Shown: in pieces, positions 1-64,000 of the stretch
Position numbering within the stretch: position 1 is the first letter of the stretch
Layout of the letters: each line of letters opens with the position of its first letter
Source of the DNA: Candidatus Promineifilum breve
GTDB taxonomy: Bacteria > Chloroflexota > Anaerolineae > Promineifilales > Promineifilaceae
Reading direction: 5' to 3'
DNA: 64,000 nt
Assembly: GCF_900066015.1 (NCBI RefSeq)
Contig: NZ_LN890655.1
Coordinates: 744,001 to 808,000, forward strand
Notes under the pieces: model-generated
The model's database searches: none
Told to the model about the DNA's origin: nothing
The model's input: only the letters and a program-made list of their open reading frames with translations
Translations under genes and position numbers: made by a program

Positions 1-359
1 TATCACACCCGCGCCGGGTTGCCGCAACCGGGCGACCGGACCCGGCGGGTCTCTTTGTCCCCCACTACGTCCGGCGCGTGCGGCGGGTTGCGCCGGTTCA
101 AATGGGGCGGCAAATTGCGGCGCAACGAAAAGGGCAACGTCGGGTTTCTATCAGTAGCCCTGAGCCATGGCCAAGCGTCATACATCGCTTGACATTCTGA
201 TGGTTAGCCCTACAATTCCAGGCTGTCATCGGCGAGGTTGTCGCCAATCAGACACGAAGCGGCGCACCCGGCGAGCAAACGAATGGCTGACCATGACGGG
301 CGCGATGGCCGAAAACGCGGCAAATAAATAAGAAAATATCCTTGAAGGAGAGGCAGTCA
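1..359. other. non-coding left edge with acpP promoter and leader
   Basis: No convincing gene is visible in this stretch. One small frame on the minus strand is basic and Pro-rich, with no start signal or recognisable family, so it is treated as noise. The right half holds a near-consensus promoter and an approximately 135-base 5' leader for the acyl carrier protein gene. Confidence 0.6.
189..216 (+). promoter_or_regulatory. sigma-70-type promoter of acpP
   Basis: TTGACA at 189-194 and TACAAT at 211-216 are separated by 16 bases, one substitution away from the housekeeping consensus. Transcription would start near 223 and leave a leader of about 135 bases before the acpP start at 360. It is the only strong promoter seen upstream of that gene. 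Confidence 0.7.
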
Positions 360-599
360 ATGAATGACACTGAAGAAAGGGTTCGCGCGATCATCGTCGA
401 TTTATTAGGCGTTGACGAAGACCAAATCGTGACCGAGGCGCGCTTCCGCGAAGATTTAGAGGCCGATTCGCTCGACCTGGTTGAGTTGATCATGGCCTTT
501 GAAGAAGAGTTCGAAGGCGAGATTTCGGATGAGGAAGCGCAGAAGATCACAACCGTCGGCGAGGCCGTAAACTACATCAACAGCAGCATGCGCGCCTAA
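360..599 (+). CDS. acpP: acyl carrier protein
   Basis: This 79-residue acidic protein is an acyl carrier protein, which carries growing fatty-acyl chains on a phosphopantetheine arm in the cytoplasm. The hallmark DSLD motif is present ([20 protein letters not shown]), with the serine as attachment site, followed by the typical [13 protein letters not shown] helix. Length is normal for AcpP. The ATG at 360 is chosen over an in-frame upstream ATG at 342 because a GGAG-type ribosome binding site lies about 10 bases before it, inside the longer version. No fab genes are next to it in the window. The downstream gene is convergent and a hairpin terminator separates them. Confidence 0.95.
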
Positions 600-634
600 C
601 CCATCCCGGCCGCGAACAACCCCATTGGCCCTAA

Positions 635-1312
635 TCAGACAGTCGCCCGGCGGCTGTCTTTTATTTTGGCGGCCGTCCACCGGGCGCGCCACTCCAGGAG
701 AGCCGCCGCCGCCACCAGCAGCGCCCCGCCACCATTGAGCCACACGCCCGGCCCCACCCCCAGCGGCCGGCGCATGATGGCCTCGGCCACCGGGCGGACG
801 GCCAGGTACTGGATCGTCGGCAGCAGCAGCCCGGCCAGGGCGACAAGCCCCATCAAGAGCCACGGCCAATGGGCATCGGGGGCGCGCGCGGCCACGCCCG
901 CGCCCAATCCGGCGACAACGATCACCACGCCGATGCCCAGCAGCCGCGGCAGCCATTCGCCGCGCGGCTCAAGCTGGATGGCGGCCACGGCCGGGAAGGC
1001 CAGCAGGGCGACGGCCACGGCCCCCCCCCGCGCCAGCCAGGTGGCCGGCCGCCCGTTGGGCCACGTCGCCGCCAGCAGGGCCAGCACCAGCCCGATGACG
1101 ATGGGCGGCAGATAGAACCAATCGCGCCGGCCGCCCACCCCCAGAAACTTGATCCATTCACCCAACTCAATGCCGATCAGTTGCAGACCCACGGCCGGGC
1201 CGGGCAGCCAGACCATGAAATAGCCGAGCAGGACGGCCGTCAGCCCCACAAAGAGGAGGTTGAGCCGCCCGGCCGCCCGCCGATCGACTGGCTGTTTAGC
1301 TGGCATCGGCAT
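635..1312 (-). CDS. polytopic membrane protein of unknown function
   Basis: A 225-residue protein with about six hydrophobic stretches, starting with a short cytoplasmic basic segment ([11 protein letters not shown]) before the first helix. No catalytic motif or known family was recognised. It is the third gene of the trmD operon and its start overlaps the end of the thioesterase gene by 17 bases; a second ATG at 1306 would shorten the overlap. The last ten codons (KIKDSRRATV) lie over the acpP terminator hairpin, so the two convergent genes share that sequence. Integral membrane location is well supported; function is unknown. Confidence 0.7.
   Translation of the reverse strand: MPMPAKQPVDRRAAGRLNLLFVGLTAVLLGYFMVWLPGPAVGLQLIGIELGEWIKFLGVGGRRDWFYLPPIVIGLVLALLAATWPNGRPATWLARGGAVAVALLAFPAVAAIQLEPRGEWLPRLLGIGVVIVVAGLGAGVAARAPDAHWPWLLMGLVALAGLLLPTIQYLAVRPVAEAIMRRPLGVGPGVWLNGGGALLVAAAALLEWRARWTAAKIKDSRRATV
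637..667 (+). terminator. intrinsic terminator after acpP
   Basis: AGACAG and CTGTCT form a stem around a GC-rich loop (637-659), followed by a T-rich run to 667. It terminates acpP. It also overlaps the last codons of the convergent membrane-protein gene that ends at 635. Confidence 0.75.
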
Positions 1313-1802
1313 GATTCGTCAGATCGACCGGCTGCTCGCGCCGGCGACGCTCCAGACGTTGCGCCTGCCGGGCGGCTCCCGCTTCGAATAAGGCGCGCTC
1401 TTCGTCGGTCTCGCAGATGAGCGGCGGGGCCTGGGCCGGCTCGCCACGGGCGTTCAGGGCGACGTAGACGTAATAGGCGGTGTTGGTGTGGGTGATGTCG
1501 CCGGTCATCAGGTTCTCGGCCGTCACGACCAGCCGCGTCTCCAGCGACGAGCGGCCGACCCAGGTGACTTCGGCCCGCACCGTCAGCAGATCGCCGATTT
1601 GGACGGCCGAGTGAAAGCTCATCGAATCGACGGCCACCGTGACCACCGGCCGGCGGGCGTGTTTCATAGCCGCGATGGCCCCCGCGTCGTCGCACAGCTT
1701 CATCAGCACGCCGCCGTGGACGTTGCCCAACAGATTGCCTTCCGTGACACCCATCGGCTGGGTCAGAATTGTCCGCGAGGCGCTAACCGTTTGTCCCATC
1801 AT
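1296..1802 (-). CDS. acyl-CoA thioesterase, hotdog fold (YciA-like)
   Basis: A hotdog-fold acyl-CoA thioesterase of the YciA/BACH type, which hydrolyses acyl-CoA to free acid and CoA. Family features include [20 protein letters not shown] (the glycine-rich turn and acidic residue near the active site), [16 protein letters not shown], and the strand [11 protein letters not shown]. The C-terminal tail after about residue 135 is rich in Arg/Glu and is not part of the fold. The start lies inside the 3' end of trmD; ATGs at 1817, 1802 and 1799 are all possible, and 1802 is a compromise. The overlap implies translational coupling with trmD. Confidence 0.85.
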
Positions 1803-2544
1803 AAGGTTCCATTTCACGCGCTAATGTCAATAAAAAGAGCCGATCGGCCTCGTCCAGGTCGGCGGCCAGCAGCAACTCCGGCCGCCGTTGCCACGTCCGC
1901 CGCAAGGCCTGCTCGCGCCGCCAGCGCTGAATCCGCGCCGCGTGACCGGAGCGCAGGACATCGGGCACGGCCCGACCGCGAAATATCTCCGGCCGGGTAT
2001 AATGCGGCCCTTCCAGCAGGCCGTCGGCGAAGCTATCCCGCTCGGCGGCGTGCTCGTCGCCCAAGACGCCGGGCACGTGGCGGGCCAGCGCGTCGATGAC
2101 CACCAGCGCGGCCAGTTCGCCGCCGGTCAGCACGTAGTCGCCGATGGAGAGTTCATCGACCACCAGCAGCTCGCGCACCCGCTCATCGACCCCCTCGTAG
2201 CGGCCACAGAGAAAGAGCAGCCACGGCTCGGCGGCCAATTCGGCGGCCACGGCGTGGGTCAGCCGCCGCCCCTGGGGCGCGAGCAGCACCACCTTCGGCC
2301 GCCCCGCGTCGCCCCCGGCCACGATGGCGTCCACCGCCGCAAAAATAGGCTCCGGCTTCAGCACCATACCGCCGCCGCCGCCATAGGGCGGCTCGTCGGT
2401 CACGCGGTGCTTGCCCGCCGCGTAATCGCGAATATTGTGGACGTGGAGGGCGATCAGGCCCGCCGTCTGGGCGCGCTGCAAGATGCTCTCGCCCAGATAG
2501 GCCGAGAACATCGCCGGGAACAGGGTCAACACGTCGATACGCAC
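1783..2544 (-). CDS. trmD: tRNA (guanine37-N1)-methyltransferase
   Basis: TrmD methylates G37 next to the anticodon of a subset of tRNAs, preventing +1 frameshifting. The 253-residue length is normal. Diagnostic segments are the start [13 protein letters not shown], the knot-forming [32 protein letters not shown], and the AdoMet-binding trefoil knot [20 protein letters not shown]. It is the first gene of a three-gene minus-strand operon and has a good promoter immediately upstream. In many bacteria trmD sits with rpsP, rimM and rplS; none of those is here. Confidence 0.97.
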
Positions 2545-2551
2545 CTCGTTA

Positions 2552-2580
2552 AGTATTCAAGCGAATCGAAAACCTGTCAA
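2552..2580 (-). promoter_or_regulatory. promoter of the trmD operon
   Basis: On the minus strand TTGACA (plus-strand 2575-2580) is followed after 17 bases by AATACT (2552-2557). The predicted transcript starts only a few bases before the trmD ATG at 2544, leaving a very short leader with a GAGGTG ribosome-binding sequence. Confidence 0.55.
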
Positions 2581-2628
2581 GCGGCCGACGGCATCCCGAC
2601 GGCAAGACGGCGTTCACGCGCCGCGCAA

Positions 2629-2657
2629 TTGACAACTGCCGCCGAGCGAACCACAAT
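2629..2657 (+). promoter_or_regulatory. promoter of the rmlD operon, near-leaderless
   Basis: TTGACA at 2629-2634 and CACAAT at 2652-2657 are spaced by 17 bases. The predicted start of transcription (about 2664) is almost at the ATG at 2667, and the bases just upstream (CCTCCT) are the opposite of a ribosome binding site. The mRNA may therefore be leaderless. Confidence 0.5.
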
Positions 2658-2666
2658 TAGCCTCCT

Positions 2667-3527
2667 ATGCGCATACTCATTACCGGCGGCAACGGTCAAC
2701 TAGGGACAGCCCTGCAAGGCGCGCTGGCCGGCCACACCCTGTTGCCCATCGACCTGCCCGAAGTGGACGTGGCCGACCGCGCCGCGCTCGCCACCGCCTT
2801 TGAGGATGCCCGGCCGGAACTGGTCATCCATTGCGCGGCCTATACCAACGTGGACGGCTGCGCCCGCGACCCCGAACTGGCCTACCGCGTCAACACCCTG
2901 GGGACGCAAAACGTGGCCCTGCTGTGCGCGGCGGCCGACATTCCCCTGGCCCATATCAGTACCAACGAGGTCTTCGCCGGGGACGATCCGGGCGGCTACG
3001 AGGAGTGGATGCCGCTCGCGCCGCGCAACCCCTACGGCACATCGAAAGCCGCAGCCGAGGTCCACGTGCGCGCCCTGCTGCGCCGCTACTACATCATCCG
3101 CACGGCCTGGCTCTTCGCACCGGGCGGGCGCAACTTCATCCATGCCATCCTGCGGCGGGCGCGCGAGACGGGCGAGGTGCGCGTCGTCACCGACGAGATC
3201 GGCAACCCGACCTACGCCGCCGATCTGGCCGAGGCCATCGCCCGCCTGATCGCGACCGGACAATACGGCGTCTATCACTTCGTCAACGAAGGGGCATGCT
3301 CGCGCTGGGCATTTGCCGGGGAAATCTTGCGGCAGGCGGGGTTGGGCCACGTTCGCAACACACCCATTCTGAGCAGCGCCTTCAGCCGTCCCTCCAGCCC
3401 ACCGCCGTTCGGCGCGCTCCACAACCGCAACGGCGCGGCCATCGGCATCCGGCTGCGGCCGTGGCCGGCGGCGCTGGCCGACTATCTCCAGATTGAGGCG
3501 GATTCTCCGCGCGAGGCGACCGGGTGA
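2667..3527 (+). CDS. rmlD: dTDP-4-dehydrorhamnose reductase family protein
   Basis: An extended short-chain dehydrogenase of the RmlD family, which reduces dTDP-4-dehydrorhamnose with NAD(P)H in the last step of dTDP-L-rhamnose synthesis. The N-terminal nucleotide-binding motif is GGNGQLG (residues 7-13), followed by the RmlD-like HCAAYTNVDGCARDPE, STNEVFAGD and the catalytic YGTSKAAAE (Tyr-x-x-x-Lys). At 286 residues the length is typical. rmlA, B and C are not in the window. The stop overlaps the start of the next glycosyltransferase as GTGA, so the two are translationally coupled, which fits rhamnose transfer by that neighbour. Confidence 0.9.
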   Translation: MRILITGGNGQLGTALQGALAGHTLLPIDLPEVDVADRAALATAFEDARPELVIHCAAYTNVDGCARDPELAYRVNTLGTQNVALLCAAADIPLAHISTNEVFAGDDPGGYEEWMPLAPRNPYGTSKAAAEVHVRALLRRYYIIRTAWLFAPGGRNFIHAILRRARETGEVRVVTDEIGNPTYAADLAEAIARLIATGQYGVYHFVNEGACSRWAFAGEILRQAGLGHVRNTPILSSAFSRPSSPPPFGALHNRNGAAIGIRLRPWPAALADYLQIEADSPREATG

Positions 3528-4495
3528 GCGATCAACCGCCGCGCGTGTCGGTCATCATCCCCCACTGGAACGGTCTGGCCCATCTTGACGATTGCCTGAC
3601 CGCCCTGCGCCGCCAGACATTCGGCGACCACGAGGTGATCCTGGTCGATAACGGCTCCAGCGACGGCTCGCAGAGCTACGTGCGCGAGAATTATCCCGAG
3701 GCGCGGCTCATCGAACTGGGCCAAAACCGCGGCTTCACCGGGGCCTGCAACGCGGGCTATGCCGCCGCGCGGGGCGAGTTCGTCTGCCTGCTGAACAACG
3801 ACACCGAAGCCGACCCTAATTGGCTGGCCTGCGTCGTGGACGCCTTTGAGCGCCGGCCGCGCGCCGGGATCGTGGCCGGCAAGCTGCTGCTCTTCGACCG
3901 GCGCGACCACTTCCACGCCGCCGGCGACTACTATCGGGTGAATGGGCTGCCCGGCAATCGCGGCGTCTGGCAGGCCGATCACGGCCAATACGACCGCGAA
4001 GAGCCGGTTTTCAGCGCCTGCGGGGCGGCGGCGGCCTACCGGCGGGCCATGCTCGACGAGATCGGCTTTCTCGACGACGCCTTCTACTTCTCCTGTGAGG
4101 ATATCGATCTGGCCTGGCGGGCGCATCTGGCCGGGTGGGAGGTGTGGTACGTGCCCACGGCCGTCGTCTACCACAAGCTAAAGGCGTCGGGCGGCAGCGG
4201 CGTCGTCGGCAGCTATCACGACGGGCGCAACTTCCTCTACGTCATCTGGAAGAACTATCCCACCCCCCTGCTGCGCCGCCATGCGGGCGACATCCTGCGC
4301 GCCCAATGGCGCATCAGCCGCGCCGCGCTGGCCGCCTGGCGGGGCGCGGCGGCGCGCGCCCGGCTGCGCGGCCAACTGGCCGGGCTGATGGGGCTGTTCA
4401 AGATGTGGCCGGCGCGGCGGCGCATCCAGGCCGCCCGCCGGGTAGACCTCGAAACCCTGGCCGCCCACCTGACCCAAGTTGACGAGGTTCCCTAG
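3524..4495 (+). CDS. family 2 glycosyltransferase (rhamnosyltransferase-like)
   Basis: A GT-A fold family 2 transferase of 323 residues. It opens with SVIIPHWNGLAHLDDCLTAL, then VDNGSSDGSQSYVRENYP for nucleotide binding, LLNNDTEADPNWL around the metal-binding acidic pair, and FSCEDIDLAWRAHLAGW near the catalytic base. This motif order is typical of WbbL/RfbN-like rhamnosyltransferases using dTDP-rhamnose in surface polysaccharide assembly. Coupling to rmlD by a GTGA overlap supports rhamnose as donor, but that is inference. The C-terminus is Arg-rich and amphipathic, likely for membrane association. The start codon is GTG. Confidence 0.88.
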   Translation: MSDQPPRVSVIIPHWNGLAHLDDCLTALRRQTFGDHEVILVDNGSSDGSQSYVRENYPEARLIELGQNRGFTGACNAGYAAARGEFVCLLNNDTEADPNWLACVVDAFERRPRAGIVAGKLLLFDRRDHFHAAGDYYRVNGLPGNRGVWQADHGQYDREEPVFSACGAAAAYRRAMLDEIGFLDDAFYFSCEDIDLAWRAHLAGWEVWYVPTAVVYHKLKASGGSGVVGSYHDGRNFLYVIWKNYPTPLLRRHAGDILRAQWRISRAALAAWRGAAARARLRGQLAGLMGLFKMWPARRRIQAARRVDLETLAAHLTQVDEVP

Positions 4496-4572
4496 GCTGG
4501 ATACACTTAATATTCTTGCCTGTGGCGGCGGCCATTCCCCCTGAGGATGCCGCCGGCCGAGCGACGTGGAGA

Positions 4573-5340
4573 ATGAGCGTACTACAACCCCTGCTGAGCC
4601 TGATTATTCCCGCCTATAACGAAGGGGAGCGACTGCCCAAGACGCTGCCGCCGGTTTTCGATTTCCTGGAAAAGCAGCCCTACCCGTTCGAGATCATCCT
4701 GGTCAACAACAACAGCCGCGACAACACGCGGGCCATCGCCCTGGAGTTCGCGGCGACGCGGCCCTATTTGCGCGTCCTGGACGAGATGAACCAGGGCAAA
4801 GGCGCGGCCGTGCGGGCCGGTATGTTGGCCGCCACCGGCGATTATCTGTTCATGGCCGACGCCGACTTCTCCATGCCCGTGGGGGAGATCGCCAAATTCC
4901 TGCCGCCCCAACTAAGCCAGTACGACGTCGCCATCGGCAGCCGTGAGGCCCCCGGCGCGGTGCGCTACAACGAACCCCAATACCGCCACTTCATGGGGCG
5001 GGTGTTTAATTTTTATGTCAAGGTGCTGGCGATTCCCGGCTTCGAGGATACCCAGTGCGGCTTCAAATGTTTCCGGCGCGAAGTGGCCTGGGACATCCTG
5101 CCTAACCAGACCATCGACGGCTGGGCATTCGACGTGGAACTGCTCTTCATCGCCCTGCGGCGCGGCTATCACGTCGTGGAAGTGCCTGTGCAATGGTACT
5201 ATGGCGAGAACAGCCGCGTCAGCCCGGTGCGCGACACGATCAACATGATCCGCGAGGTATTACGGATTCGCTACAACGGCTTTGCCGGCCGTTACGATCG
5301 CCGTCCCCAGCCCAGCCCGGTTCCTTCCAAAACCCCCTGA
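4573..5340 (+). CDS. polyprenyl-phosphate glycosyltransferase (ALG5/DPM1-like GT2)
   Basis: A family 2 transferase resembling dolichyl-phosphate beta-glucosyltransferase: LSLIIPAYNEGERLPKTL, ILVNNNSRDNTRAIALEF, NQGKGAAVRAGMLAATGDY, MADADFSMP (acidic metal-binding pair) and DTQCGFKCFRREVAWDILP. The 255 residues lack membrane helices, as in soluble bacterial members. It should charge a lipid carrier with a single sugar that the GT-C enzymes of this window could use outside the membrane. The ATG at 4573, with GGAG just upstream, is preferred over a TTG at 4516. rnhB starts four bases after its stop. Confidence 0.88.
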   Translation: MSVLQPLLSLIIPAYNEGERLPKTLPPVFDFLEKQPYPFEIILVNNNSRDNTRAIALEFAATRPYLRVLDEMNQGKGAAVRAGMLAATGDYLFMADADFSMPVGEIAKFLPPQLSQYDVAIGSREAPGAVRYNEPQYRHFMGRVFNFYVKVLAIPGFEDTQCGFKCFRREVAWDILPNQTIDGWAFDVELLFIALRRGYHVVEVPVQWYYGENSRVSPVRDTINMIREVLRIRYNGFAGRYDRRPQPSPVPSKTP

Positions 5341-5344
5341 GACG

Positions 5345-6007
5345 ATGGCCCGCCCTGGCCTGTACCCCGCGCCTAACCTGTCGCTGGAGCGTGAGCTGGC
5401 CGCTCACTATGATCTGGTGTGCGTGGCCGGGGTCGATGAGGCCGGGCGCGGCGCGCTGGCCGGACCGGTGTATGCTGCCGCCGTGGTGCTGCCCCTGGAT
5501 AATGCGTCATTAACTGAGACGCTGCGGGACGTGGCCGATTCCAAACTGCTGCCGCCGGCGACGCGCGAACGCTTATTCGACGTGATTTGCGACGCCGCCC
5601 TGGCCTTTGGCATCGGTTCCGTCGCGGCGGTCGAGATCGATCGCGCCGGCATCCTGGCAGCCACGCGGGCGGCCATGACCGCCGCCGTGGGCGCGCTGAG
5701 TCCGGCGGCGCAGGGGATCCTGGTCGACGGCCCGCTGCGGCTCGTCGGCGGCAAGCTGCCGCAGCGGCCGATCGTGCGCGGCGACCGGCAAAGCCTCAGT
5801 ATCGCCGCAGCCTCCATCCTGGCTAAAGTCAGCCGCGACCGCACCATGATTGCTCTGGACGAGCGCGCGCCGGGCTACGGTTTTGCCCGTCACAAGGGGT
5901 ATGGCACGGCCGAGCACCTGGCGGCGCTCGGCCGGCTGGGGCCGCATCCCGAACACCGGCGCAGCTTCGCGCCATTGCGGACCGGTTTGTTTTCGCGGAC
6001 GGAATGA
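5345..6007 (+). CDS. rnhB: ribonuclease HII
   Basis: RNase HII cleaves the RNA strand of RNA-DNA hybrids and removes single ribonucleotides from DNA. The diagnostic VCVAGVDEAGRGALAGPVYA supplies the first two catalytic acids (about residues 30-31), ILVDG provides another, and SIAAASILAKVSRDR with GYGFARHKGYGTAEH are typical RnhB blocks. Length (220 residues) is normal. The ATG at 5345 is chosen because it follows the upstream stop by four bases; a longer frame from 5282 would overlap the previous gene heavily. A large palindromic repeat separates it from the convergent next gene. Confidence 0.95.
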   Translation: MARPGLYPAPNLSLERELAAHYDLVCVAGVDEAGRGALAGPVYAAAVVLPLDNASLTETLRDVADSKLLPPATRERLFDVICDAALAFGIGSVAAVEIDRAGILAATRAAMTAAVGALSPAAQGILVDGPLRLVGGKLPQRPIVRGDRQSLSIAAASILAKVSRDRTMIALDERAPGYGFARHKGYGTAEHLAALGRLGPHPEHRRSFAPLRTGLFSRTE

Positions 6008-6011
6008 TGTA

Positions 6012-6105
6012 AACACGGATGGGACACGGATAACACAGATTAAACGGATTGAAGCTCTCAGCCTCTATCCGTTTAATCCGTTAAATCCGTGTCCCATCCG
6101 TGTTT
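6012..6105. repeat. short-repeat palindrome between convergent genes
   Basis: The left arm (6012-6051) and right arm (6065-6105) are imperfect inverted copies built from repeats of an ACACGGAT/ACGGATT-type unit. The palindrome fills almost the whole gap between rnhB and the convergent GTPase gene. It could act as a bidirectional terminator. Related units occur at 20261-20320 and 57655-57736. Confidence 0.8.
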
Positions 6106-6108
6106 AAT

Positions 6109-7443
6109 TTATTTGCCGAACTTCTGACGCAAGAGGTCGGTCAGCGTTGGGCGGCCGATCTCCTGGAGTTCGTAGCGCACGCGCTGGTTGGGCTTGTCGA
6201 TGTCCACCAGCCGCCCCAGGTCGATGGGCGTGGCGATCAGCACCATATCGACCGGGGTGCGGTTGATCGTCTCCTCCAGGTCGGCCATCTGCTCCCGGCC
6301 ATAACCCATGGCCGGCAACACAGCCCCGGTCGTGGGGTATTTGCGATAGGTGTCGGCGATGGTGCGCACGGCGTAGGGGCGGGGATCAACGATGTCGGCC
6401 GCGCCGAATTGCTGCGCCGCCACGACCCCGGCCCCATAGGCCATCTCGCCGTGGGTCAGCGTGGGGCCGTCTTCGATGACCAGGACGCGCTTGCCCTTAA
6501 TGGCCGCCGGGTCATCGACGAAGAGGGGGGACGCGCCGCGCACAATGGCCGCCGTGGGGTTGGCGGCGCGGACGTTGGCCAAGACCGTGTTGACCCCGGC
6601 GGCGTCGGCCGTGTCGATTTTGTTGATCACCACCGCGTCGGCCATCCGCAGATTGGCCTCGCCGGGGTGATAGCGCACTTCGTGGCCCGGCCGGTGGGGG
6701 TCAACCACGACGATGTGATAATCGGGCCGGAAGAACGGCAAATCGTTGTTGCCGCCGTCCCAGATGATGACGTCGGCTTCGGCCTCGGCCTGGCGCAGGA
6801 TGGCCTCGTAATCGACCCCGGCGAAGATCACCGCGCCGCGGTCGATGTACGGCTCATACTCCTCGCGCTCTTCGATGGTGCAATGGGCGCGATCCATGTC
6901 GGCGTTAGACGCAAAGCGCTGCACGGCCTGGGCCGCCAGATCGCCGTAGGGCATGGGATGGCGCACGGCCACCACGCGCTGATAGCCCAGCTCGCCCTTC
7001 AGGATGTCGAGCACCTTGCGCGAGGTCTGGCTCTTGCCGCTGCCGGTGCGCACGGCGCACACGGCCACGATGGGCCGGGTCGATTTCAGCATCGTTTGAC
7101 GGGGGTTCATCAGCCGGAAGCCGGCCCCGGCGGCCAGCACGCGCGACGCCAGGTGCATGACGTACTCGTGCGACACGTCGGAGTAGGAGAAAACGACCTC
7201 ATCGATCTCATGCTTGCCGATCAAATCGGTCAACTCGCTTTCGGGGTAGATGGGCAGGCCATCGGGATAGAGCGGGCCGGACAGCGCCGGCGGATAGAGC
7301 CGGCCGTCGATGTTGGGGATCTGCGTGGCCGTGAAACCGATCACCCGCGCGCTTTCGTTGTGGCGATAGACGGTGTTGAAATCGTGGAAATCTCGGCCGG
7401 CGGCCCCGGCGATGATGGTGCGCACTGGACGTTGGGAAGTCAT
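6109..7443 (-). CDS. cyclic 2,3-diphosphoglycerate synthetase-like GTPase (COG2403)
   Basis: A 444-residue P-loop protein of the predicted GTPase group that includes archaeal cyclic 2,3-diphosphoglycerate synthetase. An N-terminal Rossmann-like half (TIIAGAAGRDFHDFNTVYR) is followed by a P-loop CAVRTGSGKSQTSR (about residues 130-143), DVIIWDGGNNDLPFF, and the guanine-specificity-like VINKIDTAD. The family can ring-close 2,3-DPG using ATP in methanogens. What bacterial homologues do is not established. It is transcribed alone, convergent with rnhB. Confidence 0.75.
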   Translation of the reverse strand: MTSQRPVRTIIAGAAGRDFHDFNTVYRHNESARVIGFTATQIPNIDGRLYPPALSGPLYPDGLPIYPESELTDLIGKHEIDEVVFSYSDVSHEYVMHLASRVLAAGAGFRLMNPRQTMLKSTRPIVAVCAVRTGSGKSQTSRKVLDILKGELGYQRVVAVRHPMPYGDLAAQAVQRFASNADMDRAHCTIEEREEYEPYIDRGAVIFAGVDYEAILRQAEAEADVIIWDGGNNDLPFFRPDYHIVVVDPHRPGHEVRYHPGEANLRMADAVVINKIDTADAAGVNTVLANVRAANPTAAIVRGASPLFVDDPAAIKGKRVLVIEDGPTLTHGEMAYGAGVVAAQQFGAADIVDPRPYAVRTIADTYRKYPTTGAVLPAMGYGREQMADLEETINRTPVDMVLIATPIDLGRLVDIDKPNQRVRYELQEIGRPTLTDLLRQKFGK

Positions 7444-7760
7444 AGGGGATTCTGCTCCTGGGATAAGGTGTTAGGCTTGGGCGCCGGCATGGGAACCCGC
7501 GCCGGATCGATGCTATCTGAAAATTGGCAAACTGGCATTTGATATTATGAAAAGTAATGTTATAATGCTGGCAAGTTGCGTGACATAATCTTTCAGGCAC
7601 TGCGCAGAGTCGCTTTCATGCTCTCTGGTCTGCTGGAGTGTGATCGCAATGGTTGACTTGAGAGGAGATGTAGAGTAACTGGCTGCCCGCCACGGCCAAG
7701 CTCCCTCGTGTTCGAAAGCAACGATACTCTATTCGGCTACCGATCAGGGAGTAGAATGCC
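7444..7760. other. 317-base gap holding the Xer gene promoter and leader
   Basis: This gap between two divergent genes contains one clear plus-strand promoter and a leader of nearly 190 bases before the recombinase gene. No small open frame, tRNA or obvious RNA fold was recognised. Base composition around 7520-7570 is more AT-rich than the neighbours. Confidence 0.5.
7539..7566 (+). promoter_or_regulatory. sigma-70-type promoter upstream of Xer recombinase
   Basis: TTGATA (7539-7544) and a perfect TATAAT (7561-7566) are separated by 16 bases. The predicted 5' leader to the ATG at 7761 is about 190 bases, unusually long for this window. Confidence 0.65.
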
Positions 7761-8660
7761 ATGGAAGAGCAATTGCTTGCCTTCTTGTCGCACCTGAAGC
7801 AGGAATACCATTACTCAGAAAATACCGTTGCCGCCTATCGAAATGACCTCAACCAGTTTCTGGACTACGTAGAGGGACGCGCCGGCGCCAACCTGACCGA
7901 TTGGGCGTCGGTATCCGAAGACGACATCGAGGCGTATTTGACCTTTATGAAGCATAAGGCCCAACCTTATGCTTCTTCGACCATCGCCCGCAAGGTGGCG
8001 GCGATCAAATCCTTCTATAATTTCCTGGCGACACAAGGCCTTGTCGATGAGAACCCGACGCTCGACGTCGATTCCCCCAAAGTGAAAAAGCGCCTACCAC
8101 AGACGTTGACCCTGGAAGAAGTTGAACGCTTGCTCGACGCCCCCCAGAGCGGTCACTCGGCCAAAAACCTGCGTGACGTGACCCTGCTCAACGTGCTATA
8201 CGAAACCGGGATGCGGGTGACGGAAGTGGTGTCGATTCAACTGGAGGACGTGGCCCTCGACCGCTCCGCCCTTTCCTCACCCACCCGCCAGGGCGACGCC
8301 CGCGACATCCCGATTGAGGAATCCACCAAAGCCCTCCTGGACCAATACCTGGCCGAAGGACGGCCGCAACTGGCCAAGGATAATCAGGAGCGCGCCCTTT
8401 TCCTGAACCATCGGGGAGAAAAATTGACCCGCCAGGGTTTATGGTTGATCATTAAGGGGTATGCCAAGCAGGCCGGGCTGAATACCGAGGTGACACCACA
8501 CACCCTGCGCCACAGCTTCGCCGTTCATCGCCTGAGCAAAGGCTCCAAACTGGAAGATATTCAGCGCCTGCTGGGACATGCCAATATTTCAACTACCCAG
8601 ATTTATATCCAGATGGAAGCGTCCGACCACGAACACGCAGCTACATCGGCCGTTGTCTGA
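7761..8660 (+). CDS. tyrosine recombinase XerC/XerD type
   Basis: A 299-residue tyrosine recombinase. Residues 1-90 form the SAM-like core-binding domain (LLAFLSHLKQEYHYSENTVA). The catalytic domain follows with the first arginine in LYETGMRVTEV (about residue 150), HTLRHSFAVHRL (His-x-x-Arg, about 248), LLGHANISTTQIY with the second histidine, and the nucleophilic tyrosine in TQIYIQM (about 281). Length and motifs fit chromosome-dimer-resolving XerC/D rather than a phage integrase. No attachment site or mobile cargo is visible. It reads toward the purine nucleoside phosphorylase gene with a 51-base gap. Confidence 0.9.
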   Translation: MEEQLLAFLSHLKQEYHYSENTVAAYRNDLNQFLDYVEGRAGANLTDWASVSEDDIEAYLTFMKHKAQPYASSTIARKVAAIKSFYNFLATQGLVDENPTLDVDSPKVKKRLPQTLTLEEVERLLDAPQSGHSAKNLRDVTLLNVLYETGMRVTEVVSIQLEDVALDRSALSSPTRQGDARDIPIEESTKALLDQYLAEGRPQLAKDNQERALFLNHRGEKLTRQGLWLIIKGYAKQAGLNTEVTPHTLRHSFAVHRLSKGSKLEDIQRLLGHANISTTQIYIQMEASDHEHAATSAVV

Positions 8661-8711
8661 AAAAGCCGTCGTCTGAAAACCGCCCCTATCGCCCATAGAG
8701 GAACCAAGCCC

Positions 8712-9554
8712 ATGCCATCTGTCGAGATTAGCGCCGCCGCCGATTTCATTCGCCAACGGACACAACGCCGGCCAAAGATCGGCCTGATCCTTGGCTCCGG
8801 GCTGAACCCGTTGGCCGAGGCCATCGAATCGCCCGACGTCATCCCCACCGGCGACATCCCCCACTGGCCCATCTCCACCGTTCAGGGCCACGCCGGGCGC
8901 CTGGTCATCGGCGAACTGGAAGGGCAGGCGGTGCTCGTGCTCCAGGGGCGTATTCACTTCTACGAAGGCTATCCGATGGCGGTCGTTACGCTGCCCGTGC
9001 GGGTGATGATCGCCCTGGGCATCGAGATGCTCATCGTGACCAACGCCGCCGGGGGATTGAACCCATCCTTCGCGCCGGGCGATCTGATGCTCATCCGCGA
9101 CCACCTCAACTTTCCGGGCATGGCCGGCAACAATCCCTTATTTGGGCCAAACGACGAGGCTACTGGCCCCCGCTTCCCCGATATGACCCAGGCCTATGAC
9201 CCGGCGCTGCGCGACGTAGCGCGCCGGGCGGCGGCCGCGGCGGGGCTGACGCTGCGCGAGGGGGTCTACGCCTACGTCGCCGGCCCCAGCTTCGAGACGC
9301 CGGCCGAGCTGCGCTTCCTGCAAATTGCCGGCGGCGACGCGGTGGGCATGTCCACCGCGCCGGAAGTCGTCGTGGCCCACCATGCCGGGGTGCGCGTGCT
9401 GGGCATCTCCACCATCGCCAACCTGGCCCTGCCCGACCCGCCGCCCGGTCTGACGGTGAACCATGAAGAGGTGCTGGCCACGGGCCAACTGGCCGTGCCG
9501 CGCCTCATCCTTCTGGTGCGGGGCATCCTGCAACAACTGAGCGCGACGAGCTAG
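8712..9554 (+). CDS. punA: purine nucleoside phosphorylase (trimeric class)
   Basis: This enzyme splits purine nucleosides with phosphate into free base and ribose-1-phosphate in purine salvage. Family signatures are KIGLILGSGLNPLAEAI (phosphate-binding glycine/serine), VQGHAGRLVIGELEG, VLQGRIHFYEGYP, VTNAAGGLNPSFAPGDL, YVAGPSFETPAELRF and GMSTAPEVVVAHHAGV. At 280 residues it matches the trimeric PNP class acting on inosine and guanosine. It follows the Xer gene on the same strand and probably shares its transcript. Confidence 0.94.
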   Translation: MPSVEISAAADFIRQRTQRRPKIGLILGSGLNPLAEAIESPDVIPTGDIPHWPISTVQGHAGRLVIGELEGQAVLVLQGRIHFYEGYPMAVVTLPVRVMIALGIEMLIVTNAAGGLNPSFAPGDLMLIRDHLNFPGMAGNNPLFGPNDEATGPRFPDMTQAYDPALRDVARRAAAAAGLTLREGVYAYVAGPSFETPAELRFLQIAGGDAVGMSTAPEVVVAHHAGVRVLGISTIANLALPDPPPGLTVNHEEVLATGQLAVPRLILLVRGILQQLSATS

Positions 9555-9614
9555 ACCAACGGCGTCGGGCCGCCCCCCACTGCCGCCGGTCAATCCGCCC
9601 GCTCCGTCCCCCCT

Positions 9615-10400
9615 ATGGACCGCATCTACCTGTTTCTCATCCGCAACGATGTCTGGATCTACATCGTCAGCGTTCTGTTTCTGTTCTGGTATCTCACCGA
9701 ACTGGTGCGCGCCGTGCGCACCTTGCGGCGGGCGATGTTCAATCTGGAGCGGGAGACGGCCACGGCGGCCCGCAATCACGCCCTGAGCTTCGTCCTTTTC
9801 TTCTCGGCCGTCATCGCCATCGTCTTCTACGTCAACCGCAACATCGCCCCCAACCTGCCGGAACAGCTCTTGATCCCCGAAACACCGACGCCCGACGTTT
9901 TCGCCACGCCGCTCTCTTCGCCGACGCCCTTCGGCACGGCCGTGGCCGAGGGCGAGGGCATCTTCGCCCCGGTGCTGGCCCCCACGGCCACGCTGCCGGC
10001 CCAGCCGGGTCTGGAGGTCACAGCCGTCCTCACCGGTACGGTTTCGGCCGAGACAGGCGAGGCCGCCGGCACACCCACCCCCATCGCCGACTGCATCCCG
10101 GAATTGATGATCAGTGAACCACTGAACGGCTCGGTGCTCTTCCAGCGGGTCACCATCCGGGGCACGGCCAATACCGGCGACCTGCACCAGTACAGCATCG
10201 AGATGAACGGCCCGCAGACCGTCGGCGCGTGGGCGCCCATCACCCAGGAGCCGGTGGCCCAGCCTATCGTCAACGGCGATCTGGCCCAGGCCGATTTGAG
10301 CCAATGGGCCGTGGGGCCATATCAGATGCGCCTGCGCGCGCTCAATGCCACGGGGGGTGAGTTGGGGGCGTGTACGATCGAGATCATTCTCGATAATTAG
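9615..10400 (+). CDS. membrane-anchored protein with Pro/Thr linker and extracellular domain
   Basis: A 261-residue protein of unknown function. Two hydrophobic segments (about residues 12-30 and 58-75) are followed by a long Pro/Thr/Ala-rich linker (about 85-155, with PETPTPDVFATP) and a C-terminal beta-rich domain containing CIPELMISEPLNGSVL and QMRLRALNATGGELGACTIEI. The two cysteines could form a disulphide outside the cell. The layout suggests a surface protein displayed on a linker, common in Chloroflexota. Its stop overlaps the convergent rsmD stop (TTAG). Confidence 0.7.
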   Translation: MDRIYLFLIRNDVWIYIVSVLFLFWYLTELVRAVRTLRRAMFNLERETATAARNHALSFVLFFSAVIAIVFYVNRNIAPNLPEQLLIPETPTPDVFATPLSSPTPFGTAVAEGEGIFAPVLAPTATLPAQPGLEVTAVLTGTVSAETGEAAGTPTPIADCIPELMISEPLNGSVLFQRVTIRGTANTGDLHQYSIEMNGPQTVGAWAPITQEPVAQPIVNGDLAQADLSQWAVGPYQMRLRALNATGGELGACTIEIILDN

Positions 10401-10954
10401 CTGCCGGCCTGATAGAAGCACAGCATCGTATTGCCATAGCGCCGCTCATCGCTGAGGGTCAGGTTCGCTAACTCGACCGGCTTGTACTCTCGTGGGTCGA
10501 TCTGGACGATGACCAATCCACCGGCGGTCAGATAGCGGTCGATGGCCGCGTCGATAAGGCGCAGCGGCTCGATCCAGATCTCCATGTATTGCGGCGGGGC
10601 GATGTAGACCACGTCGAACGGCGGCCCCGGCGCGGCGCGCAGATAGGCCAGCGCGTCGCCCGCCACGACCTTTGCGCCGTCCTCCAGCCGGGTGTGGGCC
10701 AGGTTGTCGCGAATGGTCTGGATGGCGGCGCGGGCCTTGTCGACGAACACCACCTCGGCCGCCCCCCGGCTGAGCGCCTCGATGCCCACCTGCCCCGTCC
10801 CGGCGAACAGGTCGAGCCAGCGTGTGTCGCCCACGTCGCCCAGGATGTTGAACAGGTTCTCCTTGACGCGATCCATGATCGGCCGGGTCGTGTCGCCCGG
10901 CACGAGCTTCAGTTTCCGCCCCTTGGCCTTGCCGCTAATCACCCGCGCCGCCAT
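10397..10954 (-). CDS. rsmD: 16S rRNA (guanine966-N2)-methyltransferase RsmD-like
   Basis: A 185-residue class I AdoMet methyltransferase of the RsmD family, expected to methylate G966 of 16S rRNA. It begins with the conserved ARVISGKAKGRKLKLVPG and TRPIMDRVKENLFNIL, then the AdoMet motif WLDLFAGTGQVGIEALSRGA. The catalytic position reads VVYIAPPQY rather than the canonical D/N-PP-Y/F; whether this is normal in the lineage cannot be told from sequence alone. The ATG at 10954 is preferred to a TTG at 10963, because it begins just after the stop of the upstream membrane-protein gene. Confidence 0.88.
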   Translation of the reverse strand: MAARVISGKAKGRKLKLVPGDTTRPIMDRVKENLFNILGDVGDTRWLDLFAGTGQVGIEALSRGAAEVVFVDKARAAIQTIRDNLAHTRLEDGAKVVAGDALAYLRAAPGPPFDVVYIAPPQYMEIWIEPLRLIDAAIDRYLTAGGLVIVQIDPREYKPVELANLTLSDERRYGNTMLCFYQAGS

Positions 10955-10955
10955 A

Positions 10956-13304
10956 TTATTCAATCCTCAACGTGAACAAGTCGGCCCTGTCGCCTATCGT
11001 CTGCCCGGCCGCATCGAACACCGGCAAGCGCCAGCCCTCGCTCTGCACCCACAGGCCTGTGGCGACGGTGTAGTCGCCCGGCGGCAGGTCGGCCGGCAGC
11101 GCCAGTGAATGCGCGTCGGGCACGTATCTGTCCAGCGGCCAGCGGCGCGTGGGAAAATCGCCGGGATTGAGCTTGTCGGATTGGGCCACCAGTTCACCGT
11201 CGCTATCCAGCACGTGGACGAAGACCTGATACTCGATCTCCAACTCACGCAGCGCCTGCCAGTAGAGGGTCAGCTCAATTGTGTCGCCCGGCGCGGCCGT
11301 CTCGGTTGCCGTATTGTAGCCCAATAGGGCGATCTGATCGCCAAAGTTTACATAATGATTCACAGCCGGTAAATCAAGCCGTCCGTCCTGTGACGAATAA
11401 TGAAAAAGGCCCAAGGGCTGCAAGAGCAACGCTAGCGCCGTCAGGCCGCCGCTGACGGCGATGACCGGCCAATCGGCCCGCAACGAAACGGGTGAGGGCG
11501 TAGTGGGTGCGGCGTGGGCGACAGGCTTAGTTTGCCTGATGCGCCACGCGACGGCCAGGGCGGCCACGGCACTGGCGGCGGCGATAAGCCAGCCGGCGGT
11601 GCGCGGCGGCGTGGAACCAAAGCGCACCTCGACCACGTGCTCGCCCGGCGGTACGAGGACGATGATGAACCCCTCCGGCTCGGCCAGCTCGGTCACGGCC
11701 GGTTGGCCGTCGATGGTCACCTGCCAGCCGGGGAAATCGAACTGGTAGAGGCGCAAGCGAAACTGCTTGGGGGCGCTGACGTGGTAGCGGGTCAGCAGCG
11801 GGCGCACCGTCTCGGCCGTGACGACCGCGCCATCGGGCATGGCCTCGCGGTTCACGCGGTCGGGCGGCAGGCCTTCGGCGATGGAGCCGATGACCTCGCC
11901 GCGCCGCTGGGGCAGCATGATGACCGTGGCCGGCACGTAGTCGGCGGTCGAAGTCGTGCCCAGCCACCGGCCGCTGTTCTCGATGAGCGACATGCGCAGC
12001 GTGTTGACCTCGCCGAACGGCGGCCACTCGGCGGGCTGGCTGAGCGGCAAGGCCAATAGCATGGGCAGGGCCACGGCCGCAGCATAGACCCAAACGGCGC
12101 GGGATTGGAGAAAGGTGTCGGGCGATGGCGTTGCCGGCCGGCGGGTCAGCGCCTCGACCCCGGCCGCGCCCAGGATCGCCAGCAGCGCCGCCGCCGCGCC
12201 CAGCAAGCGCCACGGGAATTGAAAATAGGGCAGGAACGGCAGCGCCTCCCAGATCGGGGTGGCGATGGGCAGCATCAGCAAGAGCGTGATCAGCGCGGCG
12301 ATGGCGAAGAAGATAAGTTGGCCGCGTTGCCGCGTCCGGCCCAGAAGCAGCATGGCGACACCCAGCAGGCCGCCCAGCCATTGGGCCACGCCCAGATTGA
12401 ACAGGAAGGGGGATTGCGTGGCCCCCCAGTCGGGCCGCCGCGAGAAGGCCAATAGTTCGCCCAGGCTCAGGAAGTGGGTGCGAAAGTCGTAGTGGTCGCC
12501 CGCCCCGATGAGCGTGGTCAGCGTCACAGCGTCGCGCTCCAGGATGACCGGCAGCCAGAAGAAGGCCGCCAGCCCCAGGCCGAGACCCAGCGCCACCGCC
12601 GGACGAACGACGGGTGAAAATCGGCCGGGTTGCGGGGCGCCGCGTGTCGTCCACCAGATGAGGATACCCTGCCAACCTACCCAGGCCGCCAGCAAGCCGT
12701 AGAAGAACAAGCCCATCAGGTTATGGCTCAGGATGACCGCGGCCACCAGCCCCACGGCGGCCAGCCACGAAGCGGGCGACGGCCGCCGCCGCAGCCGATC
12801 GAGCGCCCACAGGGCCAGCGGGAACATGGCGAAGCTGAACGCCTCCGGCAGCGCGCCGCGGATAAACGGGTCGATGTAGTGGATGTAGGGCGAGTAGACG
12901 TAGAGCGCCGCGGCCACATAGCCGGCCCGCCGCCCCCAATTGTCGCGCGTGTAGCCGTATAGCCCCAACCCGGCCAGGAACATGCCGCCCACCAGCACGG
13001 CCTTGCTCGCCAGCACCGCGTCCACGCGGGGCAACAGCTCCAGCGGCAGCGCCAGATAGTAGGTCAGCGGCGCGTAATAGTTGAAGATCGGGTAGCCGTA
13101 GCCGTGGTAGAAGTTGGGCGCCCAGCGCGGATAGAACTCGCCGCCGCGAATGAGCAGGCTCAACTCATGCAGGCGAAAGATGTGGAGTTCGGCGTCCGTC
13201 CCTTCGGCCAGCCCGGCACGGCTCAGCAGCGGCCACACGGCCAACAGGCAGATGAGCAGAACGACGAAATAACCGGGATCGACGGCCCGCCAAATGCGCT
13301 TCAT
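10956..13304 (-). CDS. GT-C-type membrane glycosyltransferase-like protein (PTPS-related membrane family)
   Basis: A 782-residue polytopic membrane protein. The first luminal loop carries GTDAELHIFRLHELSLLIRGG and FYPRWAPNFYHGYGYPIFNYYAP, typical of the large bacterial membrane family sometimes labelled 6-pyruvoyl-tetrahydropterin synthase-related, which has a GT-C topology. About ten helices fill residues 12-390. The last 100 residues are a beta-sandwich-like domain (LTLYWQALRELEIEYQVFVH, ADLPPGDYTVATGLW) shared with other GT-C proteins in this window. It probably transfers or modifies sugar or lipid groups outside the membrane; donor and acceptor are unknown. Confidence 0.75.
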   Translation of the reverse strand: MKRIWRAVDPGYFVVLLICLLAVWPLLSRAGLAEGTDAELHIFRLHELSLLIRGGEFYPRWAPNFYHGYGYPIFNYYAPLTYYLALPLELLPRVDAVLASKAVLVGGMFLAGLGLYGYTRDNWGRRAGYVAAALYVYSPYIHYIDPFIRGALPEAFSFAMFPLALWALDRLRRRPSPASWLAAVGLVAAVILSHNLMGLFFYGLLAAWVGWQGILIWWTTRGAPQPGRFSPVVRPAVALGLGLGLAAFFWLPVILERDAVTLTTLIGAGDHYDFRTHFLSLGELLAFSRRPDWGATQSPFLFNLGVAQWLGGLLGVAMLLLGRTRQRGQLIFFAIAALITLLLMLPIATPIWEALPFLPYFQFPWRLLGAAAALLAILGAAGVEALTRRPATPSPDTFLQSRAVWVYAAAVALPMLLALPLSQPAEWPPFGEVNTLRMSLIENSGRWLGTTSTADYVPATVIMLPQRRGEVIGSIAEGLPPDRVNREAMPDGAVVTAETVRPLLTRYHVSAPKQFRLRLYQFDFPGWQVTIDGQPAVTELAEPEGFIIVLVPPGEHVVEVRFGSTPPRTAGWLIAAASAVAALAVAWRIRQTKPVAHAAPTTPSPVSLRADWPVIAVSGGLTALALLLQPLGLFHYSSQDGRLDLPAVNHYVNFGDQIALLGYNTATETAAPGDTIELTLYWQALRELEIEYQVFVHVLDSDGELVAQSDKLNPGDFPTRRWPLDRYVPDAHSLALPADLPPGDYTVATGLWVQSEGWRLPVFDAAGQTIGDRADLFTLRIE

Positions 13305-13313
13305 TGTAGTGGA

Positions 13314-13392
13314 TAGGTTCTAGGTGTTAGGTGCTAGGTGCTAGGGCGGAACCTTCTTTCCTAGAACCTAGCACCTAACCCCTAGCCCCTAA
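13314..13392. repeat. heptamer palindrome (TAGGTGC type) abutting sucD stop
   Basis: Left arm 13314-13347 and right arm 13360-13392 are inverted tandem repeats of TAGGTGC-like heptamers. The sucD stop codon TAG lies in the first unit of the right arm, so the element starts exactly where the protein ends. Confidence 0.85.
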
Positions 13393-14258
13393 TTGATCAT
13401 ATCGACGATGCGGTCGGGATTATCGGCCACGCGGACGCCGGCGGCTTCCAGCGCGGCGATTTTGCCGGCGGCCGTGCCGCTCTTGCCCTCGACGATGGCC
13501 CCGGCGTGGCCCATGCGGCGGCCGGGCGGCGCGGTGCTGCCGGCGATGAAGGCCGTCACCCGCTTGCTCATGTGCTCGGCGATGAAGGCCGCGGCCTGCT
13601 CCTCGGCGTTGCCGCCGATCTCGCCGATCATAATCACCTCCGACGTGTTGGGATCGTCCTCGAACAGGCGCAACACGTCGATGAAGTCCATGCCCTTGAT
13701 CGGGTCGCCGCCGATGCCGACACAGGTCGATTGGCCGATGCCGCGTTGGGTCAGGGCGAAGACGACCTCATAGGTCAACGTGCCGCTACGCGAAACCAGC
13801 CCGACGCTGCCCGGCGTGACGATGGAGCCGGGGATGATGCCCAGCTTGGCCTCGCCGGGGGTGATGAGGCCGGGGCAGTTCGGCCCGATGAGCCGCGTCC
13901 GGCGCTGATCCAGATAGTTGCGGACGGCGATCATGTCCAGCACCGGGATGTGCTCGGTCAGGCAGACGACCAGCGGCAGCCCGGCGTCGGCGGCCTCATA
14001 CATCGCATCGGGCGCGAATTTGGCCGGCACGAAGATGATGGAGGCGTTGGCCCCGGTGGCTTCGGCCGCCTCGCGCACCGAGTCGAAGATGGGCACGGGG
14101 CCTTTGTCGCCGTCAAAGCTCTGGCCGCCCTTGCCCGGCACAACGCCGCCGACGACGTTGGTGCCGAAGGCGATCATCTGGTTGGTGTGGAATGTGCCCT
14201 CGCGGCCGGTGATACCCTGGACGAGTAGACGTGTGTTCTTGTCGACGAGAATGCTCAT
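13389..14258 (-). CDS. sucD: succinyl-CoA synthetase alpha subunit
   Basis: The alpha subunit of succinate-CoA ligase, which interconverts succinyl-CoA with succinate plus a nucleoside triphosphate in the citric acid cycle. It has the CoA-binding Rossmann domain ([30 protein letters not shown]), [14 protein letters not shown], and the phosphohistidine loop [17 protein letters not shown] (His near residue 250). Length (289) is typical. It overlaps sucC by ATGA, as expected for equal subunit production. The stop codon is supplied by a heptamer palindrome. Confidence 0.97.
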
Positions 14259-15415
14259 GATGCCCCTCCAATCGTCCGCGCGGCCTCGGCCGCCGCTACA
14301 GCCTTCTGCGCCGCCTCGGATAGCGTGGCGGCGGTCAGCATGTCGGCTTCGGCCAGCAAGGCCAGCCCTTCGGCGGCGTTCGTGCCCGCCAGCCGCACCA
14401 CCATCGGCACGGTCGTATCGATCTGCTCCAGCGCGCTCAGGATGCCCCGTGCCACTTCATCGCCACGGGTGATGCCGCCGAAAATATTGAACAGCACCGC
14501 CTCGACCTTGGGATCGGAGAGGATCAGCCGCAGCGCCGTCGCCACCTGATCGGCCCGCGCGCCGCCGCCGATGTCGAGGAAGTTGGCCGGCTCGCCGCCA
14601 TAGAGCTGGATGATGTCCATCGTCGCCATCGCCAGCCCGGCCCCGTTGACCATGCAGCCGATGTTGCCGTCCAGTTGGATGAAGGTGATGCCGGTGCGGC
14701 GGGCTTCGGCCTCGGCCGGCGGCTCCTCTTCCACGTCGCGCATCTCGGCCAGGCGGGGCTGGCGGGCGAGGGCGTTGTCGTCAATCGACATCTTGCCATC
14801 CAGGGCCAGCAGCTTGCCCTCGCCGGTGATGATGAGCGGGTTGATCTCGGTCAGCGAGGCGTCGTTGGCCCGGAAGCAGTTGTACAGGCCGACGACGATC
14901 TTGTGGAAGTCGCCCCAGACCTCGCGCGGCAAGCCCATGCGCTGGGCCAGATAGGTCGTCTGGAAGCCGCGCACGCCGAGGTTCGGATCGACCTGAAGGA
15001 GATGGATCTTCTCCGGCGTGGTCTCGGCCACCTCTTCGATGTCCATGCCACCGGCGGCCGAGGCCATGATCATCGGCCGGCGATTTCCCCGGTCGATCAG
15101 CACCGCCAGATATAGCTCCTGACGAATGCCGGGGGCCAGTTCATCGACCAGCACCTTGTTGACCGTCAGTCCCTTGATCTGCATTCCCAGAATGGCCTTG
15201 GCGTTGGCCTCGGCCTCGTCCGGACTTTGCGCCAGCTTGATGCCGCCCGCTTTGCCCCGGCCGCCGGTCAGCACCTGGGACTTGACGACGGCCCGACCGC
15301 CCAACTCCTGGGTGATGGCTCGCGCCTCGGCCGGGGTCTGGGCCACCTCGCCGCGCGGGATGGGGATGCCGTGCTCGGCGAATAATCGCTTGGCCTGATA
15401 CTCATGTAGGTTCAC
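14255..15415 (-). CDS. sucC: succinyl-CoA synthetase beta subunit
   Basis: The beta subunit of succinate-CoA ligase, carrying the ATP-grasp nucleotide site. Diagnostic stretches are [21 protein letters not shown] at the N-terminus, [41 protein letters not shown] and the succinate-binding [14 protein letters not shown]. Starting at the GTG at 15415, the protein is 386 residues, normal for SucC. That start has a strong AGGAGAG site a few bases upstream, and the longer frame to 15454 would translate through this site. It is followed by sucD with a 4-base overlap. Confidence 0.97.
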
Positions 15416-15574
15416 AGAGCGCTCTCCTTCTATCCGGTTGAATATGATTGACATGGCGGCGGGGCGAGAGGCCCAACCGGCAAAATGAAAGGCGAACAGC
15501 CCGGCCGTTCGCCCCGATCATAGCGCATTTAACGAGCCGGGGCAGTATAACACAGCCATTTCCACCGGGCGAAA

Positions 15575-16318
15575 TCAGCCGCGGGCGCGCCGCTGCCGCA
15601 AGACCTCGAAGGCCAGCACGGCCGCGGCCCCCGCCGTGCCCAGGGCATAGTCCACATCACGGCCATAGGGGATGCTGACGAGGGCGTCGGCGCTCTGGCG
15701 CAGCGCGCGGGCCACGCCGCGCTTCTCGCCGCCGACGAGCAGCAACAGCGGCCCGGCCAGATCGACCTCGTACATCGGCTGCCCATCCTCGGCGGCGATA
15801 ACGATGGGGATGGCGCGGGCGCGGGCGGCGGCCAGGGCGTCGGCCGTCTCGGCCGCGGCGGTGGGCATGAATTCGGTCGCCCCGGCGGAGGCGCGGCTGA
15901 CCGTGGCCGCCGCCGACAGCCAGTTGCGCGGCCGGACGATCAGTCCGTCGATGCCGGCCGCGTAGAGCGAGCGCACCGCCTGACCGAAGTTAAACGGGTC
16001 TTCCACGCCGTCGAGCAGCACGTTGACGGCCTGGGGCGCGCCGAGCAGTTCATCGAGTTGGGCCATACGGCGCGGCCCCACCAGAGCAATGATGCCGCCG
16101 TGGGCCTGCCCCGCCGCGTGGCTGTCGAGCGTCTCGCCCGGCGCGCGCTCCAGCGGCACGCCTTGCCCAGCGGCCAATCGCTCGACGCGGGCCGCGGCCT
16201 GATCATAGCGGGCGCGATCGACGTAGACGGCGCGCACGTCGCGCACGCCGCCCCGCAGGGCAGCCTCCACCGACACCGCCCCCGTCAGCCATTGATCCTC
16301 AGCCATCGCGTCGCTCAT
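15575..16318 (-). CDS. SpoU/TrmH-family RNA 2'-O-methyltransferase
   Basis: A 247-residue RNA ribose methyltransferase of the SPOUT superfamily. The N-terminal substrate-binding part (residues 1-95, with RAVYVDRARYDQAAARVERL) resembles RlmB. The knotted AdoMet domain shows LLDGVEDPFNFGQAVRSLYAAGID (motif 1), LLLLVGGEKRGVARAL (motif 2) and VSIPYGRDVDYALGTAGAAAV (motif 3). Motif 3 lacks the usual S-L-N-V-S wording, so the exact rRNA or tRNA target is uncertain. It is the last gene before sucC on the same strand. Confidence 0.82.
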   Translation of the reverse strand: MSDAMAEDQWLTGAVSVEAALRGGVRDVRAVYVDRARYDQAAARVERLAAGQGVPLERAPGETLDSHAAGQAHGGIIALVGPRRMAQLDELLGAPQAVNVLLDGVEDPFNFGQAVRSLYAAGIDGLIVRPRNWLSAAATVSRASAGATEFMPTAAAETADALAAARARAIPIVIAAEDGQPMYEVDLAGPLLLLVGGEKRGVARALRQSADALVSIPYGRDVDYALGTAGAAAVLAFEVLRQRRARG

Positions 16319-16323
16319 TCGCT

Positions 16324-16360
16324 AGAAAAAACAAGGCCGGATGGATCATCCGGCCTTGTA
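16324..16360 (-). terminator. intrinsic terminator of the rpsF operon
   Basis: A near-perfect hairpin, ACAAGGCCGGATGG with its complement (16331-16360), is followed on the minus strand by a T6 run (16324-16329). It ends the rpsF-ssb-rpsR-SurA-like transcript. Confidence 0.9.
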
Positions 16361-16389
16361 TCAACACAAACTTGGAAAGGCTCCGGCGC

Positions 16390-17763
16390 TTACTCGCCTT
16401 CAGCAGGCACCGGGGCTAACGTCGGCACGGTCTCGATCTCCGGCGTGGCCGTCGCGGAGGCCAGGAACTTGGCGTCGAGCACCGGCAGCGTCGGCACACG
16501 GCCGCGCCACATATCGTTGATTTGCAGGTTGCCGGTCAGCCGCTCATCAACGTAGCTCTGTACTGCCTCCTGCTGGGCCGTCTGGAACTCGTTGTCGCTC
16601 AACTCGCGTTCCTCGCGGCCACTGACCATGAATTGGTAGTAGCTGGAGGTGCCGTCGCCGTTATCGACGGTGAAGATCTCGCTCGGCTGGTCGATATCCA
16701 GTGTAAAGGCCGCCGTGGCGATCTCCGCGCCGATGCTGGCTTCCAGGTTGCTCTGCGTGCGCCACAGCAACTCGAAGGCGTCGGTTTCCGGCTGCTCGGT
16801 GGCCGCCGGGTCAGCCGGGCGGCTGACAATGCCGTTCCAGGTCGGCAGGAAGCCATCGGTTTCGATGAGGCCCTGCATCTCATTGGCCGCCTCTTCGGTC
16901 GAGGCGGCGAGGAAGAACAGGCTGGCATGGGGCGCGAGGCGCGGCAGGGCTTGCTCCTCGGTCAGCGCCTCGGTCAGCCGCTCGCGGCACAACTGGGCGC
17001 GCACCACCTGACGATAGATCGGCTCCTGGACGCCCAGATTGTTCAACTGGGCGATGAATTCACCGTACTGGGTCAGGAACTCCTCTTCGGGCACGGGCGT
17101 CGCCGTGGGCAGCGGCGTGGCCGCGGGGCCGGTGGTCGGCGTGGGGAAGGGAGTCAGGGTGGGCACAACGTCGGTGATGACCGCCGTCGGGATGGGCGTC
17201 AGCGAGGGAGTAGGCTGAACGGTGGCCGTCGGCTCCGGCTGCTGGGTCGGGGAGACACCTTCGCCATAGAAGCTATAGGACTCGCCGATCTTGGCCTGGA
17301 CGTCGGCCTCGTTAATTTCGATGCCGCGTTCCTCGACCGCCTCACAGATGACCACTTCGTCGGCCATCGTGTTCAGCACGTCCTGGCCCATCGTTTCGGG
17401 GTCATACAACTCGTTGATGACGCTGCCGCCGAACTGCTGGACGATGCCGACGTCGCCGCCGAATGCCGCCAGTTGGTTCTCCAGGAAGATGACGCGCTGG
17501 GCGCGCTCGAACTTGACCCGCTCCTGCCATTCGCGCAGGGTGATCTGGGTCTGCCCCACCGTGGCAACGGCCCGGTTGGGGGTCAGGAATAGCTCGTTGA
17601 CCACGGCGATACCGATCACCAGCGCGATCATGACGCCGATGACAATCGCCGCGATACGAATATTACGCAGCTGCCGCTCGTGCTTGCGCGCAATCAATAG
17701 TTCCTTGCGCGATTGGCGTTGTTCGGCTTCGCTTTCTTTGGGTGTCTGCTGTTTCTTGGCCAT
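16390..17763 (-). CDS. SurA/PrsA-like membrane-anchored chaperone or peptidyl-prolyl isomerase
   Basis: A 457-residue protein with a charged cytoplasmic N-terminus (residues 1-32), one membrane anchor (about 35-58) and a SurA-N-like helical domain (VATVGQTQITLREWQERVKFERAQ). A long Pro/Thr linker (about 165-225) is followed by helices and a parvulin-like region (about 285-420) with SNLEASIGAEIATAAFTLDIDQPSEIF. It probably helps fold exported proteins. The parvulin active-site residues are not clear, so isomerase activity is uncertain. It is the last gene of the rpsF-ssb-rpsR operon, an unusual place for an exported chaperone. Confidence 0.72.
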   Translation of the reverse strand: MAKKQQTPKESEAEQRQSRKELLIARKHERQLRNIRIAAIVIGVMIALVIGIAVVNELFLTPNRAVATVGQTQITLREWQERVKFERAQRVIFLENQLAAFGGDVGIVQQFGGSVINELYDPETMGQDVLNTMADEVVICEAVEERGIEINEADVQAKIGESYSFYGEGVSPTQQPEPTATVQPTPSLTPIPTAVITDVVPTLTPFPTPTTGPAATPLPTATPVPEEEFLTQYGEFIAQLNNLGVQEPIYRQVVRAQLCRERLTEALTEEQALPRLAPHASLFFLAASTEEAANEMQGLIETDGFLPTWNGIVSRPADPAATEQPETDAFELLWRTQSNLEASIGAEIATAAFTLDIDQPSEIFTVDNGDGTSSYYQFMVSGREERELSDNEFQTAQQEAVQSYVDERLTGNLQINDMWRGRVPTLPVLDAKFLASATATPEIETVPTLAPVPAEGE

Positions 17764-17784
17764 TACAATGTTGCTCAGGGCGGC

Positions 17785-18024
17785 TTAATCGGAGACGAAC
17801 GGCAACAAGGCGATGTGGCGGGCGCGCTTGATCTCGCGGGCCAGATGGCGCTGGTGCTTGGCGCAGGTGCCGGTCTGGCGGCGGGGGCGCATGCGGCCGA
17901 ACTCATTGACGTAGCGGCTCAACAAATCGACCGCCTTGTAATCGATCTCGGTCCGTTCGACACAGAACTGGCAGACGCGCTTGGTCGGCCGAAAACGCCG
18001 GTTAGGACGGTTGGGTGCTTGCAT
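17785..18024 (-). CDS. rpsR: 30S ribosomal protein S18
   Basis: S18 of the small ribosomal subunit, which pairs with S6 at the platform. The 79-residue protein has the conserved [25 protein letters not shown] and [33 protein letters not shown] blocks. Three cysteines (two in CQFC, one in GTCAKH) suggest a zinc-binding version. It lies in the classical order rpsF-ssb-rpsR, 14 bases after ssb. Confidence 0.97.
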
Positions 18025-18038
18025 TGGTTAATCCTCAC

Positions 18039-18377
18039 TTATTCTGAGAGCACAATCAAATCCTGGGCGACAACTTCCGTGCGGAAGTGGCGGCGGCCGA
18101 GGCTGTCTTCCCAGCCGCGCGTTTGCAATCGCCCTTCAATGTAAACTTGTTGACCTTTGGCCAGGCGGTCGCGGCACAATTCGGCCAGACTGCCCCAGGC
18201 GACGACATTGAACCACTCTTTCTCTTCGTGCTTTTCGCCTTCGGTCGAAGTCCAGCTGCGCGAAGTCGCCACGCTGAAGGAGGCCACGGCACGGCCGCCG
18301 GGTGTCTGACGAACTTCGGGTTCGTCTTCCAACCAGCCGATGACCATGACTTTGTTCAAGCCTTTGCTGGGCGACAT
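18039..18377 (-). CDS. ssb: single-stranded DNA-binding protein
   Basis: An OB-fold SSB of 112 residues, starting MSPSKGLNKVMVIGWLEDEPEVR. The core includes VASFSVATSRSWTS, KEWFNVVAWGSLAELCRDRLAKGQQVYIEGRLQTR and RTEVVAQDLIVLSE. It ends right after the OB fold, without the acidic C-terminal DDxPF tail used for partner binding, so this is a short SSB. A longer tailed SSB may exist elsewhere. The ATG at 18377 is chosen because the upstream extension to 18500 would overlap rpsF and is not SSB-like. Confidence 0.93.
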   Translation of the reverse strand: MSPSKGLNKVMVIGWLEDEPEVRQTPGGRAVASFSVATSRSWTSTEGEKHEEKEWFNVVAWGSLAELCRDRLAKGQQVYIEGRLQTRGWEDSLGRRHFRTEVVAQDLIVLSE

Positions 18378-18399
18378 CGTTTCGCGTCTCGCCGGGGAA

Positions 18400-18693
18400 T
18401 TATTCGCCCTTGCGAATGACCAGATAACGCAGGACGTCCTCGTTATACTGCATGCTGCGCTCGATGTCCTTGATGCGGGTCGCGTCCAGCTTGGCCTCAT
18501 AGAGGACGTAGTACCCTTCCGTGAACTTCTTGATGGGGTAGGCTAACTGGCGGACGCCCCAATGATTGGCGACCAACGCGCCATCCTCTTTGGGGCCGGG
18601 GATCAATAAATTGCTGAGCCGTTCGATCAATTGGGTACGTTCAGCTTCTTCCAACTGGGGTTGGATGATCACAGTCACTTCGTATTCGCGCAC
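18400..18693 (-). CDS. rpsF: 30S ribosomal protein S6
   Basis: S6 of the small subunit platform. From the GTG at 18693 the protein is 97 residues: REYEVTVIIQPQLEEAERTQ, HWGVRQLAYPIKKFTEGYYV and a final beta strand with DVLRYLVIRK. The GTG is chosen because AGGAGAG lies directly upstream. Family length is normal. It heads the rpsF-ssb-rpsR-SurA-like operon with its own promoter and a leader of about 110 bases. Confidence 0.96.
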   Translation of the reverse strand: MREYEVTVIIQPQLEEAERTQLIERLSNLLIPGPKEDGALVANHWGVRQLAYPIKKFTEGYYVLYEAKLDATRIKDIERSMQYNEDVLRYLVIRKGE

Positions 18694-18801
18694 GTTGCCA
18701 CTCTCCTTTCCTTGGAATGTACTCTTGCGAGCATTGCCCCCGGTCACTCGCCGGGAGCGGAAGCCGGCGAAACAGGCGTGCTTTCCTGTTGCCGGGCAAC
18801 G
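18694..18801 (-). promoter_or_regulatory. rpsF leader, possible S6:S18 autoregulatory RNA
   Basis: The leader between the predicted transcript start and the rpsF GTG folds into at least two GC-rich hairpins (18764-18796, stem CCCGGCAACAGG with its partner, and 18737-18756). Many bacteria have an S6:S18-binding RNA here. I cannot confirm its CCG-bulge motif by eye, so this is a candidate only. Confidence 0.3.
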
Positions 18802-18808
18802 ACTCGTT

Positions 18809-18836
18809 ATTATAGCCGGTCGTTGGAAATATTCAA
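18809..18836 (-). promoter_or_regulatory. promoter of the rpsF operon
   Basis: On the minus strand TTGAAT (plus-strand 18831-18836) and a perfect TATAAT (18809-18814) are separated by 16 bases. Transcription would begin near 18802. Confidence 0.7.
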
Positions 18837-18858
18837 GTTTTTGGCTGGGAATGTAAGA

Positions 18859-20232
18859 CTAGCGCACCAAGGCCAGATCAACCGCTTCCTGCAACGTGCG
18901 GCAGGTGATGATCTCCAGCCCCGGCGGCATGGCCGCCGCGTTCATCTGCCGGGTGCGGGGAATCAGGCAGCGCTTGAAGCCCAGCTTGGCCGCTTCCTTC
19001 AGGCGCGGCTCCAGTTGACTGACGGCGCGCAACTCACCGCTGAGGCCGACCTCGCCAAAGAAGGCCATGTCGGCGTGGACCGGCCGGTCCTTGACGCTGC
19101 TGGCGATGGCTAAGGCCACGCCCAGGTCGGCCGCCGGCTCGCTGATCTGCAAGCCGCCGATGACGTTGACGAACACGTCCTTGTCGTGCAGCGGAATGTG
19201 GACGCGGCGGGTCAGGACGGCGGTCAGCAGCAGCAGCCGGTTCAAGTCGATGCCGACGGGCGTCCGGCGCGGGTTGGTGAAGGTCGTGGCGCTGGCCAGG
19301 GCTTGCACCTCCACCAGCAGCGGCCGTGTGCCCTCCAGCGTGACGGCGATGGCCGAGCCGGGGGAATTGGCCTGGCGTTCGGCCAGAAATGCCTCCGACG
19401 GGTTGAGCACTTCGACCATGCCCTGCTCGACCATCTCGAAGACGCCCACCTCACTGGTCGCGCCGAAGCGATTCTTGACGCTGCGCAATAGCCGGTAGCG
19501 ATGGAACGGATCGCCCTCCAGATAGAGAACGGTATCGACGATGTGCTCCAGCACGCGCGGCCCGGCGATGGCCCCTTCCTTGGTCACGTGGCCGACCAGG
19601 ACGATGACGACGCCCGACTGCTTGGCCAGCTCCTGGAACCGCGACGCCGATTCGCGCACCTGGGTGACGCTGCCGGCCGAGGAATTGAGGCTGTCGTCAT
19701 AGGTCGTCTGGATACTGTCGATGATGGCCATGATCGGCCGCACCTCGGTAATGTGATCCAGGATGGCCCGCAGATTGGTTTCGGTCACCAGGAAGAGATC
19801 GTGGGCGTCCATCTTCAGCCGCTCGGCGCGCATCTTGATCTGCCGCGCGCTCTCCTCGCCGGAGACGTAGAGCACCGGGCCGTGGAGATTGGCGGCCAGC
19901 CCGGCGATCTCCAATAACAGGGTCGATTTACCGATACCTGGATCGCCGCCGACCAGGATGAGCGAGCCGGGCACGAGGCCGCCGCCCAGCACGCGCGAGA
20001 ACTCCTGCACCGGCAGGGCCAGCCGGTCGAGGCCGTCGGTCTCCACCTCGTGCAGCCGCACCGGCCGCGACGTAAGCGAGCCGGGCGAGCGCCGCCCCTT
20101 GGTCGCCGTCTCGGATTCAACCACCTGCTCGACCATTGTGTCGAACTCGTTGCAGCGCGGGCAGCGGCCCATGTAGGCCGGGGTCGTCCGGCCGCAACTC
20201 TGACACACGTATTGTGTTTGTCGTTTCGCCAT
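18859..20232 (-). CDS. radA: DNA repair protein RadA
   Basis: A RecA-like ATPase that promotes branch migration during recombinational repair. All four RadA regions are seen. A C4 zinc finger (CQSCGRTTPAYMGRCPRC, residues 10-27) comes first, then the RecA core with Walker A GGDPGIGKSTLLLE (about 92-105). The RadA-specific VKNRFGATSEVGVFEM follows, and last is a Lon-protease-like domain with GDPFHR and VGIDLNRLLLL. At 457 residues it has the family length. Its stop lies just upstream of the rpsF promoter, so it is a separate minus-strand unit. Confidence 0.97.
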   Translation of the reverse strand: MAKRQTQYVCQSCGRTTPAYMGRCPRCNEFDTMVEQVVESETATKGRRSPGSLTSRPVRLHEVETDGLDRLALPVQEFSRVLGGGLVPGSLILVGGDPGIGKSTLLLEIAGLAANLHGPVLYVSGEESARQIKMRAERLKMDAHDLFLVTETNLRAILDHITEVRPIMAIIDSIQTTYDDSLNSSAGSVTQVRESASRFQELAKQSGVVIVLVGHVTKEGAIAGPRVLEHIVDTVLYLEGDPFHRYRLLRSVKNRFGATSEVGVFEMVEQGMVEVLNPSEAFLAERQANSPGSAIAVTLEGTRPLLVEVQALASATTFTNPRRTPVGIDLNRLLLLTAVLTRRVHIPLHDKDVFVNVIGGLQISEPAADLGVALAIASSVKDRPVHADMAFFGEVGLSGELRAVSQLEPRLKEAAKLGFKRCLIPRTRQMNAAAMPPGLEIITCRTLQEAVDLALVR

Positions 20233-20260
20233 GCCCCCAAGTATACCAAGAAGAGGAATG

Positions 20261-20320
20261 GAACGCGGATAACACGGATTTAGCCGCGTCGATTCGTTAA
20301 ATCTGTGTTGTCCGCGTTCT
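20261..20320. repeat. inverted repeat of CGCGGATAACACGGATT type
   Basis: Left arm 20261-20281 and right arm 20293-20320 are inverted copies separated by about 11 bases, between the divergent radA and the small membrane-protein gene. The units resemble those at 6012-6105 and 57655-57736. Confidence 0.75.
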
Positions 20321-20341
20321 AATCCGGGCGGATTTACGTGG

Positions 20342-20347
20342 TATAAT
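20342..20347 (+). promoter_or_regulatory. -10 element very close to a start codon
   Basis: A perfect TATAAT ends only eight bases before the ATG at 20356. No good -35 is visible. If used, it would yield a leaderless mRNA. Confidence 0.4.
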
Positions 20348-20355
20348 GCCGCCGC

Positions 20356-20658
20356 ATGATCAACTGGCTATCCGTCGTGGGCAATGGTTTCTGGATCGTC
20401 GGGCTGGCGCTCGTCCTGGCCGGGTTCAGCTATCATTATTGGCTGGCCGGGCAATTGGGCCATCCGTTGCGCCAGGAGTTGGGCGGGTTGTCGTTCCAAC
20501 GGCTGGCAATCGGCGGGCTGCTGCTGGTCAGTATCGGGCTGGCCCTGACGGCCGATGGCTTGTGGCAATTGCTGCCGGCCGCGGCGCTGGTCATCGTCAG
20601 CCTGGTGGCTTTGTTCACCCTGTTTCGCCGCCAACGCCGCCAACATCCGGGAAATTAG
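20356..20658 (+). CDS. small three-helix membrane protein, unknown function
   Basis: A 100-residue protein with three strongly hydrophobic segments (about residues 8-26, 50-68 and 70-88) and a basic C-terminus (FRRQRRQHPGN) that should face the cytoplasm. No known family was recognised. It is followed after four bases by a small secreted-protein gene on the same strand. Confidence 0.65.
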   Translation: MINWLSVVGNGFWIVGLALVLAGFSYHYWLAGQLGHPLRQELGGLSFQRLAIGGLLLVSIGLALTADGLWQLLPAAALVIVSLVALFTLFRRQRRQHPGN

Positions 20659-20662
20659 GTCT

Positions 20663-21091
20663 ATGATTGTCTCAATGTCATTTCGTTCGCGCGTCGCGCT
20701 CCTGTTACTTCTCCTTCTCGTCATTGGCGCGGTTCGGCGGCCGGTGGCGGCCGGCAACCCCCGCCAGGACAGCTATCCCGCGCCCACGCCGACGTTGGCC
20801 GCCGCGCCCATCCTCGACCCGATGCTGCCGTCGCCCACACCGCTGGCCTACCCCTCTTTTGCCGAGCCTGATTTCGTGGCCGCCACGCCCGCGCCCATCG
20901 GCGGGGAGAGCGGCGGGCAATTTTTGCCGGCCGTGCCGGGCGCTAATACGACCGTGAGCCAACCCGTCACACCGGAGGCAACCTCGCGCGGTCTGGTATT
21001 TCTATGGCTGAGCTTTCTGGCTACATTCCTCGTCTTCCTGATCGCCGTCGTCGGATCGATCCTGCTCTTCACCCGTCGCAACGAAAATTAA
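20663..21091 (+). CDS. small Pro/Thr-rich exported protein with C-terminal anchor
   Basis: A 142-residue protein with an N-terminal signal or anchor (RSRVALLLLLLLVIGAVRRP), a Pro/Ala/Thr-rich extracellular middle (SYPAPTPTLAAAPILDPMLP) and a C-terminal transmembrane helix (VFLWLSFLATFLVFLIAVVG) ending in RRNEN. No catalytic motif was seen. The ATG at 20663 follows the previous stop by four bases; a second ATG lies four codons on. It is probably a surface-exposed structural or linker protein. Confidence 0.65.
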   Translation: MIVSMSFRSRVALLLLLLLVIGAVRRPVAAGNPRQDSYPAPTPTLAAAPILDPMLPSPTPLAYPSFAEPDFVAATPAPIGGESGGQFLPAVPGANTTVSQPVTPEATSRGLVFLWLSFLATFLVFLIAVVGSILLFTRRNEN

Positions 21092-21107
21092 GCCCAACGC
21101 CGGATCA

Positions 21108-21136
21108 TTGAAGGGAACGGGCCGCCGGGCTACAAT
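21108..21136 (+). promoter_or_regulatory. internal promoter before the flippase-like gene
   Basis: TTGAAG (21108-21113) and TACAAT (21131-21136) are separated by 17 bases. The position shows that the in-frame TTG at 21108 is not the translation start of the next gene. Confidence 0.5.
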
Positions 21137-21194
21137 TCGCCTACCCGCTTCGGAACCAACCCATTCCGGGGCCGGCGCGCGCGTATGGAGCGAA

Positions 21195-22274
21195 TTGATC
21201 ACGAATAACGCGACTCGGCCGACACATCACGCCTGGCGGCGCTATTTGCCGTGGCTGAATCTGGGCCTGACGGTGCTCCTCATCATCGCCGGCCTGTGGT
21301 ATCTGTCCACACGGGTCAGTCTGGCCGCCGTCGGCGCGGCGCTGGCCGGCGCGAAGCCGTTCTACGTCTTGCTGGCCGTGGGGTTGATGCTGCTGACGGT
21401 GGCGCTCAAAGGCTGGCGCTGGCAATTGATGTTTCCGCCAGAGCGGTCGCCCGAGCGGCCGGCCGAACGAACGCCCGTCTCCTTCGCCGCCGCCTTCTGG
21501 GCCGTGGCCCTGGGCCAATACGTCAACCTCATCGTGCCCTTCCTGCGCCTGGGCGAAGTGGCCCGCCTGTATGCCCTCAATCAGGAAAGCGGCGCATCGG
21601 CCGGGCGGGCGCTGGGTACGCTAGTGATCGAGAAGACACTCGACCTCATCTTCTTCGGCCTGACCATCCTCTTCATTCTGCCGTTCGTCATCCTGCCCGA
21701 CTTCATCAACCGGCCGGGGCCGATGCTGTTGCTCCTGCCGCTGTTGCTGCTGGTTGTCCTCTACCTGTTGGCCTACCGGACGGAGCTGGTCATCCGCTTC
21801 TGGCAGCGGCTTATCGCCCCTCTGCCCGAACGGCCGCGCGCGCTTCTCATGCGGCTGGCCGTGGCCGGGCTGGAGGGCCTGGCGGCGCTGCGCGACCGGC
21901 GTTTGACGCTGGCGACGCTGCTCCTGTCGCTCGCCATCGCCGTGCTGTCCGTCGTCTTGCCCTACGCGCTATTCCCGGCGCTCGCCCTGCCGCTCACTCT
22001 GCTCGATGCCGCCCTCATCCACATCGCCGTCAGCATTGCCATCACCCCACCCAGTACCCCGGCCAAGATCGGCGTGTTCAACGGCGCGGCGGCGCTGATG
22101 CTGTGGCAATTCGGCCTGACCGACGAGACGCTCATCGCCGGCTACGCCATCCTGCTCTACCTCGTCGTCGTGGGGCCGCAGCTCTTGCTGGGTCTCATCG
22201 CCGCCTCGCGCACCAAATGGCGCTGGAACGCCGGTATCGCCGCCGTTCCGCCGGCCGCCCCTGATCAGGTATGA
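21195..22274 (+). CDS. flippase-like integral membrane protein (LPG synthase TM / UPF0104 family)
   Basis: A polytopic membrane protein of the lysylphosphatidylglycerol synthase transmembrane-region family. Diagnostic stretches are VALKGWRWQLMF, VALGQYVNLIVPFLRLGEVARLYAL, GTLVIEKTLDLIFFGLTILF and ITPPSTPAKIGVFNGAAALML. Bacterial members without the synthase domain are thought to move lipids or lipid-linked sugars. The TTG at 21195 (GGAG four bases upstream) is proposed as start because a promoter overlaps the longer frame; this start remains uncertain. It overlaps the following GT2 gene as ATGA, so they probably act together in surface-glycan export. Confidence 0.8.
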   Translation: MITNNATRPTHHAWRRYLPWLNLGLTVLLIIAGLWYLSTRVSLAAVGAALAGAKPFYVLLAVGLMLLTVALKGWRWQLMFPPERSPERPAERTPVSFAAAFWAVALGQYVNLIVPFLRLGEVARLYALNQESGASAGRALGTLVIEKTLDLIFFGLTILFILPFVILPDFINRPGPMLLLLPLLLLVVLYLLAYRTELVIRFWQRLIAPLPERPRALLMRLAVAGLEGLAALRDRRLTLATLLLSLAIAVLSVVLPYALFPALALPLTLLDAALIHIAVSIAITPPSTPAKIGVFNGAAALMLWQFGLTDETLIAGYAILLYLVVVGPQLLLGLIAASRTKWRWNAGIAAVPPAAPDQV

Positions 22275-23329
22275 CCGCTCCGCCCATCTCCGTGATTATC
22301 CCCGCCTATAACGCCGCCCGGACGATTGGCCCGTGTCTGGCGGCGCTACGCGAGCAGGCGTTCGATAAGCCCTACGAAATCATCGTCGTCGATGACGGCT
22401 CGACCGACGGCACGGCCGAAATTGCGCGCACGGCGGGCGCGACCGTCATCTCCACCCCGCGCGGCCGACCGGCGGCGGCGCGCAATGCCGGTATTCGCGC
22501 CGCACAGGGGGCCATCATCTGCTGCACCGACGCCGATTGCGCCCCCCAGCCCGATTGGTTGCGCGAACTAACGGCCCCGTTCGACGACCCGGCGATCATG
22601 GCCGCCAAAGGAGCCTACGAGACGCGGCAACGGGCGCTGGTGGCCCGCTTCGTGCAACTGGAATATGAAGACAAATACGACCGCCTGCGCCAACAGCCGG
22701 CCATCGACTTCATCGACACCTACTCGGCCGCCTATCGCCGCGACGTGTTGCTGGACAATGAAGGGTTTGACGTGCGCTTCGATTATCTGGAAGATCAGGA
22801 GCTATCCTTTCGCCTGGCCGCCCGTGGTTGCCGCATGGTCTTTCGCGAGACGGCCGTCGTCGATCATCGGCACAGCGCCACTGTGCGCGCCTACTTGCGC
22901 AAGAAGGGGATCATCGGCTATTGGAAGGCCCAGGTCGTGCGCCGCCATCCCGACCGCGCGGGCGGCGATTCCCACACGCCGCCGGTGATGAAGGTGCAGA
23001 TGCTGCTGGCGATGCTGACCCTGGCGGCCGTCGTGGCTGGGGTCATGGGCTTGCTCCTGTGGCCGGGCGAGGTTGTGGCGCGCTCCCTGTTGGTCTGGGG
23101 GCCGGCGGCGTTGGCGGCTCTCGCTTTCGTCGCCACGACCCTGCCGTTCGTCGCCAAGGCGTGGCGCAAAGACCGGCCGGTGGCGGTGGTAGCGCCCTTT
23201 TTGCTGTTCGGCCGGGCGGTGGCGCTGAGCCTGGGCTACGCCTGGGGAATGCTCCAGCCGCGACGCGCCATTACCGGCCAACCACCGGGCAAGGGAGAAG
23301 GTTTTTTGCCCAATGAGCGCTCGACTTGA
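22271..23329 (+). CDS. family 2 glycosyltransferase with C-terminal membrane helices
   Basis: A 352-residue GT2 enzyme: SVIIPAYNAARTIGPCLAAL, IVVDDGSTDGTAEIARTAGA (nucleotide binding), ICCTDADCAPQPDWLREL (metal-binding DAD) and FDYLEDQELSFRLAARG (catalytic region). Two hydrophobic segments near residues 240-265 and 270-292 anchor it in the membrane. It starts within the stop of the flippase-like gene (ATGA), indicating coupled translation, and likely adds sugar to a lipid-linked acceptor. Confidence 0.88.
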   Translation: MTAPPISVIIPAYNAARTIGPCLAALREQAFDKPYEIIVVDDGSTDGTAEIARTAGATVISTPRGRPAAARNAGIRAAQGAIICCTDADCAPQPDWLRELTAPFDDPAIMAAKGAYETRQRALVARFVQLEYEDKYDRLRQQPAIDFIDTYSAAYRRDVLLDNEGFDVRFDYLEDQELSFRLAARGCRMVFRETAVVDHRHSATVRAYLRKKGIIGYWKAQVVRRHPDRAGGDSHTPPVMKVQMLLAMLTLAAVVAGVMGLLLWPGEVVARSLLVWGPAALAALAFVATTLPFVAKAWRKDRPVAVVAPFLLFGRAVALSLGYAWGMLQPRRAITGQPPGKGEGFLPNERST

Positions 23330-23506
23330 CGGGCGCGGCCCATAGCCCATTATTCACGTTGATTGTATGGTCGCTACCCTTTTTGCTGATTAAACTGGAC
23401 GGGAAGGGCCGGTATTTTTTCCAGGAATGTATCGTTGATCAGGGACAACGCTTAACGATGGTCACTACGCCCATGAAATCCGGGCGAGGCGCGAGATAAA
23501 CACCAG

Positions 23507-24976
23507 ATGATCGCGCCCAACCCCGCCACGCCGCTGACGTCGAACGTCAACGAGCCGGCCGCCCTGCGCCTCTACGCGGCGGCGGCGACCCTCGTCACGT
23601 TGGGCGTCTACCTGCTCACGCTGGCCCCCGACCTGAGCTGGGCCAACGCCGCAACCGACGGCGGCGAACTGATCACCGCCGCGGTCACCCTGGGCATCCC
23701 CCACCCGCCGGGCTATCCCCTCTACGTCATCCTGGGCAAGGTATTCAGCCTGCTGCCAGTGGGCACGGTCGCCCTGCGCTTCAATTTGCTGTCGGCCGTC
23801 TGTGGCGCGTTGGCCGTCGGTGTCCTCGTCCTGGCTATCGGGGCGTATCACCGGGGCCGTGTACGCCCGCCGGTCGCTGTCGCGGCGGCGCTTCTCTTCG
23901 GCTTCGCGCCGCTGGTCTGGAGCCAGGCCATCGTGACCGAGGTCTACACGCTGAACCTGCTGCTGCTGGCCGTCTTTCTGCTGGCCTGGAGCCGCGCCGG
24001 GGCGTCCGGTTGGAGCGGCTTCTGGCTGGGGCTGGCGATCACCACCCACCTGACGTCGCTGCTGATGCTGCCTGCCCTGCTGGTCGGGCACCGGCGTAGT
24101 CGGGCCGTGGTCGGTCTGACCGTAGCCGGTCTGGCGCTGGGCCTCACGCCGTTATTGCTGCTGCCGCTATTGGCGCGGGGCGATAGTCCGGTGGTCTGGG
24201 GACAGCCGACCGATCTCGCCGGGTGGTGGTGGCTCGTCAGCGGCCGGCTCTACGCCGCCAACGTTCAGCCCGCGCTGGACGGGGAGCGCCTGCTGAGCCT
24301 GTTGCGCGCGCTGGCCTTTGGCCCGGCGGCGCTCATCATGGCCCGCCGGACGGCCGGAACCACGGTTGGCGAGTGGGTCGTCGCGATTCAGCGGCAACGC
24401 TCGTCGATTGTGTTAGCGATTATCGCTTTGGCCTACGCCGCGTTTGCACTGGTGTATGGCGCAACCGACGCGGCGGTCATGCTTTTGCCCGGCCTGATGG
24501 TGGCTGTCTTGCTCCTATCGCCACGCCTAGCCATGCTTGGCCGCGCGTCGCTGTTGCTGCCCTTGCTCCTGGTCATCTGGGGCTACCCAACCCAAAAGTT
24601 GAGCGGCCGCGAGCCGCGCGCGCTGGCCGACGCCGTTTTCGCCGCCGCGCCACCCGATGCCATTCTCCTCGCGTCCGGCGACCAGACGACCTTTACGCTC
24701 TGGTATTTTCACCACGTCGAAGGCCGGCGACCCGACATTGTTGTGGCAGACGCCGATCTGTTCGCCTTCGACTGGTATCGGGCGCGACTGGCCCGACAAA
24801 ATCCAGCCATCCTAGTTCCCGTGGCCGATGATCTGGCCGCCTTCCAGCGGCTCCATGCGTCGCACCGTCCATTCTGCGCGGTTGGTTTGGCTGCCCCATT
24901 GCCGGCGGGATCACCTTCAGATAGCCGGCCATCCGGCGGCGCACCCTATCTCAACTGCATCGAGAGAGTCAATTGA
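23507..24976 (+). CDS. DUF2723 (TMEM260-like) membrane protein
   Basis: A 489-residue multi-pass protein. The DUF2723 hallmark is present near the N-terminus: APDLSWANAATDGGELITAA followed by TLGIPHPPGYPLYVILGKVF, with further helices to about residue 360 and a soluble C-terminal part containing ILLASGDQTTFTLWYFHHVEG. Related eukaryotic TMEM260 is an O-mannosyltransferase of GT-C topology, so a protein- or lipid-directed glycosyltransferase role is likely, but the bacterial substrate is unknown. The stop overlaps the next gene as TTGA. Confidence 0.83.
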   Translation: MIAPNPATPLTSNVNEPAALRLYAAAATLVTLGVYLLTLAPDLSWANAATDGGELITAAVTLGIPHPPGYPLYVILGKVFSLLPVGTVALRFNLLSAVCGALAVGVLVLAIGAYHRGRVRPPVAVAAALLFGFAPLVWSQAIVTEVYTLNLLLLAVFLLAWSRAGASGWSGFWLGLAITTHLTSLLMLPALLVGHRRSRAVVGLTVAGLALGLTPLLLLPLLARGDSPVVWGQPTDLAGWWWLVSGRLYAANVQPALDGERLLSLLRALAFGPAALIMARRTAGTTVGEWVVAIQRQRSSIVLAIIALAYAAFALVYGATDAAVMLLPGLMVAVLLLSPRLAMLGRASLLLPLLLVIWGYPTQKLSGREPRALADAVFAAAPPDAILLASGDQTTFTLWYFHHVEGRRPDIVVADADLFAFDWYRARLARQNPAILVPVADDLAAFQRLHASHRPFCAVGLAAPLPAGSPSDSRPSGGAPYLNCIERVN

Positions 24977-27021
24977 CAGCCAAAAACCGTCCCATTGATC
25001 CACCGTCCGCCCCGGAAGCGGCGCGGGAGAAGGCCCAGCCCGTCACGTCACCCAACACGGGCCGCATCGCGCGGTTGCTCATCCTGGCCGGCTTGCTCAT
25101 CCTGTTGGTCTGGCTGGGGCTAAAGACGTGGCGCGTCATCGCGGCGGCCCAATCGTTGTTGGCCGTCGAGGAGGAGGCACGGGCCTTGCTGAGCGGCGGG
25201 CTGAACAGTCTCGATCCCGACGCGGCCGAGGCGCTGGTGCTGGGCGCGCGGGCCGACATTGTGACTCTCCACCGCGAACTGGACATTGCGCGGCCCGTCG
25301 CCCCCTATCTCGGCTGGATCCCGCGCTTCGGCCCGACGCTGGTGGCCGCGCCCTATCTGCTGGATATGGCCGATGCCGGTTCCGAGGCGGGCGCGCTGGC
25401 CGTCAGCAGCCTGAAGCCGGCCCTGGCCGTCATCCAGCATGACGATTTCAGCGCCGCCCGGCTGGGCGAACTACTGCCTATTCTGACCGCCGCCACGCCC
25501 GATATCGTCGCCGCGCAGGACGCGTTGCAACGGGTTAGCGCCGCCCGCCAGGCCCTGGACGACGCCGTCGCCGTCGATCAATTGCCGTGGCGCGTGCGGC
25601 AACTGCTCCAACTGGCGGATGAGTATTTGCCCCTGGCGCAGGATGGTCTGCGTCTCACCCCGTCGTTGCCCGCGTTGTTGGGGCAGGATGGGCCGCGGCG
25701 CTATCTCATCCTGGCCCAGAACGAGGACGAGATGCGGGCCACCGGTGGCTTTATCACCGGCGCGGGCGTCATCACCGTTCAGAACGGCCAGATCATCGAT
25801 CTGACCTTTCGCGATGCCAATCAGGTCGATAACTGGGCCAACAAGCCCTATGACTTTCCGCCGCAACCGTTTTATGACTTTATGGGGGCCGAGCTATTCC
25901 TGTTCCGCGACGCCAACTACTGGCCCGATTTCCCGACCTCGGCCCAAAAAGCCATGGAGTTGTTCGTCTATGGTCAGGACGCGCCGCCGCTGGACGGGGT
26001 CATCGCCATCGATCAGGCATTCCTGCGCGCGCTCGTCGATGCCACCGGCCCGGTGCCCATTCCCGGCACAGACCGGAAAATCAACGCCGACAATCTGCTG
26101 GAAATGTTGCGGCAGGCGCGCGACATTCAGGAAGGGCAGGATGTGGCCGATTGGGTCAACAATCGCAAGGCGTTTCTGGGCGGCTTCGCCACGGCCATCC
26201 AGGCCAAGCTGGAGAGCGACTTTGGCTCAATCGACCCGGTGAAGCTGGCCCGCAACATGATCGGCGCGATCGACAATCGCCACCTGTCGATCTACGTGCG
26301 CGATCCGGCCGTGGCCGCCGTGCTGGCCGCGAACGGTTGGGACGGCCGCCTGCCGGAAGCCCCGCCCGGCGATTTCTGGATGGCGGTGGACACCAACATG
26401 GGCTTTAATAAAGCCAACGTGATGGTCGAGCGCTCGTTGCAATACGTCGTCAGCCTCGGCGATCGGCCGCAGGCCACGCTGGCCCTGAACTATCGCCACA
26501 CCGGCCCACCGTCGAATGAGGCTTGTTTTCAGGGCGTCGAAGATGAGTTCGAGCAGGCGGCGGATTATCTGACGCTGGCCGATCAATGTTACTGGAACTT
26601 TCTGCGCGTCTATGCGCCGCGGGGCAGCCGGCTGCTCGACTCCAGCACCCACCTCGTGCCGGGCGATACGCTGTTCAACGGCGTCACCTGGGAAAACGCG
26701 GCGCAGACCTACGACGAGATGCCCGGCCTGGCGACGTTCGGCAATTTTATGCTCCTGCCGCGCGGCGCCGAGGGCACGGTCTATTTTCAGTACGAGCTAC
26801 CGGCCGGCGTTGTGGTGAGTGAGGATGGCGACACGGTTTACCGGCTGACCATTCACAAACAGCCGGGCACGCGCCCCGAGCCGCTCTACCTGACGGTGTC
26901 GCTGCCGAGCGGCGCGGAATTATTGGAAGCTTCGCCCACGCCCACGCAGGTTGACGGCGACATATTCATCTTTGAATTATCGCTGGCAAGCGATATGGAA
27001 CTGACCATGCGCTATCGCTAG
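24973..27021 (+). CDS. DUF4012 domain-containing membrane-anchored protein
   Basis: A 682-residue protein with a short cytoplasmic N-terminus, one transmembrane helix (about residues 36-55) and a large extracytoplasmic region. The DUF4012 core is visible as LPALLGQDGPRRYLILAQNE, EMRATGGFITGAGVITVQNG and the DFPTSAQKAMELFVYG region. This family is common in actinobacterial and Chloroflexota polysaccharide loci, and its biochemical role is not known. It is translationally coupled to the DUF2723 gene (TTG start, TTGA overlap), suggesting the two act in one cell-envelope process. Confidence 0.85.
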   Translation: MTAKNRPIDPPSAPEAAREKAQPVTSPNTGRIARLLILAGLLILLVWLGLKTWRVIAAAQSLLAVEEEARALLSGGLNSLDPDAAEALVLGARADIVTLHRELDIARPVAPYLGWIPRFGPTLVAAPYLLDMADAGSEAGALAVSSLKPALAVIQHDDFSAARLGELLPILTAATPDIVAAQDALQRVSAARQALDDAVAVDQLPWRVRQLLQLADEYLPLAQDGLRLTPSLPALLGQDGPRRYLILAQNEDEMRATGGFITGAGVITVQNGQIIDLTFRDANQVDNWANKPYDFPPQPFYDFMGAELFLFRDANYWPDFPTSAQKAMELFVYGQDAPPLDGVIAIDQAFLRALVDATGPVPIPGTDRKINADNLLEMLRQARDIQEGQDVADWVNNRKAFLGGFATAIQAKLESDFGSIDPVKLARNMIGAIDNRHLSIYVRDPAVAAVLAANGWDGRLPEAPPGDFWMAVDTNMGFNKANVMVERSLQYVVSLGDRPQATLALNYRHTGPPSNEACFQGVEDEFEQAADYLTLADQCYWNFLRVYAPRGSRLLDSSTHLVPGDTLFNGVTWENAAQTYDEMPGLATFGNFMLLPRGAEGTVYFQYELPAGVVVSEDGDTVYRLTIHKQPGTRPEPLYLTVSLPSGAELLEASPTPTQVDGDIFIFELSLASDMELTMRYR

Positions 27022-27058
27022 TCGATTGGTCGGGATGAAGCGGATGAAGGGAAATGCC

Positions 27059-28048
27059 ATGAATAAAAAATTGTTGATGATTGTACTGATCGCCATCGGC
27101 GTGTTCGTCGTGGGTAGGGCGGGGATGGCCAAGGCGCAGGGCGGCACGATTCCGACGCGAACCCCCACGCCCGGCCCCGAGCAACCGACGCAAGTCATCC
27201 CCACGGCTACCGACGACGGCCCCGATAACCCACCGCCGCCGCCGGCCACGGAAACAACCGCCCCGCCCGCGGCCACATCCACGGCCACCCTCCCGCCACC
27301 GGCGGCGAGCACAGCCACGACGCAACCACCGGCGGCAACCCTCGTTACCGCCGGTCAGGCGGCAACGACGGCGGCGACGGCTGAATGCGACGACACGCCG
27401 ATCATCGAGGCCAACCGGCGCATGGCCGTCTATGCCGGGCCGGGCGGCGATTTCGAAATCCTGGCCTCGCTGGCGACCGGCGAAACCAGGGTCATCCTCG
27501 GCCGCGCCGGCTATGCCGACTGGTGGCAGATCCAACTGTCCCCCGACGTGATCGCCTGGGTCGATGACGAAGACGTCACCGTCCACGGCAACGTCGCCGG
27601 CGTGTCCATCGTCGATCCGCCGGCCATCAACGGCGCGACCCCGACGCGCGGCCCGGCCTGGAACCCCACGCCGCCGCCGTTCGTCCCCTGTGGCCCAACG
27701 GCCACCGTCACGGCCACGGCCACGTCCACCGCCACGCCGGCGATTTTGCCGACGGTCGCCACGGATCAGACCGGAGCGGGCGGCGAAGCGGCCGGCGCGG
27801 CGGCGACAACCGCACCCCCGGCGGCCACCAGCGCGGCCGGCAGCGCCACGCCGGCCGCAACAGATGAAGCAGCGATGGGCAGCGGCGTCGATTCGCGCGG
27901 CTCCGAGGATTCGCGCGCGGCCGGGCCGACCAGCGCCGTCAATCTCGTGCTGCCCATCGTCGGGCTGGGCCTCATCGGCGGCGGCATCATTCTGGCCCTG
28001 ATGGCCCGCAATCGGGGGACGAAACCGCCGGCCGCGCCCAAAGAGTAG
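27059..28048 (+). CDS. secreted SH3-like domain protein with Thr/Pro/Ala linkers and C-terminal anchor
   Basis: A 329-residue exported protein. The signal peptide is NKKLLMIVLIAIGVFVVGRA; a long Thr/Pro/Ala-rich region follows (about residues 25-110). Next is a bacterial SH3-like domain (about 115-190: IIEANRRMAVYAGPGGDFEI and ADWWQIQLSPDVIAWVDDED), then a second low-complexity linker and a C-terminal hydrophobic anchor (LVLPIVGLGLIGGGIILAL) with a basic end. SH3-like domains often bind cell-wall or peptide ligands. The ATG at 27059 with GAAGG upstream is preferred to an earlier frame start at 27026. Confidence 0.78.
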   Translation: MNKKLLMIVLIAIGVFVVGRAGMAKAQGGTIPTRTPTPGPEQPTQVIPTATDDGPDNPPPPPATETTAPPAATSTATLPPPAASTATTQPPAATLVTAGQAATTAATAECDDTPIIEANRRMAVYAGPGGDFEILASLATGETRVILGRAGYADWWQIQLSPDVIAWVDDEDVTVHGNVAGVSIVDPPAINGATPTRGPAWNPTPPPFVPCGPTATVTATATSTATPAILPTVATDQTGAGGEAAGAAATTAPPAATSAAGSATPAATDEAAMGSGVDSRGSEDSRAAGPTSAVNLVLPIVGLGLIGGGIILALMARNRGTKPPAAPKE

Positions 28049-28054
28049 CGGCGG

Positions 28055-30868
28055 TTATTCGACGGTGATGGCTACCGGCAGGACAAAGGCGTCGGCCCCG
28101 CCGGTAGTCAACAGGCGCGCCCCGGTCTGGGGGTCATACAGTCCCACGGCCAGGCGGGCCGGGCCGGTGTAGCCGGTTTCGCGCCAGACCAGCTCGTGGG
28201 CGTCGATGACGTATTCGCCGGCCAGCCACTCGTTGGTCGGCCGGCGGCCGTTGGCCGGCGGCGCGTCGTGCTGGGCCAGCAGCCGCCCATCCTCGGCCAG
28301 CAAGTGGGCGAAGACGGTGTAGCCGGTGGGTATTTCTCCAGATAGCGCCTGCCAGTAGAGCGTGAGGGGCACGGGTTGGGCGTTGGCAATCACGGCCGGC
28401 GGCGGGTCGAAGCCGACGAGAACGATTGCGCCGTCGCCGAAAACCACCTCTACCGCCTGCTCGCTGGCCGGCCGCTCGAACAGGACCGCCCCGCCTTCTA
28501 TTGCGACCTCGCCCAGTTCGATCCGCTGCCCTTCGACTTCGACGACCAGTTGCGCCGCCCCAACCGCCTCGGCCGGCACGCGCACGTCGCGAAATTCGTC
28601 GACCAGTTGCCCGGCGGCCCACTGATCGGTCGGCAGGCGGCCGTTGACCGGCGCGTCCTTGTTTTCGGCCAGCGCGTCGCCGGATTGCTCCAGGATGAGC
28701 GCCGGGCGGATGTCGGGTAACGAGCCAACCGCCGCTTGCCAGGTCAGCCCGACGCGGATCGTCTGCCCGGGGCGATAGGGGCCGGGGCTGAACGTCGCGC
28801 CCCACAACAACAATCGGCCGCCGGCCGTCGCTACCGGCTCGGCCCACAGCGGCGGGGAGCTAACCTCAGAAAGTGTGGGCGACAGGCCGGCCGGGGCAGA
28901 CAGGGTTACTTCCCCCAGTGCTACCAGTTCTCCCGCGGGCCGGTTCAGCGTGTCCATCGCCTCCAGCGGCACCCTGGCATCGCCGGGGCCGGTGTAGACC
29001 CCCAGCGAAAGCTCAGCGGCCACGGGCGGCGTGCCCGGCGGCAGCGGCAGGAGATGATAGGTGATGATGGTCTCGCCCGGCGTCCATAGACTCACCGGCG
29101 CGCCGGCGGCGTCCAGCAGCGGCGCGTCGGTCTGGGCGATGCGCTCGCCGGTCACCGGGTCGCGCAACAACAGCGTGGCGGCATAATCGGCGGCCGGCGT
29201 CTCGACCGCCCGCCAGCACAGGGCCACAGCCACGGCCGAATCGGCTGGCGCGCCCTGCTCCACCCAGGCCGCGGTCGCTTCCAAATCGCCGAAGCGCACG
29301 GCGGGCTTGAGCATCTCCGCCGCGTCGCACGCCGGCAAGGGGGACAGGGGCGCGTCGAGTTGGTATTGGCGCACGGCCAGATCGCCAAACGCGGTCTCGC
29401 TCAGCTGCCGGCCGCGCCGCGCCAACTCGAAGGGCAGCCGGTTTTGCCAATCGCGTGTGCCACGCCGGTAATCGACGACGAAGACGCGGCCCGTGGCGGC
29501 GCAGGGTGGCCCGTCGCTGCACGTCAGGGCGCGGGCCAGCGTGGTCGCCGCCTCGTGGGGCGATTCGTCCAGGTGGGGCATGATTACCCCGGCCGCGCCG
29601 CGAAACTCAAAGGGCAACGACCAATCCGTATCGGGCACGATAATCAAATCGCCCGGCCCGGTCGTCGCTTCCAGATAGCGGGCCACGCCACGCATGTCGG
29701 GCTTGGCCGCGTCGGGACTGAAAAAGTAGCGCCCCAATCCCCAAAGGCTAAGTCCAAGCAGGCAGAGCGCCAGCAGCAAAGCCGGCACCCGTTCGCGCCA
29801 GCGGCGAACCGGCCACAGCAACCACGCCGCCAGCGGGATGAACAGGGCGGCGAACATGACGATGTAGCGCGGATGGGAAAACGAGCGCACGCTCCAGACG
29901 AGCAACCCGGCGATGAGCGGTATAAGCCATTGCGCAACGAGGCGCATCATCATCGACCGGCGTTCGACGGCACTTTCTCGCGAGGTCAGACGAATGATCA
30001 ATAAGGCCACAACCAGGGCCGCCGCCAGCGTCGCCCCCAGCCGCACCCACGGATCGGCCAGCGCCCCGGCCAGCCCGGTCAGGTGGAAGGCCCACACCTG
30101 GGCGAACAGGAACGGCAAGGGCACCGGATCCGTGGCAAAGGCCCCGGCGTTGGCTTCGGCCTGCACGGCCGGCCAATTGACGATCACGGCCAGCAGCCAC
30201 GGCAAGCCGGCCAGCGCCACGGCCGATTGCGTTACGATCCAGCGCCGCAACCCCGGCCCATCGCGCCGCCGGCCCAGCGCAACTAGCCCCCAAATCCCCA
30301 CGTAGGCCACACCAAACAGGGCGATGTAATGCAGGTGCAGACCGATCCATTCGACCAGAGCCAGATAGAGCAGAGGGCGAAATTCCAGCCGCCGGCCGGT
30401 CAGCAGCCGCCCAGTCTGCAACAGCAGCGCCAGATAGACCACCGGCAACAGGGCATAGACCCGTATCTCCTGCCCGTAGATGACCGACAGCGCCGAGATG
30501 AGCATCAGACCGGCGGCGATCCACGGCCAGGCGGAGCGGCCAATGGATTTGCGCCCCCAGGCCCGCGCGGCGGCGAAGACCAGCGCCACTTGCGCCAGAC
30601 TCGCCAGCGCGCTGAGATAGCGCCCGGTGAAGGCCGACACACCGACCAGCGCCAGCCACCCTTTGAGGATGAAGAAGTACAGCGGGGGGTGGATATTATT
30701 GAGCCGGTCGCGGACGATCTCGCCCAGGCTGGAAGTCGCCAGATGCAAGCTGATGCCCTCGTCCCACCACAGGCTTTGGGCGTCGAGGCGATAGAGGCGC
30801 AGGGCAAAGGCGACCAGCAACAGCCCAACGATGAGCGCCGCGTGGCGAGTTGTTCGCGACAAATTCAT
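28055..30868 (-). CDS. GT-C family (GT39-like) glycosyltransferase with three extracellular beta-sandwich repeats
   Basis: A 937-residue membrane enzyme of the PMT_2/GT39 type. The first loop carries the catalytic acidic motif in LYRLDAQSLWWDEGISLHLA and a second conserved NNIHPPLYFFILKGWLALVG. About eleven helices occupy residues 10-375. The remaining half is extracellular and contains three copies of a beta-sandwich-like module (about 530-640, 700-800 and 825-930), each with a pattern of Leu-x-x-x-Trp, PT-x-x-W and GlyLeuTyr-like strands. It likely uses a polyprenyl-phosphate sugar donor. The ATG at 30868 is preferred over a GTG at 30877. The next upstream gene has the same architecture. 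Confidence 0.83.
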   Translation of the reverse strand: MNLSRTTRHAALIVGLLLVAFALRLYRLDAQSLWWDEGISLHLATSSLGEIVRDRLNNIHPPLYFFILKGWLALVGVSAFTGRYLSALASLAQVALVFAAARAWGRKSIGRSAWPWIAAGLMLISALSVIYGQEIRVYALLPVVYLALLLQTGRLLTGRRLEFRPLLYLALVEWIGLHLHYIALFGVAYVGIWGLVALGRRRDGPGLRRWIVTQSAVALAGLPWLLAVIVNWPAVQAEANAGAFATDPVPLPFLFAQVWAFHLTGLAGALADPWVRLGATLAAALVVALLIIRLTSRESAVERRSMMMRLVAQWLIPLIAGLLVWSVRSFSHPRYIVMFAALFIPLAAWLLWPVRRWRERVPALLLALCLLGLSLWGLGRYFFSPDAAKPDMRGVARYLEATTGPGDLIIVPDTDWSLPFEFRGAAGVIMPHLDESPHEAATTLARALTCSDGPPCAATGRVFVVDYRRGTRDWQNRLPFELARRGRQLSETAFGDLAVRQYQLDAPLSPLPACDAAEMLKPAVRFGDLEATAAWVEQGAPADSAVAVALCWRAVETPAADYAATLLLRDPVTGERIAQTDAPLLDAAGAPVSLWTPGETIITYHLLPLPPGTPPVAAELSLGVYTGPGDARVPLEAMDTLNRPAGELVALGEVTLSAPAGLSPTLSEVSSPPLWAEPVATAGGRLLLWGATFSPGPYRPGQTIRVGLTWQAAVGSLPDIRPALILEQSGDALAENKDAPVNGRLPTDQWAAGQLVDEFRDVRVPAEAVGAAQLVVEVEGQRIELGEVAIEGGAVLFERPASEQAVEVVFGDGAIVLVGFDPPPAVIANAQPVPLTLYWQALSGEIPTGYTVFAHLLAEDGRLLAQHDAPPANGRRPTNEWLAGEYVIDAHELVWRETGYTGPARLAVGLYDPQTGARLLTTGGADAFVLPVAITVE

Positions 30869-30881
30869 CGACCCCACCCTG

Positions 30882-33836
30882 TCATGGCCGCACCCGCAGC
30901 ACGGCCGGTAGCATCACGCTATCGCCGGTCTCGCCGATGGCGCTCGTGTCGTCGGCGCCGAGCACCGGCAGGCGTAGCCCGCTGTCGGCCGAGTAGAGAC
31001 CCACCCGCAGGCGATAATCGCCGGGCGGCAAGTCGGCCGGCAACGGGATGGGGAAGCGGTCGGTGACGATCTGCCCGGCGTCGAGGATGTCGGTCGGCAG
31101 CCCGCCCGGCCAATGATCCGCCTGCTGGACGATGGCCCCCGCCTCATCCAGCACGTGGACGAAGACCGAGTAGACCTCGCCGTGGGGGGCGCGTTTTTGC
31201 CAATAGAGCGTCACCTCCGGGGATTCGCCAGGGCGGGCCGACAGGTCGGCCGTCGCCAGCCCCAACAGATCGAGCGCGCCAAAGCTCACGGCAAACGGAA
31301 CCGCTACCTCCGCTTCATAGTGGCGCTCGATATTGTTAATCTGTACGTCGGCCAGACGATACGGCTCTTCGGATACGCCCGCAGCCGGCGTTACGAGGGC
31401 GATCTCCAGCGAATACGGGCCGGGTGGCAGATCGGGCGGCAGGGGAACGCGGTACATCTCGTGGATGGATTCACCCGTGCGCCAGAGGCCGGTGTCGTAG
31501 CGGCTCAGGGGCGAGGTGTGGACGGGACGAGCCGTGCCGGTCGCGTCGCGCAATGTCCAGGCCAACTCCAGACCCGGCGGCAGTGTCCCCTGTGGCACGT
31601 GCCAGAACAGTTCGACCGGCAAACGGCTGCCGGCCAATGCCTCGCCGGCCGTTTGGCCCGCGCCGAGCAACTGCAAGCGGCCGTCAAGCCACATCCGGCC
31701 GCCGGCAACGGCAATCTGCATCCGGGTGGCCGTGACGACGGTTTCCGGAGCCGGGGTGACGATTTCACCGACATTGACCATGACCCCCAGCAATTCGCCC
31801 GCCGCGCCGCGAGCCGGCAATTGACCATTCGTATTCCGGTCGATGACCGACAGCATGACCTGATAGGTCGCGGGCGGCATGCCCGGCGGCAATTCGAGGC
31901 GATAGCGCACGGTGCCGCTCTCATCCGTGGCCCAATCCGGGGGGAAGAAGGCCACGTCGTTGAGCAAGTCGGCCTCCTGCGCGACCCAGACGTTGCCCGC
32001 CGTATCCTGAACGGCCAGGCGCAAGGTGAATCGTTCGTCGGCGGCCGGGGGCGCGCCACGCCGCCATCGCAACGCCAGGGTGAGCAAATCGCTCGCCACC
32101 TGCCGGCCGAAGGCGGTCAATGTGATGCGCTCGCCGAAGGTAATTGCGTCGCTCAGCGGCGGCGGAACGGCCGCGGCGACCGGCGTGGGATTGCGATACG
32201 TCCACGCCTGATCGAGACCGCCGAAGTGCTCGGTGGACAGCAGTTCCAGCCCGGCCGTCTGGGCGGCCACACCGGCCGGATCGAGTTGCCGCCCGCCCAG
32301 CGTGACGATCACGTAGTCGGCCGTCGCCGGGTCATCAAGCCCGGCAACCAGCGTTTGGCCGGGAAAGAAGGGGGCCAGCGACGGGACGACGCCGGCCATG
32401 GCCCGCTCAGCGACGACCCCCGGCTGAGTTGCCGCCAGCCGCCGGGCGGCCGCGCCGATGCCCTCACCCCAGCCGATGGGCAGCATGGCGACGGCGGTGC
32501 GCGCCCCGCCCACCAGCGGGTTGTAGGCCGTCAATGGGTAGGCGGCAAAGGCCAACCAATAGATCATTTGTCCCGCCGCCAGCACCGTTAGCAGCCGGCC
32601 GCCCAGCCTCGGCCAGGCTTTGACCCAGCCCGCCCAGGCCACGGCGGCCAGGATGAGCAGCGCGGGCACGACGGGCAGGATGTAGCGGTCGAACTTCTTG
32701 GCCGCGGGGGTAATCGCCAGCAGGAAGAGGACAACCCACAGCAGCAACAGCGCCACCGGCCAGACGGCATCCGTGGACAAGGCACGCCGCCGCCGGTCGA
32801 TCACCCACCCCACCGCTGGGATGAGGGCCAGCCACACCACCGGACTGAGCCGCCACAGCAGGACGACGGGATAGAACAGCGGGCCGTGATCAAACGCTAT
32901 CCGGCCCATGAAAAACGTCTCGCGCAACGCCTCGTCGAGGTGGCGGTTGGCGCTGCCGCCGACCATCGCCAGCACGTCCAGCGGGGCGACCCACAGCGCC
33001 GGATAGAGCACGACGACCGTCGCCAGCAAAGCCGCGCCCCAGGCCAGCGCGTCGAACACGAAGCGCAACAGGCGCGACCGCGCCGGCCGGTCACGGTCGC
33101 ACGCCACGGGCCACAGCATGGCCGCTCCCGACAGCGGCAACAGGAGCAGCGTTGGCGTCTTGCTGAGCACGGCCAGCCCGGCCGCCGCCCCAGCTAATGC
33201 CAGCCACAGGCGGCGCTTGGCCTCCGGGGTCTCGCGGGCGTGAATGCCGGAGATCAATAGCAACAACGCGAGGGTGGAAAACGTCGCGCTCAGGCCATCG
33301 ACGTGGAGCAGCCCTGACAAGCCGGCAAGAAAAGGGTCAAAAGCCAGGAAGAGCGCGGCCAAGAGCGCCGCCGGCCCGCCCCACAGTCGCCGCGCCAGCC
33401 AATAAACGGCAACGATGCCCAACGCGTTGACCAGGGCCACGGCCACCCGGCCGCCGGACAGCAACAAAGCCAATCGTCGGAAAGCCTCGACGTTCTCGGG
33501 CGTCAGGCCGGCCATCGTCGTCAGCCAGTCGTAGGCCGCCCGCGCGCCGCCGTCGAAGGCCATCTGAACCGACATGCCCAGCGCGCCCAGCCACGTGGTC
33601 GTCACGCCCGGATGCCCGGCGACGAGCGTGTCGGCCCAGCGCCCGGCCAGCAGCGCCTCGCGAAAGCGGAGCGAGCGATAGACCCAGATAGCCTCATCCG
33701 GGGTGACGTAGCGGCCGAGGGCCACCAGCCGGGCCAACAGCCCACCCATGAATAGCAGCAGGATCGGGACGGCCTGGAAGAATCGCCCCCGCGTGCGAGC
33801 ATTCCCATCAGAGAGAAATCGGCTTCTGCCAGACAT
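30882..33836 (-). CDS. GT-C family (GT39-like) glycosyltransferase with extracellular beta-sandwich repeats
   Basis: A 984-residue membrane glycosyltransferase. The GT39-like first loop contains GRYVTPDEAIWVYRSLRFRE with the acidic residues, and HPGVTTTWLGALGMSVQMAF. Helices run to about residue 430. The extracellular C-terminal half has three copies of the module also found in the neighbouring GT-C gene (about residues 560-675, 710-830 and 870-984), the last showing VTLYWQKRAPHGEVYSVFVH and LPADLPPGDYRLRVGLYS. It is first of a two-gene minus-strand unit with the similar 28055-30868 gene, and divergent from the S1-like gene. Confidence 0.83.
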   Translation of the reverse strand: MSGRSRFLSDGNARTRGRFFQAVPILLLFMGGLLARLVALGRYVTPDEAIWVYRSLRFREALLAGRWADTLVAGHPGVTTTWLGALGMSVQMAFDGGARAAYDWLTTMAGLTPENVEAFRRLALLLSGGRVAVALVNALGIVAVYWLARRLWGGPAALLAALFLAFDPFLAGLSGLLHVDGLSATFSTLALLLLISGIHARETPEAKRRLWLALAGAAAGLAVLSKTPTLLLLPLSGAAMLWPVACDRDRPARSRLLRFVFDALAWGAALLATVVVLYPALWVAPLDVLAMVGGSANRHLDEALRETFFMGRIAFDHGPLFYPVVLLWRLSPVVWLALIPAVGWVIDRRRRALSTDAVWPVALLLLWVVLFLLAITPAAKKFDRYILPVVPALLILAAVAWAGWVKAWPRLGGRLLTVLAAGQMIYWLAFAAYPLTAYNPLVGGARTAVAMLPIGWGEGIGAAARRLAATQPGVVAERAMAGVVPSLAPFFPGQTLVAGLDDPATADYVIVTLGGRQLDPAGVAAQTAGLELLSTEHFGGLDQAWTYRNPTPVAAAVPPPLSDAITFGERITLTAFGRQVASDLLTLALRWRRGAPPAADERFTLRLAVQDTAGNVWVAQEADLLNDVAFFPPDWATDESGTVRYRLELPPGMPPATYQVMLSVIDRNTNGQLPARGAAGELLGVMVNVGEIVTPAPETVVTATRMQIAVAGGRMWLDGRLQLLGAGQTAGEALAGSRLPVELFWHVPQGTLPPGLELAWTLRDATGTARPVHTSPLSRYDTGLWRTGESIHEMYRVPLPPDLPPGPYSLEIALVTPAAGVSEEPYRLADVQINNIERHYEAEVAVPFAVSFGALDLLGLATADLSARPGESPEVTLYWQKRAPHGEVYSVFVHVLDEAGAIVQQADHWPGGLPTDILDAGQIVTDRFPIPLPADLPPGDYRLRVGLYSADSGLRLPVLGADDTSAIGETGDSVMLPAVLRVRP

Positions 33837-33865
33837 TCCGCAACGTATACATTACATTAGTCTTA

Positions 33866-33893
33866 TTGCCAAGCGGCCCAAAAGAAGTATAAT
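33866..33893 (+). promoter_or_regulatory. promoter of the S1-like gene
   Basis: TTGCCA (33866-33871) and a perfect TATAAT (33888-33893) are separated by 16 bases in the gap between divergent genes. Transcription would start near 33900. Confidence 0.65.
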
Positions 33894-33950
33894 CCGACAA
33901 AATTGGGCGCTGGGGGGATAGCCTTTGGCGCAGGTGGGTATTTTAGGAAC

Positions 33951-35099
33951 ATGATTGACTCCGAATTTGGCGAAGCCGAACACCCCATGAATTTTCTCCT
34001 TCATGAGGATCTGTATTTACCCAGTGCCGGCGAAATTCGCGCCGGCCGCATCGTTGATTTTCGCAATAATGAGATCTTGGTCGACATTGGCGCCAAGTCC
34101 GAAGGCGTAATTCCCAGCCAGGAAACGGTGAGTTACGATTCGGCGACGCGCGCTTTATTGCGCGAGGGCGAGGAGATACTCGTCTTCATCGATAACCCCG
34201 AAGACAACAACGGCAACATTATCCTGTCCTATCGCCGCGCGGCCGAGGAAGCGGATTGGCAACTGGCCGGCGACCTGCTCGAATCGCAGGAAGCGATTGA
34301 GACGGAGATCGTTGGATTCAATAAGGGTGGCGTGCTGGTCAGCGTCGGCCAATTGCGGGGCTTTGTGCCCAACTCGCAATTGCGGCGCGACCGGCTACCG
34401 GACGGCGACGGCGAGAACCGCCAGCGCTCCTACCAATCGCTGGTCGGGCAGCCGGTGCTGGCTAAGGTCATCGAAGTCGACCGGCCGCGCAATCGCCTCA
34501 TCCTCTCCGAGCAAGCCGCCTCGCGCGAGATTCGCCAGGCGCGCAAAGGCGAACTCTTCGCCAATTTGCAGGAAGGGGCCATCCTCGAAGGGCAGGTGGT
34601 GAACCTGGCCGAGTTCGGCATCTTCGTCGACATCGGCGGCATCGAGGGTCTGGTGCATCTGTCGGAGATGAGCTGGAAACGCATCCAGCGGCCCGGCGAC
34701 ATGGTTCAGAAGGGCGACCGGGTGAAGGTCCAGATTCTCAGCGTGGATCACGAGCGTCAGCGCGTGGCCCTGAGCATGAAGCGCCTGGAAGCCGACCCGT
34801 GGTCGCGCATTGACGAACTGTATCGCGTCGGTCAACTGGTGGAGGCGGAGATCACCCGCCTGACCAAGTTTGGGGCGTTTGCCCGCGTCTATGATGATTA
34901 TCAACTGGAGGGTTTGATCCATATCTCCGAACTGGCCGAGGATCGGGTCGAGCAAGTGCGCGACGTCGTGAAACCCAACGACAAAATTACCGTCCGCATT
35001 ATCCGCCTTGACGCCAAACAGCGGCAAGTCGGCTTGAGCCTGCGCCAGGTGGCGTCGGACAAGTATATTGAAGAAGATCTGGCGTTGATGAGCGGATAA
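33951..35099 (+). CDS. rpsA: S1 RNA-binding domain protein (ribosomal protein S1-like)
   Basis: A 382-residue protein with four S1 OB-fold domains: about residues 20-90 (GRIVDFRNNEILVDIGAKSE), 105-180 (VGFNKGGVLVSVGQLRGFVP), 200-270 (EGQVVNLAEFGIFVDIGGIE) and 285-360 (EITRLTKFGAFARVYDDYQL). Four-domain S1 proteins serve as ribosomal S1 in many non-proteobacteria, helping unstructured mRNA bind the ribosome. That matters here because several transcripts look short-leadered. The ATG at 33951, preceded by AGGAAC, is preferred to a TTG at 33903. A heptamer palindrome follows immediately after the stop. Confidence 0.88.
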   Translation: MIDSEFGEAEHPMNFLLHEDLYLPSAGEIRAGRIVDFRNNEILVDIGAKSEGVIPSQETVSYDSATRALLREGEEILVFIDNPEDNNGNIILSYRRAAEEADWQLAGDLLESQEAIETEIVGFNKGGVLVSVGQLRGFVPNSQLRRDRLPDGDGENRQRSYQSLVGQPVLAKVIEVDRPRNRLILSEQAASREIRQARKGELFANLQEGAILEGQVVNLAEFGIFVDIGGIEGLVHLSEMSWKRIQRPGDMVQKGDRVKVQILSVDHERQRVALSMKRLEADPWSRIDELYRVGQLVEAEITRLTKFGAFARVYDDYQLEGLIHISELAEDRVEQVRDVVKPNDKITVRIIRLDAKQRQVGLSLRQVASDKYIEEDLALMSG

Positions 35100-35100
35100 C

Positions 35101-35188
35101 AAATTACGAATTACGAATTAGGAATTACGAATGAAAGAGCGCTATCTTCATTCTTAATTCGTAATTCGTAATTCGTAATTCTTAATTC
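35101..35188. repeat. heptamer palindrome (AATTACG type)
   Basis: Left arm 35102-35138 holds five tandem AATTACG-like heptamers, and right arm 35147-35188 holds the inverted CGTAATT units. It begins one base after the S1-like stop codon and ends about 18 bases before the clpC start. Its AT-rich composition contrasts with the surroundings. Confidence 0.9.
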
Positions 35189-35206
35189 CATCAGAGGTGG
35201 AAAGCC

Positions 35207-37726
<2,520 letters not shown>

Positions 37727-37768
37727 GGAAGAGAATCCACAGATTTCGCAGATTACGCCGATTGAAGA
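37727..37768 (+). repeat. nonamer repeat arm (CACAGATT type)
   Basis: This 42-base segment closely matches the left arm of the palindrome at 50612-50653, differing at only a few bases. It lacks a matching right arm here. It starts immediately after the clpC stop. Confidence 0.75.
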
Positions 37769-37776
37769 AAATGAAA

Positions 37777-37811
37777 AGCGGGGCTGGAAGGGATTCCGGC
37801 CCCGCTTTTTT
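37777..37811 (+). terminator. intrinsic terminator of clpC
   Basis: AGCGGGGCTGGAA pairs with TTCCGGCCCCGCT around a short loop (37777-37806), followed by T5 or T6. It is strong and in the right place for clpC. Confidence 0.9.
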
Positions 37812-37857
37812 GAAACGAGACGCCCCGCCAACCGCCGGCTTGCGCCTACCGGCAAGA

Positions 37858-37876
37858 GGCGGTTTGCCAAACCGCC
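37858..37876. repeat. 19-base perfect palindrome
   Basis: GGCGGTTTGCCAAACCGCC is a perfect inverted repeat with a single central base. It lies in the 3' gap between clpC and the convergent NACHT-FGE gene, flanked by further GC-rich inverted segments. It looks like a REP-type intergenic element. Confidence 0.6.
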
Positions 37877-37910
37877 CTACAAGACGCCGGCGCGGCGCCG
37901 GGAACAGAGA

Positions 37911-40900
37911 TCAGAGCGGGCGAGATGGGGGACGGCGCACCAGCCGACAGCCGAGATTGTAGTCGCGATCGTTCGGATGGGGGTTGTCGCGAGAGGCCGC
38001 GCGAACGAAGTTACGGAAGTTGTTCCACGAGCCGCCGCGCACCACGCGCCGCGCCGCGGTCGCGTCAACGCCGTCATTGTCGGGTTGCTCGTGTTTGTTG
38101 CGGCACCACTCCCAGACGTTGCCGCTCAGGTCATACAGGCCTAGCGCCGGATTAGCCCCTTGGGGGAAGATGCCGACAGCCGACGTCTGGCCGATACCGC
38201 CTTCAGACGTATTGGCCCTGGCGGCGTCCAAATCGTTGCCCCAGGGATAGAAGCGGCCGTCGGGGTAGCGGGCGGCCACCTCCCATTCGTATTCGTGCGG
38301 CAATTCGACAACGTAACCCAACTTGTCGCTCAACCAGCGGCCAAAGGCGACGGCCTGATACCAGCTAATCCGCTCGCGCGGATGGTTGTCGATCGGCCAT
38401 ACCGGCTCGCTCAACTCGCGCAGGCCGTAGCGCATCCCATAGGCTTCTTCTTTGAGCGGCATGCCGGCCCACCAGCGTTCGTCGGCGTAATCGTGGGCGA
38501 TCAGGAAGCAATCGAACTGGGCATAGGTGACCGGATAGCGGGCCAGTTGGTATGGCCGATCAATGGTGATCGTCCGCTGCTTGGCTTCGAGGGCGCGTAT
38601 ATCGCCGCCGATAGTATAGCTGCCGGCGGGCACGGCCTCGCCCCAGGCGATGTCGGGCAGGCGCAGGCCGTCGCGAACGATAACGCCGACGCCGGGCCGC
38701 GGGTCGCCGAGGCGACCGAGGGCGCGGCCGGCAGCGGCGCGTTGAACCGGATTCAACAGCCCTTCCCCAATCATGAAAGCCAGATAATCTCGTAATTGGG
38801 GCAGAAGTTTGTGCCCGGTTGGGTCGCGCGTGGCCGCTTCGCGGCCGACAACCTCGGTCATTTCGCCGGCCAGCCAGACACACCGCCACCCCGCCTCGTC
38901 ATCCATGGCCGGCCGCGCCGCGGGTAGCATTTGGGCAATAGCGTCCAAAGCCTTCTCCCGGTTGTTCTGATTAAAGACCAGGGTGCCGGCCGCCAGATTC
39001 AATACCTCGCGCCAATAGTCGCCCTCGCGGGCCAGTTCCGCCGCCCGATAGCCAAACCGCCTGTCAGAAGCCAGATGGCACGCAGCCAGATATTCCTGGA
39101 ACGTCCGGTGGGGAAACGTGAAGACCCGGCCGCTGACCCCGCCACGCCCCAGCAGCAAGTGGGCGCGGCGCTCGGTGTACTCAATGAACTGCTCGGCGCG
39201 GCCCCAGCTGCCCAGGGCGTGGCGGGCGATGGTCATGACGTCACTTTCGGGAATGTCGGCCGCCTGCTCATCGTCTTCGTCGGCGTCAGTCGCCTCCGGC
39301 TTGAACCCCTGGCTATGCGCCTGCCAGGCAATCTCCCAAAGTAGGCGCTCTAATTCCTGCTGATTGGTCCCTAACTCGGCCAACAGACCGGGCATCTCGC
39401 GGTCGCTCTCTTCCTTGTGGCGTTGCCAGCGCAAGAGAAGGGTTTCGACGCATTGCTGATAGAGGCGGGCGCGTTCGTCGGGCAACGTGCCGTAGTAAGT
39501 CTGCACCAGGGCCATGATCGTCAACAGCATCGGGTTGCGGGCCAGTGTGCGCAGCCGGGAACGGCGCGTGGCCGCGACCAGGCTCTCAGCCGCGCGAGGT
39601 GGGACCCGTTCGCCGGCTTCAGTCAACGCCGCGTACCAGTTGGCGACGAAGACATCAATCTGCTCTTCGGTCAAGGGTGATAATGTCAGTACCGGCAAAC
39701 CCGCGGGCGCTTCGTCGGCCACAAACGACAGGACACGGCAAGCGGTAATCCAGCGGCAACCGCCGTATGGCCCGCCGGCCAGCGCGCCGACGGCCCGCCA
39801 GATGTCGGAGCGACGGGCCGGCAGCACCTCGTCCACGCCGTCAAACAGGAACAACACCTCGCCCCGTTGGGCCGCGGCTTTCAGCGCGGGGATGGCCTCG
39901 GCCAGGTCGTCCCGTTCCATTTGCTCGCAAACATACTTCCAGAAGGCGACCGGTGACTTGGGATCGAAATCGGTCTGAGCGAAATCTCGCAACTCGATTT
40001 GAATAGGCACTAGAGAGGGTCTGATCCACTGCCTCACGGCCGGTTGAGGGTCATCGGCCTTATTTTTCTTTCTGACCCTCGACTCAAACAATAGAGCTTC
40101 ATTTCCCAAAGAGCGCATTGTCTTGTCGAATCTGGTCACGTAGGATGAAGCATCTTCGTCAGGCGGAACTATTAATTGCTGCTCGGTCCAACTTAGGTTA
40201 TTTAACCATTGATCGTCGGCGCTTAACCGATGATTGCTTAAGCAGAAGGAGAGATAGCGAAACAGCGTCGATTTGCCCGAACCGGGATCGCCGAGGATGA
40301 CGAGCCGCTCGTTCTCATGGGCATGAGCGACGGTCGACGTATAGTGGCGCAGGACGCCATTCTCATGCACCACTCGCTCGCCCGCATCCAAACTGATGAA
40401 TACCTTCAGCAACGCCAAATGGGCCGTGTCGTGGCCGCCAGGGTTGAGTGGCCCCAACGGCAGGCGGCCACTGCGCCGTACTACTGTTTCGAGGTAGGGT
40501 CGTAGTTGCTCGTCCAACCGCGCCTTCTGCTTCTGATATCCAACCGCCGATTGATCCGAATCCGGGGTTGGCGGCTCGATATTGAGGATCGCCCCCTCAA
40601 GGTTTCCGGAGAAATGAAAGATGATCTGCCCGCCTGGTGCGCGCAAATGACCGTTTTCTACTGTCAGCGGAAGCGAGGTCTGTTGTAGAAAGGCGACGAG
40701 GGCTTTGACCTGGGTTAGCAGATCGGTCTGCAGTTGCGTCTGCTGCCGCAACTGCCCGATCTGGACAATGCCCTGTAAATCCGGCTCGCCATCGGCCACC
40801 TCGACGAACGCGGCGGCGAAGGCGTCCAGCCCGGCGTCGAAATTCAGATTGGGCAGTGTGGCCTCGTCAAAGCCGGCGTCGTTGAAAAGATCACGCAACT

Positions 40901-41189
40901 GGTCGTGGTCAAGGGGCCGGTCTTTCAGCAGTCCACCCAACTGTACCCACACCGCCTGATAGTGGAAGAACTCCTCGAAGATGCTCGCCAGGAGTTGGGC
41001 CTGTTCCTTTTCGGCCGCTGTGGATTGGGCGGCCAGAGCGACAACACCAGCATACAGGCTGCGTTCCAGAGCTTGGTGGGCCGGTGTGCCCGCCACCTGA
41101 CGCTTCAGCGTACCTGTAAGGCTACCGGCAACTCCTTTGGCCAGGTTAGAAGCCAGACCGGAGAGAAATGCGGCCGAGAACGGGTCCAT
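37911..41189 (-). CDS. NACHT/STAND ATPase with C-terminal FGE-sulfatase-like domain
   Basis: A 1092-residue multidomain protein. Residues 1-170 are an unrecognised helical N-terminal domain ending in a coiled-coil-like Gln-rich stretch. The NACHT module has Walker A GDPGSGKST (300-308) and Walker B VLFLFDGVDE (445-454), followed by winged-helix and helical repeats (500-840) including FPHRTFQEYLAACHLA. Residues 850-1085 are an FGE-sulfatase/C-type-lectin-like fold (WPIDNHPRERISWYQAVAFG, LSGNVWEWC, VVRGGSWNNFRNFVRAASRD). The active-site cysteines of true formylglycine-generating enzymes are missing, so this domain is probably a binding sensor. Such proteins are predicted conflict or cell-death switches. 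Confidence 0.85.
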   Translation of the reverse strand: MDPFSAAFLSGLASNLAKGVAGSLTGTLKRQVAGTPAHQALERSLYAGVVALAAQSTAAEKEQAQLLASIFEEFFHYQAVWVQLGGLLKDRPLDHDQLRDLFNDAGFDEATLPNLNFDAGLDAFAAAFVEVADGEPDLQGIVQIGQLRQQTQLQTDLLTQVKALVAFLQQTSLPLTVENGHLRAPGGQIIFHFSGNLEGAILNIEPPTPDSDQSAVGYQKQKARLDEQLRPYLETVVRRSGRLPLGPLNPGGHDTAHLALLKVFISLDAGERVVHENGVLRHYTSTVAHAHENERLVILGDPGSGKSTLFRYLSFCLSNHRLSADDQWLNNLSWTEQQLIVPPDEDASSYVTRFDKTMRSLGNEALLFESRVRKKNKADDPQPAVRQWIRPSLVPIQIELRDFAQTDFDPKSPVAFWKYVCEQMERDDLAEAIPALKAAAQRGEVLFLFDGVDEVLPARRSDIWRAVGALAGGPYGGCRWITACRVLSFVADEAPAGLPVLTLSPLTEEQIDVFVANWYAALTEAGERVPPRAAESLVAATRRSRLRTLARNPMLLTIMALVQTYYGTLPDERARLYQQCVETLLLRWQRHKEESDREMPGLLAELGTNQQELERLLWEIAWQAHSQGFKPEATDADEDDEQAADIPESDVMTIARHALGSWGRAEQFIEYTERRAHLLLGRGGVSGRVFTFPHRTFQEYLAACHLASDRRFGYRAAELAREGDYWREVLNLAAGTLVFNQNNREKALDAIAQMLPAARPAMDDEAGWRCVWLAGEMTEVVGREAATRDPTGHKLLPQLRDYLAFMIGEGLLNPVQRAAAGRALGRLGDPRPGVGVIVRDGLRLPDIAWGEAVPAGSYTIGGDIRALEAKQRTITIDRPYQLARYPVTYAQFDCFLIAHDYADERWWAGMPLKEEAYGMRYGLRELSEPVWPIDNHPRERISWYQAVAFGRWLSDKLGYVVELPHEYEWEVAARYPDGRFYPWGNDLDAARANTSEGGIGQTSAVGIFPQGANPALGLYDLSGNVWEWCRNKHEQPDNDGVDATAARRVVRGGSWNNFRNFVRAASRDNPHPNDRDYNLGCRLVRRPPSRPL

Positions 41190-41229
41190 ACGTTCCTCCC
41201 AACACCATTATGTGGCGACGTTCGACCCA

Positions 41230-41257
41230 ATTATAAATGGCATAGCGAGAGGGGCAA
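41230..41257 (-). promoter_or_regulatory. promoter of the NACHT-FGE gene
   Basis: On the minus strand TTGCCC (plus-strand 41252-41257) and a perfect TATAAT (41230-41235) are separated by 16 bases. Its -35 directly touches the -35 of the divergent promoter. Confidence 0.55.
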
Positions 41258-41286
41258 TTGATCCGATGGGGCAGGCCGCGTAAAAT
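41258..41286 (+). promoter_or_regulatory. promoter of the 65-residue orphan gene
   Basis: TTGATC (41258-41263) and TAAAAT (41281-41286) are separated by 17 bases. It abuts the divergent NACHT-FGE promoter, so both should compete for or share regulators. Confidence 0.5.
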
Positions 41287-41322
41287 CCATCTCATACTTT
41301 TCGATCAGGCACGAGGAAGCGA

Positions 41323-41520
41323 ATGAGCACAACAATCGAACTCCCCGAGGAAGTTATCCACTTCGAACTACCCGAAGCGGTGCAGAACCGTCTGCAATAT
41401 TTGCTTGACCGGCAGGACGCGGGCGAGGAATTAACTTCTGATGAACGGGATGAGGCCGAAGGGCTGGTTGAATTGGCTGAGTTTCTGACTTATCTTCGCC
41501 TGACTGCCCAACGTAATTGA
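41323..41520 (+). CDS. 65-residue acidic protein of unknown function
   Basis: A small acidic, helical protein starting MSTTIELPEEVIHFELPEAV, then LQYLLDRQDAGEELTSDERD and a Leu-rich helix (VELAEFLTYLRL). Good GAGGAAG ribosome-binding sequence and a promoter support it as real. Similar short proteins in Chloroflexota and cyanobacteria sometimes precede a nuclease gene and look antitoxin-like. No nuclease follows here; the next gene is convergent. The function is unknown. Confidence 0.75.
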   Translation: MSTTIELPEEVIHFELPEAVQNRLQYLLDRQDAGEELTSDERDEAEGLVELAEFLTYLRLTAQRN

Positions 41521-41535
41521 CCTTGACCGCTTCTT

Positions 41536-41573
41536 ATCCGCGAAAATCCGCCCCATCCGCCTCATCCGCGTTC
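41536..41573 (-). repeat. short repeat (GCGGATGAG type) supplying a stop codon
   Basis: On the minus strand this is GCGGATGAG, GCGGATGGG, GCGGATTTT and CGCGGATAAG in tandem. The stop codon of the O-antigen ligase gene (TGA, ending at 41562) lies inside the first unit. Confidence 0.65.
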
Positions 41574-43091
41574 CATCTCTTCTTCCTCCGCCACCAACCT
41601 AGTCCCCGCCGCCCCCATCCCCAACATCATCCAAAAAATCGTCACCGCATGGTGGAAGTCCATATTGAACAAATAATGGTCGAACACCCCGGCCACCAGC
41701 GCGCCGACGAGGGCGGCGTGGAGGCCCAGCCATACCGCGTCGTGGCGCTGGTCGGCCCGCGCCGCGTGGCGGTGGACGAAAGCGTAGCCGAAGACCGCGC
41801 CGATGACGCCCAGGAAGGCCAGCAGCCCGAACAGCCCCATGCGCCCGGCGATGGTGAAGTAGACGCTGGCGACGGCCAGGTAGAGATCAACGTCGGGCGA
41901 ACCGGCAAAGCCGACGCCGAAGATGGGGTAGCGGCCGATGAGGATGAGCGCATCCTTGTACTCGCCGAAGCGCATCTGCGTCGCCAGGTCGGTGCCCTGG
42001 AAGCCCTCGGCGAAACGGGCGATGTAGTCCTGGGTGATGGGCAGCAAGAGCAGCAGCAGGCCGACAACGACCATATAGGGCAGCAGGCGACGGTAGCGGG
42101 CCACGGCGACGAAACCCAGCCCGGCGGCCAGCCCCAGCATCGCCCCGCGCGAGAAGGTCAGCACCAGGGCCACGAAGATCAGCCCGGTGATGCCCCAGAT
42201 GACCGGGCGGCGGAAGAGCGGCCGTTTGGTCACCATCTGCGGCCCGACCAGCGCGCCGATCATCAACAGCAGCCCGCCCAGCGAGTTGGGATCGACCGAC
42301 GTGCCGATGGCCCGCTCCGATAGCGCCGGGTTCTCCTCGATGTAACGGATGACCCAGCCGCCGGGATAACCGAGGCGGGTCAGGGCATTCAATATCGTGT
42401 TGGCCGTGTCGTCGGGCAGCAGCCACAGACCGATGGCCACGGCCGCCGCCGCCGCGCCCATGAGCAGCAGGAACTTGACCAGCCGCTCCAGATGCGACCA
42501 TTCGCGGCAGTAGTCGATGACGACGATGACGAAACCCAGGCTCAGCAGCAGTTCGGCGAACTTGCGCAGTAGCGTCGGCGTCAGCGGGCCGTTGGCCAGG
42601 CCGAAGATGAAGGCGAAGACGGCGACGATGATGAACAGGATCAGCGGCAGGGCCACCGGCGCGGTGATAAGCCGCCGCTGCCGGCCGGTGACGATGCCCA
42701 GTAGCCAGACGAAGATGACCCCGCCCAGGGCGAAATCGAGGAACGTCGGCGTCACGCCGATGTCCACCGGCAGCGTGGCAAAGGGCAGCAGAGCGACCAC
42801 GGCGATGACGGCGAAGAAGCCGAGTTCGATGTTGCGCAGGATGAGCAGCGCCGCCAGCCCGCCCAGCAGCACGCCCGCCCCGGCCACCGGCCCGCCGAAG
42901 GCCAGGACGATGCCGCCCAGGACGGCCGTGGCGCCGAGGAGGAGGCCGAGGGCGAGGGGGGAAGAAGAAGGCAGGGGAGCAGGGGAGAAAGGGAGCAGGG
43001 GGGAGGAAGAGCCGCCGAGACGGCGGCGATCCTCGGCGCTCCCCTGCTCCCCTGCCCCCCTGCTCCCCTGCTCCCCTGCGTTTGTCGTCAT
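41562..43091 (-). CDS. O-antigen ligase/polymerase family protein (Wzy/WaaL) with repeat-encoded N-terminus
   Basis: A 509-residue polytopic protein of the Wzy_C family, which ligates or polymerises lipid-linked glycans outside the membrane. The signature periplasmic loop and neighbouring helix are seen in RFGEYKDALILIGRYPIFGV and LTFSRGAMLGLAAGLGF. About twelve helices span residues 48-490. Residues 5-45 (AGEQGSRGAGEQGSAEDRRR, SSPLLPFSPAPLPSSS) are encoded entirely by an octamer palindrome. The start overlaps the upstream stop as ATGA, so ribosomes are delivered before the repeat. The stop codon is also in a repeat. Confidence 0.85.
   Translation of the reverse strand: MTTNAGEQGSRGAGEQGSAEDRRRLGGSSSPLLPFSPAPLPSSSPLALGLLLGATAVLGGIVLAFGGPVAGAGVLLGGLAALLILRNIELGFFAVIAVVALLPFATLPVDIGVTPTFLDFALGGVIFVWLLGIVTGRQRRLITAPVALPLILFIIVAVFAFIFGLANGPLTPTLLRKFAELLLSLGFVIVVIDYCREWSHLERLVKFLLLMGAAAAAVAIGLWLLPDDTANTILNALTRLGYPGGWVIRYIEENPALSERAIGTSVDPNSLGGLLLMIGALVGPQMVTKRPLFRRPVIWGITGLIFVALVLTFSRGAMLGLAAGLGFVAVARYRRLLPYMVVVGLLLLLLPITQDYIARFAEGFQGTDLATQMRFGEYKDALILIGRYPIFGVGFAGSPDVDLYLAVASVYFTIAGRMGLFGLLAFLGVIGAVFGYAFVHRHAARADQRHDAVWLGLHAALVGALVAGVFDHYLFNMDFHHAVTIFWMMLGMGAAGTRLVAEEEEMERG
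42971..43079. repeat. octamer palindromic element translated inside the O-antigen ligase gene
   Basis: Left arm 42971-43003 is tandem GCAGGGGA octamers with variants, loop 43004-43037 contains GCCGCCGAGACGGCGGCG, and right arm 43038-43079 is tandem TCCCCTGC octamers. It is wholly within the coding frame. The unit has no stop codon in any of six frames because its period (24 bases) covers every phase. Confidence 0.9.
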
Positions 43092-45544
43092 CGCGCGTCT
43101 ACCCTCACCTGGGTCAAGGTCAGGAAGTCGTCGGTCAGGCGGCCGTCGGGCGTGACTTGTTGCAGGCGGTCGAAGCCGCCCTCGGCCGTGCGCGTGTAGA
43201 GGCCGACGATGAGCGGGTAGACGTCGGGTGGCGTATCGCCATTGACAGTTAAAGTCAAACGCAACTCGGCCACTTCACCGACCGCCCAACTGCTCGTCGG
43301 TAAAGGCGGCGTCACGTCGGCCGCGGCGTAGCGGGTCGTGTCCGCGCCGACGATCTGGGCGAAGAAGGTGAAGTCGCCCGGCAGCGGTTCGGACGGCCGC
43401 CAGTAGGTCGTCACGTTCACCGTCTCGCCGGCGGTCACCCGCCGCGGTTCGACGGCAAAGCCGACCAACTCCAGCCCATGCTCAAAGAACAACGAGACGG
43501 GATTGGGGTATGGCCCCTCGGTCGCGGTCAGCGGAATCGTCGCCAACACCGCAGCATCGCCGCCGCCGGCCGTCAAGCGCTTGCCCGTGGCGAAGTCATA
43601 TAGTCCCACAGTCAGTTCCAGTTCGGCCGGGGCCATGGCTGTCGGCGGGATGGTCAGGACGTACTCGTCCACCAGGCGCTCGCCGGGTTGCAGCAGGCTT
43701 GTCGGCCGCAGGCCCGCGCCGGGGTACATATCCCGTTGGGCAATCGGCCGGCCCAGCACCGGATCGTTCAGATGCACGAAGACACTCCAGTCGCGTTCCA
43801 TCGCTTGCAACACTTCCCACTCCAGCCGGACGCGCACAGCGTCGCCCGGTCGTGGATCGTCGTATTCTACCTCATATCCGACCAGCCGCAGCGCTTCACC
43901 GAATTCGACGGCCGTCTGTTCGGCCAGCGGGCCGGTGTAGGTCGGGGGCAGGTAGGCGGGGCGAATCCATAGCCACGGCGCGGCGGCGGCGACGAGGAGC
44001 AGAAATACGGCCACACCCATGATGATCCAATCGCCCAGCCGCCGGGATGGCGGCGCTCCCCTGCTCCCCTGCGCCCCTGCCCCCCTGCGCCCAATCTCCC
44101 CCAACCCGACGGCCATGATGGTAGACAACGACGAAATGGCCGTGAACACCAATCGCCCCTGCGATGACCAGGTGGTGGTGGCCCATTGGATGAGGCCGTA
44201 GACGACGGCCGCGGCAAACAGCACGTTGACGATGAGGCCGAAGTGGCGCTCGACGGGACGCAGCAGGCAGGGGAACCAGCCTTCCCGACTCTCGCGCCAC
44301 GCCCGCGCTTCGGCCAATAGCAAGCGGAGCAGATGCAGGACGAAACCGACCACGCTCAAGAGCAATATGGCGTTGAGCACGGTGTAGACCCACATCCACA
44401 TGGGCACGTTGACGCCGCCGAACAGGCCCCAGAACGACATCATAAAACCGCGCCGCTCGCCCCACAGTTGGGCCAGCGATGCCGGGTGGCCGCGCTGCCC
44501 CAGGACGGCGATGAAGGCGCTCCAGCCCAGCCAGTCGCCGTAGAGGACGATGTTGCGGTAGTACCACCAGCCGGCGATGGCGAGGATGGGGAGGGCGAGG
44601 AGGGCGACCGCTGATAGGAGATCGCGGACGGCGGTCGCAGGGGAGGCGTGGGCCGGACGAGAGTCCGGGGGCAGGGGAGCAGGGGAGAAAGGGAGCAGGG
44701 GAGAAAGGGAGCGCTGACGTGACGGCAGCTCTTCCGCCCCCCTGCCCCCCTGCTCCCCTGCTCCCCTGCACCACCCTTGCCACGCCGCCACGACGGCCGT
44801 ACCCAGAGCCATCGGGATGAGGCCCAGCGTGCCTTCCTTGGTCAGGATTGCCAGGCCGATGATGACGCCGACTGTGAACCACTCCGTCCAGCGAACTGGC
44901 GTATACTTTTCGCGTCGTTTCGCGACGATGCGCATCATCAGCAGCAGGGCCAGCGACGTTAGCGGCACGGCTAGATTATCATTATTGACCGCGCCACTGA
45001 TGAACAGAAACATCGGCAGGAAGGCGTTGATGGCTGCCGCGCCGAGGGCCACTGCCGGGCGACCAGGCGCGGTCGCGGCGGCGATGCGATAGGTCAGATA
45101 GACCGTGGCCGCGCCCAAGAGCACCGAAACCAGCCGCACCACGCGCACGGCCAGCAGCGCCCCGGCCCAGGGATCGGCCGCCGGGTCATGGACGGCCAGA
45201 TTGTTGTTGCCGTCGGGCGTGATCAGGCCGTTGTCGACGTGGGGATTGAGCCAGCGGGCCTGGGCCATGTCGGACTGGTCGATCCAAAAGGTCAGCGCCG
45301 CGCCGAGGTAGTAGTAGAGCGGCGGCTGGCTGGCCTCCTGATTCCACGGCCCGGCCAGCGCCGGATCGAAGACCTGCACCGGCAAGGAGTTGCCCCCCGC
45401 CAGATGCTGTACCATGGGGTAGTGCCATAGCTCGTCCGACGCCTCGAACGGCGGCGTGACAAGGGCATAGGTAAAACCCAGGGCAACGTAAAGCAGGAGG
45501 ATGAGCGCCAGAAGGCGGCGTTCGGTGGCGGGATGGGCAAGCAT
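43088..45544 (-). CDS. GT-C-type membrane glycosyltransferase with two in-frame repeat insertions
   Basis: An 818-residue polytopic enzyme. The first loop has VTPPFEASDELWHYPMVQHL with acidic residues, and PWNQEASQPPLYYYLGAALT, as in GT39/DUF2142-like enzymes. Two octamer elements are translated inside it: GAGEQGGRGAEELPSRQRSL (about residue 260, with SPLLPFSPAPLP after it) and RGAGAQGSRGAPPSRRLGDW (about 485). Both fall in loops between predicted helices. The C-terminal third holds two copies of the beta-sandwich module shared with other GT-C proteins. It is coupled to the O-antigen ligase gene by ATGA. Confidence 0.8.
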   Translation of the reverse strand: MLAHPATERRLLALILLLYVALGFTYALVTPPFEASDELWHYPMVQHLAGGNSLPVQVFDPALAGPWNQEASQPPLYYYLGAALTFWIDQSDMAQARWLNPHVDNGLITPDGNNNLAVHDPAADPWAGALLAVRVVRLVSVLLGAATVYLTYRIAAATAPGRPAVALGAAAINAFLPMFLFISGAVNNDNLAVPLTSLALLLMMRIVAKRREKYTPVRWTEWFTVGVIIGLAILTKEGTLGLIPMALGTAVVAAWQGWCRGAGEQGGRGAEELPSRQRSLSPLLPFSPAPLPPDSRPAHASPATAVRDLLSAVALLALPILAIAGWWYYRNIVLYGDWLGWSAFIAVLGQRGHPASLAQLWGERRGFMMSFWGLFGGVNVPMWMWVYTVLNAILLLSVVGFVLHLLRLLLAEARAWRESREGWFPCLLRPVERHFGLIVNVLFAAAVVYGLIQWATTTWSSQGRLVFTAISSLSTIMAVGLGEIGRRGAGAQGSRGAPPSRRLGDWIIMGVAVFLLLVAAAAPWLWIRPAYLPPTYTGPLAEQTAVEFGEALRLVGYEVEYDDPRPGDAVRVRLEWEVLQAMERDWSVFVHLNDPVLGRPIAQRDMYPGAGLRPTSLLQPGERLVDEYVLTIPPTAMAPAELELTVGLYDFATGKRLTAGGGDAAVLATIPLTATEGPYPNPVSLFFEHGLELVGFAVEPRRVTAGETVNVTTYWRPSEPLPGDFTFFAQIVGADTTRYAAADVTPPLPTSSWAVGEVAELRLTLTVNGDTPPDVYPLIVGLYTRTAEGGFDRLQQVTPDGRLTDDFLTLTQVRVDAR
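44036..44094. repeat. half octamer element inside the GT-C gene
   Basis: This is a loop-like GCCGCCGGGATGGCGGCG followed by one arm of TCCCCTGC-type octamers (44053-44094). It is read in frame within the 43088-45544 gene and resembles the loop plus right arm of the element at 42971-43079. Confidence 0.8.
44667..44770. repeat. octamer palindromic element inside the GT-C gene
   Basis: Left arm 44667-44712, loop 44713-44735 (with CGGCAGCTCTTCC) and right arm 44736-44770 form the same kind of palindrome as at 42971-43079. It is in frame in a membrane-protein loop. Confidence 0.88.
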
Positions 45545-45602
45545 TGAGCGGATTGTAGCAGTGGCGGGTTATTCCGTCATGGCCGTTTGGTCGATGAACG
45601 CC

Positions 45603-46802
45603 CTACGTGTGGCCTTTTTGAGCGACTACCTCGGCCAAAAAATCGGCCGTCCGCGCGGCAATGACATCCCAACTATAGGCCTGAGCCAACTCCCGCGCTC
45701 CTTCGCCTAGCCGAGCCTGGAGGGATGGCGCGGCAGCCAGCGCGGCTATAGCGTCGGCCAGCCCCTGGGGGTCATCGGGCGACACCAGCCACATATTGTC
45801 GCCGTGACGGAACTCCGGCGTAGCCTCGACCGGGGCGGTGGTGATGAGCGGGCGGCCGTGGGCCAACACGGCCATCAGCGTCCCTCGACGGGGCGAGACG
45901 CCGTCGCGATAGGGCATGACCATCATATCGGCGGCCACCAGATAAGTGGAGACGCGCTGCGGCGAAAGAAAGCCTGTCCAATGGACGCGGCCGGCCACTC
46001 CCAACCGCTCGATTTGTTGCCGCAACCCGGCCAGAAAGGTCTGGTTGTTATCGGGGTCGCTGGCCCCGGTTTGGCCGCCGATGAAAACGAGGTGATAGCG
46101 GTCATCCAGTTGGGCCAGGGCTTCGATGAGAGCATCCGCGCCCTTGGTCTCGTTCAAAAAGCCGAAGTAACCGAGCAATATGGCGTCACCTGGCAGACTC
46201 AGCCCGGTACGAACTTCCTCCAGTTCGACGTGGTTCGGCCGGTAAGCGTCGATATTGCTGCCAATGGGGATTTGCCGCGCCGCTGACACGCCCCATTCCA
46301 CGAGGCGGCGCTGGTCGGCGGCGTTGGTGGCGATGACACCCCTTGCCCGCCGCGCCAGATCGCGCACCATCCGTTCGCGCAAGCCGCCGGCTTTGGGAAA
46401 GAGATAGGGCGTCTTGAGGTCGTGGAAGGTGACCACCGTGGGGGCAATGCCTTTCAAACGCCAGGGCAGGTAGTGGATGGCCGCGCCGCGCATGTTGAAG
46501 GCCGCCGCCTGATATTGCAGATTGATCACTTCCAGATCGTAGCGGATAGCATATTCGGCCACGGCCGACAGCGACGGCCACCGCCAGCGCCCGACGCGCG
46601 GGATCAGATTAGCGTAGCCCAGGTCGATCGGCGCGAACATCGCCGCGGGTTGCGGCGAGACATCGGCCGGGCGGGCCTTACGCGAGGTGATGATATAAAT
46701 CTCGTGACCGAGGGTATTCAGGGCGCGCGCCAACTGCTCGGTGAACGCCCCCACGCCGCCCTCCATCGGCGGATATTCCCCCGTCACCAGGCCGATACGC
46801 AT
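45603..46802 (-). CDS. family 4 glycosyltransferase
   Basis: A 399-residue GT-B fold transferase. The N-terminal domain starts MRIGLVTGEYPPMEGGVGAF with the glycine-rich acceptor loop. The C-terminal domain carries LLGYFGFLNETKGADALIEAL, LVFIGGQTGASDPDN and the donor-binding E-x7-E-like region MPYRDGVSPRRGTLMAVLAH. It transfers a nucleotide-activated sugar in the cytoplasm during surface-glycan assembly. It precedes a GT2 gene by two bases in transcription terms, forming a pair with it. Confidence 0.9.
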   Translation of the reverse strand: MRIGLVTGEYPPMEGGVGAFTEQLARALNTLGHEIYIITSRKARPADVSPQPAAMFAPIDLGYANLIPRVGRWRWPSLSAVAEYAIRYDLEVINLQYQAAAFNMRGAAIHYLPWRLKGIAPTVVTFHDLKTPYLFPKAGGLRERMVRDLARRARGVIATNAADQRRLVEWGVSAARQIPIGSNIDAYRPNHVELEEVRTGLSLPGDAILLGYFGFLNETKGADALIEALAQLDDRYHLVFIGGQTGASDPDNNQTFLAGLRQQIERLGVAGRVHWTGFLSPQRVSTYLVAADMMVMPYRDGVSPRRGTLMAVLAHGRPLITTAPVEATPEFRHGDNMWLVSPDDPQGLADAIAALAAAPSLQARLGEGARELAQAYSWDVIAARTADFLAEVVAQKGHT

Positions 46803-46804
46803 GG

Positions 46805-47728
46805 CTAATACCCCGCCGGCGGCAGCCCGGAGCGCAACACGGCGGCATAGGCCCGGACGCGCTGCCGCCGTAGGTCGGGCTTGCTGCCCAGCGCGCCCTT
46901 CACGCCTTCCAGCGCCAACTGCCCGGCGTAGTTACCGAGCAGGAACAGCCGCAACGCCCCGGCCGCCGCGCGGCCGTGATACTTGCGATAGTAGCGCAAC
47001 TTGGCCCGCTGAAAATTGACGTGGCGGGCGGTCACGGCCTGGTCGCTGCTCTGGCCCACGTGATGGATCACCTGTGCCGCCGGATGGTAGACGACACGCC
47101 AGCCGGCGGCGACGATGCGGCGGCACCAGTCGAGTTCTTCGGAGTACATGAAGTAGCCTTCATCGAGGCCGCCGATGCGCTCGTAGACCGCGCGCGGCAC
47201 CATGATACACGCGCCGACCAACCAATCGACTTCGGCCGTGGCGTCGTCGGGCAGGTCGAGGGCGTAGTAGCGCCGCAGCACACCGGGAGCCAGCCCTTGC
47301 AGCCAGGTGGACTCAAAGAAGCCAGTCGCCAGCGTGGGAAAGCGGCGGCGCGACGATTGCACAGTTCCATCGGGGTTCAGCAATTGCGGCCCGATCGCGC
47401 CAACCGTGGGATGGGCCACCAGATAATCCCGCATGACCGCCAGCGCGTCGCCCAGCACGACCGTATCGGGGTTGAGCAACAGCAAATAGTCGCCGCGTGC
47501 CTCGGCCAGGCCCAGGTTATTGCCGCGCGGGAAGCCCACGTTTTCGTCGCAGGGGATGAGGCGCACCCACGGGAACTCGGCCCTTATCATCTCGACGCTG
47601 CCGTCGGCCGAGGCGCTATCCACAACGATGACTTCCAATGCCAACGCCCCACGCCCGGCGTCAAGCGAATGCAGGCATTCCCGCAAGAGGTCGCGCACGT
47701 TCCAGTTGACGATGATGACGGAGAGCAT
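46805..47728 (-). CDS. family 2 glycosyltransferase (rhamnosyltransferase-like)
   Basis: A 307-residue GT2: LSVIIVNWNVRDLLRECLHS, VIVVDSASADGSVEMIRAEF, FPRGNNLGLAEARGDYLLLL, LNPDTVVLGDALAV (DxD-like metal site) and FMYSEELDWCRRIVAAGWRV. This pattern fits dTDP-rhamnosyl or similar transferases of polysaccharide clusters. Its start lies four bases from a 9-copy heptamer array that separates it from tatD upstream. It probably forms a two-gene unit with the GT4 gene. Confidence 0.9.
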   Translation of the reverse strand: MLSVIIVNWNVRDLLRECLHSLDAGRGALALEVIVVDSASADGSVEMIRAEFPWVRLIPCDENVGFPRGNNLGLAEARGDYLLLLNPDTVVLGDALAVMRDYLVAHPTVGAIGPQLLNPDGTVQSSRRRFPTLATGFFESTWLQGLAPGVLRRYYALDLPDDATAEVDWLVGACIMVPRAVYERIGGLDEGYFMYSEELDWCRRIVAAGWRVVYHPAAQVIHHVGQSSDQAVTARHVNFQRAKLRYYRKYHGRAAAGALRLFLLGNYAGQLALEGVKGALGSKPDLRRQRVRAYAAVLRSGLPPAGY

Positions 47729-47732
47729 GATG

Positions 47733-47798
47733 TAGTGGATAGTGGATAGTGGATAGTGGGTAGTGGTCAGTGGTCAGTGGTCAGTGGTCAGTGGTCAG
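47733..47798. repeat. 9.4-copy perfect-register heptamer array
   Basis: Nine tandem heptamers drift from TAGTGGA to TAGTGGG and CAGTGGT, filling the gap between the GT2 start and tatD. On the minus strand the units read TGACCAC and one provides the tatD stop codon. No inverted arm is present here. Confidence 0.92.
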
Positions 47799-48599
47799 AT
47801 TGAAAAGTGCTTCGGCATTAGCTGTAGTGACGCGCCCGATCTCGGCCAGGGGCAGGCCGCGCAATTCGGCCAGGCGCTCGGCTACCAGGCGCACGTAGGC
47901 CGGTTCGTTGCGCTTGCCTCGAAATGGCTCCGGCGTCTGGTAGGGCGAATCCGTCTCGATCAGGAGGCGGTCGAGCGGCACGCGGGCGGCCACGTCGCGC
48001 AGGGCATCAGCCTTCTTATAGGTCAGTGGGCCGGTGAAGCCGATGGTGAGGCCCAGATCAAGTACGCGTTCGGCCAGCGCCCAATCGCCGTCGAACGAGT
48101 GCAGCACGCCCGCGCGCGCCCGCCCGGCGACCGGCGAAGCGGCCAGCAGGCGCAGCGTGTCGTCGCTCGCCTCGCGGTTGTGGACGATGACCGGCAGCCC
48201 CAACTCCCCGGCCAGTTCGAGTTGAAGGGTGAACGCGCGCTGCTGCACGTCCGGCGGGGTCTTGTGCCAGTAGTAGTCCAGGCCGATCTCGCCGATGGCG
48301 ACAACTTTCTCGTGCGCGGCGGCGGCGCGCAGTTCGTCGATCCATGCGTCCTGCCAACCCTCGGCCGAGTTGGGATGGACGCCGACGGCCGCCCATATCT
48401 CAGGAAAGCGCTCGGCCAGGGCCAACGTTGCCCGGACGCTCGCCAGATCGAGCGCGGGGATGATCATCCGCGTGACGCCGGCGGCCACCGCCCGCTCAAC
48501 CACCCCGTCGATATCCGGGGCCAGCGTGCGGAAGTCGAGATGGCAATGGGTATCGACGAGAATAACCGTGCCGTCCGTCTCTTGAATCCCGTTAGCCAT
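47781..48599 (-). CDS. tatD: TatD-family metal-dependent DNase
   Basis: A TIM-barrel hydrolase of 272 residues. Metal and catalytic residues lie in VDTHCHLDF (His-x-His), AIGEIGLDYYW (Glu), LPVIVHNREA (His), GVLHSFDGD (His) and LIETDSPYQTPEPFRGKRNE (Asp). The family acts as 3'-5' exonuclease in repair and DNA turnover. The ATG at 48599 is used; a GTG one codon earlier is possible. The last residues (NLTTDH) and the stop are encoded by heptamer units rather than ordinary sequence. Confidence 0.92.
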   Translation of the reverse strand: MANGIQETDGTVILVDTHCHLDFRTLAPDIDGVVERAVAAGVTRMIIPALDLASVRATLALAERFPEIWAAVGVHPNSAEGWQDAWIDELRAAAAHEKVVAIGEIGLDYYWHKTPPDVQQRAFTLQLELAGELGLPVIVHNREASDDTLRLLAASPVAGRARAGVLHSFDGDWALAERVLDLGLTIGFTGPLTYKKADALRDVAARVPLDRLLIETDSPYQTPEPFRGKRNEPAYVRLVAERLAELRGLPLAEIGRVTTANAEALFNLTTDH

Positions 48600-48619
48600 C
48601 ACACCTTACTCGCCACCCG

Positions 48620-49102
48620 CTACTCGGCACTCGCCATCAGCTTGGCCATAAAATCATCGGGAACCTGCACCGTCACGATCTCGCCCCGCGCGCACAGTTC
48701 GCCGTGGGCCAGCAGGTCGATGGCGACGATGACCTTGCGCCCCTTGATCTCCTTGACTCGGCCGCGCAGCTCCAGCGGCTGGTCGATGGGCGTGGGCTTC
48801 AGGTAATCGACGTGGAGCGAAGCGGTCAGGAAGCGCAGCGGCGGGTCGCTGTCCATCTCGCGGCCCTGCGCCCGGTACGCGGCGGCGGCGGCCGTGCCCG
48901 TGCCGTGGCAATCGATCAGCGAGGCGATGAGGCCGCCGTAGACGTAGCCGGGTACGGCCATGTGGTACGGCCGCGGCTGGTAACGGCAAACTGACTCGTC
49001 GCCCTCCCAATAGCTCTTGATCTGCAAGCCGTGCTCATTCAGACGGCCGCAGCCGTAGCAGTAGCTTACTTCGTCGGGGTAGTAGTCCTGGAAAGCATTC
49101 AT
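48620..49102 (-). CDS. PaaI-like thioesterase (hotdog fold)
   Basis: A 160-residue hotdog protein, starting MNAFQDYYPDEVSYCYGCGR and containing VYGGLIASLIDCHGTGTAAA with the active-site turn and acidic residue, and LHVDYLKPTPIDQPLELRGR. It probably hydrolyses an aryl- or acyl-CoA or an aberrant acyl-ACP. The CYGCG motif near the N-terminus is common in this subgroup. The ATG at 49102 is chosen because the longer frame upstream is encoded by heptamer repeats and is not conserved-looking. It lies 20 bases before tatD. Confidence 0.85.
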   Translation of the reverse strand: MNAFQDYYPDEVSYCYGCGRLNEHGLQIKSYWEGDESVCRYQPRPYHMAVPGYVYGGLIASLIDCHGTGTAAAAAYRAQGREMDSDPPLRFLTASLHVDYLKPTPIDQPLELRGRVKEIKGRKVIVAIDLLAHGELCARGEIVTVQVPDDFMAKLMASAE

Positions 49103-49103
49103 A

Positions 49104-49182
49104 GTTAGTGGGCAGTGGGCAGTGGACAGTGGGCAGTGGGCAGACTGATCACTGCCCACTGCCTACTATCCACTGATCACTA
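49104..49182. repeat. heptamer palindrome (GTGGGCA type)
   Basis: Left arm 49105-49143 is five tandem GTGGGCA-type heptamers and right arm 49146-49182 is the inverted set. It fills the gap between the phosphohexomutase stop and the thioesterase start, touching the stop codon. Confidence 0.9.
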
Positions 49183-50598
49183 TTTCAGACCGGCGATGCG
49201 CAGCCCATCCTGCAAAATGTCCTGCACCCGGTCGGCGTGGGTGGTCTCGGTGTAGACGCGGATGATCGGCTCGGTGCCGCTGAAGCGGATGAGCAGCCAG
49301 CCGCCGTCTTCCATGTGGAACTGGAAGCCGTCCTGGGTGGAGATGTTGGTCACCTTCAGCCCGGCAATGGTTGCCGGGCGGGCGGCCAGCACACGGGCCT
49401 GCACCTCGTCGCGGCGGGCGGTCTCGAAGGCGGTGTCGATGCGGTCGTAGAAGTGGGGGCCGACCTTCTCAAATAACAAGTTGAGCAGTTGCGACGGCTT
49501 CTTGCCCGTCTTGAGCATCATGTCCAGCAGGAAGAGGCCGGCCATGATGCCGTCGCGGTCGGGCACGTGGCCGCGGAAGGCGTAGCCGCCGCTCTCCTCG
49601 CCGCCGATCATCGCGTCGACTTCCTTCATCTTGGGGGCGATGTACTTGAAGCCCACGCCGGTCTCGTAGACGGGCACGTCGTAGAGCTTGCCCAATTTAT
49701 TGAGCATTTTGGTGGTCGAGATCGTCTTGACGATGGGGCCGCGCTGGCCGCGAATTTCCAGGAAGTAGTAGCCCAGCAGGCCGAAGACGCGCAACTGGTC
49801 GATGAAGCGGCCGTCCTCGTCGCCCAGCCCCACCCGGTCGGCGTCGCCGTCGGTGATGATGACCACGTCGGCGTCCAGCAGCGGGGCGTAGCTCAGCCCG
49901 TCGTCGATGTTGGGCGGAATGGGTTCCGGCCGCGACATATGGGGGAAGACCGGGTTGCGCTCGTTGTGCACCTCGTGGATCTGCGTCGCCCCGCCGCCCA
50001 GCAAGCGCGGAAACCAGCCCGCGCCGTTGCCCCACATGCAATCGACCAGAACGTTGAAGCCGGCGGCCTTGATCGGTTCGATGTCCACCAGGCTGTGCAG
50101 TAGATCGATGTAGGCCGGGGCGGCGTCGAACTTGATGACCAGGCCGTCGCTCAGCGCGTCGTCGAGCTTCATGCGCCGGACGCCATCGATTGTGGGGATG
50201 GCCGCCTCGATGCGCTTCAGATCGGCCGGGGGAATGGCCCCGCCGCCGGCGTCGCGCACCTTGAAGCCGCAATCGTGGGGCGGGTTGTGGCTGGCGGTGA
50301 TGTTGATGGCCCCGGCGGCGCGCTTGTCGGCCACGGCGTAGGAGATGGCCGGGGTGGGCGTGTTGCTCTGGGTCAGCCAGACCTTCACGCCGTTGGCGGC
50401 CAGCACCTCGGCCGAGGCCGCGGCGAAATGCTCGGCCTGGAAGCGCTGGTCGTAGCCGATCACCGCGCCTTTCTCGGCCTGGCCCGTCTCGCGCAGAAAG
50501 GCGGCGAAGCCCTGGGCGCAGCGGCGCACGTTGTCGAATGTATAATCCTCGGCGATCCGGCCGCGCCAGCCGTCCGTACCGAATATGATCTGCGTCAT
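49180..50598 (-). CDS. phosphoglucomutase/phosphomannomutase family protein
   Basis: A four-domain alpha-D-phosphohexomutase of 472 residues. The phosphoserine loop is [13 protein letters not shown], the metal-binding loop [16 protein letters not shown], the sugar-binding loop [19 protein letters not shown] and the phosphate-binding loop [12 protein letters not shown]. It interconverts hexose 1- and 6-phosphates, supplying precursors such as mannose-1-phosphate for GDP-mannose, which the neighbouring gmd uses. The start has a strong AAGGAGA site. Sugar specificity cannot be read from the sequence. Confidence 0.93.
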
Positions 50599-50610
50599 GT
50601 AGTCTCCTTA

Positions 50611-50730
50611 AGGAAGAGAATCCACAGATTTCACAGATTCCACAGATTGAAGAGAGTGGTCAGTGGTCAGACCCGTTCGCGTTCCCCTCTTAAATCGGTG
50701 TAATCTGTGTAATCTGTGGATTCTCCCTTC
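50611..50730. repeat. nonamer palindrome with a nested heptamer repeat
   Basis: Left arm 50611-50650 and right arm 50694-50730 are inverted CACAGATT-type nonamers. The loop contains AGTGGTCAGTGGTCAG (50655-50670), a heptamer repeat of the family at 47733. One repeat family has thus landed inside another. Confidence 0.88.
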
Positions 50731-50738
50731 TTTCTCTT

Positions 50739-52684
<1,946 letters not shown>

Positions 52685-52685
52685 A

Positions 52686-52795
52686 ATGGTCAGTGGTTAG
52701 TGGGCAGGGGAGCAGGGGAGCGGGGGTGCAGGGGAGCGCCGCCGTCTCGGCAGCTCTTCTTCCCCCCTGCTCCCTATCTCCCCTGCTCCCCTGCA
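52686..52795. repeat. mixed heptamer and octamer element
   Basis: A short heptamer run (52686-52704) is fused to an octamer palindrome (arms 52704-52735 and 52761-52795) whose loop, GCCGCCGTCTCGGCAGCTC, is the reverse complement of the loop at 43004-43037 with small changes. It lies between the methyltransferase-like gene and a 97-residue gene. Confidence 0.88.
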
Positions 52796-52809
52796 TCCGT
52801 CCAATCCTC

Positions 52810-53103
52810 TCACCCCTCATCCACCGGCGGCTCATAAGCCATCACCGGCCGATAGACGCAGCGGCAATGCAGCCCCTTGGCGCAATCAGGCAGCGGCAGG
52901 TGGGGCGCGTCGTCGGGGCTGTATTCGGCGCGGGGGTCGAGGGCGCGGCTGGCCGGGCAGCCGTCGCCGTCAACCTCGATGCGCACACCGCGAATCGAGC
53001 CTTTGGAGCGGATGCCCAGGCGGTAAGCGGCCAGCGTCTTTTCGGCGTAGTCGGGGGCTTTTTGGATGTCCTGGTGGAAGGATTTTAGCCAGTCGAAGGG
53101 CAT
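52810..53103 (-). CDS. small Cys-containing conserved protein (phage-head-like knuckle)
   Basis: A 97-residue protein: MPFDWLKSFHQDIQKAPDYA, then RGVRIEVDGDGCPASRALDP, and finally HLPLPDCAKGLHCRCVYRPV. The order of cysteines (C-P-x-S-R-A-L, C, CRC) resembles the metal-binding C-terminal region of Mu F-like phage head morphogenesis proteins, but the protein is much shorter and no phage genes are near. The ATG at 53103 with GGAG upstream is well supported. Function unknown; a metal-binding role is plausible. Confidence 0.6.
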   Translation of the reverse strand: MPFDWLKSFHQDIQKAPDYAEKTLAAYRLGIRSKGSIRGVRIEVDGDGCPASRALDPRAEYSPDDAPHLPLPDCAKGLHCRCVYRPVMAYEPPVDEG

Positions 53104-53317
53104 GGGGGTCTCCTTTGCCGGATTGTAGCGGTATCGGTACCTTATCGCCATTTGTGGGCTAACAATTGCCCTGGTACAGTTTTTAGGAGGATAGATCACT
53201 CTTGTATATCGTATCGGAAATACTGGTGCTATCGACGCTATCGTTGTTTCGCCTTTGGGGGTCACCTTAGGCCTCCCATCAGGTCAAGCCACTAGAAATA
53301 CCAATGGTCCAAGCATC

Positions 53318-54544
53318 TCACGGGGTGAAAGAGGAATCAATAGGGTCGACGATTGTGACATCAAGTTCGGCTGGGAATGGGCCGACAAAGCCTATAGTAA
53401 AAGAGTTATCCCCAGCTTGCGCAGCATAGTAGTAATCTGCCCTCTCCTGAAGTGTGCCATTAGCAGAATATTGTATTCTGTCTACCCCCCGGGCATCTTC
53501 AGGGGATCTCGCTCTCAATCCAAGATATTGACCCACTTCTAGATTAACACTTTTCTGAGAGAGTCGTACGTGTTCGTCTTCATCAATCCAGTATTCGACA
53601 ATAACAACGTTAGGTCCAGGATCAATTTTGGCTCTTTCGCAAGCGAGCGAATGATCCACCCAAGTGCAAAGGTAAATGCCATCGAGTACGTACACATACA
53701 GTTTTTCATTGATAATCTGTATATCTACAGGAACATCAGCCAGCCCAGCTGCTCCCCCATTCTTGCTCGAGAAAATGCGATCCATTAACCCCAAATCGCT
53801 GTATTGATAAACTTCAAAATAGAAACCATAACCACCTATAGTATGCATACACGACAGTACTAACTGTCGTTTTGTATCATTATACAGGTTAAGAACCCCT
53901 TCGTAGAAGGGTCCAAGATCGCATCCTTCAGCTAAGTCACGAAGTTGGAGGAGAGGCTGCCACCCTTTGCCGATGTCGTATCCGAACACAGCTAGATCTG
54001 GATCATAATAATTTTCGCCCCAACTGATAATGAACTCGTTTGGTGGGCTGCCATTTAAATCTATCGACACAGATGTCATCAACCTGGCCTCAGGCAAAAG
54101 CTCTCGGAGTTGTGAAGGCACAGTAGTTAATGGTAATCCAGGGACATTTTCTTCATAGACGGTAGCTTGAGGCACTGCAACAGGCGAGGGCTCTAATAAT
54201 TCAGGCACGTCAACCAAGAGTCCCACTATCAATCCGATAATACTCAAGGCCCCGATTAATAAAGCAACCAGTTGCCACCAAGGACGAGACGTAAGGCGAC
54301 TCCAGTAAGCCAGTATTCTTTCCATTACACTGATTTGGTTCTCGATCTGGCCAACAAAACTCTCCAAGGAATCTTCAGGGATTAACCAACGCCCTTGCGT
54401 ATCTTTGTAGGCCCCTGGAATCTCGTTTCTCTGAAGATGGTATCGCAGCTTGCGTGGAGTAATATTGTACTCAGACGCAACTTGAGTAGTCGAAAGCATT
54501 CTTGAATGGGTAACCTCCCGTTTTCCCCTGGCTTGATCTTCCAT
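53318..54544 (-). CDS. membrane-tethered helix-turn-helix protein with extracytoplasmic domain
   Basis: A 408-residue protein with an N-terminal excisionase/MerR-like HTH (residues 16-64: MLSTTQVASEYNITPRKLRY, GRWLIPEDSLESF), a single transmembrane helix (WWQLVALLIGALSIIGLIVG, about 90-112), and a 295-residue extracytoplasmic domain with beta-rich repeats (VFGYDIGKGWQPLLQLRDLA, GFYFEVYQYSDLGLMDRIFS) and three cysteines. The layout suggests a one-component ToxR-like sensor that reads outside conditions and binds DNA. The coding is much more AT-rich than the neighbours, a sign of recent transfer. No target gene is identified. Confidence 0.7.
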   Translation of the reverse strand: MEDQARGKREVTHSRMLSTTQVASEYNITPRKLRYHLQRNEIPGAYKDTQGRWLIPEDSLESFVGQIENQISVMERILAYWSRLTSRPWWQLVALLIGALSIIGLIVGLLVDVPELLEPSPVAVPQATVYEENVPGLPLTTVPSQLRELLPEARLMTSVSIDLNGSPPNEFIISWGENYYDPDLAVFGYDIGKGWQPLLQLRDLAEGCDLGPFYEGVLNLYNDTKRQLVLSCMHTIGGYGFYFEVYQYSDLGLMDRIFSSKNGGAAGLADVPVDIQIINEKLYVYVLDGIYLCTWVDHSLACERAKIDPGPNVVIVEYWIDEDEHVRLSQKSVNLEVGQYLGLRARSPEDARGVDRIQYSANGTLQERADYYYAAQAGDNSFTIGFVGPFPAELDVTIVDPIDSSFTP

Positions 54545-55031
54545 CTACTGATTCTCTTTCCCACACCACCCTAAAACCGTATTGTAGAAGGTATTATGCC
54601 TAAACACCTGAGCAACACCCCACAAAGATGTAGAGATTGATCTCTATTAATTAATGAAAGAAATTTCCGGGCACAGACACGATTATTTTAACATCCTTCA
54701 ATCAATCACCTACTACAGCCGAGTGTGACTTTGTGTAGGCTGTGGTTGATCTGCCCTCAAAACCGATCCAACTGTTGTATTTGGATTAATTGACCAGATA
54801 TCGATATCAGTTATCACTGGTATTCAGAAGTTATCTAAATCGCACCGTTAGCTCTAAACCCCACATCCCGTTTAGATTATAATCTATGGGCAGATCACAA
54901 TAATGCGATACAAATCCCACTCAACCTATCGGTCAATTCACCGCACTTAGTAGCGAGACGCTTCCCTTAACGAGATCATGCGTTCCACTTGAGAACCGTT
55001 TTAGAGCGATCCGTTTGCCCTTTTCCCCCAC
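54545..55031. other. AT-rich intergenic stretch
   Basis: About 490 bases upstream of the membrane-tethered HTH gene, clearly AT-richer than the rest. No gene was supported. It contains a 12-base palindrome GATATCGATATC at 54797-54808 and an isolated TATAAT at 54878-54883. It may be a regulatory region for the HTH gene or a remnant of foreign DNA. Confidence 0.5.
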
Positions 55032-55469
55032 TCAAACCACACACCAGTCCTGCACAGCCGCTAACCGCTTGGGGCCAATTCCGAGCACGCGAGCCAAGTC
55101 ATCCACAACCTCAAACGGCCGCCCCGCCACAATCCCCCCCGCCAACTTCTCCCCAATCCCCGGCAAATTCCGCAACTCCTCAACCCCGGCCGTATTGATA
55201 TTCACCCGCCGCTCGACGGCGCGAATCCGCCCGCTCAGCGCCTTGCCGAACGACTCCGGCCGCTCACGGCGCAGGATGTCGAGCAATTCCGCCACGCGCT
55301 CCCGCCGCCGGCAATAATCGACCAGTTGCAGCGCCTTGCGGCCGAGGGTCATGCCGGCGGCGAACTCCTGAAAGACCTCCGGGAAATGGTCGAAACAGAG
55401 GGTGGTCAACTCGTCATCGTTGAACGTGTCGATCAGGAAGCGGCGGATGTCGGCGAGGGAGGCGGGCAT
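55032..55469 (-). CDS. effector-associated-type adaptor domain fused to helix-hairpin-helix DNA-binding domain
   Basis: A 145-residue protein with two parts. Residues 4-72 (ADIRRFLIDTFNDDELTTLC, FPEVFQEFAAGMTLGRKAL, LVDYCRRRERVAELLDILRR) look like the small helical effector-associated or death-like adaptor domains found at the N-terminus of bacterial conflict proteins. Residues 88-145 (VNINTAGVEELRNLPGIGEK, DLARVLGIGPKRLAAV) are a ComEA-like double helix-hairpin-helix that binds DNA non-specifically. The combination would link a protein-recruiting adaptor to DNA. It has no own promoter visible and may be read with the radical SAM gene. Family assignment of the first domain is from memory of the motif. 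Confidence 0.75.
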   Translation of the reverse strand: MPASLADIRRFLIDTFNDDELTTLCFDHFPEVFQEFAAGMTLGRKALQLVDYCRRRERVAELLDILRRERPESFGKALSGRIRAVERRVNINTAGVEELRNLPGIGEKLAGGIVAGRPFEVVDDLARVLGIGPKRLAAVQDWCVV

Positions 55470-55471
55470 AT

Positions 55472-55566
55472 TAGTGGGCAGTGGGTAGTGGACAGTATTC
55501 AGTAGGTCAGCATTCAGTGGGTCAGTGGGGCGCTATCGCTATCGTTATCGTAATCGCTATCGTTCT
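55472..55566. repeat. degenerate heptamers followed by hexamers
   Basis: Heptamers of the TAGTGGG/CAGTGGG type (55472-55530) run into GCTATC/GTTATC hexamers (55532-55566). They fill most of the gap between the adaptor-HhH and radical SAM genes. Confidence 0.85.
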
Positions 55567-55585
55567 TTCGTCAGAGATCAGCAGC

Positions 55586-56755
55586 TCATTTGTCGGCGTG
55601 GGCCGGTAAGGACTCTTTCTCCCCTGCTCCCCTGCCCCCCTGCTCCCCTGCGCCTCGAATGGCAATACTATCGGGAGAGATAACCTTCAACCCCACACGC
55701 GACAGCGTCGGCGGATCGATAAGCATATTGGTATAAGAAGCATTCGCCAGCGGGCAGTAGCACTCCTTGGCGGCGATGCTGCGGCGGACTTCCCTGATCT
55801 TGTCGCCGAACCAGATTTCCTTGAAATCGTAGTTATGGTCGCGCAGGTTGCCCAGGTTATCGGCGCGGACACAGCAGGGCCAGATCGTGCCGTCGGCGTA
55901 GATCTGGGCGCTGGCCCAGCCGGCGTAGCAGTCGATGACCTGATCCTGCTCCTCCAGAATGCGCTTGACCAGCTTGTAATACTCCACCCGGAAGGCCTCG
56001 GTGATGCGGGCCACGCCCCGGTAGCGCTTGCTCTCGACGTAGGCGATGAGCCGGTCGATGGCCGCGTTGTACTGCTCCGGGCTGGGGGTGATGGGCAGGC
56101 CCACGGTGTCCAGTTCGACGCGCGGCTCGGCGATCTCGGTGATGAACTGGTCCGCGCCGGATTGTTCGGCGTAGGCGATCAGTTCGTCCAGATGGCCGAC
56201 GCTGAACACGGAGACGACGGAATGGATGCCGATGTTGAGATTGGGCAGGCTATCGCGCAGGGCCAGCAGTTGCCGCAAGCGCTCCTCGAACTTGATGAAG
56301 TTACCCGGCACGCCGCGGATGAAGTCGTGCTTCTCGCCCACGCCGTCGAGCGACAGGTTGATGATCAGCTGGCTCTCCGGGCAGGAGCGGGCGATGCGCT
56401 CCACCTTGTCGGGGATGGTGCTGAGGATGCTGTTGGTAGGGATGTTGATGATGCCCGGCCGGCAATGTTCGTAGGCCAGTTGGGCCAGTTCGACGATGCC
56501 GCCGAACATGAACGGCTCGCCGCCGCTGATGGTGAACCAGTAGGGGGCGCGGCCGAGCGAGGCCAGCGCCTTGTCCCACTCGTCCAGCGTCATCTCGTTC
56601 TCGCGCTTCATCCAGATATTGCAGGTCAGGCAGCGCGAATTGCAGCGCGGCGAGGGGGATAGCGTGATGTTGAGGGGTAGCAATTTAGGCCAGCCGAAGC
56701 GGCGGTAGGCCTGAAAAAGGGGTACGCGGGCCAATACGCCCGCCATTGAATTCAC
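55586..56755 (-). CDS. radical SAM protein with C-terminal SPASM-like cysteines
   Basis: A 389-residue radical SAM enzyme. The 4Fe-4S/AdoMet motif is CNSRCLTCNIW (about residue 37-47), followed by ISGGEPFMFGG and IINLSLDGVGEKHDFIRG. The C-terminal part has clustered cysteines (DCYAGWASAQIYADGTIWPC, KECYCPLANASY) typical of a SPASM auxiliary cluster domain, so it may modify a peptide or sugar. The last 20 residues (RGAGEQGGRGAGEKESLPAH) are encoded by an octamer arm. The GTG at 56755 (GTGA overlap with the upstream GT2, GGAG 11 bases before) is used; an ATG at 56746 is possible. Confidence 0.83.
   Translation of the reverse strand: MNSMAGVLARVPLFQAYRRFGWPKLLPLNITLSPSPRCNSRCLTCNIWMKRENEMTLDEWDKALASLGRAPYWFTISGGEPFMFGGIVELAQLAYEHCRPGIINIPTNSILSTIPDKVERIARSCPESQLIINLSLDGVGEKHDFIRGVPGNFIKFEERLRQLLALRDSLPNLNIGIHSVVSVFSVGHLDELIAYAEQSGADQFITEIAEPRVELDTVGLPITPSPEQYNAAIDRLIAYVESKRYRGVARITEAFRVEYYKLVKRILEEQDQVIDCYAGWASAQIYADGTIWPCCVRADNLGNLRDHNYDFKEIWFGDKIREVRRSIAAKECYCPLANASYTNMLIDPPTLSRVGLKVISPDSIAIRGAGEQGGRGAGEKESLPAHADK
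55615..55652. repeat. single octamer arm (TCCCCTGC type)
   Basis: Four to five tandem TCCCCTGC octamers with one CCCC variant lie in the 3' end of the radical SAM gene and are translated as its tail. No second arm or loop is present. Confidence 0.85.
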
Positions 56756-57645
56756 TTTGTTTCCAACTCCTTGGTCGTCGCGGCGATTTCCCACACGGTG
56801 TGGCTGCGCCGCGCCTTATAATCCCGGCGGCCCAGGTAGCGGCCGTAGGCTTCCAGGGCCACGACGCGCGCCGTCCACCATAGTTCTTTCGGTCGCCAGG
56901 TCAGATGGCGCAATAGCAGCCCGCCGATGCGCCCGCCGCTCATGGTGCTGACCGCGTAGCCCAGGTGATCCTGCATCTCCAGATGCCCGGCATAGATGCG
57001 CCGCCGCTGGCGCAGGAAATCGTCGACCGTCTCCGGCCCCTTGTTGTAGACCACGGCTTCGGGCACGTATTGCACCGCGTAGCCCTGGCCGCGGATGAGC
57101 GGCTCCACGCTGGCCTCATCGACGGCCGTATGCGGCGGGATGCGGGCGAAGACCTTGCGAAAGGCGATCATCTCCCCGGCCTTGAAGCCGCCGCTGACGT
57201 TCATCTGGTGGTGCAGCTCCCATAGCAGGTGGGCGGCGAAGCCCATGAACGTGGCCGGATCGTTGACCGGCATGGGGCGGCAGGCGGTCATGCCGATCTC
57301 CGGGTCGGCGAAGGGGGCTACCAACTGCTCCAGGCTGTCCTCGCCCGGCAGCAGGTCGGCGCTGCTGAGCACCAGCACGTCGCTGGTGGCCTGGGCCAGG
57401 AACAGGTTCATGGCCGACGCCTTGCCCTCGCGCGTCGGCTGGCTGATCAGGCGGATGCGCCCGTCGCGATCAGCCGCCCGGCAAACGACTTCTTCCGTCC
57501 GGTCGGTGCAGCCGCTGGCAACGACGATGATCTCGGTGACATCGACACGCGCCAGGCGCGATTCGCCGACGCGGGCCAGCAGGCGGCCGACGTTGGCCTC
57601 TTCGTTGTGGGCCATGATGCCCATCGAGCAGCGGATGCGTTCCAT
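56752..57645 (-). CDS. family 2 glycosyltransferase
   Basis: A 297-residue GT2: CSMGIMAHNEEANVGRLLAR, EIIVVASGCTDRTEEVVCRA, QPTREGKASAMNLFLAQATS and VLVLSSADLLPGEDSLEQLV (acidic metal site). The acceptor region (HTAVDEASVEPLIRGQGY) and the basic C-terminus (RRRIYAGHLEMQDHLG) follow. It probably adds sugar to a lipid-linked or protein acceptor in the same pathway as the coupled radical SAM enzyme; this link is inference. The ATG at 57645 is preferred to a GTG at 57660. Confidence 0.85.
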   Translation of the reverse strand: MERIRCSMGIMAHNEEANVGRLLARVGESRLARVDVTEIIVVASGCTDRTEEVVCRAADRDGRIRLISQPTREGKASAMNLFLAQATSDVLVLSSADLLPGEDSLEQLVAPFADPEIGMTACRPMPVNDPATFMGFAAHLLWELHHQMNVSGGFKAGEMIAFRKVFARIPPHTAVDEASVEPLIRGQGYAVQYVPEAVVYNKGPETVDDFLRQRRRIYAGHLEMQDHLGYAVSTMSGGRIGGLLLRHLTWRPKELWWTARVVALEAYGRYLGRRDYKARRSHTVWEIAATTKELETK

Positions 57646-57654
57646 CAATGAATT

Positions 57655-57736
57655 AACCACGGATGGATACGGATTTCACGGATGATACGGATCGCTCTTT
57701 GGCTATATCCGTTTTCTCCGTTTGAATCCGTAGCCA
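57655..57736. repeat. inverted repeat of ACGGATTTC type
   Basis: Left arm 57655-57692 and right arm 57704-57736 are inverted tandem ACGGAT-type units, between the GT2 start and the DegT gene. Same family as at 6012-6105 and 20261-20320. Confidence 0.82.
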
Positions 57737-57810
57737 TTTCTTGTCGCCCGGATAACGGGTGAAGTCTAGTCTATGGGACGGGGCGGCGTCAAGCGGCTGG
57801 GGGGCAATGC

Positions 57811-58917
57811 TCACCCAGCCAGGAAGCTGGCGATGGCCCCGGCGACGGTCGCCACGGCCTCGGGCGGCAGGTCGGGGTAGAGCGGCAGGGACAGAATTTC
57901 CCGCGCCGCCGCTTCGGTGGCCGGCAGGCTGCCCGGCCCATAGCCGAGTCGCAAATAGGCCGGTTGCCGGTGGACGGGCACGGGGTAATGGATGGCCGTG
58001 CCGATGCCCTGCCGCGTCAGATGAGCTTGCAAAGCATCGCGCCGTTCGGTTTGGATGACGTAGAGGTGATAGACGTGCTTGTCATCAGGGCGGGCGTAGG
58101 GCGTGGTCACGGGCAGACCGGCCAACGCCTGGGTATAAGCCGCGGCCAGGCGGCGGCGGGCGTCGTTCTCCTCGTCCAGCCGGCGCAGCCGCACCCGCAA
58201 CACGGCCGCCTGTAGCTCGTCCAGCCGGCTGTTGGTGCCGGGTATCTCGCTGATGTAGCGCTCGCGCCAGCCGTATTGGCGCAGTTGGCGCAGGCGGTCG
58301 GCAATCTCCGGGCGATTGGTGGCGACCGCGCCGCCGTCGCCCAGCGCGGCCAGGTTTTTCGTCGGATAAAAGCTGAAAGCGGCGACATCCCCCAGCGCGC
58401 CCACCAGCCGGCCGCGATAGCGCGCGCCGTGGGCCTGGGCGCAATCCTCGATGACCGCCAACCCGTGGGCGCGGGCGATGGGGATGATAGCGTCCATATC
58501 GGCCGGGTTGCCGTAGAGATGGACGACGATCATGGCCTTGGTGCGCGGCGTGAGGGCGGCTGCAAAGGCAGCCGGGGCCATCGTGAAGGTAGCGGCATCA
58601 ATATCGACCAGGCGGGGCGTCGCACCGCATAGCTCGATGGCGGCCACGGTGGCGACGGCCGTATGGCTGACGGTGATGACCTCATCCCCCGGCCCCACTC
58701 CACAGGCCCGCAGCGCCAGCATCACCGCGTCGGTGCCGGAGGCGACGCCCACGGCGTGGTCAAGGCCCAGATAGGCGGCGAATTCGCTCTCGAAGGCCGC
58801 CACCTCATCGCCCAGGATGTAGCGCCCGCCGGCGGCCACGCGGCCGAGGGCGGCGTCGATCTCCGCTTGCAGCCGACGGTAGGCGGCGGTGAGGTCAAGA
58901 AAGGGGATTTGAGTCAT
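57811..58917 (-). CDS. DegT/DnrJ/EryC1/StrS-family sugar aminotransferase
   Basis: A 368-residue PLP enzyme of the sugar 3- or 4-aminotransferase family. It begins [20 protein letters not shown]; cofactor-binding segments are [20 protein letters not shown] and [20 protein letters not shown], and the catalytic lysine is in [18 protein letters not shown]. It would transfer an amino group to a keto-sugar nucleotide such as those produced by gmd. The residues that set sugar position are not readable here. It ends a four-gene glycan run (epimerase, SDR, aminotransferase) on the minus strand. Confidence 0.9.
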
Positions 58918-58924
58918 GCGACGC

Positions 58925-59629
58925 TTACCAATCCATCGGCCGGCGGTCGCGGAAGAAGCCGCCGCTGGGGCCGGAGTCGGGCAGCGTCGCCAGCCAGACG
59001 ATGGTGTCGGCGCCCTGGGCCACGCTGCGTGGCGCGCCGGGGCCGCCCATGTCGGTCCGCACCCAGCCGGGATCGACGGCGTTGACCTTCACCGACCGCC
59101 CGGCCTCGGCGGCAACGACGCGCGTCAGGGCGTTGAGGGCCGCCTTGGAGATGGCATAGGCCCCGGCCCCGCCGCCCATCGTGCTCAACTGCCCGGAACT
59201 GGACGAGACGTTGACGACGCGACCATAGCCGCGACGGCCCATCTCCGGCACGAAGGCCCGGCACAGGCGCAGCGGGCCGTAGAGGTTGACGGCCAGCGTC
59301 TCGTCCACGGTCGCCAGGGGCACGTCGAGGAGGCTCACGCTATCGTCGGGGTAGATGGCGCCATTGTTGACCAGCACGTCCAGACGGCCGAACTGTTGGG
59401 CCACGAACGCCTGGGCGGCATCCACGGAGGCCGGGTCGGTCACGTCGAGGGGGCAGAAGGTCACGTCGCCGCCCTCGCGGCCGAGGAGCCGGGCAGCTTC
59501 TGCGCCGCGCCGGGGGTCACGCGCGGTCAGGATGACGCGCAAGCCCAGCCCGGCCAATTGGCGGCACACTTCCAGACCGATGCCGCGATTGGCTCCGGTC
59601 ACCAGGGCGATTTTTGGTTCAGCGGCCAT
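58925..59629 (-). CDS. short-chain dehydrogenase/reductase
   Basis: A classical SDR of 234 residues: [20 protein letters not shown] (Rossmann Gly motif), [35 protein letters not shown] and the catalytic YAISKAALN (Tyr-x-x-x-Lys), then [15 protein letters not shown]. Such carbonyl reductases of the SDR family use NADPH; the substrate is unknown. Its ATG at 59629 overlaps the epimerase stop (TGATG), so the two are translated together and probably act on the same sugar nucleotide. Confidence 0.88.
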
Positions 59630-60636
59630 CAGACGTAATGCTCCAGGTGGTCGCGGAAGTAGTCCATCGTCCGTGTCAGGCCGTCGCGCAGGCCAACCAA
59701 CGGCCGCCAGCCCAGTTTGCTGCGAATCTTGCGGTAGTCGCCGTAGAAATCGCCAATGTCGATGCGCTTGCGGTCGGCGGGGAACGGGGTCAGGGCGAAT
59801 GAGCCGCCGCCGTTGACCTCGATCATCAGCCGGGCCAGATTGATGAGGTTGATCGGTTCGTCGCCGCCCAGGTTGTAGATCTGGCCGTCGGCCACGTCGT
59901 GGGCGGCGACCATCAGCAGGGCCTCCACCACGTCGTCGATGTAGTTGAAATCGCGCACCTGCAAGCCGTCGCCGAAGATTTGCAGTTCGCGCCCCTCCAG
60001 CAATTGGCGGAACCACCAGCCGATGAACGTCTGCCGGGCGTCGCGGATGCGCATCCGCGGGCCGTAGGTATTCGTCAGGCGCAGCGACACCGTCCGCAGG
60101 CCATAGACGTCGTGGTAGACCATGTGGTACCACTCGCCGGCCAGTTTGTTGATGCCGTTGACGTCGGCCGGTTGCAGCGGGTGGCGCTCATCGACCGGCA
60201 GGTATTCGGGGCGGCCGTAGATCTGCCGCGTGCTGGCAAAGACGACCTTGGTGGCCGGGTTGCCATGGCGGCACGCTTCCAGCAGGGAGAGCTGGCTGCG
60301 GGCGTTGATCTCCAGGTCGGTGTAGGGATCGATCATGCTGTCGGTGTGGCTGACCTGCCCGGCCAGATTGAAGATGATGTCCTGCCCCTGCACCAGATAG
60401 CGCAGGCCGTGCTCGTCGCGAATGTCGGCGATGTTGATCCGCACCTGATCTTCCAGCCCGGTCACGTTGAAGACGTTGCCGCCGTATTCGGGGATGAGCG
60501 AATCGACGATGAGCACCTCGGCCCCCAGCCCCAAGAGGCGATGGGCGATGTTGGAGCCGATGAAGCCCAGTCCACCGGTGATGAGGACGCGTTTGCCGTT
60601 GAAGAAGGTGAGGTGATCGGTGGGGACGGTGGGCAT
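59629..60636 (-). CDS. NAD-dependent sugar epimerase/dehydratase family with atypical active site
   Basis: An extended SDR of 335 residues. The N-terminal motif is VLITGGLGFIGSNIAHRLLG, followed by IIFNLAGQVSHTDSMIDPYT, VFASTRQIYG and ADVNGINKLAGEWYHMVYHD. The usual catalytic Tyr of Tyr-x-x-x-Lys is Asn here (NGINK), while the Lys is kept. GDGLQVRDFNYIDDVVEALL and YNLGGDEPINLINLARLM are typical of NDP-sugar epimerases. It probably modifies a sugar nucleotide, but a member without the catalytic Tyr may work differently. Coupled to the SDR gene downstream. Confidence 0.85.
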   Translation of the reverse strand: MPTVPTDHLTFFNGKRVLITGGLGFIGSNIAHRLLGLGAEVLIVDSLIPEYGGNVFNVTGLEDQVRINIADIRDEHGLRYLVQGQDIIFNLAGQVSHTDSMIDPYTDLEINARSQLSLLEACRHGNPATKVVFASTRQIYGRPEYLPVDERHPLQPADVNGINKLAGEWYHMVYHDVYGLRTVSLRLTNTYGPRMRIRDARQTFIGWWFRQLLEGRELQIFGDGLQVRDFNYIDDVVEALLMVAAHDVADGQIYNLGGDEPINLINLARLMIEVNGGGSFALTPFPADRKRIDIGDFYGDYRKIRSKLGWRPLVGLRDGLTRTMDYFRDHLEHYV

Positions 60637-60638
60637 GG

Positions 60639-60689
60639 GATAGTGGGTAATGGTTAGTGGGTAGTGGGTAGTGGGCAGTTGTCAGTGGA
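60639..60689. repeat. heptamer array (TAGTGGG type)
   Basis: Seven or so degenerate TAGTGGG/CAGTGGA heptamers lie between the epimerase start and the GT2 gene. The GT2 stop codon (ending at 60682) is within the array. Confidence 0.85.
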
Positions 60690-61458
60690 TGGCGCTTGAC
60701 GGCGATTCGTCATTCGTCGTTCGTCGTTCGTCATTCATCACTTGCCCTTCGCGCCGCCAAACCAGTTGCATCCACAACTTGGTCAGGTCGCGGGCCACCT
60801 GGGCCAGGCGGTGGAAGCGGAAGAATTGGGATTTGCCGTAGGCGCGGTGGAAGTGATGCACCGGCGTCTCGGTCAGGCGGAAGCCGGCGTCCTGCACCTT
60901 TTTCATCAGTTCGACGCAGATGACGCCGCTGTTGCTGGTGAGTTGCACCTGCTCGAAGACCTCGCGGCGCATCAGGCGGAAGTCGCAATCCACGTCCTTT
61001 AGCTTCAGGCTGAAGGCCAACTTGATGATGTATTGGTAGATGCGGCCGATGACGATGCGGTGCAGCGGATCCTGGCGCTCGATCTTCCAGCCGTTGATGA
61101 AATCGATGTCATCGGTGATCAGCGCGGCCAGATTCTTGAGTTCGCGCGGATCATACTGGGCGTCGCCGTCGGTGTAGAATATCCACTCCTTGGCCGCGCC
61201 ATAAAAGCCGCTGCGCAGCGCGCCGCCGTAGCCGCGGTTCTGCGGATGGTGGATGATGCGCACTTCGTCGGGGTAGACGCGGGCCAGCTCATCGAGCACG
61301 GCCGCGGTGTGATCGGCGCTGCCGTCGTTGACGACGAGCACTTCGTAGTCGTCGGTCAACTCGCGCAGAGTCAGCAGGACGGTGATGACCATGCTGCTGA
61401 TGGTGCCGGCGTCGTTATAGGCCGGGAAGAAGGCGGAAATGCTGGGCTTGTCGGTCAT
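60682..61458 (-). CDS. family 2 glycosyltransferase (DPM1-like) with repeat-encoded tail
   Basis: A 258-residue GT2 of the polyprenyl-phosphate mannosyl/glucosyltransferase type: ISAFFPAYNDAGTISSMVIT, VLVVNDGSADHTAAVLDELA, PQNRGYGGALRSGFYGAAKE, IFYTDGDAQYDPREL and DVDCDFRLMRREVFEQVQLT. The N-terminal motifs make it a good candidate to load a sugar on the lipid carrier for the GT-C enzymes. The last 20 or so residues (VMNDERRTTNDESPSSAIH) and the stop come from two heptamer repeats, not from the fold. Confidence 0.87.
   Translation of the reverse strand: MTDKPSISAFFPAYNDAGTISSMVITVLLTLRELTDDYEVLVVNDGSADHTAAVLDELARVYPDEVRIIHHPQNRGYGGALRSGFYGAAKEWIFYTDGDAQYDPRELKNLAALITDDIDFINGWKIERQDPLHRIVIGRIYQYIIKLAFSLKLKDVDCDFRLMRREVFEQVQLTSNSGVICVELMKKVQDAGFRLTETPVHHFHRAYGKSQFFRFHRLAQVARDLTKLWMQLVWRREGQVMNDERRTTNDESPSSAIH
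60706..60741. repeat. heptamer array (TTCGTCA/TTCGTCG type)
   Basis: Five tandem heptamers in the 3' end of the GT2 gene, translated as part of its C-terminal tail. No inverted arm. Confidence 0.85.
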
Positions 61459-61540
61459 TGGTCAATCGGCTTCCAGAATTGGAATATTAACCCCAAAGCC
61501 CGTCTTCGGCCAATCGCGGGGAGAGGGACACCAGAGTCTG

Positions 61541-63781
61541 TCACCGTTGTTCGATAACGGCGTGGTCTTGTCCGTCGGCGAGCATCAGCCGTTGCAGCGT
61601 TTCACCGTCATAGACACCCACCACCAGCGTGACGGGGGGGCCTTCCGGCAACGTCAGGCGGTGGCGCTGTACGAAGCGGTCGCCCGGTTGCAGGCTGGAC
61701 AGGTCAACGCTCAGGCCGTCCCACTGGCTGACGATCTGCCCGGTCGCGTCGCGGGCGTGGATGAAGAGTTTTAGCGGCCGGTCGGTGCTCTGGGCCATGT
61801 CCCAGGCGGTCACGAGGATGAGTTCGCCGTCCGCCGGGTAAATTTGTGCGCCACGATAGGTGAGGGTATCGCCGAATGTGGCCGCTTGATTGGCCCAGGG
61901 GAGGTCGGGCGATTGCGGCAGCCAAAATAACGTTTGCTGCTCGCTAACGATGGCCGGTTCAGCCGGTAGCATCCGGCACAACTCGTCGGGCATGGCGAAG
62001 GCTGTCGCCAACCAGCTACCACCCAGTGACCAGACCAACGCCTCGGCGTCGTCAATCCAGCGCACCCGGCGGTCGTTGCCGGGGAGTTGCGCCGTCAACT
62101 CCTCATGCAACGCCCCCGGCGTCAGGCCTGCCAGAGCCAGGGCGAAAGGCGGGCCATCGGCGACCACCTCGTAGACGCGGATGCTGCCGCCGATGACGGC
62201 CAGCGGTTCTTGCGGGCGAAAGCGGGCGAATAGATCGCCGTTTTCGCCCAACAGGTGGCCGTGCAGATTGGTCACACTGAGAGCATAGCGGCCCGGCGCG
62301 GGGTCGCGGGTGTCGTACAGTTGCCGGTTGGGCGGGGCTTGTTCAGGCACGGGCGACCAGGTGGGCAGCGGGATAAAGGTCAGACCATAAGCGGAGGGGT
62401 GGGCCGTGCCGAAATAGCTGAGGAACAACGGCCGCTCGTCCGCCTGTTCGTCAGCCCACTGCGTCAGGGCCGGCAAATCCTGCCCCCAATCAATGTTGCT
62501 ATCGGATAATATTCGCCAGTTGCGCGACGGCCCACCGGCCAGCACGTTGAAGAACGGGATAAAGTTGGGCCAGACGACGATGCTGAGGACGGGCAGGGTA
62601 GCCGCCAGTACGGCCGCCGCCCGCCGCGCCCGGACGCTCGTCGCCGCCCGCGGCCCCCATAGGCTGATCGACGTGAACAGGATGACAAACGGCAGCATCG
62701 GCAAAAGATGGCGGTAGCCGATCTGGAACGGCCCGACGAGCGAAACCGCAAAATAGAAGAGGGGCATCAGGCTGAGCATCAGGCAGGACGTCCAATCCAT
62801 CCCGCTCGGTTGCCGGCGACGACGGACAGCCAACACTGTCACCCCGACCGCCGCCGCTAACAAAACCAGCGTGACCAGCGGCGTCTTCACCAGAAAGGCG
62901 ATGGGAAAGTAATACCACCAGCCGCCGGGGCGGGATTGGCCCAATAAAAAGGTGATGGGCGGCTGCTGGAGGTAGTCGAGCGTCCATTGCAAATCGGCCC
63001 ACACCGCGGCCAGCGGGAACGGCCGCACCGCGAAGCCATAGGCAGCCCACAGAGTCACCAGGGCAATGCCGCCCGCCAGGGCCAGAACGCCCACCGGCCG
63101 CCACGAACGCCGCCGCCAACCCAGCCACAGAGCCAAGATTACCAGTACGGGCACGATGGTGACGGCGCTATATTTCGTGGCCGCCGCCAGCCCCAGGGCC
63201 ACGCCCAACCCAACGATCAGCCGCGAGCGATCCGTCTTCGCCCAGCGCCAATAGAAATACATCGCCAGCGTGAGCCACAGCGTGAGCGAAACATCATTGG
63301 TGATCAGCCGCCCGTGGGCCAGGACGTTGGGATCGAACAGGAGCAACATCAGGGCCAAGAGGGCAGGCACTCGGCCGCCCAGCTGCCTGCCCCAGCGAAA
63401 CAGTGCCGCCCCCAAAAACAATGTCAGCCACATCGCCGGCACCCGGCCGAGAAAGATGAGCCGCAGCGGGTCGACGTTGTCGCGCCACAGGAAGGCCCCG
63501 GCAGCCAACTCCCAGCGCCCCTCGGCCCAGGCCGGATCATCGACCGGCAGGCGCAGATCCGGCTCAGTCAGCAGCGGCAGCGCGTTGAGAGCGAAGCCCA
63601 CCGGCGGGTGCACGTCATGGAAGTGGGTGGCCCGCGCGATCAGGTAGGCCGCGCCGCGAAAGAGGTGGGTCTGCTCATCAACGGTGCTGCTGTGGCGGAC
63701 GGCGCTGGAGACCATGAGCGCGTAGGCGATCAGGAAGACGAGAGCGGCCGGGAGCAGTGCGCGAAAGCGTTCAACTTTCAT
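61541..63781 (-). CDS. phospholipid-carrier-dependent glycosyltransferase (GT39-like)
   Basis: A 746-residue GT-C enzyme. The GT39 first loop contains SAVRHSSTVDEQTHLFRGAA (acidic residue after the first helix) and ATHFHDVHPPVGFALNALPL. About eleven helices span residues 10-420. The extracellular tail ends in one copy of the beta-sandwich module (LFIHARDATGQIVSQWDGLS, GPPVTLVVGVYDGETLQRLM). It likely moves a sugar from a polyprenyl-phosphate donor to a lipid, protein or glycan outside the cell. Confidence 0.87.
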   Translation of the reverse strand: MKVERFRALLPAALVFLIAYALMVSSAVRHSSTVDEQTHLFRGAAYLIARATHFHDVHPPVGFALNALPLLTEPDLRLPVDDPAWAEGRWELAAGAFLWRDNVDPLRLIFLGRVPAMWLTLFLGAALFRWGRQLGGRVPALLALMLLLFDPNVLAHGRLITNDVSLTLWLTLAMYFYWRWAKTDRSRLIVGLGVALGLAAATKYSAVTIVPVLVILALWLGWRRRSWRPVGVLALAGGIALVTLWAAYGFAVRPFPLAAVWADLQWTLDYLQQPPITFLLGQSRPGGWWYYFPIAFLVKTPLVTLVLLAAAVGVTVLAVRRRRQPSGMDWTSCLMLSLMPLFYFAVSLVGPFQIGYRHLLPMLPFVILFTSISLWGPRAATSVRARRAAAVLAATLPVLSIVVWPNFIPFFNVLAGGPSRNWRILSDSNIDWGQDLPALTQWADEQADERPLFLSYFGTAHPSAYGLTFIPLPTWSPVPEQAPPNRQLYDTRDPAPGRYALSVTNLHGHLLGENGDLFARFRPQEPLAVIGGSIRVYEVVADGPPFALALAGLTPGALHEELTAQLPGNDRRVRWIDDAEALVWSLGGSWLATAFAMPDELCRMLPAEPAIVSEQQTLFWLPQSPDLPWANQAATFGDTLTYRGAQIYPADGELILVTAWDMAQSTDRPLKLFIHARDATGQIVSQWDGLSVDLSSLQPGDRFVQRHRLTLPEGPPVTLVVGVYDGETLQRLMLADGQDHAVIEQR

Positions 63782-63793
63782 GGTGATTGAGAA

Positions 63794-63959
63794 CTAGGGC
63801 TGAAGGGTCAGATAACCCAACTGGACGTAGACTTGGTTCCCGGCGGCAATCAAGCGCTCGCCGCTCAGCGCGTCGTTGCAGGATCAGCCCGGCCAGGACG
63901 AGGGAAAGGGCGAGGAAAGCGAAACCGATGAGGCGACCGCGCGGCATATCCCGGAGCAT
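63794..63959 (-). pseudogene. small lipoprotein-like gene split by an apparent frameshift
   Basis: In one frame the minus strand encodes an N-terminal signal (MPRGRLIGFAFLALSLVLAG). The sequence that continues best as a protein is in a different frame: SCNDALSGERLIAAGNQVYV then QLGYLTLQP and a stop at 63794, which would place a cysteine at a lipobox-like site. A single-base indel near 63890 would join them. It could be a sequencing error, a real pseudogene, or coincidence. The true 5' end may lie just inside the window. Confidence 0.4.
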
Positions 63960-64000
63960 AATAGAGAAGCGCCCGGCCGTCAAAGCGTTGGGCCGCTGAT

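Follow-up and report, generated by a model that had tools for sequence, protein, structure and literature searches.

Near the start of an O-antigen ligase gene of Candidatus Promineifilum breve, a palindrome of G-rich octamers lies within the open reading frame. This locus raises two questions: whether ribosomes translate the palindrome, and how such a sequence comes to reside inside a gene. They were approached by computational analysis of the 64,000-nucleotide stretch of DNA that holds the gene (hereafter, the window), of further stretches of the same genome (G000), and of up to seven relatives (G001 to G007). The feature is, with good probability, one copy of a dispersed palindromic element composed of short tandem repeats, and it is most likely read into protein as a tail of low complexity.

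Structure and probable translation of the ligase palindrome

Convergent arrays of the octamer GCAGGGGN, with four and five units, form the palindrome at positions 42971-43079 (Table 1), exactly where the preliminary description had placed it. That description had treated the repeat as a single octamer run, whereas it consists of two imperfect tandem arrays around a 37-base spacer; one unit, for example, reads GAAAGGGA. The octamer is, as had been claimed for all six frames, free of stop codons on both strands; it yields only the translations (AGEQGSRG)n and (SPAPLLPC)n.

The overlap of the ligase start with the upstream stop as ATGA was likewise recovered, as was the onset of the repeat nine bases after the ATG. 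The translated N-terminus reads MTTN-AGEQGSRGAGEQGSAEDRRRLGGSSSPLLPFSPAPLP-SSS. Read-through of the palindrome by the ribosome had been called proven on the strength of this coupled start. The overlap is kept in four of five orthologues (in G005, TAA is followed by ATG without it), and in-frame ATG, GTG, and TTG are all absent between codons 1 and 69; a later standard start would thus cost conserved N-terminal membrane sequence. In-frame CTG codons at positions 32, 40, and 58 remain as unlikely alternative starts, which keeps the claim short of proof. From the sequence, we strongly infer that ribosomes would read through the palindrome. We also infer that the repeat tail is probably translated in vivo and lacks a function; the ligase copy would then be an in-frame part of an N-terminal tail, most likely translated and without a catalytic role.

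Orthologues in five genomes of the same genus are 79-84% identical to the ligase overall, and none contains the intact palindrome. Their alignment to the window protein begins only at residues 36-41, and their own N-termini are short, polar, and variable; an apparent decayed array is present at the site in G006. AlphaFold models of both host proteins, the ligase among them, have low confidence (mean pLDDT of 46 and 50) and therefore permit only the weak remark that the repeat stretches are coil outside helices in both. The first predicted ligase helix in its model spans residues 45-66.

Table 1. Repeat elements and host genes. Positions refer to the window unless they carry an L designation.
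Feature	Positions	Strand	Evidence or remark
Heptamer-armed palindrome of the same build (AATTACG / CGTAATT)	35102..35188	+	
O-antigen ligase (Wzy_C) gene, element host at N-terminus	41562..43091	-	Pfam PF04932, E 6.5e-14; orthologues
Left arm, 4 octamer units (GCAGGGGA GCAGGGGA GAAAGGGA GCAGGGGG)	42971..43002	+	
Spacer, 37 bases, with its own small hairpin (GCCGCCGAGACGGCGGC)	43003..43039	.	
Right arm, 5 inverted octamer units; encodes AGEQGSRGAGEQG in ligase	43040..43079	-	
ATGA overlap: stop of 43088-45544 and ligase start 43091-43089	43088..43091	-	Kept in G001, G003, G004, G006
PMT_2-type membrane glycosyltransferase gene, two further elements	43088..45544	-	PF13231, E 6.1e-11
Single 4-unit array, in frame, residues 486-496 of 43088-45544 product	44057..44088	-	
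Two-armed palindrome (5 + 4 units), in frame, residues 259-292 of 43088-45544 product	44671..44769	+	
Two-armed octamer palindrome, intergenic	52704..52794	+	
Radical SAM/SPASM gene, C-terminus lengthened by octamer array	55586..56794	-	
Single 4-unit array, residues 382-392 of radical-SAM protein	55620..55651	-	
Nonamer palindromes around heptamer palindromes (nests)	50617-50718; L066:5411-5546; L233:9166-9284; L076:2802-2915		

A dispersed element inside and between genes

The window contains 24 matches to GCAGGGGAGCAGGGG with up to two mismatches, compared with 0.42 expected in shuffled sequence. The same peptides had been reported from two other genes, and they do occur there: twice in the glycosyltransferase gene at 43088-45544 and a single time close to the C-terminal end of the radical-SAM protein. 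Relative to the single array at 44057..44088, orthologues are 42 bp (G001, G003, and G004) or 15 bp (G006) shorter, and the palindrome at 44671..44769 occupies a loop that is variable among orthologues. The radical-SAM orthologues of G002 and G007 terminate just upstream of the array position. More heptamer arrays and palindromes of like build are located at 35102-35188, 47733-47798, 49107-49183, 52056-52136, and 60636-60740 of the window, some of them hybrid pairs with unlike units on the two sides.

Across the genome (5.03 Mb in three contigs, 99.96% complete), the 17-mer GCAGGGGAGCAGGGG has 637 matches with at most one mismatch, and its reversed control has none. A census of 1.64 Mb of genome stretches yielded 116 octamer elements, from which about 208 are estimated for the whole genome. 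In outline, the element would consist of a short spacer between about four GCAGGGGN units and about as many inverted ones. In the sample, 106 arms have four units, 34 have five, and only 5 have three; all 48 simple pairs are convergent and none is divergent. Spacers vary in sequence. On contig 1, octamer elements look sparse in the first fifth (about 1-780 kb) and denser from about 1.2 to 3.7 Mb.

Genes were called with our own codon-usage script, by which 87% of the sequence is coding. Of the 116 elements, 54 are located inside called genes, 6 lie on gene edges, and the other 56 are intergenic. Per base, octamer elements are still denser between genes than within them. Single arms inside genes number 34; in 27 of them the coding strand carries the G-rich unit, so that the peptide is the polar AGEQGSRG and not SPAPLLPC.

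Element hosts, essential enzymes among them, include TrpE, DnaX, PDH E2, PreP, a MiaB-like enzyme, RecQ, a SpoU methylase, and several PMT_2 proteins. In TrpE, a 74-base palindrome encoding the peptide GAGALPVSPAPLLPR lies inside Anth_synt_I_N and splits this N-terminal domain; even so, a single open frame contains matches to both domains. The element of PDH E2 is located between the lipoyl and E3-binding domains, again in an open frame, and that of DnaX follows domain III. In PreP, the MiaB-like enzyme, and RecQ, domain matches flank or enclose the element within a single open frame. The PreP-type protease contains two separate octamer elements (L066:7868-7943 and 8168-8207), and in G007 the protease carries a two-armed element of its own, confined to the second site. 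Five relatives are each 63 bp shorter at the PreP site, a presence/absence pattern which indicates that gains or losses of elements do occur.

Both flanks of G000 array sites were anchored in up to seven relatives and the lengths were compared. Among non-zero length differences, 51 of 59 in-gene cases are multiples of three, compared with 7 of 17 intergenic cases (Fisher p 0.0004); the 59 in-gene comparisons are not independent, since the same G000 sites are reused against several relatives. Two sites account for five of the eight exceptions; both lie no more than about 65 bases from a called start, and the true start of the gene may be further downstream.

The preliminary description had also held that the unit, being stop-free, can enter genes and leave them intact. 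Stop-free units are indeed commoner in genes: the in-gene fraction is 0.47 for the octamer, 0.29 for heptamers that are stop-free on both strands, 0.18 for those stop-free on one strand, and 0.11 for those stop-free on neither, a trend that is partly definitional because an array containing a stop cannot sit within an open reading frame. However, stop-freeness does not suffice, as the downstream frame needs to be kept separately. Heptamers with stops on one strand only lie in genes 13 times in the stop-free direction and 3 times in the other, which is also partly definitional.

In-gene copies would persist only at tolerant places in proteins, such as termini, loops, and linkers, and only where the net change in length is a multiple of three. 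About half of the copies are in genes, including trpE and dnaX, whereas in-gene repeats are usually deemed rare accidents. Because these copies lie in genes with the frame kept, the genus represents a natural screen for protein sites that tolerate about 10 to 40 additional residues. The copies also carry a warning for annotation: peptides like GAGEQGSR should not be taken for domains, and the starts or ends of genes close to them are easy to miscall.

Species-specific spellings and the spread of the arrays

The octamer family is one of several. In the same 1.64 Mb sample, 225 arrays have a period of seven, 165 a period of eight, and 83 a period of nine, many of them in inverted pairs. The families include AATTACG, AATTAGG, AATGACG, AGTGGTC, GGTGGCG, and CACAGATTT. 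Nonamer palindromes (CACAGATTN x3) enclose an AGTGGTC heptamer palindrome as if one element had entered the loop of another; such nesting was seen in six to eight places (Table 1). A repeat of about 160-180 bp is dispersed in many copies, mostly on contig 2 (L232 query 458-636 and 8960-9130), and has relatives in G003, G004, and G005. The 12-kb contig 2 stretch L232 has little synteny across the genus.

Different species spell their units differently. Three consecutive GCRGGGGN units occur 652 times in G000, 98 times in G002, 55 times in G007, a few times in G004 and G005, and never in G003, G006, or G001. Three consecutive GAARGGGN units occur 78 times in G003, 40 times in G005, and never in the six other genomes of the genus. 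The differences extend to individual sites. At the intergenic site L066:3015, G000 has an octamer palindrome, G002 has AATTAGG arms, G007 has a GGTTCCA-type palindrome, and G003 and G005 have other heptamers. At the in-gene site L064:16353, the octamer of G000 corresponds to heptamer arrays in G003, G005, and G006 and to a mixed array in G004. Unit spellings at shared sites are species-specific.

To what extent sites are shared can be judged from 28 G003 elements, of which 10 could be placed on sampled G000 DNA. Octamer arrays occupy 8 of the corresponding positions, heptamer arrays 2, and no position is empty; the octamer share is inflated because some G000 stretches were picked for holding octamers. 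For control positions in the same G003 pieces, the figure is 39 of 319 (overlapping windows). In the fair subset of grid-chosen stretches (L064 and L076), a small sample, 4 of the 10 sites remain and all are octamer arrays. An extra 0.4 Mb of grid sequence gave no additional pairs of G003 and G000 sites. One hybrid element, with octamers on the left and heptamers on the right, lies in the same place in G003 (L383:4472) and G000 (L225:9611-9764), and both of its unit spellings differ between the two species.

Arms were also compared with one another within the sample. Identical arm pairs number 91, compared with 88 expected at linkage equilibrium, so there is no excess of master-copy haplotypes. 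Within an element, the left and right arms resemble each other no more than shuffled arms do, and the same holds for neighboring units within arms against shuffled units. These three results argue, respectively, against recent copying from one master, against hairpin-templated correction between arms, and against recent slippage, and these candidate processes were rejected. Any model of copying has to account for the lack of shared haplotypes and of likeness between the two arms.

One reading of these patterns is that the arrays are ancestral and that their units were altered together in each lineage, in place, through gene conversion or a drive linked to DNA uptake. The near-exclusive spelling counts at common positions favor this possibility, as does the L383/L225 hybrid, which retains its octamer-left, heptamer-right layout in both species despite the differing spellings. 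However, several sites differ by family (heptamer versus octamer) and not by spelling, the mapped sample is small, and no candidate donor or uptake factor was identified. Species-wide change in place is thus a reasonable possibility that falls short of being probable. A fuller version, in which a genome-wide drive rewrites dispersed units to the species spelling while positions and the two-arm layout are inherited and the frame is kept, even in essential genes, is put forward tentatively.

Alternatively, the elements could be non-autonomous palindromes moved by a transposase in the manner of REPINs or MITEs, with each species re-inserting its own version into the loops of older palindromes. 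Inverted doublets of fixed polarity, with single arms as possible remnants, agree with such movement. So do presence/absence cases such as PreP and the nesting of elements, which includes an octamer arm within heptamer arms in G004. The arms, however, do not share haplotypes, and no target duplication was seen by eye at PreP, in a comparison with relatives that are too diverged (about 75-86% DNA identity) for a firm reading. Moreover, none of the three PF01797 (Y1_Tnp) genes in the genome has octamer arrays within 1.5 kb, and the in-gene fraction far exceeds that of REPs, a class defined as extragenic. Transposition in this form is doubtful, although quite possible.

We hold the two models of spread, re-insertion at older palindromes and lineage-wide conversion in place, at similar weight. 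Spread would most likely involve lineage-specific copying or homogenizing of units among dispersed arrays together with occasional new insertions; classical transposition from a fixed master copy would be less favored than such homogenizing.

A third explanation is that structure drives the arrays, with four G-tracts forming a G-quadruplex or the palindrome forming a hairpin, in a regulatory role. The sharp preference for four units fits this idea, and both spellings retain four G-tracts. For a single arm, the predicted fold is a quadruplex (-30.5 versus -2.7 kcal/mol), and the GGGAATC repeats, which share the four-unit preference, form quadruplexes in vitro (PMC4692102). In contrast, a hairpin is the predicted fold of the full element, also with quadruplexes permitted. 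Four is likewise the commonest unit number of heptamers that lack G-tracts (AATTACG), and three that of nonamers, which is partly a detection limit, since the threshold hides shorter heptamer arrays. With the same proviso, the heptamer peak led us to reject the G-quadruplex as the sole cause of four units. A structure-driven origin is therefore unlikely.

The element could also be removed or skipped, by RNA excision or translational bypass, such that the peptide is never made. The strong hairpin predicted for the full element in the ligase sense (-92.5 kcal/mol) would suit this scheme. Yet removal needs no multiples of three, which the in-gene length differences mostly are, and the 13-to-3 orientation bias (partly definitional) also speaks against it, making this explanation very improbable. 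An assembly artefact is more improbable still: repeats misassemble easily and several relatives are fragmented drafts, but the genome is nearly complete in three contigs and independent genomes carry arrays at the same sites.

Relation to known repeat systems

The closest match to the element is with the repeats described by Rehm et al. (2015). The GGGAATC repeats of Xanthomonas prefer four units, occur as single arrays or convergent pairs, are 7-11% intragenic, and form quadruplexes in vitro; their Nostoc counterparts are GGGGA(C/T)T (PMC4692102). Both systems are dispersed G-rich tandem arrays with a four-unit preference, in single or convergent form, at positions common to relatives. They differ in the unit, which is the octamer GCAGGGGN here and a heptamer (GGGNATC or GGGGA(C/T)T) there, and in the intragenic share, which is 47% here (54/116, in called genes). 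In addition, spelling at shared sites varies between species in our genomes, the arrays are mixed with 7- and 9-mer palindromes, and the quadruplex is only predicted, for an isolated arm. In cyanobacterial records the same octamer is frequent, but 97 of 108 occurrences are single-armed and 3 are convergent. The triplet (GCAGGGGA)3 is widespread, occurring in Nostocales, other cyanobacteria, some Chloroflexi, a few Phycisphaerales, Verrucomicrobia, and other records (L091-L207).

The Rickettsia palindromic elements are also in-frame palindromes at tolerant places in many unrelated genes (Ogata et al. 2000, 2002, reviewed in PMC10969869). However, they make up a family whose members, about 150 bp long, share conserved non-repeat sequence and a conserved peptide, a feature that is absent here. 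The arms of the present element are tandem octamers, specify no conserved peptide beyond the repeat, and are equally common between genes. Because each resemblance fails in at least one defining feature, the element resembles the Rehm-type repeats and the Rickettsia palindromes but is classed as a member of neither group.

REPINs, which occur with RAYT transposases, are likewise inverted doublets with a spacer, and their single copies may be remnants (Bertels and Rainey 2011, PMC3116915). Unlike the present arrays, REPs are extragenic and RAYT-linked; the arms here are tandem arrays for which no RAYT link was found. The TAACTGA heptamer repeats of Beggiatoaceae, cyanobacteria, and Bacteroidetes are also short tandem units spread across distant, often filamentous lineages, but those are direct repeats near start codons, carry stops in forward copies, and are rarely inverted (PMC4679880).

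Species-specific spelling itself has a precedent. The shared positions and differing spellings described above invite comparison with sequences that act in DNA uptake. The DNA uptake sequence dialects of Neisseriaceae are short repeats whose spelling depends on the species, that are often inverted, and that also occur within genes. These sequences are not tandem arrays, and an uptake role for the octamer is hypothetical. Such dialects are mentioned in PMC12061091. If spelling does change jointly at inherited sites, the arrays would represent concerted evolution of dispersed short repeats beyond the known uptake-sequence systems, and would require a homogenizing factor that could be sought.

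Follow-up and report, generated by a model that had tools for sequence, protein, structure and literature searches.

Arrays of tandem heptamers or octamers are known in several bacteria and are mostly regarded as simple repeats. STRR and LTRR are the tandem heptamer repeats of Nostoc, which are filamentous bacteria, while the SDR elements, reportedly treated by Elhai et al. in 2008, are said to be very small structured cyanobacterial repeats that show compensatory changes and are often embedded in tandem heptamers. Of the known systems, the closest to the elements described here is found in Xanthomonas, whose GGGAATC repeats comprise four units and are convergently inverted (PMC4692102). In the portion of that report drawn on here, these heptamers are described as dispersed, G-rich, variable (GGGANTN) and mostly composed of four units, with 70 inverted pairs in convergent orientation in one species and 75 in another, and with 7-11% of the repeats being intragenic; the same portion reports few inverted pairs for the GGGGATT repeats of Nostoc (PMC4692102). 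REP and RPE palindromes are likewise described, in the part of their account used here, as short and dispersed, some of them lying within genes (PMC3733652). A literature search for octamer palindromes in Chloroflexota found no account of them, which is not proof that none exists.

The window analysed here is a 64,000-nt stretch (C1:744001-808000) of a 5.03-Mb genome that is assembled in three contigs and is 99.96% complete. The octamer elements that it carries are probably copies of a hairpin repeat that is dispersed and non-autonomous.

Octamer palindromes of the window

The octamer content of the window consists of three full palindromes and two half elements. E1 (42971-43079) is made up of 4 G-rich octamers, a 37-nt loop containing the hairpin GAGCCGCCGAGACGGCGGCGATCC and 5 C-rich octamers, and its nested hairpin repeat (the conserved loop) is found at 43009-43032 on the plus strand. 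E4 (52704-52794), which is intergenic between ORF 51860-52684 (-) and ORF 52810-53265 (-), has 4 G-rich octamers, a 27-nt loop and 4 C-rich octamers; its nested hairpin repeat (52738-52756) is on the minus strand, the orientation of the loop being opposite to that of E1. The third palindrome, E3 (44671-44769), contains 5 G-rich octamers, a 27-nt loop with a decayed hairpin and 4 C-rich octamers. It lies in frame in ORF 43088-45544 (-), within a variable loop, and adds approximately 20 residues to this 818-aa protein. Also in frame within this ORF is a half element (44038-44088) from which the G-rich arm is missing: the loop hairpin GCCGCCGGGATGGCGGC at 44038-44054 is accompanied by a C-rich arm of exactly four octamers at 44057-44088. 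The other half element (55620-55651), absent from the first-pass annotation, is a C-rich arm of exactly four octamers, with the half turn CTCTTTC immediately before it. Strong hairpins are predicted for the three palindromes (z -7.3, -6.7 and -6.9), and no Rfam family matched the window at the gathering score.

The first-pass annotation had described the loop at 52686-52795 as nearly the reverse complement of that at 42971-43079. This was borne out, as the reverse complement of the 52.7-kb loop GAGCTGCCGAGACGGCGGC has 1 mismatch in 19 positions to the 43.0-kb loop GAGCCGCCGAGACGGCGGC, with the borders of the former element now refined to 52704-52794. The element originally placed at 44667-44770 was said to share this loop and does so in a decayed version, carrying CGGCAGCTCTTCC within a 27-nt loop equal in length to those of other copies (refined borders 44671-44769), and the proposed half element at 44036-44094 is found at 44038-44088 with its loop hairpin and one four-octamer C-rich arm. 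The broader proposal, that these are copies of one dispersed unit (arm, loop, inverted arm) occurring in both orientations, is supported as well, and the inverted arms were confirmed.

Octamer arms and the nested loop hairpin

Based on 426 octamers, the unit is GCRGGGGN. Its G run is altered almost solely to A, position 3 changes from A to G in 67 cases and position 8 varies from A to G (86), T (58) or C (13). As the two positions that vary are those at which the unit has A, diversity-generating mutagenesis of adenines was considered; it was dropped because it is the complementary T that varies in the C-rich arm. A 20-mer octamer pattern has 692 exact matches across the 5.03-Mb genome (control, 0), and a 16-mer pattern allowing at most one mismatch has 643 (reversed control, 0).

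Palindromes with at least two octamers per arm were collected from an 864-kb sample composed of the window and 40 stretches of 20 kb spread across the genome. Four octamers were found in 9/11 left arms and 8/11 right arms, none being shorter, and in all 11 palindromes the G-rich arm precedes the C-rich arm (the reverse order: 0). In a larger, hit-selected set of 28 palindromes, four octamers are present in 24/28 left arms and 18/28 right arms. Single arms are common, with 34 of 90 unique arms lacking a partner within 150 nt, and some of these are long (up to 11 octamers). The turns between arms are mostly of the form GA..TC and approximately 7-13 nt in length, the remainder being 27-nt loops or larger inserts of other repeats. 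The motif GAAGAG/CTCTTC/AAGAGC/GCTCTT is present in 9/25 octamer turns compared with 0.49 expected, a signal that mostly reflects the loop family itself because seven of the nine motif-bearing turns hold the nested loop. Arms are 0.854 similar within one element and 0.870 between different elements, a small difference in a set chosen in part by perfect octamer matches. Perfect-copy hairpin formation was rejected, as neither arm of an element is a copy of the other.

It is possible in principle for such structures to arise by local slipped-strand expansion, with template-switch palindromes recurring independently and no dispersal. The tandem arrays themselves, the variation of octamers within an arm at two positions, the long single arms and the lack of mutual copying between the arms of an element are all compatible with this explanation. 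However, one octamer, four units per arm, a fixed arm order and a GA..TC turn are found both at loci unrelated to one another and in a second phylum, array periods in the genome are mostly 7-9 nt and 14, and the 27-nt loop is conserved in both orientations. We consider this explanation unlikely; the fixed octamer number, fixed arm order, conserved covarying loop and presence or absence in congeners argue against plain slippage, as the first-pass annotation had supposed.

The loop was followed through the genome using a pattern that matched 26 places with at most one mismatch (9 exact, 17 with one mismatch), compared with 6 matches for the reversed control. Six of these places (L113, L114, L116, L119, L121 and L128) were judged to be chance and were left out of alignment A1. 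Of the remaining 20, nine adjoin octamer arms (two of them, L107 and L117, in one half element) and 11 stand alone, with GGCGATCC on the 3' side of the stand-alone copies. The loop similarity seen in the first-pass annotation persists across these 20 genomic copies: the seven-pair stem is paired in 139/140 cells, a proportion that is biased upwards because the search pattern fixed part of the stem, while slid controls are 12-78% paired. Fourteen cells are changed on both sides compared with 3.5 in shuffles, two covarying positions having been left free in the search pattern. Many octamer palindromes have a short turn in place of this loop. The loop had initially been read as a part of the element; because it also stands alone, it is not simply an element part. 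It is a second, REP-like hairpin family, GCCNNCGRGACGNNGGCGATCC, nested in the octamer family in both orientations. Other repeat families were observed at the apex of two further octamer palindromes, L012 (C1:1478397) and L019 (C1:1906622), where the units are ACGCAAAG and CCCTCTCCCACC..GGGAGGGGTTAGGGG; this gives the impression that other repeats insert preferentially at the apex.

Sites, distribution and mode of spread

Comparison with congeners indicates that element sites differ between related genomes. E1 is absent from the corresponding place in five congeners, which have 29-93 nt of other sequence instead, that of G401 being partly octamer-like. E3 is absent from four of the five congeners compared. 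In G144 the E3 place is occupied by a 4+4 octamer element whose octamers differ and whose turn is short, which is compatible with a hotspot used more than once as well as with an old insertion followed by divergence. In the gene for MiaB (L008), an octamer element stands in place of a variable linker; among the congener loci used for comparison (L131 and L133-L135, with L132 left out), the element is missing from L133-L135 and, in L131, the C-rich stretch is reduced. The MiaB and NuoL copies sit between homologous blocks, as determined by phmmer against PDB chains. Native sequence is partly replaced at element sites, so that the insertions are not clean and a single-event insertion is indistinguishable from insertion followed by erosion. 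The first-pass annotation had suggested a search for target-site duplications, and this was negative: direct repeats in the flanks of 28 elements equal the permuted control, and target duplications, a feature of MITEs, were therefore rejected.

Copy number is equally variable. The exact 20-mer has 13 matches in G400, 11 in G144, 111 in G403, 58 in G405 and 0 in G401, G402 and G404, the last of which is 98% complete. Within the phylum (400 genomes), the 16-mer pattern is abundant only in the genome studied here (643), with tens of matches in a few others. The palindrome pattern was found in 30 stretches of GTDB contigs, mostly from Chloroflexota (Promineifilum and other MAGs); outside this phylum there were one Nostoc, one Okeania and one Cloacimonadota MAG, and three were likely chance. 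We analysed 29 of the 30 (L093 was left out) and dropped L077, L094 and L095 as short GC hairpins judged to be chance. Of the 26 kept elements, which include the possibly chance L089, 15 have precisely the 4+4 plan, and four octamers are present in 20/26 left arms and 20/26 right arms. Similar sequence occurs in four Nostoc plasmid records, in every case under an annotated CDS and in at least two with a 4+4 plan by eye. These palindromes (L170-L173) lie within TraI-like, polyketide synthase, ATP-binding and hypothetical CDS, and three of the plasmids were typed as conjugative. The octamer pattern had no match in phages and was absent from viral contigs, and viral carriage was rejected on these grounds.

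With respect to structure, a full copy consists of two inverted arms of usually four tandem GCRGGGGN octamers, G-rich first, around a short GA..TC turn, with the second hairpin repeat occupying the apex of some copies as the conserved loop. Such a repeat may have spread when a strand able to form a hairpin was inserted at a break or fork and some native sequence was lost, and insertion could have been carried out by host enzymes or by an enzyme acting in trans. The persistence of copies within genes may be due to the absence of stop codons from all six frames of the octamer and to the landing of these copies in variable loops or linkers. Several observations count against this dispersed-hairpin reading. 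No spreading enzyme was linked to the octamer family in searches for Y1 and RVT_1, single arms are many (34/90), the insertions are unclean and G144 has an element at the E3 place. Additionally, arms that are slightly less alike within than between elements are not predicted by the simple copying of one master hairpin.

One candidate for such an enzyme is the REP-associated tyrosine transposase, which would mobilise the octamers as REP/REPIN-type repeats. Three Y1 transposase genes are present in the genome (L071-L073), one of which (L073, C1:556427-556681) is RAYT-like; Y1 genes are also present in six of seven congeners, and G404 has neither Y1 genes nor octamer matches. In G400, two loci (L165 and L168) have a four-octamer arm approximately 1 kb from a Y1 gene. 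However, the hairpins on either side of L073, GTAGGTGGAACTTCCAGTTCCACC, carry GTAG tags and form a family distinct from the octamers, and the 3.3-kb loci L071-L073 contain no octamer arm of at least three units (there is one 2-unit match in L071). The tags are missing from octamer borders, with GTAG found once within 8 nt outside the foot of 28 palindromes and CGTC in 0/28, and G401 and G402 have Y1 genes with 0 octamer matches, both genomes being incomplete. Of the REP/RPE-like character suggested by the first-pass annotation, the RPE-like part is supported in one respect, as there are in-frame copies within genes; the REP part and its TnpA_REP association are not supported. RAYT mobilisation was rejected as the best reading because of the lack of tags and the different hairpins at the RAYT-like gene, and we consider it highly improbable. 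The GTAG hairpins GTAGGTGGAACTTCCAGTTCCACC recur in the genome sample, as do further GTAG hairpin families such as GTAGGGCGGGTTGGCAACCCGCC.

Spread via an RNA intermediate and reverse transcription would suit small, structured, nested copies without target duplications, and Elhai et al. are said to have suggested reverse-transcription spread for very small cyanobacterial repeats in 2008. However, RVT_1 (PF00078) had no match in this 99.96% complete genome in a search that was positive in 3/14 control genomes and that could miss a very divergent reverse transcriptase. Retro-copying by a genome-encoded reverse transcriptase was rejected for this reason, and an RNA route is in our view very improbable.

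The elements might instead be kept mainly as functional G-quadruplex or hairpin regulators, such as terminators or mRNA stabilisers. The four GGGG tracts of an arm are what one intramolecular quadruplex requires, the predicted hairpins are strong and G4 folding of heptamer relatives is treated in the accessible part of the Xanthomonas report (PMC4692102). However, 14/45 sampled elements are in an in-frame open context, or 11/45 without three that are merely 16 nt in length (four 16-nt arrays were treated as chance, three of these having been scored in frame). Furthermore, AT-rich AATTACG heptamers have the same plan without G tracts and the sites are not conserved in congeners, so that we give little credence to regulation as the main reason for maintenance.

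Related arrays and comparison with known systems

The dispersed octamer hairpins are not the only repeats of this form. In the window, palindromes with the same plan are built from AATTACG units (35096-35188) and AGTGGGC units (49106-49182); the turn of the former, GAAAGAGCGCTATCTTC, resembles the octamer turn GAAAGAAGCGCTCTTC in L065, and at the place of the latter G403 has 10 nt of other sequence. More heptamer arrays are located at 47733-47798, 52056-52136 and 60629-60751 (AGTGGTC, GACGACC and ATTCGTC units), with congeners having other sequence at the place of the 47.7-kb array. Another dispersed repeat, part of which has 9-nt periodicity, is found at 50610-50735; it aligns with several further genomic places, and in congeners its position is taken up by other sequence. 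In-frame heptamer repeats (NDELRMTNEE..SSFVIRHSSF) occur in the MoeA-like ORF of L023 and the permease-like ORF of L065 (14170-17067), the latter ORF additionally holding three octamer elements.

Tandem arrays in the 864-kb sample have periods of 7 (n=80), 8 (n=36), 9 (n=11) and 14 (n=15), while all remaining periods from 4 to 14 account for 15 arrays and a Markov control gave 1 in all. Inverted neighbour pairs among 142 arrays of unit 7, 8 or 9 number 24 (18 heptamer, 4 octamer and 2 nonamer), the array finder missing most octamer pairs detected by the two-octamer palindrome rule, and the purine-rich arm comes first in 24/24. Median array lengths are 38, 37 and 27 nt for units of 7, 8 and 9, and at least six unit families are present in the genome. 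The octamer family is one member of a wider set of palindromes with 7-, 8- and 9-nt units, a common polarity and partly common turn motifs. More tentatively, these may all belong to one unrecognised class of length-regulated hairpin repeats, in which arms of approximately 27-38 nt are built from 7-, 8- or 9-nt units, the purine-rich arm is always first, turn motifs are partly shared and a nested apex hairpin is accepted, and which would extend over Chloroflexota, Cyanobacteria and (from the literature) Xanthomonas. If this were true, arms of near-constant length built from interchangeable units would imply shared machinery capable of measuring the arm and copying short units.

Set beside arrays regarded as simple repeats, those described here are distinguished by their fixed palindromic plan, by the second repeat nested in them and by their strong expansion (692 matches versus 0 in a 98% complete congener), and they also supply housekeeping proteins with additional in-frame peptides. 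As congeners range from 0 to hundreds of matches, the spread of such repeats is directly testable by strain comparison. The embedding of the loop hairpin in octamers resembles what is described for the SDR elements. The short tandem units are shared with STRR/LTRR and GGGGATT of Nostoc, and the octamer palindrome itself is present in Nostoc plasmids. Unlike the GGGGATT repeats, for which the source drawn on reports few inverted pairs (PMC4692102), the octamer family has inverted arms. As in RPE, octamer copies are found in frame in protein-coding genes (MiaB-like, NuoL-like and the 818-aa ORF of the window), but tandem-octamer arms, the absence of GTAG or CGTC tags and the absence of RAYT association set the family apart from REP and RPE as described in the part of that account used here (PMC3733652). 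The Xanthomonas repeats differ in unit (7 nt, GGGANTN, as opposed to the octamer GCRGGGGN), in phylum and in genic location, with roughly one sampled element in four lying in frame within ORFs here compared with 7-11% intragenic; the nested loop hairpin and shared turn found here are not noted for them in the portion of the report drawn on (PMC4692102). In both systems, however, approximately four tandem units make up an arm and the arms form convergent inverted pairs (PMC4692102).
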